Below, piece after piece: positions 1 to 39,131 of a DNA stretch of 39,131 nt. Under the pieces are notes generated by a model. That model was not told the origin of the DNA. It did not search any database and saw only the letters and a list, made by a program, of their open reading frames with translations. Numbering within the stretch: position 1 is the stretch's first letter; each line of letters opens with the position of its first letter. The stretch comes from Microcoleus sp. GA_180221_E-2-1-MAG-45_12 (GTDB lineage: Bacteria; Cyanobacteriota; Cyanobacteriia; Cyanobacteriales; JAAUUE01): positions 1,940-41,070 of the forward strand of contig JAIMKT010000033.1 in NCBI GenBank assembly GCA_020692245.1. Direction: 5' to 3'. The position numbers were made by a program, and so were the translations under genes.

Positions 1-693
1 CAACAACCCCCGCGCATCCTCAAGTTTACCCTCAAGTTTACCTTCAGCCTTACCTTCAGCCTTGCCTTCCAACAAAATCTCCTGATAAGTAACTGACTCC
101 TTCATGATCTCTTTCCTCAGTAATCTTTGAATAATTTCTGTCTCTAATGCTAACCCAGAAATAATGTAGGTAGCACTTGCTAGATTCTCTTGAATTTCTT
201 TATCTATTATCGCCTCAATTCGTTGAACTGCTTGCCTTAAAGCCTCTTCAGGATTATCTGTCTTCGACAGGGCAACAAAGGGTAATAAACCTAAATATTG
301 CTGGAATATTGATGTGGGCTGCTCCCAGAGCCTAATCACATTAAATTGGAAGCTAATCTGTTCTGCGATGAAACTAGTTTGATAGACAAGGGACGAATTC
401 GTGGGCTTTAGATAAATCACCGTTTGATGAATTCTTCTATTGGGGAACTTCCGGTATAGTCTCACCCAATAGTCCAACATCCGAAATGGCATATTCTCAT
501 CAGTTCTAGTCTGAAATTCTAGATGGAGAATTACCTCGGTAGATTCTAGAAATATCAATGAATCAGCCCGGATTGGTTCTAGGGAGAGTTCCGAAGGTTC
601 CAACGTAGTCAGAGGAATTGGTTCTCCAAGAATCCAACTGGCAAAATCAGCAGGAAAGTTTTCAGCGAGGAATTTACAGGTGTTATCAAACAT
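1..693 (-). CDS. Rpn family recombination-promoting nuclease/putative transposase (3' end runs off window)
   Basis: Manual reverse-strand translation from ATG at 691-693 is open to the window edge: MFDNTCKFLAENFPADFASWILGEPIPLTTLEPSELSLEPIRADSLIFLESTEVILHLEFQTRTDENMPFRMLDYWVRLYRKFPNRRIHQTVIYLKP..., ending in EGKAEGKAEGKLEGKLEDARG, the charged C-terminal repeats typical of this family. Not in the ORF track because there is no stop in the window. Confidence 0.85.
   Translation of the reverse strand, partial: MFDNTCKFLAENFPADFASWILGEPIPLTTLEPSELSLEPIRADSLIFLESTEVILHLEFQTRTDENMPFRMLDYWVRLYRKFPNRRIHQTVIYLKPTNSSLVYQTSFIAEQISFQFNVIRLWEQPTSIFQQYLGLLPFVALSKTDNPEEALRQAVQRIEAIIDKEIQENLASATYIISGLALETEIIQRLLRKEIMKESVTYQEILLEGKAEGKAEGKLEGKLEDARGLL
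18..71. repeat. Short ~12-bp tandem repeats encoding (EGKA/L)n at the 3' end of the Rpn-family gene
   Basis: Repeated (c)ctcaagtttac / cttcagccttac units encoding EGKAEGKAEGKLEGKL. Confidence 0.7.
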
Positions 694-701
694 TAGGGCT
701 A

Positions 702-805
702 GAGGATTTTTTTAGGCGGCGACTGCGATAACCTTCAGCCTTAGCCTCTTGATAAATTTTAGCTTTGCTTCAAATCACTTAAACTAAACATAACTTCAAT
801 CTCCT
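702..805 (-). pseudogene. Degenerate C-terminal remnant of a DUF2887/Rpn-like gene
   Basis: The reverse strand encodes EVMFSLSDLKQ then, after a 1-nt shift, KIYQEAKAEG. This matches AVFKLSDLKKTMVYREAKVEG in the neighbouring copy. The DNA at ~731-805 aligns to ~961-1030 with a 1-nt indel. Confidence 0.65.
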
Positions 806-1614
806 TCCTGTCCATTTTCTCTGACCAAAGACTCCGGTAACACAACCTCCCCTGCTGCTACCCTCTCCACCACAGACACCTCCAACCCCAAAGCCAAAGC
901 AATCTGCTCCACACTCAACCCCAAAGCCAAAAATCCGGGTACAGCCTCCAGCTTACCTTCAACCTTCGCTTCTCGATAAACCATTGTTTTTTTCAAATCA
1001 CTTAATTTAAACACTGCTTCTATCTCCTTCCTACTAAATCTAGGAAACTTATATAACAAAATTGTCTCAATAAAATCAAAAATCTCTCTTTCCTGAACCA
1101 GATCAGTAATCTGCTGAGGCAGCTTTGCAAACAAGCCCGGCAACTCTTCCCCCACCTGCTCAGTATCTGGAGGCATCACCACCAATTTTACTATACCTAA
1201 ACTAATTGGCAGATCATCCCCACTTTCGATTTCATCCAGATAAATTACCCGTAGCCTACCCCGTAAATCCCGATATTGTGGTGATAATTCCGGCTCTAGG
1301 TTTCTCGAAGCAAAGAGCGCCACTGCCGCCCAATCATTAGCTGGTTCATATTGTTCCAGATAGACAAATATTCCTGCAAACAACCGCCGATAGAAATTTG
1401 GCTTTGCTTGAAACTGCACTTCCACAAAATAGAGCAAATCCGTAAACTAATCACTACTGGGAATGAATAACCCGTCAAACCTCCGAGCCAGCTCCTTAAT
1501 CTCCCGTGAAGAAAATTCGTAGTTAAGCGCTTGAGACGGGTCAGCACCAATGAGTTCAAACAAAAGTTCTGGGAATAGCTGAAAGAGGTTATAAAAAATG
1601 TTATCGGTTTTCAA
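796..1614 (-). pseudogene. DUF2887 (Rpn-family nuclease-like) gene interrupted by an in-frame TAG
   Basis: ORF 796..1437 lacks its N-terminus. The same frame continues upstream through TAG (complement of 1447-1449) to TTG at 1612-1614: (M)KTDNIFYNLFQLFPELLFELIGADPSQALNYEFSSREIKELARRFDGLFIPSSD*FTDLLYFVEVQFQAKPNF. This is the canonical DUF2887 N-terminus. Confidence 0.8.
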
Positions 1615-1734
1615 TTACTCCAAGCCCCCTGTAAATCTGATCAGTTCGATCGCCAAAACAATTCTGTAGAGTTTACTCTAGGGCTGGATATCTCCAGTAG
1701 GAGCATCAACAATAGCACCAGTCTCATCTGGGTT

Positions 1735-1971
1735 TCATTCTCCATCAAAAAATCGCTCAATATCCTCTGCTGCCGATGCAAACTCTTCTAGCAATTCTTC
1801 ATCTAGATTATCTACTGGATCATGATTAGCAGTAGATTCTTTCCATAGCTCTTCCAGCTTTCTGAGAGATTCATCAAAGGCTCTCGCCGCTTCACTCCGG
1901 GGATTTTCTAGGGAGTTATCTGGGAGATTATAGGGAAGATTATTTAGGTGATCATTTAAGGGATTAGTCAT
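1735..1971 (-). CDS. Small acidic hypothetical protein (MTNPLNDHLNNLPYNLPDNS...DIERFFDGE)
   Basis: Supplied ORF 1735..2022. The internal Met at 1971 (MTNPLND) is the more plausible start. No family recognised. Confidence 0.45.
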   Translation of the reverse strand: MTNPLNDHLNNLPYNLPDNSLENPRSEAARAFDESLRKLEELWKESTANHDPVDNLDEELLEEFASAAEDIERFFDGE

Positions 1972-2261
1972 AGGTGTTTTGGTTGATAGTATTCTCCACA
2001 GCCAAGCATCTATAAAGTCCACCCTGAAAAATTCTTTAACTTGGCTTGCCTAAATTTCTAATTTGCTAGATGCTAATGTTGATTTTTAATTGATATTGAT
2101 ATACTGACAAAAAATTAATAAATTTGCCTCTTAGCTTTAATAATAATCGTTCCCTATTCTCTAGAAGCAAAATCCTCTAGAAACAAATCTACAAAAACCA
2201 GATTATTTACCTTCGATCGCTCCCCATCTCCCCTATCTTAAAAAATCAGCAACCATTTAAA

Positions 2262-5200
2262 TTAATACACATCCCGCACATAACGTTTATCGGCAGCAAG
2301 CTTCTTGAGATAAGCCTTACTCTCTTCTGGAGTCAACTTCCCGTGGGTTTGAACAATATCCCCCAGAGCCTTGTCCACATCCTTTGCCATCCGACTCGCA
2401 TCCCCACAGACATAAAAATGCGCCCCCGCTTCCAGCCATGCCCAGAGTTCTGCCCCCTGCGCCCGCATCTGATCCTGAACATAGATTTTTTCTGGTTGAT
2501 CACGGGAAAAGGCTAGATCAAGGCGAGTCAAAAAGCCATCCTCATGCCATTGTTTGAGTTGATCCTGATAGTAAAAATCTGTCGATCGATGCTGTTCCCC
2601 AAAAAAGAGCCAGTTTTTGCCAGAGTCTCCTCTACCTTGACGTTCTTGGAGGAAAGCTCGGAAGGGGGCAATGCCTGTGCCGGGCCCAACCATAATCATT
2701 GGCGTATCAGGTTTAGCAGGGGGACGGAAATGGGCGGATTTCTGGACAAAAATGGGAACTTCTATATTTTGGGGACAATCGGCAAGGAAAGTAGAAGCAA
2801 CGCCTTTGCGGGGTTTTCCTTTGTAGGTATAACGGACTGCTGCCACGGTGAGATGAACTTCTTGGGGTGTGGCTTTGGGGCTGGAGGAGATGGAATATAA
2901 TCTTGGTTGCAGACGCTTGCATAGGCTGAGGAGTTCGCTGGCGGTGAGGTCGATCGAGTATTCCTGCAACAGATCTACAGATTGTTTTCCCCATAGCCAT
3001 TGATGAAGTTGGTCTTTGTGTTCCGGTTGGAGGAGGTGAGCTAATTCGGAGGATTGCGATCGATCGAGGACAAATTGCAGCAAGTTTTGGTTAATCCGGG
3101 CGATCTCAAAATGTTTTAGTAAGGCGAATTCTAAGGGAATTTCCCCTAATCCGTCTACATTGACTAGAGTTTCAGCAGATAATTTAGTAACCGAGAGTAA
3201 TTCAGTAACTAAATCTGGACAATTTTGCACCCAAACACCGAGAGCATCCCCGGCTTCGTAGGTAAAGTCAGTCTCGGCAATCGAGAATATAAATTGTCTA
3301 GTTTCCTTGAGGGAACCCGGTGCATTTAATAAAATATTGCCGACTAAAGGAGCTAAAAGGGGATTTTTCCTATCGAAGGTTTTGGTAGTTTTTGTGATTT
3401 TTGTTGATGGGGAGATTTGGGCAGAGATTTGGGCAGAGATTTGGAGAGGAGTTTGAGTTTGATTAGAGATGGCGGCGATCGCCATGGACTGTGAGGGAAT
3501 TTCTGCGATCGCTACGGATTGAGTAAAAATTTTAGTAGCTGCTCCTAATTCTTTTTCTTGAGCAAGATAATTTTTTACACCCTCTAACCAAGTCTGAGCA
3601 AGGGGTTGATAATCGGGTTCACAATCTACCCTTGGCAAAAACCGATACGCTCCCAAGGCTTCTAGGCGTTGATCTAGCCTACGTCCATGCCCACAAAATT
3701 GATCATAACTAGAATCCCCAAAGGCTAAAACACTGAAGGCTGTTTCCGGCAACCGGGGGGTGCTATCACCCTTAAGAGCTTCCCAAAAATTTGTGCCATT
3801 GTCAGGAGCATCGCCATCACCGAAGGTACTGCTAATTAACAATAAGGTGCGAATCTTGGGGAGATCAGCTATTGCATAGTCATCCATTGCTGCGATCTGT
3901 ACCTGATGCCCTGCCGCCCTTAAGGACTCTGCACAACACCCCGCAAACTCTTCTACGTTGCCAGTTTGGGAAGCCCATAATAACAATACTGGTGGTGTAT
4001 TTTCAGCTCCTTGAGGAATTGTGTTAGCGGTTGAGGGATTTTCTAGAGAAAGATTTCCTAAAGTAGAATTTTCTGGAGGAGCGACAGGAAAAACTCCCAA
4101 ACTCGATCCATAGCTCCGGGCAAATAACCCCGATAGCAGACCATCGATCCACAACCGTTTTGCTGGATCCAAGGGAGCGCTGGGGGGAAGAGTCGGCACA
4201 CCGCCAGTCTTTCGAGATTCTTCTAGACGTAAACCCGCACAATAGCCAGCTAAATAGAGTTTTTCATGGTCTTCTAGCACCATAGTTGGTGCAGCTTCCA
4301 GACCCAACAAGTTAGAGAAAGCATCAATTTGAGACATATCAAGTTTTGCAGAGGTAGAAGGAATAACTGGATTAATTGCGAAATTAGGTACAGAACTAGG
4401 TACGGAATTAACTACAGGTTCGATCACTGGCTTGATCGCTGTAATCGCTGCTTTAACAGGAGTTAGTTTCACGGCACAGAATTTGCACTCTGGCTGGAGA
4501 GATATGGGATCGATCGCATCACTGGTGACGGCATTGATGGCTAGGTCTTTGCCAAACACATCATTCCAATGGAACGGCACAAAACAATTGCCCGATCGCA
4601 CTCGGTCTGTAACTACGGCTGGCAATACCGCAAAACCCCGCCGGGAACGAATTTCTACAGGGTCTCGATCGCTAATCTGCAATAACTTGGCATCCTCTGG
4701 ATTAATCTCCACAAAGGGCCCCGGATTGAGTTTATTCAGGGTCGGCACTTTCCCCGTCTTCGTCAGGGTATGCCATTGGTGTTGCAATCTCCCAGTGTTG
4801 AGGATAAAGGGATAATCTCGATCGGGCATTTCAGTTTTCGGCAGGTGGGGACGGGGAAAAAATACGGCTTTGCCATTGTCAGTAGGAAATACAAGGCGGG
4901 GACGACTGCCACTGGGGTTTTCCTTCAGGGTTTGGCTGATCCCGTCATTCAAGTAGCGAATGGGATGGCGATTTTCCTGAGAAGCTACACCAACGGGAGC
5001 CGTATCTAAATCTTCTACTGGAGGACAGGGCCATTGCAGAGGAGTTTTGCGGAGACGTTCATAACTTGCACCCCGTAGGTCATAGCCTGTTTTCGGATTC
5101 CAAGCCTTTTTAATTTCTTCAAAAATTTCTGAAGCAGAATTGTAGGTAAATCCGTGAGCAAAGCCCATTTCACAGGCGACCCTAGCAATAATTTGCCAGT

Positions 5201-6647
5201 CGGGGAGCGCCGCACCGGGGGGATCGATAACTTTCTGCATGAGGGTGAGATTCCGCTCCGAATTGACCATCACTCCTTCGGCTTCTGCCCATAAAGCACC
5301 GGGTAGCAAAATATCAGCGTAGGCATTGGTTTCTGTACTTAAAAACGCATCTTGGACAATCACCAGTTCTGCTTTTTGGAGACCCTCGATCGCCCTTTGT
5401 CGATTAGGTATTGTTGCCACCGGATTGGTGCAGATGATCCAACATGCCTTGATTTTACCTGCTGCCATTTGGGAGAACAGATCGATCGTCCCTTGTCCCA
5501 GATTGGTTTTGATTGTTCCCGGAGGCAGTTGCCAGAGATTTTCCATAAAGGCTCGATCGGACTCCACCAACACCGATCGCTGTCCCGGTAATCCCGCCCC
5601 CATGTAACCCATCTCTCGCCCCCCCATGGCATTAGGCTGCCCCGTCAAGGAAAAGGGACCACTCCCCGGACGGCAGATGTTTCCTGTGGCTAAATGAAGA
5701 TTGCAAAGGGCATTAGTATTCCAAGTCCCGTGGGTGCTTTGATTCAGTCCCATTGTCCAGCAACTCATCCAAGCCTTTGCTTCCCCAATCCACTGGGCTG
5801 CTCGGTGAAGATCTGCTTCGGGGATTCCGGTAATTTCGGCAACTCGATCGGGGGAATAATCCGCCAAAAAATTCGGCATCACCTCCCAGCCTTCGGTAAA
5901 TTCGGTAATGAAGTCGGTATCTATAGATCCATTTTTCACAATCAAATACAGCAATCCATTCATCAGGGCAATATCAGTCCCCGGCTTAATCTGCATATAC
6001 AAACTTGCTTTGTCCGCAGTGGCAGTCCGGCGGGGATCCACTACAATTAATTTTGCTCCTGCCTTGACCCGATCCATCATGCGTAAAAACAAGATCGGAT
6101 GGCAATCAGCCATATTTGCGCCGATCACAAAAAATAAATCCGAACAATCCAGATCCTGATAGGAACCGGGAGGGCCGTCGGCGCCAAGGGAAAGTTTATA
6201 GCCACTGCCAGCACTCGCCATGCACAGCCGGGAGTTGGATTCAATATTATTTGTCCCCACAAAACCCTTTGCCAGCTTATTGGCAAGGTATTGCGCCTCC
6301 ATAGACATCTGCCCCGATACATAAAAGGCAATAGCATCAGCACCATCTTTGTCTAGAATCTGCCGTAATCCATCAGCCGTTTTTTTTATCGCTGCATCCA
6401 TAGCGATCTCCACAGGTTCACGGGTACGGTCTGATCGCATATACGCCGATTCCATTCTTCCCGATTCCCGTAAAGCCTTGGCACTGGTGCTACCTTTCGT
6501 GCAGAGACGACCAAAATTCGAGGGATGCGATCGATCGCCAGTAACTTTCACCACTTTCCCCTCGGCAACTTCCATCACCAGCCCACAGCCAACTCCACAA
6601 TAAGGGCAGACGGTCTTAATCGATGAATTGGGTAGAGCGCTCTGCAT
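2262..6647 (-). CDS. narB: Bifunctional fusion: NarB-type molybdopterin nitrate reductase + CysJ-like diflavin (FMN/FAD/NADPH) reductase
   Basis: Single 1461-aa ORF. N-terminal CPYCGVGC...LCTKG (4Fe-4S/Mo-bisPGD oxidoreductase), NarB-like core to ~residue 720. Then a CysJ-like helical segment ([10 protein letters not shown]...[14 protein letters not shown]), flavodoxin ([28 protein letters not shown]), FAD motif [13 protein letters not shown] motif [31 protein letters not shown], and terminal RYVRDVY. Confidence 0.96.
3413..3448 (-). repeat. 12-bp x3 tandem repeat encoding [11 protein letters not shown] in the interdomain linker of the fusion protein
   Basis: agatttgggcag|agatttgggcag|agatttggagag read directly on the + strand. 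Confidence 0.85.
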
Positions 6648-6778
6648 TTGATTTGCTTAAGTTGGGCGGATTTCTCTAAAAGTTATGCTTGGACTGCAAT
6701 CAGGTTGTGATTTCTCCAAACTGAAGGGGGTAAATTTTCACTTGCTGATTGTTACTTACAAGCTGCTTATAAGGTGTC

Positions 6779-6820
6779 AATGTACTGGTGTGATTCAGGG
6801 AATTCCGTAGTCTGTGTTAC
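6779..6820 (-). promoter_or_regulatory. NtcA-activated promoter for the narB fusion
   Basis: Minus strand reads GTA-ACACAGAC-TAC (6820..6807), then exactly 22 nt (GGAATTCCCTGAATCACACCAG), then TACATT (fits TAN3T; 6784..6779). This matches the consensus GTAN8TAC-N22-TAN3T, ~130 bp upstream of the ATG. Confidence 0.85.
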
Positions 6821-7040
6821 GAAGTATGTAGAGTTATGTAGTTTACGGATAGTCTTGATGCAATTAATCTCTAAGCTGACAGTAATTTTTATTGTGGAAA
6901 GATTGCTCGATCGAGGAAAGCTGAACTCCTTACAACTATTCCTGCCCCCGTTCTGCCCCACTTAAAAAGATGTTGGAGTTAAACAACAGGCTCAAACTAT
7001 TGTGATAAACTGCGACAAAATCATTTGTTCTTGTATACCG

Positions 7041-7988
7041 ATGGCAAATCTACCCCATTTCATTCAATATCAAGGCAGTAAAAGGAATCTGGCGAAGCAC
7101 CTGCTCCAGTTTTTTCCAAGAAATATTAACAGACTGGTAGAGCCTTTTGCAGGAACTGCTGCGATTAGTGTTGCTACTTCTAAAGATCAGATCACCCGCA
7201 GTTTTTGGTTGAATGACCTGAATAAACCGCTAATCGAGCTACTAGAACTAGCTATAGAAAGACCAGACAAGATAGCAGATTCCTACTTAGAACTATGGAA
7301 TGAACAACATACTAATTCTGTAGCCCACTATTTTGAAGTCAGGTCAAGATTCAATGAAATTAATGATCCAAAATTATTCCTTTATCTACTAGCAAGATGT
7401 GTTAAAGGTTCAGTTCGCTACAATTCTGAAGGGTTGTTCAACCAAAGTCCAGACAAAAGGCGTAAAGGTACACGACCTGAGACAATGAGAAAAAATATAG
7501 CAGGTGTATCTAGTCTACTAAAAGGCAAATGTAGGTTTACGAGTTTGGATTATCGAGAAGTATTAGAGCAAATTCAAGAGGGCGACTTCATCTACATGGA
7601 TCCTCCCTACCAAGGTGTGTGCGGCAATAGAGACTCAAGATATCTGTCTGGAATAGATTTTGATGATTTTGTATTAGCCCTTGAGCAGTTAAATCAAACA
7701 GGAGCCGTTTTTGCTATTAGCTATGATGGCAAGTTGGGCAATAAAACTTTTGGCAAGGTTCTTCCTAATAGTCTAAATCTTGAAAGGATCGAAATCGAAG
7801 TCGGCAGATCTTCGCAGTCTACATTACTTGGTAAGGAAGAAACCACGATCGAATCATTGTACTTGTCACCAAATTTATCCAGAAACCTAGCGACTAATCA
7901 AGCCAGCAATATTAGCTATATCCTCAGGAAATCAAAACAACTAAACTTTTTGAAAAAAAATGGAGAATTTGCCGCAGCTACCAGATGA
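7041..7988 (+). CDS. D12-class (Dam-like) N6-adenine DNA methyltransferase
   Basis: QYQGSKRNLAKHLLQFFP, VEPFAGTAAISVA (SAM motif), YMDPPYQG (DPPY catalytic motif). ORF is listed from 7002; ATG at 7041 (MANLPHFIQYQGSK) is the likely start. Confidence 0.92.
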   Translation: MANLPHFIQYQGSKRNLAKHLLQFFPRNINRLVEPFAGTAAISVATSKDQITRSFWLNDLNKPLIELLELAIERPDKIADSYLELWNEQHTNSVAHYFEVRSRFNEINDPKLFLYLLARCVKGSVRYNSEGLFNQSPDKRRKGTRPETMRKNIAGVSSLLKGKCRFTSLDYREVLEQIQEGDFIYMDPPYQGVCGNRDSRYLSGIDFDDFVLALEQLNQTGAVFAISYDGKLGNKTFGKVLPNSLNLERIEIEVGRSSQSTLLGKEETTIESLYLSPNLSRNLATNQASNISYILRKSKQLNFLKKNGEFAAATR

Positions 7989-8685
7989 CTTCTTAGAGTT
8001 TTGCCGCTCCATAACAGCAAAGAGACCGAAGGCAGTTATTGATCACATCCTGCAACACGGATTTATTACGACTGAAGAGTTGAAAGAAACCTACGGTTAT
8101 AACCATCCTCCAAGGGCGGCTAGAGATGTTAGAGAAAATGGTATTCCGTTAGAGACTTTTCGTGTTACTGGGAGTGACGGCAGGAAAATAGCTGCCTATC
8201 GGTTTGGAGATATTAGTAAGGCAAGATTCACTCGTCTTTCTGGGCGAACAGGTTTATCCAAGCAGATTAAAGAAGCCCTAATCAGCAGGTATGGATGTAA
8301 GTGTTTTATTTATCTTGAAGAGGTAGATGAACGCGAGTTACAAATAGATCATCGTGTTCCTTTTGAAGTTGATGGCGAGCCAGACCTAGCCCCAGAAAAT
8401 TTTATGTTACTTTGTGGCTCTGCTAACCGAGCTAAATCGTGGTCATGTGAACATTGCGAAAACTGGAATAGCATTAAGGATAAGTCGATTTGTCTATCCT
8501 GTTACTGGGCATATCCAGAAAGCTATGAACATATCGCAATGCGGCAAGCTAGAAGAATAGATTTGCTTTGGGAAGACAATGATATTGAAATTTATGAAAG
8601 GCTCAAGCAAAGGGCTGTTAGCGTAGAAAAGAAACTGCCTGAATTTGTTAAAGATATTATTGAGCGCGAGATCGGCATGTCATAG
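7960..8685 (+). CDS. HNH endonuclease, probable type II restriction enzyme partner of the upstream methyltransferase
   Basis: LQIDHRVPFEVDGEPDLAPENFMLLCGSANRAKS (HNH) plus a Cys cluster CEHCENWNSIKDKSICLSC. Overlaps the methyltransferase by 29 bp in another frame. Confidence 0.85.
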   Translation: MENLPQLPDDFLEFCRSITAKRPKAVIDHILQHGFITTEELKETYGYNHPPRAARDVRENGIPLETFRVTGSDGRKIAAYRFGDISKARFTRLSGRTGLSKQIKEALISRYGCKCFIYLEEVDERELQIDHRVPFEVDGEPDLAPENFMLLCGSANRAKSWSCEHCENWNSIKDKSICLSCYWAYPESYEHIAMRQARRIDLLWEDNDIEIYERLKQRAVSVEKKLPEFVKDIIEREIGMS

Positions 8686-8857
8686 CAACGGCTAACGCTT
8701 CTTTGGTACAGACAGTACAGAGGTTATTGGTGAATAATTAAGCCTGTCTGTCACAGTGCAACTTCACCACTAAAACACAAAACTAAAACGCAAAAATTGT
8801 TGGCTACAGATGAAAGAATGTTTTTTCTGAGCCGTTTTCCCTCTGAACTTCACTCTT

Positions 8858-8901
8858 TTGTGATCTCTTAATTGCTGATGATCTTGATATACTGATCACA
8901 A
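8858..8901. repeat. Inverted repeat TTGTGATC-N28-GATCACAA upstream of thrS
   Basis: Arms ttgtgatc (8858-8865) and gatcacaa (8894-8901). Confidence 0.5.
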
Positions 8902-8989
8902 GAGCAAACTAAGAGAGTAATCAATATATCTCTTAATTTCCAGATAAATTTCTAGATCATCCCTATCTATTCACCAGAAGTAAATTCGT

Positions 8990-10798
8990 ATGCAAAAACC
9001 AGATCAGTTACCCCCTATTCCGCTACCCCGTACTAGCGAGTCGGCAACCCTCAAACAGATCCGGCATACGACTTCCCATGTGATGGCAATGGCGGTGCAA
9101 AAATTATTTCCCAAGGCGCAGGTGACGATCGGCCCCTGGATTGAAAATGGCTTTTATTACGATTTTGATAGTCCAGAACCCTTTGTAGAGAAAGACCTGA
9201 AGGCGATCGAGCAGGAAATGGTCAAGATCATCAAGCGTAAACTGCCAGTGATCCGAGAAGAAGTCACCAGAGAAGAAGCCGAACGCCGGATCAAAGCGAT
9301 TAATGAGCCTTACAAGCTAGAAATTTTAGAAGGGTTGGAAGAACCCATTACTATTTATCATTTGGGGGATCAATGGTGGGATCTCTGTGCTGGGCCCCAT
9401 GTGGAAAATACCGGAGATATTCACCCCAAGGCGATCGCCCTCGAATCCTTGGCAGGAGCCTACTGGCGGGGCGATGAAACCAAAGCCCAACTCCAGCGCA
9501 TCTACGGCACAGCGTGGGAAAACCCTGAACAACTGGCAGAATACAAACGCCGAAAGGAAGAAGCCCTGAAACGGGATCACCGCAAATTAGGTAAGGAATT
9601 GGGGCTATTTATTTTCTCGGATTTGGTGGGCCCCGGGCTGCCTCTGTGGACTCCCAAGGGTACAATTCTTAGAAATTTACTAGAAGATTTCCTCAAACAA
9701 GAACAACTCAAGCGGGGTTATTTGCCCGTAGTTACCCCCCACATTGCTAGAGTAGATTTATTTAAAACCTCTGGGCATTGGCAGAAATATAAGGAAGATA
9801 TGTTTCCCTTGATGGCGGAGAATCAGGAGGAGGCGGAGTTGGAGCAGGGTTTTGTCATGAAGCCCATGAATTGTCCTTTTCATATCCAGATTTATAAGAG
9901 TGAGCTGCGATCGTACCGAGAGTTGCCCATGCGACTTGCCGAATTTGGCACGGTCTACCGCTACGAAAAATCGGGAGAATTGGGGGGCTTAACCAGAGTC
10001 CGGGGCTTTACGGTGGATGATTCCCATTTATTTGTCACCCCAGAACAGTTGGATCAAGAGTTCATGAATGTGGTGGATTTAACTCTAACTGTATTCAAGA
10101 GCTTACAACTCACCAACTTCCGGGCGAGGCTTAGTTTCCGGGATCCTAGCTCAGATAAATATATTGGCTCTGATGAGGCTTGGGAAAAGGCAGAAGGGGC
10201 GATCCGGCGGGCGGTACAAACCTTGGGAATGGAGCATTTTGAAGGCATTGGGGAAGCGGCTTTTTATGGGCCAAAACTAGATTTCATTTTCCGGGATGCC
10301 CTCGATCGAGAATGGCAGTTAGGTACTGTGCAAGTCGATTACAATCTACCGGAAAGATTTGATCTGGAATACGTAGCGGCGGATGGCACAAGGCAACGTC
10401 CAGTGATGATTCATCGTGCGCCCTTTGGTTCTCTAGAGCGGTTGGTGGGGATTTTGATCGAAGAATACGTGGGGGATTTTCCTCTCTGGTTGGCTCCAGT
10501 TCAAATTAAATTACTAGCGGTGAATGATGAATTTCGTCCCTACGCCGAAGAGGTAGCCGCCAAAATGCGATCGAGCCTCATCCGAGCAGAGGTAGACAAC
10601 AGCAATGAACGCCTCGGCAAAATGATCCGCAATGGCGAAAAAGCCAAGATTCCCATTTTGGCAGTAGTGGGAGAAAAAGAAGTAGCCAGCCAGAGCCTGA
10701 GTATTCGGACTCGTGCTAATGGTGAGTTGGGAGCTATTCCCTTAGCTGAAGTTCTAGAAAGACTAAAGGGCGCGATCGCCAATTACGGCAACTTCTAA
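8990..10798 (+). CDS. thrS: Threonyl-tRNA synthetase (short form without N-terminal TGS domain)
   Basis: IRHTTSHVMAMAVQKLFP, WWDLCAGPHVENTGDI (editing domain), MKPMNCPFHIQIYK, RYEKSGELGGLTRVRGFTVDDSHLF, MIHRAPFGSLERLVGILIEEYVGDFPLWLAP, C-terminal anticodon-binding domain. Confidence 0.97.
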   Translation: MQKPDQLPPIPLPRTSESATLKQIRHTTSHVMAMAVQKLFPKAQVTIGPWIENGFYYDFDSPEPFVEKDLKAIEQEMVKIIKRKLPVIREEVTREEAERRIKAINEPYKLEILEGLEEPITIYHLGDQWWDLCAGPHVENTGDIHPKAIALESLAGAYWRGDETKAQLQRIYGTAWENPEQLAEYKRRKEEALKRDHRKLGKELGLFIFSDLVGPGLPLWTPKGTILRNLLEDFLKQEQLKRGYLPVVTPHIARVDLFKTSGHWQKYKEDMFPLMAENQEEAELEQGFVMKPMNCPFHIQIYKSELRSYRELPMRLAEFGTVYRYEKSGELGGLTRVRGFTVDDSHLFVTPEQLDQEFMNVVDLTLTVFKSLQLTNFRARLSFRDPSSDKYIGSDEAWEKAEGAIRRAVQTLGMEHFEGIGEAAFYGPKLDFIFRDALDREWQLGTVQVDYNLPERFDLEYVAADGTRQRPVMIHRAPFGSLERLVGILIEEYVGDFPLWLAPVQIKLLAVNDEFRPYAEEVAAKMRSSLIRAEVDNSNERLGKMIRNGEKAKIPILAVVGEKEVASQSLSIRTRANGELGAIPLAEVLERLKGAIANYGNF

Positions 10799-10850
10799 CT
10801 CCTCTAGGGTCTTACTTCTAGCCAGCCAAAGATTTCTTCCGTAGTTAAAG

Positions 10851-13800
10851 CTAAATCGATCGAACATCCACAGGAGAAATTAATAACTGATTCATTATCT
10901 TTACAGAAACTTGTTTGATGGGCAGGGTAATCACAAATTCTGTTCCTTGGTTGGGGGTGGAATTAACTACAATATTGCCCTGATGTTTTTCTTCCATAAT
11001 TTGATAGCTAATGGCTAACCCCATGCCCGTCCCTTTGCCCACAGGTTTGGTTGTAAAAAAGGGATTAAATATTTTTTCTTGGACTTGGGGACTCATGCCA
11101 GAGCCATTATCTCGGATGGAGATGACAGCCTGATTTGTGGAATTAATCACCGAAGTGGCAATGGTAATCATCCCTTTGTAGTTACATTTCTGCTCTGGTT
11201 CTAGGCTATTTTGATGTTGCTCGATCGCATCGATGGCGTTAACTAACAAATTCATAAATACCTGATTCAACAAACCTCCGTAGGCTTCCACAAGGGGGAG
11301 ATCACCATAGTTTTTGATCAGCAAAATCTCTGGATTGCCCCCCAAACCATTCAGGCGATTTTGCAGCACTGCTAGGGTACTATCAATATTTTCGTGCAGG
11401 TCTATGGCTTTTAATCCCGCTTCATCTAGCCGGGAAAACGTGCGGAGAGATTTGACAATATCTGTAATCCGGGTGACTCCAAATTTCATAGATTCCAGCA
11501 ATTTAGGGAAATCATTAGCTAGGTAATCTAGATCAATATTTTCTATAAAGTCCGCAATAAGTAGCGGGGGATTAGGATAATGGATTTGGTAAAGCTGGAT
11601 CAACTCAATTAAACTGTTGGCATAATCACGGGCGGGTTTAATATTGCCCTGAATAAAGCTGACGGGGTTATTAATTTCGTGGGCAATCCCTGCCACCAAC
11701 TGCCCCAAACTAGACATCTTTTCCGATTGAATTAATTGGGCTTGGGTATTTTGGAGTTTTTTGAGCGTTGTTTGTAGTTCTGCCGATTGTTGTTTCAGCT
11801 CGGCTTCGGCACGTTTGCGATCGCTAATATCCCGGACAATAAACAGCACCTCTTCCCTATCTTCAATGGGGACAACCCGCACCTCCTCTTGTTGGCAATG
11901 CCCAGCGATTGTCACTTCCTGCTCATAAACTTGAATTTGTCCAGTCTCTAGCGCCAGTTCCATGTGATATTTATGGCTCTGATAAACTTCTGAGGGTAAA
12001 TAATCAATCATGGGTTTTCCCACAGCTTCTCGATTGCAAAGAGCATGAAATAGTTCTGTGGGTTCAGAATAACTTAGGTAGATTCCGGCTCGATCGACTC
12101 GAAACATCAGGTCTGGGATAGCTTGGAGAATAGCCCGGTTTTGAGCTTCACTTTCTGCTAGGGCAGCTTCGGCTTGTTTGCGTTCACGCTGGGCGGTTTT
12201 CTGTTCACTAATATCTCGACCGACCCCCAAGAAACCCGTAATCATCCCTGCTTCATCTCGGAGGGCAGTGATGGAAAGCTGTACTGAAAACTGAGTACCA
12301 TTCTTACGAACATAGGACCATTCATACTCATCGATCATTCCTAAAGAAGCCTTAGCGGTGAATACTTCAAAGCCCACAGGGATTTCTCTTCCCAATTCTA
12401 GGGTTAGTTCGGCTGCCCGTTGTTTAATTTCCTCTAGATTGTGGAAAGCTGCCGGGGTAAGCTGATCTACTACTTCTGTGGCTAAATATCCTAGATTTCT
12501 CTGGGCAGCAGCATTGATAGTTTTGATCAGACCATTGATATCAGTAGAAATAATTGTGTAGTTAGCTCCATCCAAAATTGCCTGTTGGAGTTGCGTAACC
12601 TCCATTAATCTTGCTTCACTCCTTTTGAGATCGGTAATATCTTCAGAGATACCTAACAAATATTGAGGGTTGCCAGATTCGTCAAGGATGGGGATTTTTC
12701 TGGTATGGAGAGTGCGGACACCTTGAGAATTAGTTTGAATTTGTTCTTCGGGAATATCCAAAACTGTCCTGCTAGCTAAAACTTCTTGGTCTTTAGCAAT
12801 AAAAAAATTTGCTTCCTCTGGGGGAAAGAAATCATAGTCATTTTTGCCTAATAGGGCTTCTCTGGGATAGCCGAGGAGTTCTTCTCCAGCTTTGTTGAAG
12901 CGGACAAATTTGAGGTCTTTCGCATCTTTGACAAAGACCATATTAGGAATATTTTCGATGATGGAGTTAAGAAAGTTTTGAGTCTTGAGATTTTCTGACT
13001 CTACTTGTTTCCGTTTCTGCAAGGCAGCTTGCTGTTCGCTAATATCCCGGACAATAAACAGCACCTCTTCCTTATCCTCAATGGGGACAACCCGCACCTC
13101 CTCTTGTTGGCAAGACCCAGCGATCGTCACTTCCTGCTCATAAATTTGAGCTTGCCTAGTCTCCAGCGCAATTGCTAATTTTTGGATGTTACGTTCATAA
13201 AGTTCTGGTGGCAAATAATCTGCCATATTTTGACCAGTAGGATTTTTTCCGCCAAGAATATCCGATGCAGTTGCTGGATTAAAGTAGCTTAAGCAAATTC
13301 CTTCCCTGTTAACCCGAAATATAATATCAGGAATAGCTTGGAGAATGGCTCGATTTTGGGCTTCACTTTCTACTAGGGCAGTTTCAATATGTTTTTGATC
13401 GGTAATATCTTGAATAGAACCATGCCAAACAGTACTGCCATCTAGTTCCCTCTGGGGTGTGGCATGACCGAGTAACCACTGCACTTGCCCATTTGGTAGA
13501 TACGATCGATACTCACAATACCAAGGAGTCAGAGATTTAGCAGATTCAATAATTGCTAGACTTACTCGACTCAGGTCATCCGGGTGAATCCAAGCAAAGG
13601 CTCTAGAAGCATCCTCCTGTAGCTCTTCTGGGGCAACCCCACAAATTTCTTCCATCCCTGCACTAGCGTAGGGAAAATGAAAAGTCCCATCAGGACGCTG
13701 CCGAAATTGATAAATGGTACAGGGAAGATGTTTAGTAACTTTTTCTAGGAGTTGCTTTGACTGCATAGGCTCAGTGACATCGGTAGTAATCCCGTCAATG

Positions 13801-14633
13801 CGGATTGGTTTTCCGGTTTCGTCATAGACCAAAGTAGATCTGACCAATACCCAGCACACTTGGCGATCGGCGCGAATTATACGATATTTTGTTTTAGTTT
13901 TACCTTGGGTAAACAGTTTTGGAAAAGCAGCAGTAATAATATCTTGATCTTCAGGATGCACGATTTCCTGCCAGAGACCAGAGTTTTCAAAAAAATCTGC
14001 CACGGAGTAACCAAATATTTGTTCAACGGCAGAATTAATGTAAATAGTTTCAAAGGTTTCTGGGTGAATTGACCACACAACTCCTTCAATAGAATTCAAA
14101 ATATTTTCCAGGCGTTGTTGGGATTCCCGTAATTGGGCTTGGGCTTGTTCTAGTTCACTAATAGGTCTGGGTCGTAGTTGATCTAACTCCAAGGTTAGTT
14201 CTCGAACTTTTGCCTCCGCTTTTTGGCGTTCACACCGGGCAGTATATTGTTTAGTAATATCCCGCAGAATTGAAAGGTGGCGATGAGGCAGGAAGTTGGC
14301 GGCAGCAGCGTATTCCACCATTCGCAGTTCCCCATCGGTGCGGACTAGTTGAAATTCTCCCCGGACGGTTTCTTGTTGTTGAAATGCTTGCCATTCTGCC
14401 TGAAAATTAAATCCCGGTGCGGCAAACTCGGAGATCGATCGCCCCAATAGTTCCTCTCTGGTCAACCCAAATAATTCACAAGCCGCCGGATTCACATCTA
14501 CATAATACCCATGATCATCGGCGATGACGATCGCATCGAGAGTTGTATCAAATAGTGTATGCAGTTGCCTTTCTCTTAGGGATAGCAGGGGGCGATCGTG
14601 ATCTTCTCTGGTTTGGTCTAGGGATTTAGGCAT
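10851..14633 (-). CDS. Multi-PAS (about 7 PAS/PAC units) sensor histidine kinase
   Basis: Repeated PAS segments ending in DIT/DISE-type PAC motifs. H-box LVAGIAHEINNPVSFIQGN, N-box LLVNAIDAIEQ, G-boxes IRDNGSGM and GKGTGMGLAISYQI. No TM segment or adjacent response regulator seen. Confidence 0.93.
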   Translation of the reverse strand: MPKSLDQTREDHDRPLLSLRERQLHTLFDTTLDAIVIADDHGYYVDVNPAACELFGLTREELLGRSISEFAAPGFNFQAEWQAFQQQETVRGEFQLVRTDGELRMVEYAAAANFLPHRHLSILRDITKQYTARCERQKAEAKVRELTLELDQLRPRPISELEQAQAQLRESQQRLENILNSIEGVVWSIHPETFETIYINSAVEQIFGYSVADFFENSGLWQEIVHPEDQDIITAAFPKLFTQGKTKTKYRIIRADRQVCWVLVRSTLVYDETGKPIRIDGITTDVTEPMQSKQLLEKVTKHLPCTIYQFRQRPDGTFHFPYASAGMEEICGVAPEELQEDASRAFAWIHPDDLSRVSLAIIESAKSLTPWYCEYRSYLPNGQVQWLLGHATPQRELDGSTVWHGSIQDITDQKHIETALVESEAQNRAILQAIPDIIFRVNREGICLSYFNPATASDILGGKNPTGQNMADYLPPELYERNIQKLAIALETRQAQIYEQEVTIAGSCQQEEVRVVPIEDKEEVLFIVRDISEQQAALQKRKQVESENLKTQNFLNSIIENIPNMVFVKDAKDLKFVRFNKAGEELLGYPREALLGKNDYDFFPPEEANFFIAKDQEVLASRTVLDIPEEQIQTNSQGVRTLHTRKIPILDESGNPQYLLGISEDITDLKRSEARLMEVTQLQQAILDGANYTIISTDINGLIKTINAAAQRNLGYLATEVVDQLTPAAFHNLEEIKQRAAELTLELGREIPVGFEVFTAKASLGMIDEYEWSYVRKNGTQFSVQLSITALRDEAGMITGFLGVGRDISEQKTAQRERKQAEAALAESEAQNRAILQAIPDLMFRVDRAGIYLSYSEPTELFHALCNREAVGKPMIDYLPSEVYQSHKYHMELALETGQIQVYEQEVTIAGHCQQEEVRVVPIEDREEVLFIVRDISDRKRAEAELKQQSAELQTTLKKLQNTQAQLIQSEKMSSLGQLVAGIAHEINNPVSFIQGNIKPARDYANSLIELIQLYQIHYPNPPLLIADFIENIDLDYLANDFPKLLESMKFGVTRITDIVKSLRTFSRLDEAGLKAIDLHENIDSTLAVLQNRLNGLGGNPEILLIKNYGDLPLVEAYGGLLNQVFMNLLVNAIDAIEQHQNSLEPEQKCNYKGMITIATSVINSTNQAVISIRDNGSGMSPQVQEKIFNPFFTTKPVGKGTGMGLAISYQIMEEKHQGNIVVNSTPNQGTEFVITLPIKQVSVKIMNQLLISPVDVRSI
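11822..11954. repeat. Intragenic direct repeat copy A (133 bp)
   Basis: Ungapped match to 13037..13169 with about 11 mismatches by hand count. Confidence 0.85.
13037..13169. repeat. Intragenic direct repeat copy B (133 bp)
   Basis: Pairs with 11822..11954; encodes QVYEQEVTIAG(H/S)CQQEEVRVVPIED(R/K)EEVLFIVRDIS. Confidence 0.85.
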
Positions 14634-15146
14634 AAATTTTGAGCCGGGGATGAAGAGATATTTATTTTAGTATCCGAAGTTACTAGAAATATTTGAACCT
14701 AATCAACTGATTTTCTTATGATATTCCTAAAATATTCCGATAACTGAAGTTACCACTAAAAAAATTAATAAATCCCTACAATCTTAGAGGTAAAAAGTGA
14801 AAAACCAGAGAATTTCTCGAAACAAAAATTAGGAAAATAGTTGCCTTTCCTAACCCCAAAAAGTAATCCCTGAGAAGCAAATATATGTCGAAAGAGCTGT
14901 TTTACATTTCCTATAAATTATTTTTTCTCCGTAGATATTTCAAAAGGTAGTAGGAGGCAAACATCAATAGATATAGCCTAGAATAAATATCTAGTAAATA
15001 GAAATTTTAACAACAAAGGTAGTTCCCTTACCCAACTCAAAAATCACCTCTTTAGTCACCAAGACTATGCTTTTCAGACATCCACTAAGACCAGTGAATA
15101 TTTTTAAAATATTTACTCCAGTCTCAAAAATAAATTTAGCTTCAGA

Positions 15147-15476
15147 CTAGGTTTGACGAGGAAAATAACTTGGTAAATAACTCAAAACAATTCTTTTTGT
15201 TTCTTGCACTAGTTGCTGACGAAATATTTTTTCTTGACTTAGAGATGTCCATAAAAGAGTTCCGATCGTCTTCACCAAGACAAAGGCGATCGCCTCATAA
15301 ATTTCTGGGGCTAAATCTGGATTATATCGGGAGAGAAATATCACCAAATCGTTGATTAGTTGGGCATCAACCGCCGCATCGATCGCTCCTAATTCTGGCT
15401 TTGAGCCTTGGAGGGGTATAAATCGCATGGTAGCTCGGATAATCTGTGAAGAATCGATCGACATCACCAGAGGCAA
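15147..15476 (-). CDS. Hypothetical protein, 109 aa
   Basis: Supplied ORF immediately downstream of ggt on the same strand; no family recognised. Confidence 0.55.
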   Translation of the reverse strand: MPLVMSIDSSQIIRATMRFIPLQGSKPELGAIDAAVDAQLINDLVIFLSRYNPDLAPEIYEAIAFVLVKTIGTLLWTSLSQEKIFRQQLVQETKRIVLSYLPSYFPRQT

Positions 15477-15477
15477 G

Positions 15478-17337
15478 TTAAATTCCGATCGCCTCTCCCT
15501 CTCTTCTGGGATCTACGCCTCCCCTTAACCCCTCACTATTCACCGTGATCCCATGTAAACCGCTATTGAGATCCATCACCTGGACTCGATGCCCCATTGC
15601 TTCTAGGGGCGGCTGTAGCTCTGCAATACTTGTACCAGCTTCTAACTCCGTTGCCCCATTCCGGGAGCCAAAATGAGGTAGGGCGATCGCCTCTTGAATA
15701 TCTAGACCCCAATCAAGGGTAGCTACTAAGACCTTGGCAACATAGTTGATGATATTACTGCCGCCGGGAGAGCCGATCGCCATCTTTAACTGCGGTGCAG
15801 CTTCAGGATTTTGATCATCAAATTTAAATACCAAGGTTGGACTCATGGAACTCCGAGGACGCTTACCCGGTTCGATGCGGTTTGCCACAGGTTTCCCGTC
15901 GACTTCGGGGGCAAAAGAAAAATCTGTGAGTTGATTATTCAGCAAAAAGCCCCGCACCATCAGCCGAGAACCAAAGGCATCCTCAATACTAGTGGTCATA
16001 GCCACGGCGTTGCCAAAGCGATCGATGATGGAAATATGAGTAGTAGAGGGAAATTCTCCAGCCTGACCAATGCCCCAAGTTAGGGTTGAGGGCGGGATTT
16101 CTAGACAACCAGCATCAGGAAAACAAGCAATGTAGGCGGTTGGCTCTAAACCCGTAGTTGATATCGCTGGCAATTGTCCGGGGGGCGCTGTACCAAGGGA
16201 ACGATCGGGACGAATTAACTTCGATCGCTCCCGTAAATATTGGGGGTCTAGGAGAGCTTCTGTGGGAACGGGGACAAAATCACGATCAGCCATGTAGATC
16301 GATCGATCACTAAAAGCTAATCTTCCCGCCTCACTGAACAAATGGACAGCAGCCGGAGAATCTGGTTTAAGTCCCTTCAGATCAAAATTGCTCAAAATCC
16401 CCAACATTTGCAGAATAGTTAACCCGCCGGAACTAGGGGAATCCATGCCACAAACTTGATAACTGTGATAACTTCCACACACCGGAGGACGAGCTTTTGC
16501 CTGATAATTTCCTAAATCTTCTAGGGTCAAGTCACCGCCAGCCGTCTGGATAGTCTGTACTAATTCTGCTGCTAGGGAACCTTGATAAAAACTCGCCACC
16601 CCTTGCTCTGCTACTGTTTGCAACACCTGAGCCAAGTCGGGATTTTGGAGCCTAGTGCCGACAGGTTTTGGCTCGCCATTGGGTTGATAGAAATAGCTTT
16701 GAGCCGTAGGGTTTTGCTTCAGAAACCGATCTTTTACCAAGAGGCTATGGAGACGAGGAGAAATAGGAAATCCTTGGTTAGCAAGGGCGATCGCTGGTTG
16801 CCACAGATCCCGCCACGGCATTTTCCCCTGTTCTTGGTGCGCCAAAGCCAACATCTTTAATAATCCCGGTGTGCCTACGGATTTACCGCCAACCACTGCA
16901 TCATAAAAAGCTAGGGGTTTCCCGGTTGAGTCTAAAAATCGATCGGGCTTGGCTGCCATGGGAGCCGTTTCTCGTCCATCGTAGGTAATCACTCTTTTCT
17001 GTTCAGCATTGTAATAAACCAGAAATCCCCCACCGCCGATGCCAGAAGATTGGGGTTCTACCAGATTTAAAACTCCTTGGACTGCGATCGCCGCATCAAT
17101 AGCATTGCCTCCCTGCTCCAATACTGCCAATCCTGCTCGACTAGCCAAGGGATTTGCTGCCACCACCATCTGCCGTTGAGCCTGAACTGCGACCCGTTCC
17201 TGTCGTCCTGTGGCTCCTTCTGGCAAGGGTTGAGTGAGTACTTTTTGAGAATATCCAATGGTAATTACAAGGATAGAGACAATAAAACCTAGACTACTCA
17301 ACACCCACCAGCGACGATGATTTTTAGGAATACGCAT
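15478..17337 (-). CDS. ggt: Gamma-glutamyltransferase
   Basis: GGNAIDAAIAVQGVLNLVEPQSSGIGGGGFLVYY, YDGRETAP, TTHISIIDRFGNAVAMTTSIEDAFGSRLMVRGFLLNNQLTDFS, GKRPRSSMSPT. N-terminal TM/signal segment. Confidence 0.96.
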   Translation of the reverse strand: MRIPKNHRRWWVLSSLGFIVSILVITIGYSQKVLTQPLPEGATGRQERVAVQAQRQMVVAANPLASRAGLAVLEQGGNAIDAAIAVQGVLNLVEPQSSGIGGGGFLVYYNAEQKRVITYDGRETAPMAAKPDRFLDSTGKPLAFYDAVVGGKSVGTPGLLKMLALAHQEQGKMPWRDLWQPAIALANQGFPISPRLHSLLVKDRFLKQNPTAQSYFYQPNGEPKPVGTRLQNPDLAQVLQTVAEQGVASFYQGSLAAELVQTIQTAGGDLTLEDLGNYQAKARPPVCGSYHSYQVCGMDSPSSGGLTILQMLGILSNFDLKGLKPDSPAAVHLFSEAGRLAFSDRSIYMADRDFVPVPTEALLDPQYLRERSKLIRPDRSLGTAPPGQLPAISTTGLEPTAYIACFPDAGCLEIPPSTLTWGIGQAGEFPSTTHISIIDRFGNAVAMTTSIEDAFGSRLMVRGFLLNNQLTDFSFAPEVDGKPVANRIEPGKRPRSSMSPTLVFKFDDQNPEAAPQLKMAIGSPGGSNIINYVAKVLVATLDWGLDIQEAIALPHFGSRNGATELEAGTSIAELQPPLEAMGHRVQVMDLNSGLHGITVNSEGLRGGVDPRREGEAIGI

Positions 17338-17361
17338 AATTTAGAAATTTAGCAAATTTAT

Positions 17362-18318
17362 CTAATCTAGGGTTATGACTACATTGCCCTTGTTATGTCC
17401 TTTTTCGGCATAGCGATGCGCCTCGGCAGTTTCAGCCAAAGGGTAACTTCGATCGATGACCGCTTTTATCTTGCCAGCCTCAACTAACTCCTTGACAAAA
17501 ATTAAATCTGCTGCCGTTTCACTCATGAGTCCAGAGATCACTTTTTTGTTACCTATCAAAGAAACCCATAGCCCCTGCACCATCTCTAATAAGCTCCCAG
17601 CAGCTAGGAGGAGGACACCATTTTGTTTGATCGATCGCAAATTCCCAGAAAAAGAACTCTTGCCTACGGTTTCAAAAATGACATCATAGGTTTTGCCATT
17701 TTGGGAAAAATCTTCCTGAGTATAATCAATTACTTTGTCGGCTCCCAGAGATTTCACCATCTCTAAGTTTGTGGTGCTGCATACCCCCGTCACCTCTGCC
17801 CCAAAGTACTTCGCAAGCTGGACTGCCGCTGTGCCGATCGCCCCCGAAGCTCCATAGATCAGCACTTTCTGCCCCTGCTGAATATTTGCTTTTCTGAGAA
17901 AATACAACGCTGTATTGCCACCCCAAGGGATAGAAGCCGCCTCGGCATAGGTCATATTTGTGGGTTTGAGAGCCAGCACCCCATCTTCAGGCAAACATAT
18001 ATACTCAGCATAAGCACCACACCATATCCCCGTAGTCCCAAAAATCTGATCACCTTTCTTAAATAGCGTGACATCTTTGCCCACTGCCTCAACTTCTCCC
18101 GCAAGGGCATAGCCAAGGATGGGTTGCTTGAGTTTCCTGAAACCAAAGAAAAACCTCACAGCAAAGGGTTCAGCTTTGCGGATATGGACATCGCCAGAGG
18201 ATACGTAGGTTGCCAAAATTTTGATCAAGATTTCCTTATCCTTGGGAGTAGGCTTTTCGACCTCTTGCAGTTTCAAGACATCCGGCGATCCATAGTTGGT
18301 GCAGACTATTGCTTTCAT
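17362..18318 (-). CDS. NAD(P)-dependent zinc-type alcohol dehydrogenase / quinone oxidoreductase family (MDR)
   Basis: [65 protein letters not shown]-terminal [16 protein letters not shown]. Confidence 0.92.
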
Positions 18319-18412
18319 GAATTTTTTCTAAGTTTTTGTTCCGACAATCTCTAGATATATTTTTTAGAGCTATTCATGACAATTATCCTACAAGTTTGCT
18401 AACTAGCCATGA

Positions 18413-18450
18413 CAAAAAAAAGGAGCTATGATTCCATGACCATAACTCCT
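18413..18450 (-). terminator. Rho-independent terminator for the sulfate-binding protein gene
   Basis: Minus strand: AGGAGTTATG-GTCATGGAAT-CATAGCTCCT followed by a T-run (TTTTTTTT). 10-bp stem with one G:T-type pair, ~65 nt beyond the stop at 18517. Confidence 0.85.
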
Positions 18451-18516
18451 AAATTATTGAATTTTATGTCCAATCTTTAGAGAAAGATTATTTAGAGATT
18501 AGAGCGATTAGCGCAA

Positions 18517-19641
18517 TTACCGGACACTAGTTACTACCTTGTCAAATAAAGCTCCATCTTCAAAGAACTGTTTATTAATAGCATCCCAACCACCTAAATC
18601 TTTGGCTGTAAAGAGAGTTTTGACCGCTGGGAATTTATCCGTGAATTCCTTTTGGCTGGCGACAGTCTGATCTACAGGTCGGAAACCTACCTTGGCAAAT
18701 TCCGTTTGGGCTTCTGGGGTATAGAGATAGTTAACAAAAGCCTCGGCGACTTCCTTGGTGTTGTGTTTGGCAACATTTTTATCGACGATCGCGATCGGGT
18801 TATCGATGGAAATATTTACCTCAGGAATTACATATTCAGTTTTTTCACCCTTAAGGTTGGCAAGAATAACTTCATTTTCGTAGTTAATCAAGGCATCACC
18901 CTGTTGTTTTTTCAAAAAGGCATCGGAGGCTTCCCGTGCATCCTTGGGTAAAACCGGAGCGTTTTTAATGACTTGGGAAATCAGTTCTGTTGCCTTGGCT
19001 TCGTCACCACCAGACTTGGTAATCGCTCCCCAGAGGGCAAGGATATTCCATCTCGCTCCCCCAGAAGTTTTGGGATCAGCCGTGACGGTAGTAATATCAT
19101 CTTTCCCCAGATCAGTCCAGTTTCTAATATTTTTGGGGTTGCCATCCCGGACAATGATCGCTGCCACAGATTTAGAAACAATGCCGCCATTAGGAAATTC
19201 TTGCTGCCAACCCGGATCAATTAAACCCCCTTGTTCAATTCTGCTAGTATCTGGTTCGAGGGCAAGGTGGACAATATCTGCTTCTAGACCATCTAGCACG
19301 GCCCGGGTTTGAGTTCCGGAACCAGCGTAGCTTTGCTTAAAGGTCACGTTTTGATTTTGTTCCTGTTTCCACTTCTCAACAAACTTAGGGATAATTCCTG
19401 TGTAGGCTTCTTTGGTGACTGCAAAGGAAACTAGAGTTAGCTCTACATCAGGCTTGGCACTACCCGCAGCAGCCGGGCTACTGGTTCCTCCGGCGGCAGG
19501 ACTACTGGCAGTATTGGTGCTAGTTCCACAGGCTGCAACTACCGCTGTCAAGGAAACACCCACCACAAATAGAGCAATGTACTTTCTAAATCCTTGCCCA
19601 AATCTTTTAGTCAATCGTTGTAATTTTATTAATGTCTGCAT
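18517..19641 (-). CDS. sbpA: Sulfate ABC transporter substrate-binding lipoprotein
   Basis: Lipobox VVAAC; VELTLVSFAVTKEAYTGIIPKFVEKWKQEQNQNVTFKQSYAGSGTQTRAVLDGLEADIVHLALEPD; NPKNIRNWTDLGKDDITTVTADPKTSGGARWNILALWGA; QGDALINYENEV. Confidence 0.94.
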   Translation of the reverse strand: MQTLIKLQRLTKRFGQGFRKYIALFVVGVSLTAVVAACGTSTNTASSPAAGGTSSPAAAGSAKPDVELTLVSFAVTKEAYTGIIPKFVEKWKQEQNQNVTFKQSYAGSGTQTRAVLDGLEADIVHLALEPDTSRIEQGGLIDPGWQQEFPNGGIVSKSVAAIIVRDGNPKNIRNWTDLGKDDITTVTADPKTSGGARWNILALWGAITKSGGDEAKATELISQVIKNAPVLPKDAREASDAFLKKQQGDALINYENEVILANLKGEKTEYVIPEVNISIDNPIAIVDKNVAKHNTKEVAEAFVNYLYTPEAQTEFAKVGFRPVDQTVASQKEFTDKFPAVKTLFTAKDLGGWDAINKQFFEDGALFDKVVTSVR

Positions 19642-19824
19642 AGCCTCTCCTAGAATCTACTGTAAACCGATAGGAATAATGTATTTGTTCGTGCATCATA
19701 ACTAGATGAGTCTGTAGATGTCAAGCGATCGCCCCAAAATATATATTCCCAAAACAAAAGCCCAGCGCCACTAGGGTACTGAGCTAACAAAGTTTTGAGG
19801 TTTTGATATTCAAATTTTGATAAA

Positions 19825-19898
<74 letters not shown>

Positions 19899-19951
19899 TC
19901 AACTTTTTTAGTATAGCCCAACTTTTAGAAAATGGCAAGGTAATTAAAAAA

Positions 19952-21772
19952 TCAAATCCCGTGACTCTTGCCAATCACCCAGTGGCGGCGGAAAAATCGG
20001 GATAAATTGGTTTCTTCGAGGGGTAAATAGATGGGTCTACCGTGGGGACAGGTGCGGGGCTGGCGGGTATTTTGCCATTGATCCAAAAGAGTTTGCATTT
20101 CTGGCAAGCTGAGGGGAGTCCCATTGCGAATAGCGGTGCGGCAGGCGATCGCTACTTGGGCAGTTTGCAGATCCCCGCCTTGACTAATTTCCATCAGAGC
20201 CGCAGCACAGTCTTCTCGATCGACCAAGGGAGCCGGAGCCGTCCGTACCGCCCAGAGTTGTTCCCCAAAACTAGCAATATCTAGCTCTAATTTTTCTAAA
20301 TACTCTACTTGTCTGGGGGTGAGGTGACTTAGGATCACTGGTAGCTCTAAGGGCAGGAGTTGCCATCGATCGACCAACTGCTCATACAATACTCGTTCAT
20401 GGGCAATATGCTGTTCCACTAACCACAAGCCAGAACTATGTTCCGCCACAATGTAGGTGTTATGCACCTGGGCAAGGGCTTTGAGAGGTTTCAGATTATT
20501 AGAATTCAAGGAGTCTACAGGGGAGCGATCGTTGAGATTTGAGGAATCTTCATTTTGAGCAGAATTAATTGTCCGGTAGGGAGTGGAGGCTTCGGCGGCG
20601 GTGATGAGTTTGCCAATCCTTTGGGAATAGGTCGCTTCCGGGACGGATTGGGGAGTTAGGCTGAGGGCTTGGGCAATCGTCTCTTTAATTTGGGCTTGCC
20701 AGTGGTCAACATGGTGCAGAAAAACTTCAGCCTTGGCGGGGTGACGATTCCAATCTACTTGAGCCGGGGGAATATTTAGGTGCAGAAAACAAATGGGGTA
20801 GCGATCGCGGGGCAGAGTTCTTGCCATAGCTGAAAAGATCGCCTGCTCTAGTTCTGGAGATTTGATTATTCTGCCATTGATGGCAACCCTGACCCAATCG
20901 GGACGACGACGGGAAGCTCGATCGGGCAACCCCAATACTAATAAAATTTTTGCTTGTTCTCGACTTACTTCTAAATCCTGATTAGAAAGTTGATTAAAAC
21001 CTTGATTAAAACCTTGATCTAAGCCCGACTCCCAATCCTGATCTAAATAATTTACTTGATCTGAAACAACATTTTGGTTAGGCAGAGGAACCTCAAGTTG
21101 GAGGTATTGCAGATCAGAAGGCTGGACTTGGTGGAGAACTTGCAACAAAATTTCCTTGGGACTCTGCCCCGGACTGATGGTAAACCAAGGTTGATTTTCT
21201 TTCTGGATTTGCCAAGTAACGTGGGGATGACAAAGGGCGATCTGCCAGAGGGTATTTTGGACTAAGCGCAATTGCTGGGCAGCGCTGGGGAGTGCCTCTC
21301 GATGTTGGAGCCAGTTACTAAATAAATTACTCACCGTTACCACAGTCCCCGGAGCGATCGCTGCCGGAGCCTCAATCACCACCTCCCCCAACTGATCATA
21401 AACCACCCGCCACCCGCCATTACTAGCTTCTGTCCGGCTGAGAATTTCTAAATCTGCTAAGGTTGCTAAACTATGTAAACCTTCCCCCCGAAATCCTAAG
21501 GTCGTAATTTGGTTCAGGTCTTGGCGATCGTGAATTTTACTAGTACTGTGGGGAGTAGCACAACAACGCAAATCTGCCAAATCCATCCCCAAGCCATTAT
21601 CCGCCACCCGGACTCGCCAATGCTCTGGGGAAACATTCACCACCACTCGATCGGCCCCCGCATCCAAGGCATTTTCCACCAACTCCCGGACGATCGCCCC
21701 CAAGGAATCAATAACTTCGACCGCAGCAATTAGGTGGATGACATCTGTAGTGAGGGGACGGATTAGGGGCAT
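19952..21772 (-). CDS. mutL: DNA mismatch repair protein MutL
   Basis: AAVEVIDSLGAIVRELVENALDAGADRV, VADNGLGMDLADL, HSTSKI, TLGFRGEGLHSLATL GHKL-ATPase motifs; C-terminal VEQHIAHERVLYEQL and CPHGRPIYL. Confidence 0.97.
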   Translation of the reverse strand: MPLIRPLTTDVIHLIAAVEVIDSLGAIVRELVENALDAGADRVVVNVSPEHWRVRVADNGLGMDLADLRCCATPHSTSKIHDRQDLNQITTLGFRGEGLHSLATLADLEILSRTEASNGGWRVVYDQLGEVVIEAPAAIAPGTVVTVSNLFSNWLQHREALPSAAQQLRLVQNTLWQIALCHPHVTWQIQKENQPWFTISPGQSPKEILLQVLHQVQPSDLQYLQLEVPLPNQNVVSDQVNYLDQDWESGLDQGFNQGFNQLSNQDLEVSREQAKILLVLGLPDRASRRRPDWVRVAINGRIIKSPELEQAIFSAMARTLPRDRYPICFLHLNIPPAQVDWNRHPAKAEVFLHHVDHWQAQIKETIAQALSLTPQSVPEATYSQRIGKLITAAEASTPYRTINSAQNEDSSNLNDRSPVDSLNSNNLKPLKALAQVHNTYIVAEHSSGLWLVEQHIAHERVLYEQLVDRWQLLPLELPVILSHLTPRQVEYLEKLELDIASFGEQLWAVRTAPAPLVDREDCAAALMEISQGGDLQTAQVAIACRTAIRNGTPLSLPEMQTLLDQWQNTRQPRTCPHGRPIYLPLEETNLSRFFRRHWVIGKSHGI

Positions 21773-21780
21773 GGGGTAAA

Positions 21781-21820
21781 ACAGTTGACAGTGAGCAGTT
21801 AACAGTTAACAGTGGACAAT
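21781..21820. repeat. Short tandem CAGTTAA-type repeats (STRR-like) between mutL and the TPR gene
   Basis: acagttgacagtgagcagttaacagttaacagtggacaat: near-heptameric cagttaa/acagtg units. Confidence 0.6.
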
Positions 21821-21859
21821 GAACCAAAGTGAAGTTTAGTTGAAATTAATTAGGAATCA

Positions 21860-22789
21860 ATGGACGCAAAGGAATTATATAAGCAAGGTTTGGAAGAGTT
21901 AGTTAATGGTCGTTATGCTGAGGCTTTGCAGTGTTTTGAGCAATCTTTAGAAATTAATCCAGAGGATTATAATACTTGGGAGAAAAAGGCGATCGCCCTG
22001 ACCCAGCTAGACCAGAGGGAATTGGCAGCAGTAGCAAAAGCCCAAGCTCACAGTCTCTACGAAGCTCAACACCCGCCCCTAGTTCAGGAAAAAACTGCCG
22101 AAGATTGGCTGCAAAAGGGCTATCAATTCTACAATAACGGAGATTTACCGGGGGCGATCGCTGCCTATCAGCAAAGTCTCGCCCTAGACCCGAACTACTA
22201 CTGGGCATGGCACAATCTGGGGTTAGCTCTGGCAGATCAGCACAATTTTCTGGGGGCGATCGAGGCGTATCAGCAAGTTATTAATATCTCTCCAGACTTG
22301 GCGCAAACTTGGCAGTCCATGGGACACTCTCTCTATCAACTAGGCAGGTATCCAGAAGCCATCAAAGCCGGAGAACAATCTCTGTCGATCGATCCTAGTT
22401 ACTATACTAGTTGGGAAGTGATCGGCAGTGCCTTGTATTACCAAAGAAAGTATGAGGAAGCGGTGAGTGCTTACCTCAAGTGCTTAGAAATTGCCCCAAA
22501 CTATTACCTCGCTTGGGATTATCTAGGCACTACCTATGCCGAACTCAACCAATCAAGTGCTGCCCTCGCTGCCTACAATCGCTGTCTCGAACTTGCCCCC
22601 AATTACGCCACGGGCTGGTTCAACCTCGGTTTGCTCTATGCCAGTGTTAACTATCACGAAGACGCAATTAAAAGATATAACGAGGCTCTCCGGCTGACGA
22701 ATAATGATTTCCCAGAGGCGATCGACGCTAGGGCAAAATCAATCCTCCACGCCCAAGGTTCCGTCCTAAGTACCAAAAGTTGGGGCTAA
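21860..22789 (+). CDS. Tetratricopeptide repeat (TPR) protein
   Basis: Repeated A.....Y.(Q/K)(S/C)L.(L/I)(D/A)P.Y...W..LG motifs across 309 aa. Confidence 0.93.
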   Translation: MDAKELYKQGLEELVNGRYAEALQCFEQSLEINPEDYNTWEKKAIALTQLDQRELAAVAKAQAHSLYEAQHPPLVQEKTAEDWLQKGYQFYNNGDLPGAIAAYQQSLALDPNYYWAWHNLGLALADQHNFLGAIEAYQQVINISPDLAQTWQSMGHSLYQLGRYPEAIKAGEQSLSIDPSYYTSWEVIGSALYYQRKYEEAVSAYLKCLEIAPNYYLAWDYLGTTYAELNQSSAALAAYNRCLELAPNYATGWFNLGLLYASVNYHEDAIKRYNEALRLTNNDFPEAIDARAKSILHAQGSVLSTKSWG

Positions 22790-22849
22790 CGTAGTAAGGC
22801 TTTAGACTTCTAGATTCTGCACTAAAGTGCAACTACATTAGCAACTACC

Positions 22850-24058
22850 CTAGCTTTTAACTGGGTCATGATAATCATGGTATTTCTGGAGCCAGACGAT
22901 CGCCCCCAAGACGATAAGCATCATGGGTAGACCCGCCCAATTCACCGCTGCCCAGCCGAGGGTTCTAAATAAACCGCCGGATAAAACCGTGGCGATCGTC
23001 ACAAAACCAAACATGGAGAAATCGTGGGCTGCCTGAGTCTTGGCTTTTTCTGCGGGGGTGTAGGTTTGGGGCAGGAGAGAAGTGGAGCCGATATAGAGGA
23101 AATTCCAACCGATGCCGAGGAAGGTCAGGGCGATCGAGTAACTCAGCAATCCTGAAGATAACAGGTTGATCACAATGCACAGCAAAGAGAGCAAAACTCC
23201 GCAGGTAATAATGCGTAGCGCACCAAACCGGGCAATCAATTTCCCAGTAAAAAAGGAAGGAGCAAACATTCCCAAAACATGGAGTTGTAGCACTGAAGCA
23301 GCGTGGTGAAAGGGGTGAGCATCGGCCACGATCGATAAGGGGGTTGCCGTCATAATCAAAACCATGACCCCGTAGCCCAGCATACTGCCCAGTACTGCCA
23401 CAATAAAAATGGGTTGCCTCATGATTAGCCCCAGAGGTCTGCCCTCGCCCTTGACCTGCGATCGAGAAAACTCTGGAAACTCCACTAGAGCTAAAATACC
23501 TAGGGTTGCCACAAAAATTACAGCGATCGCCACAAAGGAACCGCTAAAGGTTGATTCTGGTAATAAATCCTTGGATAAATTGGCAATTTGGGGGCCAACG
23601 AGTGCCGAAACTACGCCCCCGGAAACCACAAGAGAAATTGCTTGAGATTGCCATGCCACGGTTGCTACTTCTGCGGCAGCAAATCGATAATATCCCGCAA
23701 AGCCATTACTGATCCCTAGTAACGTCGTCGCTCCACAAAATCCCCAAAAACTCTGGGAGACGATCGCCGCCACTCCTAACAATGCTCCTCCAGTACCAAC
23801 GAGGATCCCCACCATAAATCCCCGACCCCGACCGACTCTTTGCATCAACAAAGAAGCAGGAATAGTCGCCAGCATGGTGGCCAGTTGAAGCATGGCGAGG
23901 GGCAGGGTAGTAAGGGCTTTTTCGGCGGCTAGAGATTGCCCAACTAGAGCCGCAACGGTAAATAAAACCACGTTTCCAGTCATAGAAAATGCTTGACACA
24001 AAGCAATCAAAGAAACATTTCTTTTTACTGGATCATAAAAATAAGTAGTAATATTCAT
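22850..24058 (-). CDS. MFS transporter
   Basis: Twelve-TM-like hydrophobic pattern with MFS loop LLMQRVGRGRGFMVG. ORF listed to 24139; internal ATG at 24058 (MNITTYFYDPVKRNVSLIALCQAF) is the likely start. Confidence 0.9.
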   Translation of the reverse strand: MNITTYFYDPVKRNVSLIALCQAFSMTGNVVLFTVAALVGQSLAAEKALTTLPLAMLQLATMLATIPASLLMQRVGRGRGFMVGILVGTGGALLGVAAIVSQSFWGFCGATTLLGISNGFAGYYRFAAAEVATVAWQSQAISLVVSGGVVSALVGPQIANLSKDLLPESTFSGSFVAIAVIFVATLGILALVEFPEFSRSQVKGEGRPLGLIMRQPIFIVAVLGSMLGYGVMVLIMTATPLSIVADAHPFHHAASVLQLHVLGMFAPSFFTGKLIARFGALRIITCGVLLSLLCIVINLLSSGLLSYSIALTFLGIGWNFLYIGSTSLLPQTYTPAEKAKTQAAHDFSMFGFVTIATVLSGGLFRTLGWAAVNWAGLPMMLIVLGAIVWLQKYHDYHDPVKS

Positions 24059-24139
24059 AAAAACCTGTGAATAGGTAGGATTTAGATACTGATAATTAAT
24101 TGATATTTGAATCCCAGATAATTCAGTATCTAATCGCAA

Positions 24140-24646
24140 TTAAATCTCTAGCTTGATAACTCCTTGGGTGTCTACTTCTTTAGCTAATTGAGCGATCGAT
24201 TTCCCGGTGATGGGGTCTAGCCAGTCTGGAGCAATTTCTGCTAAGGGAACCAAGACAAAACCCCGTTCCTGCATCCGGGGATGGGGAATAGTTAAGCGGG
24301 GACTATCGAGAATTAAATCTGCATACAATAGCAAATCCAAATCCAAGGTGCGAGCCTGCCAACGCTCCCGCCGGACTCTGCCAAACTGCGCCTCGATCGC
24401 CAATAAAGCATCTAACAAGGCTAGAGGGGACAATTCTACCGCTAAAACTGCACAGGCATTCACATAATCCGGTTGCGGTGGCCCCACTGGTGTAGTTTGA
24501 TAAAGGCTAGAGGTCTTAACTAACTCTATCCCTTGGATATTACCCAGAGTTTTGAGAGATTGATTAACTGTTTCTCTGGAGTTGCCTAAATCACTGTCCA
24601 AATTACTTCCTAGGGCGATCGCCACCCTTGCAAATTGTCTTTTCAT
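24140..24646 (-). CDS. folK: 2-amino-4-hydroxy-6-hydroxymethyldihydropteridine diphosphokinase
   Basis: VAIALGSNLDSDLGNSRETVNQSL, YQTTPVGPPQPDYVNACAVL, RVRRERWQARTLDLDLLLY, IPHPRMQERGFVLVPLAEIAP. Confidence 0.97.
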   Translation of the reverse strand: MKRQFARVAIALGSNLDSDLGNSRETVNQSLKTLGNIQGIELVKTSSLYQTTPVGPPQPDYVNACAVLAVELSPLALLDALLAIEAQFGRVRRERWQARTLDLDLLLYADLILDSPRLTIPHPRMQERGFVLVPLAEIAPDWLDPITGKSIAQLAKEVDTQGVIKLEI

Positions 24647-24893
24647 TTACATTAAATATCTAATAAATATCCCCACTAAACTAATAATTAAAAAATCATA
24701 AAAAGGTAATACTCCTTACACCTATCAATGCCACTATTAATTCAAATCTTCATAGTCAAAAACTTGCCCCAAAAGGTCTTCCTCTTGAACAACTTTATCA
24801 CTATTAAGATTCTATAAATAGACTAGTTGGGTGTATTGACAAATTAGTCAAGATAGAGGATTTAAGACATAAATAAAAATAAGGAGCCAATGT

Positions 24894-25325
24894 ATGACGT
24901 ATGACAGTGGGCTGAAGTATGCAGGTATAGGTAAGAGATTTTTGGCGGCTTTCATCGATGGGATTATCCTGTCGCTCGTGGGAACCATCGTCAATGTTAT
25001 TCTTGCCGTAGTGTTGGGTAGGGGTGGAGATGGCGCCAGTGCTACCCAAGCCGCAGGTAGCCTCGTAAGTTTATTAATTGGTTGGGCTTACTTTGCCATT
25101 CAAGAAAGTTCTCCGAAGCAAGCCACGATCGGCAAACAGGCAATGGGCTTAGTTGTCACTGATATCGAAGGACAACCGATCTCTTTTGCAAAAGCAAGTA
25201 TTCGACATTTTTCTAAGATATTATCAGCCCTAATTCTCATGATTGGTTACATCATGGCGCTCTTCACCGAGAAAAAACAAGCTCTCCACGACATGATCGC
25301 TGGGACTCTAGTTCTCCAGAAGTAG
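24894..25325 (+). CDS. RDD family membrane protein
   Basis: YAGIGKRFLAAFIDGIILSLVG, TIGKQAMGLVVTDIEGQPISFAKASIRHFSKILS, KKQALHDMIAGTLVL. Confidence 0.93.
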   Translation: MTYDSGLKYAGIGKRFLAAFIDGIILSLVGTIVNVILAVVLGRGGDGASATQAAGSLVSLLIGWAYFAIQESSPKQATIGKQAMGLVVTDIEGQPISFAKASIRHFSKILSALILMIGYIMALFTEKKQALHDMIAGTLVLQK

Positions 25326-25593
25326 ATATTGACAGATATTAACCACAGCTAAAATTCAAAGCTCGAAGTTAAAATCTAAAAGCCAAATTTACAGCTAGGG
25401 AGAGGGTGCGATCGCTCCCTTCAAGGCTACTGTAATTAGGGACTAATATAGCTGAGATGCTTATCCATCAAGTTATAGAAGTCCCATTTTGTCATTTTTA
25501 ATAATTAATCATTTTTAGTAATTAATTCAGAGCTTTCTATTGATTGAATGTCTATACTTGACTTTGCGATCGAATAGACAGCTACAGATTTGG

Positions 25594-25839
25594 TTATTCT
25601 GGTTGAAAAGGATGCTCTCCAATACCCAATTCTTTCTTACTTTCGCTGAGTTTTTGCCAAAGGTCTTTAATGTCATTGTAAGCTTGTTCTGGAGAAAGTT
25701 TTCCCGCAGTTTCCAGATTGCAAATGTAGCTAATTTTTTGGGCAAATTCTTGGAGGTTGGCATCAAAGATCAAGTTTTCTGGCTTGACTTCGCCCCGATA
25801 ACGGTTATAGGGATACATGAAATCTGCTTTACTGGTCAT
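25594..25839 (-). CDS. Conserved cyanobacterial small hypothetical protein (DUF7219-like)
   Basis: MTSKADFMYPYNRYRGEVKPENLIFDANLQEFAQKISYICNLETAGKLSPEQAYNDIKDLWQKLSESKKELG; soluble, balanced composition. Family assignment from memory. Confidence 0.7.
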   Translation of the reverse strand: MTSKADFMYPYNRYRGEVKPENLIFDANLQEFAQKISYICNLETAGKLSPEQAYNDIKDLWQKLSESKKELGIGEHPFQPE

Positions 25840-26157
25840 TGTCCACCTCCTGAAGGCAATGTTGAACGATACTATTAAACTATTTCTGTTAAATTTAGTT
25901 CTCCTTATCTACGACAATTCTAGCTCTACTAACTAGAAATCCTGCCTTAAATTGTTAACAAACTAGAGGAATAATTTGAGTTAAGCTGATATAACTTTTC
26001 CTTAACCTCTTCTTAACCTTAGCAAAAAACAACTAATTCTGCTACTCTGGATCACGCAAAATATCCATTTCAACGCTAGAATCGCCCAAATCTCCTTAAA
26101 TAATTACAAAAGTTATTATTCAGACTTCCAAAACTTCATTGATTCCCACCAAATCCC

Positions 26158-26892
26158 ATGACAAATTTTTCTGCAACCAAGCTCTATGAAGGCAAAGCAA
26201 AAATTCTTTACTCCACCGATGATCCAGAGATATTACTGACTTATTTCAAAGATGATGCCACGGCTTTTAATGCCCAGAAACGGGGGCAAATTGTGGGTAA
26301 AGGAGAAATAAACTGCTCGATCGCCGCCGCTCTTTTTCAAGAACTAACCAAAGCAGGCATCCCTACCCATTATATAGACTGCCCTACCCCAAACCAAATG
26401 CGGGTGAAAGCCGTAAAAATTATCCCCATAGAAGTGGTTGTCAGGAACATTGCTGCCGGGAGTCTCTGTCGACAAACCGGATTACCCTTGGGAAAGGTTT
26501 TACCTCAGCCCTTGGTAGAGTTTTATTACAAAAATGATGAACTGGGAGATCCTTTGTTGACTATCGATCGACTACTGTTGATGGAATTAGCCAGCCTCGA
26601 CCAGCTAGAGCAGATCAAAACTATGACCCTAGGGATCAATCAAATTCTGGGGGAATTTTTCCAAGACTGTGGCATCATCCTCGTAGATTTCAAGCTAGAG
26701 TTTGGCATCGACAACCAACAACAAATCATTCTTGCCGATGAAATTAGCCCCGACACTTGCCGTCTCTGGGATGCTCAAGAACCCGACCCCAATCTCCGGG
26801 TACTAGACAAAGATAGATTCCGTCAAGACTTGGGTAATGTGGAGGGAGCCTATCAACAGGTGTTGGCAAGAGTTAGGCAAGCCCTTGGCTAG
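26158..26892 (+). CDS. purC: Phosphoribosylaminoimidazole-succinocarboxamide synthase
   Basis: KLYEGKAKILYSTDDPEILLTYFKDDATAFN, EVVVRNIAAGSLCRQTGL, DFKLEFG, LADEISPDTCRLWD. Confidence 0.98.
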   Translation: MTNFSATKLYEGKAKILYSTDDPEILLTYFKDDATAFNAQKRGQIVGKGEINCSIAAALFQELTKAGIPTHYIDCPTPNQMRVKAVKIIPIEVVVRNIAAGSLCRQTGLPLGKVLPQPLVEFYYKNDELGDPLLTIDRLLLMELASLDQLEQIKTMTLGINQILGEFFQDCGIILVDFKLEFGIDNQQQIILADEISPDTCRLWDAQEPDPNLRVLDKDRFRQDLGNVEGAYQQVLARVRQALG

Positions 26893-26947
26893 AAATTTGG
26901 ATAGAAACTTAGCTAGAAATTTGGCTAAAGACCTACCTAAAGATTTA
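26888..26947. repeat. 5 x 12-bp tandem repeat overlapping the purC stop codon
   Basis: GCTAGAAATTTG|GATAGAAACTTA|GCTAGAAATTTG|GCTAAAGACCTA|CCTAAAGATTTA. Confidence 0.8.
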
Positions 26948-27035
26948 GGCTGCCTCTTGACAAGGAAGCAGCAGAAACGAACAAACCTGATATTATTTAA
27001 CTTGGTGTGTGGACGTGGGAATAGACAATAACGAA

Positions 27036-29549
27036 ATGTATTTATCAAAAATTTTATTAGCCTGTTTGGCAGTTTCAGCAACTGTGGGTTTAGCCAGCCC
27101 CGCTAAGGGAGAAACGACTATTAGTAATCAGGCTAGTCCCATGGCTAGTGATATTGCTAATCATGCTCATCATGCAGAGGGACAGATAGAATTAGCGGCA
27201 AGTCCAGATGCATCGGTAACTCTGGCGGCTGCCTTGCCTCAAGTATCCACAGAATTGGGTTCTGGAGTCAGTAATGAGGTCAGGAATTTAGAACCTTTCT
27301 CCTCTCAGGAAGCTCCAGTTGCAAATCTTCACGAGGCTGATTATTCCCAAGATATTGCTGCTATAGATAGATCGGGGCAAACTCTGCAAAATATAGCTGT
27401 GGAGAGTCGAGCGACCCCAGAGTTTTCTCAAGAAGTTTCTCCCCAAATTGCCCAGCCTCCCCTAGAGATTAGATCCAATATTACTGTCGCTCCTATAATT
27501 CCCGAAATCGCCGAGCAGAACTTAGCTGATTTATCTAATTTATCCAGTCCATCTAATTCTTCTCTCCCACCAACAGCTTTGTTATTAGCCTTGGGAGAAA
27601 ATGGCAGGTTGCTCGATCGACCCATTCATCAAAATCCTCAGCAAAACTCGCTTCCGGCAAATTCAGATAGTTCCCAGCAAACCCTGCTTGCCCAAACACC
27701 TACCACTCCGACTACACCTACCACTCCCGCAACACCCACAACTCCTGCTACCCCAGTAGTTCCTGAAACTCAAGTATTAGTAGCAGAATTAGTCGTATCG
27801 GGAGCCGGAGAACTGGAAAACCGAGTTTATGAAGTAATTCGGACTCAAGCCGGTAGAACAACCACTCGATCGCAACTCCAAGAAGACGTGAATGCGATCG
27901 CTGCCACCGGATTTTTTAACAATGTCGAGGTTATCCCCGCCGACACCCCCCTCGGAGTCCGCCTGACCTTTGTGGTGAATCTCAATCCAGTCCTGCGCCG
28001 AGTAGTAGTCCAGCCCCTACCTGCCACACCCGAAGGTGGTGTATTTCCCCCTACCCTAGTAGAAGAAATTTTCAGCCCCCAGTACGGCTCCATCCTCAAC
28101 ACCAGACAACTACAGGCAGGAGTCGGGCGGATCAACCAGTGGTATCGAGACAATGGCTACACCCTCGCCCAAGTTATCCAGCCACAGATTGGGGCCGATG
28201 GCACTGTTACTCTCAATGTGGCAGAAGGCGTAATTGAAGATGTCCAAGTCCGGTTCTTGAATCTTGATAACGAAGCAACTAACGAAGATGGGACTCCTGT
28301 AACCGGGCGCACCCGTGACTTTATTATCACCAGAGAAGTTGAACTCAAAGCTGGGGATGTATTTAATCGCCGGATTGCCGAAGCTGACCTCCAGAGACTC
28401 TTTGGTCTAGGTATCTTCAATGATGTCCGAGCTTCCTTTAGTCCTGGGCAAGACCCCCGCCAAGTGATCCTCGTCCTCGAAGTTGTTGAGCGTAATACCG
28501 GGACAGTGACCGCCGGGGGTGGCTTTAGTTCTTCCAGTGGTTTATTTGGCTCCGTGGGCTATCAAGAGCAGAACCTAGGGGGCAATAACCAACGCATCGG
28601 GGCAGAAGTACAGGTGGGGCAACGGGAATTACTATTTGATGTGCAGTTTTCTGATCCTTGGATTGCTGGCGATCCCTACCGGACTTCTTACAATGTCAAT
28701 GCGTTTCGGAGTCGTTCTGTATCTCTGATCTTTGATGGAGGAACAAACCCAATCACCTTTGGTAATGGCGAAATTCCCCGGATTCTCCGCTACGGGGCTG
28801 GGGTAACTTTTACTCGTCCCTTGAGTGACAATGTTTTTGCTAGATCCGAATGGGTGGCTTCTTTGGGCTTCCAATACCAAAATGTGACGGTACAGGACGA
28901 TAGCGGCAGGACTAGAGCTAGACAGCGAGGGAATCAATTAAGTGCTAGTGGGAGTGGGGTTGATGATTTATTTTCCATCCAACTTGGGATAGCAAGGGAT
29001 ACTCGTGATAATCCTTTGGTGCCGACTTCTGGATCAGTGTTGCGTTTGGGGATTGATCAAACGGTTCCCATTGGTTCGGGCAGCGTATTTTTTAATCGGC
29101 TGCGGGCTAATTATAGTTACTACATGCCAGTCCGGTTTACCAACTTTACCGAAGGTCCCCAAGTTTTGGCACTCAACCTCCAAGGAGGAACTGTGCTGGG
29201 TGATCTGCCTCCCTACGAGGCGTTTTCCACGGGGGGAACTAATTCTGTCCGGGGTTACAATGAGGGAGAAGTGGGTAGTAGCCGTAGTTATGCCCTAGCT
29301 TCTTTGGAATATCGGTTCCCAGTATTTAATATTATTGGAGGAGCCTTGTTTGTGGATGCAGCTTCGGATCTGGGGACTGGTCGATCGGTTCCGGGAGATC
29401 CGGCAGGGCTACGGGGGAAACCGGGCAGTGGCTTTGGCTATGGTGTGGGGATTCGGGTTCAGTCTCCAGTAGGAGCCATTCGGATTGACTATGGGCTGAA
29501 CGATCGAGGTGATAACCGGATTCACTTTGGCATCGGTGAAAGATTCTAA
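27036..29549 (+). CDS. Omp85/BamA-family outer membrane protein (POTRA + beta-barrel)
   Basis: Signal-like MYLSKILLACLAVSATVGLASPAKG; Pro/Thr-rich TPTTPTTPTTPATP stretch; POTRA-like repeats; barrel with GGTNSVRGYNEGEVGSSRSY, GSGFGYGVGIRVQSPVGAIRIDYG, IHFGIGERF. ORF listed from 27009. Confidence 0.95.
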   Translation: MYLSKILLACLAVSATVGLASPAKGETTISNQASPMASDIANHAHHAEGQIELAASPDASVTLAAALPQVSTELGSGVSNEVRNLEPFSSQEAPVANLHEADYSQDIAAIDRSGQTLQNIAVESRATPEFSQEVSPQIAQPPLEIRSNITVAPIIPEIAEQNLADLSNLSSPSNSSLPPTALLLALGENGRLLDRPIHQNPQQNSLPANSDSSQQTLLAQTPTTPTTPTTPATPTTPATPVVPETQVLVAELVVSGAGELENRVYEVIRTQAGRTTTRSQLQEDVNAIAATGFFNNVEVIPADTPLGVRLTFVVNLNPVLRRVVVQPLPATPEGGVFPPTLVEEIFSPQYGSILNTRQLQAGVGRINQWYRDNGYTLAQVIQPQIGADGTVTLNVAEGVIEDVQVRFLNLDNEATNEDGTPVTGRTRDFIITREVELKAGDVFNRRIAEADLQRLFGLGIFNDVRASFSPGQDPRQVILVLEVVERNTGTVTAGGGFSSSSGLFGSVGYQEQNLGGNNQRIGAEVQVGQRELLFDVQFSDPWIAGDPYRTSYNVNAFRSRSVSLIFDGGTNPITFGNGEIPRILRYGAGVTFTRPLSDNVFARSEWVASLGFQYQNVTVQDDSGRTRARQRGNQLSASGSGVDDLFSIQLGIARDTRDNPLVPTSGSVLRLGIDQTVPIGSGSVFFNRLRANYSYYMPVRFTNFTEGPQVLALNLQGGTVLGDLPPYEAFSTGGTNSVRGYNEGEVGSSRSYALASLEYRFPVFNIIGGALFVDAASDLGTGRSVPGDPAGLRGKPGSGFGYGVGIRVQSPVGAIRIDYGLNDRGDNRIHFGIGERF

Positions 29550-29638
29550 TTTTAGAGATGCTAATTTTAGAAATTCTCATTTTTCAGTAACTCTGTATAA
29601 CTAACCCTAGAGGCAAAATATAAGGTGATACAAAAAGC

Positions 29639-30457
29639 ATGAATAGCTTGGTGATTTCTGGTGTCGGTTTGCATAGCGGTGTTAAAACACAGGTACGGGT
29701 AGCGGCGGCTCCCCCCGGCACAGGACTAAATTTTATTCGTGTAGATCTCCCCGACCAACCAAAAATCCCTGTGCGTCTTGATGCAGTGCGCCAGACGATC
29801 TTGTCTACGGAGTTGGGGGTAGGAGAAGCACGGGTGCGGACGGTGGAGCATTTATTAGCCTCCCTGATGGGGATGGGGGTGAAGGATGCTCAAATTGAAG
29901 TAGATGGCCCCGAATTGCCCCTATTAGATGGCAGTGCGAAGCTGTGGGCAGAGGCGATCGACACCGCCGACCTCATCAAACAACAGGAACCATTTCCAGC
30001 CAAGATATTTTTACAGGAACCTGTGTGGATTTATCAGGGAGAAATTTTTGTGGCAGCGATTCCTAGCCCGACTCTCTGTTTTACCTACGGCATTGATTTT
30101 GACAGTGCAGCGATCGGTAATCAGTGGCATAGTTGGACTCCTAAATTAGAGGATTTTCGTTCGGCGATCGCCCCGGCTCGAACTTTTGCTCTCCTACATC
30201 AGATCAAGCAGTTACAGGAATCTGGTTTAATAAAAGGCGGTAGTTTAGATAATGCCCTAGTGTGCGATCGAGAAAAATGGTTAAATCCACCCCTGCGATT
30301 TGCCAACGAACCAGCCCGCCACAAGCTCCTAGACTTTTTAGGAGATTTGAGTCTTTTGGGTAATATTCCCATCGCTCACTACATGGCTTACAAAGCTAGC
30401 CACAATTTACATATTCAACTAGCTAAAGCTATTGCCGAAAGGCTTAAGGATCAATAG
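29639..30457 (+). CDS. lpxC: UDP-3-O-acyl-N-acetylglucosamine deacetylase
   Basis: [79 protein letters not shown]. Confidence 0.97.
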
Positions 30458-30510
30458 TGTTTAGAGAGGCTTGATCATGCTGAATTACCCGTAATAATTA
30501 GAGACCTTAC

Positions 30511-30562
30511 TAATTAAATTACCTAGTTAAATTGCCTAATTAAATTCCCTAATTAAATTTTA
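30511..30562. repeat. 4 x 13-bp tandem repeat in the lpxC-fabZ spacer
   Basis: TAATTAAATTACC|TAGTTAAATTGCC|TAATTAAATTCCC|TAATTAAATTTTA. Confidence 0.85.
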
Positions 30563-30604
30563 GATAACTGCCACTAACTGTTAATTCATCTACTAACCCA
30601 ACCC

Positions 30605-31120
30605 ATGACCACAACTACCAATCCAGAAATTACCCCAGAAATCAACTTAGATAGCAATCCCGCCATAAATACCGAAGCAACTCCCAAGCTGACCATGACC
30701 GCCGAGGAAATTCATAATATTCTGCCCCATCGTTACCCCATGGCGTTGGTAGATAGAATTATTGAGTATGTTCCCGAAAAATTTGCTGTAGGTCTAAAAA
30801 ATGTCACCTTCAATGAACCTCATTTCCAAGGACACTTTCCTGGTCGTCCCCTCATGCCCGGCGTGCTAATTGTAGAAGCGATGGCGCAAGTAGGAGGAGT
30901 AGTCTTAACCCAGCTACCTTGGTTAGAAGTGGGCTTATTTGTATTTGCAGGCATTGATAAAGTCCGGTTTCGCCGCCCCGTAGTGCCGGGTGATCAGTTG
31001 ATTATGAAGGTAGAATTAATTGCGGTAAAACAAAAGCGTTTTGGTAAAATGCATGGCAAGGCTACAGTAGACGGGCAGTTAGCCTGTGAAGCCGAAATGA
31101 TGTTCTCAATGGTCAATTAA
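30605..31120 (+). CDS. fabZ: 3-hydroxyacyl-[acyl-carrier-protein] dehydratase
   Basis: [58 protein letters not shown]. Confidence 0.97.
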
Positions 31121-31230
31121 CCCCAAAAAACTATCCGAAACAGCAACCATAAATAAACTTCTAACTATTCAGAACTATCTAAAAACTATCTAAAATATCT
31201 CAACCACCCCCAACCCCTCCTCTACCTTCT

Positions 31231-31290
31231 TTACCTCCCCTTACCTCCCCTTACCTCCCCTTGCCTCCCTGTACCTCCTTCTTCCTCCTA
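31231..31290. repeat. 6 x 10-bp pyrimidine tandem repeat (TTACCTCCCC) in the fabZ-lpxA spacer
   Basis: ttacctcccc x3, then ttgcctccct, gtacctcctt, cttcctccta in exact decamer register. Confidence 0.85.
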
Positions 31291-31312
31291 TTCCCCTAAA
31301 CCTGTAACTACC

Positions 31313-32131
31313 TTGATTCACTCCACTGCCATTATTCATCCCCAGGCGCGCCTCCATCCCACGGTTCAAGTGGGTCCCTATGCGATCATTGGCGATCGAG
31401 TCACTATCGACGCTGGAACTATTATTGATGCCCATGTGGTGATCGGTAGCTTTACAGACATTGGCAAAGATAATCATATTTTTTCGGGGGCAGTAATTGG
31501 TGGCGACCCCCAAGATTTGAAGTTTGATGGGGCAGAAAGTTTTGTGAAGATCGGCGATCGCAACCGGATCCGAGAGTATGTAACTATTAACCGGGCGACG
31601 GCAGAAGGGGCAAAAACTGTACTGGGCAGCGATAATCTGCTGATGGCTTATGTTCATGTTGCCCATGATTGTGTGATCGAGGATCATGTGGTGATTTCTG
31701 GCTCTGTGGCTCTGGCGGGGCATGTCCACATTGAATCTAGGGCTGTTCTTGGGGGACTAGTGGGGGTGCATCAGTTTGTCCACATTGGGAGCCATGCGAT
31801 GTTGGGGGGGATGAGTCGTGTGGTGCAAGATGTGCCGCCGTTTATGTTGGTGGAAGGAAATCCGGCGTTGATTCGATCGCTCAATCTGGTGGGGCTGAAG
31901 CGAGCCGAGGTAGACCGTGAGGAAATTTCCCAACTCAAAAAAGCCTTCCGGGTTTTGTATAGATCCGGTCACACCATCCGGGAAGCGATCGACCAGTTGA
32001 GTCTCTTACCAGAAACGGATAAGATCCAACGCCTCCGAACATTTCTCCAAGAATCCCATGCCGGACAGCGCCGGGGTTCCGTGCCGAGCAAAAAAATGCA
32101 CACAGAAGAATCCATCACCTCGATCGACTAA
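31313..32131 (+). CDS. lpxA: Acyl-ACP--UDP-N-acetylglucosamine O-acyltransferase (TTG start)
   Basis: (M)IHSTAIIHPQARLHPTVQVGPYAIIG hexapeptide repeats; GGDPQDLKFDGAESFVKIGDRNRIREYVTINRAT; HVAHDCVIEDHVVISG; VVQDVPPFMLVEGNPA. Confidence 0.96.
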   Translation: MIHSTAIIHPQARLHPTVQVGPYAIIGDRVTIDAGTIIDAHVVIGSFTDIGKDNHIFSGAVIGGDPQDLKFDGAESFVKIGDRNRIREYVTINRATAEGAKTVLGSDNLLMAYVHVAHDCVIEDHVVISGSVALAGHVHIESRAVLGGLVGVHQFVHIGSHAMLGGMSRVVQDVPPFMLVEGNPALIRSLNLVGLKRAEVDREEISQLKKAFRVLYRSGHTIREAIDQLSLLPETDKIQRLRTFLQESHAGQRRGSVPSKKMHTEESITSID

Positions 32132-32292
32132 CAGTATTTTTAGTACCCCTAGTCATACATCCTACAATGTGCGATCGTCGAAAAAATAATTCTATACTTT
32201 TAATAAATTCTTAACATCTAAAAAACTGGTTTTCTAAATGTTGTTATGGTTTTTCATAAACCTGCAAAATGCTGTGGCTTAATAACAAAAAA

Positions 32293-32387
32293 GATAAATA
32301 AGTATTGTACCGTAGTCATCAATTCATACATTAAATCAATCGTAGTTCCGCAAGCATGAAGGAGTGAGAAGAGATAATCTATTGAAT
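32293..32387. repeat. Diverged ~90-bp intergenic repeat, copy R1
   Basis: Shares GT-TGT-CC-TA-T--TCAA-TCATAC-TTAAATCAATC-T-GTT--GCAA, then GTGAGRAGA...CTATTRAAT, with R3 (33840..33930). Confidence 0.65.
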
Positions 32388-32475
32388 CCATATCTCAATA
32401 GTTGGTCTTTCTGTTTTGTCTAATCAAGAAGTTCAAGTACCAATAAATTTAGAATTCACAATTGGAGATCAGATA

Positions 32476-32775
32476 ATGATAAAACGCAATGCTCATAAAT
32501 TTTTCAAAATACTTTTACCAGTTAGCATTCTGGGGCTAGGATTTGCTCTGATGATGTTGTTTCAACATCCGATCGCGGCTCAATTCATGCCACAAATTAT
32601 TCCTCGCGTTGACATTATTCAAGGGCAGCAAAACAATATATCACCTTCTTATCGGTTAACTATCAGCCGTCCACAAGACATTGTATTTGTCACTTGCCCA
32701 GGAGATTATGAACCAAAACTCAGCTATCTACGAAATGTAGAAGCGATTCAATGTGAAATACCCCAGTCCAATTAG
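32476..32775 (+). CDS. Hypothetical secreted/membrane-anchored protein
   Basis: MIKRNAHKFFKILLPVSILGLGFALMMLFQHPIAAQF signal-like N-terminus. ORF listed from 32416; ATG at 32476 preferred. Confidence 0.5.
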   Translation: MIKRNAHKFFKILLPVSILGLGFALMMLFQHPIAAQFMPQIIPRVDIIQGQQNNISPSYRLTISRPQDIVFVTCPGDYEPKLSYLRNVEAIQCEIPQSN

Positions 32776-32801
32776 TTTTACAACACTCAGGAGACCATAA
32801 G

Positions 32802-33170
32802 ATGCCAACAGTGCTGCAACGAATGTCTGATGCCATCAACGCACACGATATTGACGCATTCGTGAGCTGCTTCGCTAACGATTTCAAAGGTGAACAACCT
32901 CTGCATCCTGAGAGTCCCTTCACTGGACTCGCCCAAGTCCGGGAGAACTGGACTGCCCTCTTTGCCGAGGTTCCAGATTTAAGTGCAACTTTGGTCGCTT
33001 CGATGATCGACGATGACATCGCCTGGGCTGAATGGCACTGGCAAGGTACGCACACATCCAAATCGGCAGTGAATATGCGTGGTGTAGTTGTTGCTGGACT
33101 ACGCAACGGAATCATCTCTTGGGCAAGGCTATACATGGAGCCGGTTCACGATCAGTCGTTAACTGGCTAG
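32802..33170 (+). CDS. SnoaL-like / NTF2-like family protein
   Basis: MSDAINAHDIDAFVSCFANDFKGEQPLHPESPFTGLAQVRENWTALFAEVPDLSATLVASMIDDDIAWAEWHWQGTH; ribosome-binding-like AGGAG upstream. Confidence 0.85.
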   Translation: MPTVLQRMSDAINAHDIDAFVSCFANDFKGEQPLHPESPFTGLAQVRENWTALFAEVPDLSATLVASMIDDDIAWAEWHWQGTHTSKSAVNMRGVVVAGLRNGIISWARLYMEPVHDQSLTG

Positions 33171-33181
33171 GTAGAAGTAGA

Positions 33182-33400
33182 TCGGAAGAAAATCGAAGGT
33201 TGCTTGGCTATTGGGGATTGCGAGGACAAAATGAGCTTCCTAAATTGATTGTGCTTGCCTTTACAACTGGTGCTTTGATAGTAGCGATCGCTGAAGAAAT
33301 TATTCCTGAAGCTCATCAAGCTCAAGATTCTAACTGGTCTATGTTGGTGTTTATCGGCAGTTTTGCCCTATCAATTCTATTTTCTTCTTATCTTGAATAG
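33182..33400 (+). pseudogene. C-terminal remnant of a ZIP-family metal transporter
   Basis: LLGYWGLRGQNELPKLIVLAFTTGALIVAIAEEIIPEAHQAQDSNWSMLVFIGSFALSILFSSYLE; no upstream part of the transporter present. Confidence 0.65.
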
Positions 33401-33697
33401 CCAAGGAATTAGGTTTCTTTATTTTTTACACCACATTTGAACAGAATAAAATTTATCAGCAAGAAAAGAGAAATTTTTATGCAACTTCAAACTTTAAACT
33501 CTATCCTTAAGACAGATATTTAGCCTACAACCTCTTCATAGGCAAAAGAAGTCCTTGTACACTTTTTAATCTATCCATTTCCCAAGGAGTACCTATCACC
33601 TTTAACGACAAATTTTGGTTAGAAATAGTGTGCTTTTTTCAGAATGAATCAATTTAAAAATCTGCATGATATCGTTTCAAGTAGTGATGACATGACA

Positions 33698-33790
33698 GAT
33701 AAGTTTTGTTAAGTTTTGTGCTGTACTTAACCAATTCACACCTTAGATTAATCACGCCTCTGCGATCGTGAAGGAGCGATCGTCCCTATT
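33698..33790. repeat. Diverged ~90-bp intergenic repeat, copy R2
   Basis: gataagttttgtt...gtacttaaccaattcacaccttagattaatc...gcgatcgtgaaggag, alignable to R1 and R3. Confidence 0.5.
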
Positions 33791-33839
33791 CAGTAGAACC
33801 AGCATACTCTTCTGTTTTGTGATGTATGCACCAGCAATA

Positions 33840-33930
33840 GATAAGTTCTGTTCCCTACTTGCTCAACTCATACCTTAAATCAATCATGGTTTTGCAAAGG
33901 TGGTAGGAAGGTGAGGAGAAACTATTAAAT
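33840..33930. repeat. Diverged ~90-bp intergenic repeat, copy R3
   Basis: gataagttctgttccctacttgctcaactcataccttaaatcaatcatggttttgcaaaggtggtaggaaggtgaggagaaactattaaat. Confidence 0.65.
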
Positions 33931-33987
33931 AATTAGGACTTCGTAAATCGTAAATAAATAAATTCTTAAATTTACTGGAGAAAATGT

Positions 33988-34248
33988 ATGACAAACCCAC
34001 AACCAAATTCGCTAACAGGTGCAGATTCAGCCGACGACGCTGAGAATGATGCCTATCGAGCCGAAGTGAATGGTGATGAAGCCGTTGGCGGTAGTACCGC
34101 AGTTCCCAGCCAAAATGATACAGAAGAATTGGCAAAGGCGGTGGGGATTGTGGTAGATGATGACACTCCCATTGATACCGAAGAAATGCTCCTAAAGCGC
34201 GATCGCGATCGCTGGGAATTAGATTCTGCATCGGCTGTCGATCATTAA
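33988..34248 (+). CDS. Conserved cyanobacterial hypothetical protein (DUF6335-like)
   Basis: MTNPQPNSLTGADSADDAENDAYRAEVNGDEAVGGSTAVPSQNDTEELAKAVGIVVDDDTPIDTEEMLLKRDRDRWELDSASAVDH; GDEAVGGS...DR.RWELD.ASA pattern. Family name from memory. Confidence 0.75.
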   Translation: MTNPQPNSLTGADSADDAENDAYRAEVNGDEAVGGSTAVPSQNDTEELAKAVGIVVDDDTPIDTEEMLLKRDRDRWELDSASAVDH

Positions 34249-34280
34249 TTAAAGTTGAACGCAGTTTAGGCTTTATTTAA

Positions 34281-34388
34281 TCATTGAAGGACGAAGACGG
34301 AACGGCGGCTCACTATTTTTACTGCGATATCTGGCACTTTCGCGGCGATAAAATCGTCGAATTAAGGGCTTTCGTCATCAAAATCTAG
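34281..34388 (+). pseudogene. C-terminal remnant of a second SnoaL/NTF2-like protein
   Basis: Manual translation LKDEDGTAAHYFYCDIWHFRGDKIVELRAFVIKI* with a TAA just upstream in frame; typical last strand of the SnoaL fold. Confidence 0.65.
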
Positions 34389-34505
34389 GTCAACAAACCA
34401 TCCATCGGTAAGTGACATGACCAAAAATGTAAAATCCGACAAAAAGTAATGAATTTCGACCTCTTTGGATTCTGCCGTGTTCATCCAAATTATGGAGTAA
34501 AACAC

Positions 34506-35111
34506 ATGCGATTTCTTCACAAACCCTTCCAGATCATTCGCGCCAATTTTCGCGCCTATCTCATCATCAACGCCATTGTGTATGGTTCATTCGTCGCTGG
34601 GTTAGTAGCGGCGATGGTCTTCCCCAACCTAGGCGCAACTCAGGTGGCCACCCTGGAAGACAACGGAACGGGAGACCTTGTTCGATCGCTAGTCAATAAC
34701 CCTTGGCTGTTTGCGCTGACCATCCTGGGAGTCAACGTTATCAGGGTCGGCGTGCTGTCGATCCTACTCCCTTCGCTGATCGTTCCCTTCGCTGGCATCG
34801 CCATATTCGCGTACAAGGCATTCACTATTGGTTTGGGCCTAGCCTCCACCACCGCGATCGTGGCAGTGTGGATCCCGCACTCGCTGACGTTAATCATTGA
34901 ATTCCAGGCTTACGCCCTCCTTATGTTTGGCGCGTACATCCTTGGGCAGTCTTGGCTTCGCCCCGCAACCATCGGTGCTCGGAGCCATCGTCAGGGTTAC
35001 GTCCGTGGGCTGCAACAGCTCGGTTGGCTGAGCCTGGCTGCGCTCCCACTGTTCATCGTCGGCGCGATCTGGGAGGCATTCTCGCTCCACTACCTATTTC
35101 TTATCTACTGA
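34506..35111 (+). CDS. SpoIIM-like (DUF95) integral membrane protein
   Basis: MRFLHKPFQIIRANFRAYLIINAIVYGSFVAGLVAAMVFPNLG...FAGIAIFAYKAFTIGLGLA...PHSLTLIIEFQAYALLMFGAYILGQ, multi-TM. ORF listed from 34449; Met at 34506 is the plausible start. Confidence 0.7.
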   Translation: MRFLHKPFQIIRANFRAYLIINAIVYGSFVAGLVAAMVFPNLGATQVATLEDNGTGDLVRSLVNNPWLFALTILGVNVIRVGVLSILLPSLIVPFAGIAIFAYKAFTIGLGLASTTAIVAVWIPHSLTLIIEFQAYALLMFGAYILGQSWLRPATIGARSHRQGYVRGLQQLGWLSLAALPLFIVGAIWEAFSLHYLFLIY

Positions 35112-35176
35112 TCCAATGGTTGTTGTAGCGTCTTCCACCCCCCAAGGGCGACTACTAAAAACTGGAGAGCAACAAA

Positions 35177-37342
35177 ATGATTCAAAAGATATCGATGCGC
35201 CGCGTAGCCTTTCTCGTACTCCCACTGCTCCTTGTCACCTATTTCATTTCCGCCTGCTCACAGTCCCCAACCACCACACCTATGATTACCTATCCTCAAA
35301 CAAAGCGCATCGATCTCGTCGAGAAGCCTTTTGGGCAGACAGTCTCCGACCCCTATCGCTGGCTAGAAAACGATGTCCGCAGCGATAAGGAAGTCGCTTC
35401 CTGGGTCGAATTGCAGAACAAAGTCACCAATACTTATCTTGATACGCTGCCGGGTCGAGCTATCTTCGAGGAGCGGCTGAAGCAGTTGTACAACTATGAG
35501 CGGTTCACGATTCCGGTCAAAAAGGGCGGACGGTATTTCTACCTCCGTAACTCCGGCGTTCAGAACCAGCGGGTTCTCTATGTCCGCGACAGCGTGGATG
35601 GACAAGGGCGCGTGCTGATCGATCCCAACAGTTGGGCAAAGGATGGGGCGATCGCACTGGCTGAATGGTCAGTTTCTAACGACGGCAAGCGTCTAGCCTA
35701 TGCGGTGCAGGATGGCGGCACGGACTGGCGCACGATTCGGGTGCTGGATGTCAACACGGGCAAGGTGCTGGGCGATGAGGTCAAATGGGCAAGGTTCACT
35801 AATATCGCATGGGCTAAGGATGGTTCTGGCTTTTTCTACGCCCGTTTCCCTGAACCTAAGCAGGGCGAAGCGTCCCAGGCGAATGTGGAAAATCATGCCG
35901 TCTATTTTCATGCGATCGGCAAGACCCAAGCACAGGATCGGCTGGTATATTCAACCCTGAACCAGCCGACTATGCTGCATTCCTACTTGATCGTCACCAA
36001 GGACGGGCGTTACGTCGCAATCCTTTCCACGCTCTCTTCAATAGCTAACAAACTAACTGTGATAGATCTCCAGAGTGCTGACTGGAAACCCCGCAAGCTG
36101 GTCGATAATCTCGATGATCAATGGGTCATTGTCGGCAATGTGGGAACAAAGCTCTTCCTCATTACTAACAAGGATGCGCCCCGCCTTAAGGTGGTGACGA
36201 TGGACATCGCCGCTGCCGATCCAGTTATTGCGGATGTGGTGCCGGAGCAGGACGCAGTTCTGAACGATGCATCGCTGGTCGGTGGACGGTTGCTGCTCTC
36301 CTATATGGTTGATGTGAAGACGGAGGTTCGACGCTACACGCTCGAAGGCAAGGCTGACGGCGTTGTCAAGCTGCCCGGCATCGGCACTGCGATCGGCTTT
36401 GAGGGCGACGAAGACGATCAGGAAACCTTCTACGGCTTCACCAGCTTCAATGCCCCAGGCACTATCTATCGATACGATGTCGCAAGCAACACGGCGCGCA
36501 TCTGGAGCGAGGCAAAGGTGGCGATCGATCTCAACCGGATCGCAGTTGAACAGCGTTTCTACACGTCGAAGGATGGCACCCGTATCCCAATGTTTATCGT
36601 CCGCCACAAGGATGTGACTGGTCCTGCACCGACCTTGCTCAATGCATATGGGGGATATGGCTTGGTCGATCCTCCCGGCTTCATGCCCGATCGGCTGGCG
36701 TGGGTTGAACAGGGCGGCGTGTTCGCGATCGCTAATATTCGCGGCGGCGGAGAATATGGCAATGCATGGCACGAAGCCGGTCGTCGTCAGAACAAGCAGA
36801 ACGTGTTCGATGATTTCATCGCTGCGGGCGAGTATTTGAAGGCACAGGGCATCACGTCACAAGACGGACTAGCCATTCAGGGCGCATCGAATGGTGGCCT
36901 TTTGATTGGTGCGGTGGTCAATCAGCGACCGGATTTGTTCGCCGCTGCGCTGCCCCAGGTCGGTGTCATGGACATGCTCCGCTTTGATCAGTTCACAGCC
37001 GGAAAATTATGGGTGGATGAGTTTGGCTCTCCGGCACGGGAAGCGGATTTCCGTAACCTCTTGAAATATTCGCCTTATCACAACATCCAATCTGGCAAGG
37101 CATATCCTGCGATCCTTGCTACTACTGCCGACACGGACGATCGTGTGGTGCCGGGTCACACCTTCAAATATGTAGCTGCACTTCAGGCGGCGGCTATCGG
37201 TTCCAAGCCACATCTCGTCCGTATTGAGACACGCGCGGGTCATGGAGCGGGCAAGCCCACCGACAAGATCATCGAGGAAACGGCGGATATGTGGGCTTTT
37301 GCTGCTCACTGGACAGGGTTAGATGTAAAGCCAGAGAAATGA
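35177..37342 (+). CDS. Prolyl oligopeptidase family (S9A) serine peptidase, predicted lipoprotein
   Basis: Lipobox YFISAC; VSDPYRWLENDVRSDKEVASWVELQNKVT; GGVFAIANIRGGGEYGNAWHEAGRRQNKQNVFDDFIAAGEYL; nucleophile GASNGGLLIGAVVNQRPDLFAAALPQVGVMDMLRF; DDRVVPGHTFKYVAAL; RAGHGAGKP. Confidence 0.95.
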   Translation: MIQKISMRRVAFLVLPLLLVTYFISACSQSPTTTPMITYPQTKRIDLVEKPFGQTVSDPYRWLENDVRSDKEVASWVELQNKVTNTYLDTLPGRAIFEERLKQLYNYERFTIPVKKGGRYFYLRNSGVQNQRVLYVRDSVDGQGRVLIDPNSWAKDGAIALAEWSVSNDGKRLAYAVQDGGTDWRTIRVLDVNTGKVLGDEVKWARFTNIAWAKDGSGFFYARFPEPKQGEASQANVENHAVYFHAIGKTQAQDRLVYSTLNQPTMLHSYLIVTKDGRYVAILSTLSSIANKLTVIDLQSADWKPRKLVDNLDDQWVIVGNVGTKLFLITNKDAPRLKVVTMDIAAADPVIADVVPEQDAVLNDASLVGGRLLLSYMVDVKTEVRRYTLEGKADGVVKLPGIGTAIGFEGDEDDQETFYGFTSFNAPGTIYRYDVASNTARIWSEAKVAIDLNRIAVEQRFYTSKDGTRIPMFIVRHKDVTGPAPTLLNAYGGYGLVDPPGFMPDRLAWVEQGGVFAIANIRGGGEYGNAWHEAGRRQNKQNVFDDFIAAGEYLKAQGITSQDGLAIQGASNGGLLIGAVVNQRPDLFAAALPQVGVMDMLRFDQFTAGKLWVDEFGSPAREADFRNLLKYSPYHNIQSGKAYPAILATTADTDDRVVPGHTFKYVAALQAAAIGSKPHLVRIETRAGHGAGKPTDKIIEETADMWAFAAHWTGLDVKPEK

Positions 37343-37396
37343 TCGTAGCCAATCTTCATCGTTAATCAAATAAGAAGTTAGTCACCCCACACTGAT

Positions 37397-37513
37397 ATGC
37401 AAACATTCGGAATTCTCGGCTTCACGTTTGGACTAATCGCATTTGCGATGGTCAACAAACTCACCAAAGATGTTAAGAACCTACAGAGACAGGTAGAAGA
37501 CATAAAAAGTTGA
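37397..37513 (+). CDS. 38-aa small single-TM protein
   Basis: Manual translation MQTFGILGFTFGLIAFAMVNKLTKDVKNLQRQVEDIKS*: TM helix followed by a charged amphipathic tail. Not in the supplied ORF track because of size. Confidence 0.6.
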   Translation: MQTFGILGFTFGLIAFAMVNKLTKDVKNLQRQVEDIKS

Positions 37514-37742
37514 TACGTTGCTATCCCGGCTATCAGCCAAGCATAGAGATTCGAGCGATGGGTAGTAATCCTAATGCAAATACCCAAAAAGAAGGGGTTG
37601 TAACCTGTCAGCTATCTTCGTAGCGATTAAGATTTAAGTTTTGTCTTTAATAGACGAATTGACCCTAGCTGAATCTGTTGCGTTAGAGCGCGGGGGTACA
37701 TACGAGCTTTTGAGTTGAGCAAAACAAAATGACATTCCTACC

Positions 37743-38637
37743 ATGAATAATATCCGGCGTAAATGTCTTTTGAGTTGGCAAATTCCATCGATCGGATTTG
37801 GGCTAACATTTCTCTTGGGCTTGGGATTGAGTTACTCCAATCAAGATATTAGATCAGAAGTTCAGTCTGTGGGATTGTTAGTATTCACTGTGTTAGTGGT
37901 AATTGGTAGTTATTACACTGCTCAAGCTTTTCGCTCTTGCCAACGCTACAGAAACAAAAATTATCTTAAATATGCGATCGCCGGATTATCAGCCAATCTC
38001 TTTCTAATCTTTTTTGTTGTAACTAGCGTTAATAAAATCTATACCCTGAATTATCTTTTAAATATAACAAAGTATTCACTAGAGGAATTCAAGCCTCGGT
38101 CAAATGCGTCTAAACTTCCAATTTGGATTGATACCGATCCAGCCTGCGGTCAAAGCGCAACTAGTGATGTGGATGATTGTTGGGCCTTGATGTTAGCACT
38201 CCGTTGGCAAAGCCTCTCCTCTGGAGAATCGCCAAAACTCAATATTCGGGGCATCAGCACAACTTTTGGCAATACCAAAGGTGAAACTACTCTTCAAGTG
38301 GCGCGTCAAGTAATCGGGCATTTGGGAGGCGCGGCTCGAACACCTATTTATGAGGGTAGCCATTCTTCAGGAAGCCCAGAGTGGAAAAGGATTCTATCCC
38401 TTTGATGCGCTGGCAGTTGGCTACGTCACGATGCCTGACTTGTTTAGCTGTGAGATTTTACCCGCACGCATTGGTTTTAGTATATTTCTCGAACCGTTTG
38501 GTGTCGGTCACGATCTAGAAGTGGCACAGGATATTAAAGGGTCACAAGTGTATTACTGCTCCGATGTCGATCGACGATTTAAAGACCGTTTGATTCAGAG
38601 TTTGATAACTCCTAGAAGAGTTAGTAATGATGTTTGA
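37743..38637 (+). pseudogene. Membrane-anchored nucleoside hydrolase, internally deleted and frameshifted
   Basis: ORF 37743..38405: three TM-like segments then PIWIDTDPACGQSATSDVDDCWALMLAL...TPIYEGSHSSGSPEW. Overlapping ORF 38350..38637 in another frame gives GFYPFDALAVGYVTMPDLFSCEILPARIG, the C-terminal part of the same family. Confidence 0.8.
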
Positions 38638-38716
38638 GTGACTACTTTATCAAAGTGATCGCCATCCCCAAGTTGATCCTAACTGTCATGAAATTAATAT
38701 AACAAATGTTTGTCTT

Positions 38717-39131
38717 ATGCTTCTAAATATTGCACTATTGATTGTCACTCATTTAGTCATTCCCATCGGCTTCCTAATTTGGCTTTGGCAGGCACAATTT
38801 GAGAGTAAATTCAATGGGCTGATCAATATTTTAATAGTCTTAGTCTATAGTCTTTTTATCTTTCTCAATGGGCGGTGGGACTGGTTAAGTTATTACCTCA
38901 GATTTCTATTGCCAATCTTATTTGTCATAGCAGCATATAAGTCTTTCATCAAAGCCAAGTCTTTACCACTTTACCCTCCAAAAACGTTTAAAAATTATCT
39001 TGAGTTAGGAATCAACGCTTTTGTTGTGATGCTATTTATAGCTAGTCTAAAGGGTTATTTTTTTACTGGCTCATCTATCGATCTGTCTTTTCCATTAAAG
39101 AACGGCGTATATTATGTTGCCCATGGAGGAA
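38717..39131 (+). CDS. Multi-TM protein, possibly N-terminal part of a membrane M23-peptidase-like protein (runs off window)
   Basis: Manual translation MLLNIALLIVTHLVIPIGFLIWLWQAQFESKFNGLINILIVLVYSLFIFLNGRWDW...SIDLSFPLKNGVYYVAHGG, open at the edge. LKNG.YYV.HGG resembles the entry to M23/LytM domains. Confidence 0.55.
   Translation, partial: MLLNIALLIVTHLVIPIGFLIWLWQAQFESKFNGLINILIVLVYSLFIFLNGRWDWLSYYLRFLLPILFVIAAYKSFIKAKSLPLYPPKTFKNYLELGINAFVVMLFIASLKGYFFTGSSIDLSFPLKNGVYYVAHGG

What the first reader, a model, noticed from the sequence alone, without database searches (positions are those of the whole stretch)
6779..6820. Textbook NtcA-activated promoter driving the narB fusion
The minus strand reads GTAACACAGACTAC, then exactly 22 nt, then TACATT. 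Each element fits GTAN8TAC-N22-TAN3T and points toward the fusion gene ~130 bp away. The + strand direction, toward the methyltransferase, lacks the -10 box at the right spacing. This places the NADPH-type nitrate reductase under global nitrogen control and supports an assimilatory rather than sulfur-related role.
Basis: partly seen in the sequence, partly recalled or inferred. Interest (0 to 1): 0.7.

Follow-up and report, generated by a model that had tools for sequence, protein, structure and literature searches.

The report
NtcA promoter on an NADPH-type nitrate reductase
This cyanobacterium seems to have swapped its usual ferredoxin-driven nitrate reductase for a self-contained NADPH-type one, and the replacement gene carries a conserved binding site and promoter box that would switch it on through NtcA, the cell's general nitrogen regulator.

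Summary
On the minus strand, GTAACACAGACTAC (6820-6807), a 22-nt spacer and TACATT (6784-6779) point at a 1,461-aa nitrate reductase/CysJ-type fusion (ATG at 6647). The strict pattern alone is weak: 27 matches in the 4.2-Mb genome against 17 for the reversed control. Other evidence makes it convincing. The only other fusion-bearing genome with upstream DNA available (Geminocystis sp.) has GTAGCACAGACTAC-N22-TAAGTT at the same place: 13/14 identity in the site, 9/22 in the spacer, 41% at fourfold-degenerate codon sites. The genome encodes NtcA; its strict matches include glnA and an Sll0783-family gene; its nirA promoter has the same layout; and a third cyanobacterium has the identical 14-mer with N22-TAATAT before urtA. 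Neither this genome nor Geminocystis has a conventional narB, so the fusion is probably the only assimilatory nitrate reductase. A separate ferredoxin sulfite reductase argues against a sulfur role. The enzyme is of a known kind (NasN, shown in Mycobacterium smegmatis) and NtcA class II promoters are textbook. Less ordinary is this enzyme in cyanobacteria (3 of 391 genomes of the order). Binding, transcript and activity data do not exist.

The parts
6807..6820 (-). Predicted NtcA-binding site GTAACACAGACTAC (GTAN8TAC)
   Evidence: Read directly; 13/14 identical (GTAGCACAGACTAC) upstream of the Geminocystis fusion
6785..6806 (-). 22-nt spacer, not conserved in sequence (9/22) but conserved in length
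6779..6784 (-). Predicted -10 box TACATT (TAN3T); TAAGTT in Geminocystis at the same spacing
6772..6772 (-). Predicted transcription start (+1), site centre at -41.5 (inferred)
   Evidence: Geometry of canonical NtcA class II promoters (PMC3898017)
6643..6664 (-). Second conserved block CAACTTAAGCAAATCAA-ATGCA across the start codon, identical in Geminocystis; contains an in-frame TAA 12 nt before the ATG; role unknown
2262..6647 (-). 1,461-aa fusion: Fe4S4/molybdopterin nitrate reductase (NarB/NasA-like) + flavodoxin + FAD/NAD(P)-binding reductase (CysJ-like); NasN-type
   Evidence: Pfam and NCBIfam

Best explanation
The element is a canonical class II NtcA-activated promoter for the fusion gene. 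When nitrogen is scarce, 2-oxoglutarate-bound NtcA binds GTAACACAGACTAC centred near -41.5, in place of a -35 box, and recruits RNA polymerase to TACATT so that transcription starts near 6772. The fusion is a NasN-type, probably NADPH-dependent assimilatory nitrate reductase that stands in for the missing ferredoxin-dependent NarB and feeds nitrite to NirA. Shown here: motif, spacing, conservation, NtcA gene, missing narB, co-occurring nirA-nrtABCD and sir. Inferred: binding, activation, start site, electron donor and substrate.
For: Site, spacing and -10 box verified. Geminocystis: GTAGCACAGACTAC-N22-TAAGTT, 13/14 in the site against 9/22 in the spacer and 40/80 upstream; fourfold-degenerate sites 41% identical, so neutral sequence is close to randomised. 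In Geminocystis the upstream gene is co-directional, which leaves the fusion as the target there. ntcA present, 382 bits against a 245 cut-off. Strict matches in the same genome include glnA (TIGR00653, 661 bits) and an Sll0783-family nitrogen starvation gene (TIGR04044, 286 bits). nirA promoters: GTATATCTAAACAC-N22-TATCTT here, GTATATCTCAACAC-N22-TATCTT in G023, GTATTAAAAGTTAC-N22-TAATCT in G132. The identical 14-mer with N22-TAATAT precedes urtA (TIGR03407, 616 bits) in G087; urtA, nirA and glnA are listed as canonical NtcA promoters (PMC3898017). No other narB in G000 or G132; nirA-nrtABCD without narB; separate ferredoxin sulfite reductase. Homologue beside nirB-nirD in Paraburkholderia; M. 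smegmatis homologue MSMEG_4206/NasN is the sole assimilatory nitrate reductase (PMC7816997).
Against: The strict pattern alone is only 27 vs 17 over control genome-wide. The N8 core is more conserved (7/8) than NtcA binding alone requires. Only one independent relative has upstream sequence; the same-genus contig (L154) ends inside the gene. A consensus TTGACA overlaps the -10 box and a conserved CTTATNA lies further downstream, so another start cannot be excluded. No expression data.
Confidence: 0.87

Rival explanations
1. The site is real but is bound by another regulator that recognises the longer conserved stretch TTCGTARCACAGACTAC, and NtcA is not involved.
For: The N8 core is conserved 7/8 between the two genera, more than a GTAN8TAC reader needs.
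Against: Layout is exactly that of NtcA promoters, with the -10 at N22 conserved; the identical 14-mer sits before urtA, a classic NtcA gene, with different flanks; no regulator gene is evident beside the fusion in either genome.
Confidence: 0.07
2. The match is coincidental; the gene is driven by an ordinary sigma-70 promoter using the TTGACA that overlaps the proposed -10 box, or the CTTATNA box downstream.
For: TTGACA at 6780-6775 is a perfect -35 hexamer; 27 strict matches occur genome-wide against 17 in the reversed control.
Against: No sigma-70 pair passes the scan there; TTGACA reads TTGGTA in Geminocystis; site conservation is far above the near-neutral yardstick.
Confidence: 0.05
3. 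The 14-mer is a repeat or transposon end that landed in both promoters.
For: GTAACACAGACTAC recurs several times in genomes of another family (f32).
Against: Those copies belong to a different repeat with the flank agggctggggtggg and no N22 -10 box; only G000, G132 and the urtA promoter of G087 have the promoter layout.
Confidence: 0.01

Closest known systems
Canonical NtcA-activated class II promoters (nirA, glnA, urtA, ntcB; PMC3898017)
   Same: GTAN8TAC, 22-nt spacer, TAN3T; e.g. Anabaena nirA GTAGCTACTTATAC-N22-TAACCT
   Different: Sits on a nitrate reductase of patchy distribution, outside the nir operon; binding untested
NasN / MSMEG_4206 ('bifunctional nitrate reductase/sulfite reductase flavoprotein subunit alpha')
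   Same: Molybdopterin nitrate reductase fused to flavodoxin and CysJ-like FAD/NADPH domains; nitrogen-controlled (GlnR regulon) sole assimilatory nitrate reductase in M. smegmatis (PMC7816997)
   Different: Here in a cyanobacterium, under a predicted NtcA rather than GlnR promoter, paired with ferredoxin NirA rather than NirBD
Cyanobacterial NarB
   Same: Catalytic half about 43-45% identical; same expected reaction
   Different: NarB is ferredoxin-dependent, lacks the flavoprotein half and usually lies in the nirA-nrt operon; absent here

Membership tests
NtcA-activated class II promoter | GTAN8TAC site | tested here: met
NtcA-activated class II promoter | -10 box TAN3T about 22 nt downstream (site centred near -41.5) | tested here: met
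   definition from PMC3898017
NtcA-activated class II promoter | ntcA gene in the genome | tested here: met
   (382 bits)
NtcA-activated class II promoter | Conserved in orthologous promoters | tested here: met
   One independent genus available
NtcA-activated class II promoter | NtcA binding, start site at +1, ammonium repression | not testable with these tools
   Needs EMSA/ChIP, start mapping, expression data
NasN-type nitrate reductase | Fe4S4 + molybdopterin + dinucleotide-binding + flavodoxin + FAD + NAD(P) domains in one chain | tested here: met
NasN-type nitrate reductase | NADPH-dependent nitrate reduction | not testable with these tools
   Inferred from domains and from M. smegmatis NasN (PMC7816997)
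Sulfite reductase flavoprotein (CysJ) | Passes the CysJ equivalog cut-off; pairs with CysI | tested here: not met
   587.7 bits against 668.15; the genome has ferredoxin-type Sir (1037.7 bits against 731.5; CysI below cut-off)

The most novel reading that the evidence does not exclude
Two separate cyanobacterial families have replaced ferredoxin-dependent NarB by an acquired NADPH-type NasN, uncoupling nitrate reduction from photosynthetic ferredoxin while nitrite reduction stays ferredoxin-dependent, and the newcomer was drawn into the NtcA regulon.
Probability: 0.65. Interest if true: 0.5.

Novelty: new member of a known kind. Interest (0 to 1): 0.4.

Why it matters
Cyanobacterial nitrate reduction is the standard example of a ferredoxin-linked, light-coupled step. 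A natural replacement that should draw on NADPH, yet sits under the same global nitrogen regulator, would let one test whether the ferredoxin link matters (for example for nitrate use in the dark), and shows how a rare gene is wired into an existing regulon.

Tried and rejected
Strict motif counts as stand-alone proof: rejected, 27 vs 17 control. Repeat/transposon origin of the 14-mer: tested with GTARCACAGACTAC in 245 genomes; the multi-copy cases are an unrelated repeat. Inheritance of the promoter from ancestral narB: only one of 27 conventional narB genes has the canonical layout within 400 nt upstream and none has the 14-mer, which is expected if most lie inside operons, so this is uninformative. 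Same-genus footprint: the contig is cut inside the gene. Donor of the fusion: in a FastTree the two cyanobacterial proteins group together (0.93), but their place relative to the other fusions is not resolved (0.51). The 2020 JBC paper on NasN is not held.

Full report
Observation. The minus strand reads GTAACACAGACTAC (6820-6807), 22 nt, TACATT (6784-6779), with the fusion's ATG at 6647. The + strand has TTACGG at the equivalent distance and a TAN3T only at N18, so the layout points to the fusion, not to the methyltransferase. With the site centred at -41.5 the start would be 6772.

Chance. In shuffled copies of the 354-nt intergenic region the strict pattern appears in 0.14% (N20-24: 0.5%). 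Across the 4.2-Mb genome it occurs 27 times, and 17 times when read backwards as a control. The motif by itself is therefore only a modest pointer.

Footprint. Of 391 genomes of the order, only three have the fusion: this one, a same-genus genome (86-88% identity, contig cut inside the gene) and G132, whose 9,512-base contig matches the length and gene content of the Geminocystis sp. GBBB08 contig (L001). A scan of 85,462 species genomes returned no further cyanobacterium among its 80 best loci. In Geminocystis the gene is preceded by GTAGCACAGACTAC, exactly 22 nt, TAAGTT. The site is 13/14 identical, the spacer 9/22, the 80 nt upstream 40/80. Fourfold-degenerate codon sites are 41% identical while the proteins are 81% identical, so unconstrained sequence is nearly randomised. 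At the local non-coding background of 49%, 13 of 14 has a binomial probability of 0.00075, before counting the conserved -10 box and spacing. In Geminocystis the upstream neighbour is co-directional, which leaves the fusion as the target. A second block, CAACTTAAGCAAATCAA directly before the ATG, is also identical; its role is unknown.

Is it NtcA? The genome encodes NtcA (382 bits, cut-off 245), about 3 kb from nirA-nrtA-nrtB-nrtC-nrtD. Ten of the 27 strict matches lie outside frames of 100 codons or more. Their downstream genes include glnA (661 bits) and an Sll0783-family nitrogen starvation gene (286 bits), plus, less certainly, an agmatinase-like protein just under its cut-off and a polar amino-acid binding protein. 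Its nirA promoter has GTATATCTAAACAC-N22-TATCTT, which fits the GTN10AC core seen by ChIP (PMC3898017). The same-genus nirA has GTATATCTCAACAC-N22-TATCTT and G132 nirA has GTATTAAAAGTTAC-N22-TAATCT. Searching GTARCACAGACTAC in 245 genomes, only three hits have the N22 -10 box: the two fusions and urtA (616 bits) in another family's genome. urtA, nirA and glnA are named as canonical NtcA promoters.

Role of the gene. Domains are Fe4S4, molybdopterin, molybdopterin-dinucleotide binding, flavodoxin, FAD-binding and NAD(P)-binding. No other close NarB relative exists in this genome (95% complete) or in G132 (99%), whereas most other genomes of the order carry a conventional narB, about 43-45% identical in the best matches listed. 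The nir operon here runs nirA-nrtABCD with no narB after it. Sulfite reduction is covered by a ferredoxin-type Sir, and the protein falls below the CysJ cut-off. A Paraburkholderia homologue sits directly after nirB and nirD and is annotated as bifunctional nitrate reductase/sulfite reductase flavoprotein. The M. smegmatis protein of the same design, MSMEG_4206 or NasN, is the sole assimilatory nitrate reductase, is in the GlnR regulon, and is reported to use NADPH (PMC7816997). Assimilatory use is thus well supported and a sulfur role is not.

Verdict. The promoter is a good prediction of an ordinary type. The more interesting point is the swap of a ferredoxin enzyme for an NADPH-type one in two cyanobacterial families, with nitrogen control kept or re-acquired. 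How the gene came in is unresolved: the patchy distribution suggests transfer, while the tree does not settle the donor. What is shown are sequence facts; binding, activation, start site and electron donor are inferred.

Noticed in passing
6643-6664: CAACTTAAGCAAATCAA-ATGCA at the fusion's start codon is identical in Geminocystis although the rest of the leader is not; may be a translation-level element.
   Followed up: partly
7002-8685: A Dam-family (D12) adenine methyltransferase overlapped by a weak HNH-nuclease gene, between the fusion and thrS; looks like a compact restriction-modification pair. Absent upstream of the Geminocystis fusion.
   Followed up: partly
L106, L107 (own genome contigs C113, C120): Strict NtcA-type promoter patterns upstream of an agmatinase-family gene and an amino-acid ABC binding protein; plausible further NtcA targets.
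   Followed up: no
L167-L169, L181-L185: Family f32 genomes carry a repeat, agggctggggtggGGTAACACAGACTAC(G), in up to five copies per genome.
   Followed up: no
L152:4502-5962 (own genome C121): A NirA/CobG-family protein passing the precorrin-3B synthase cut-off.
   Followed up: no
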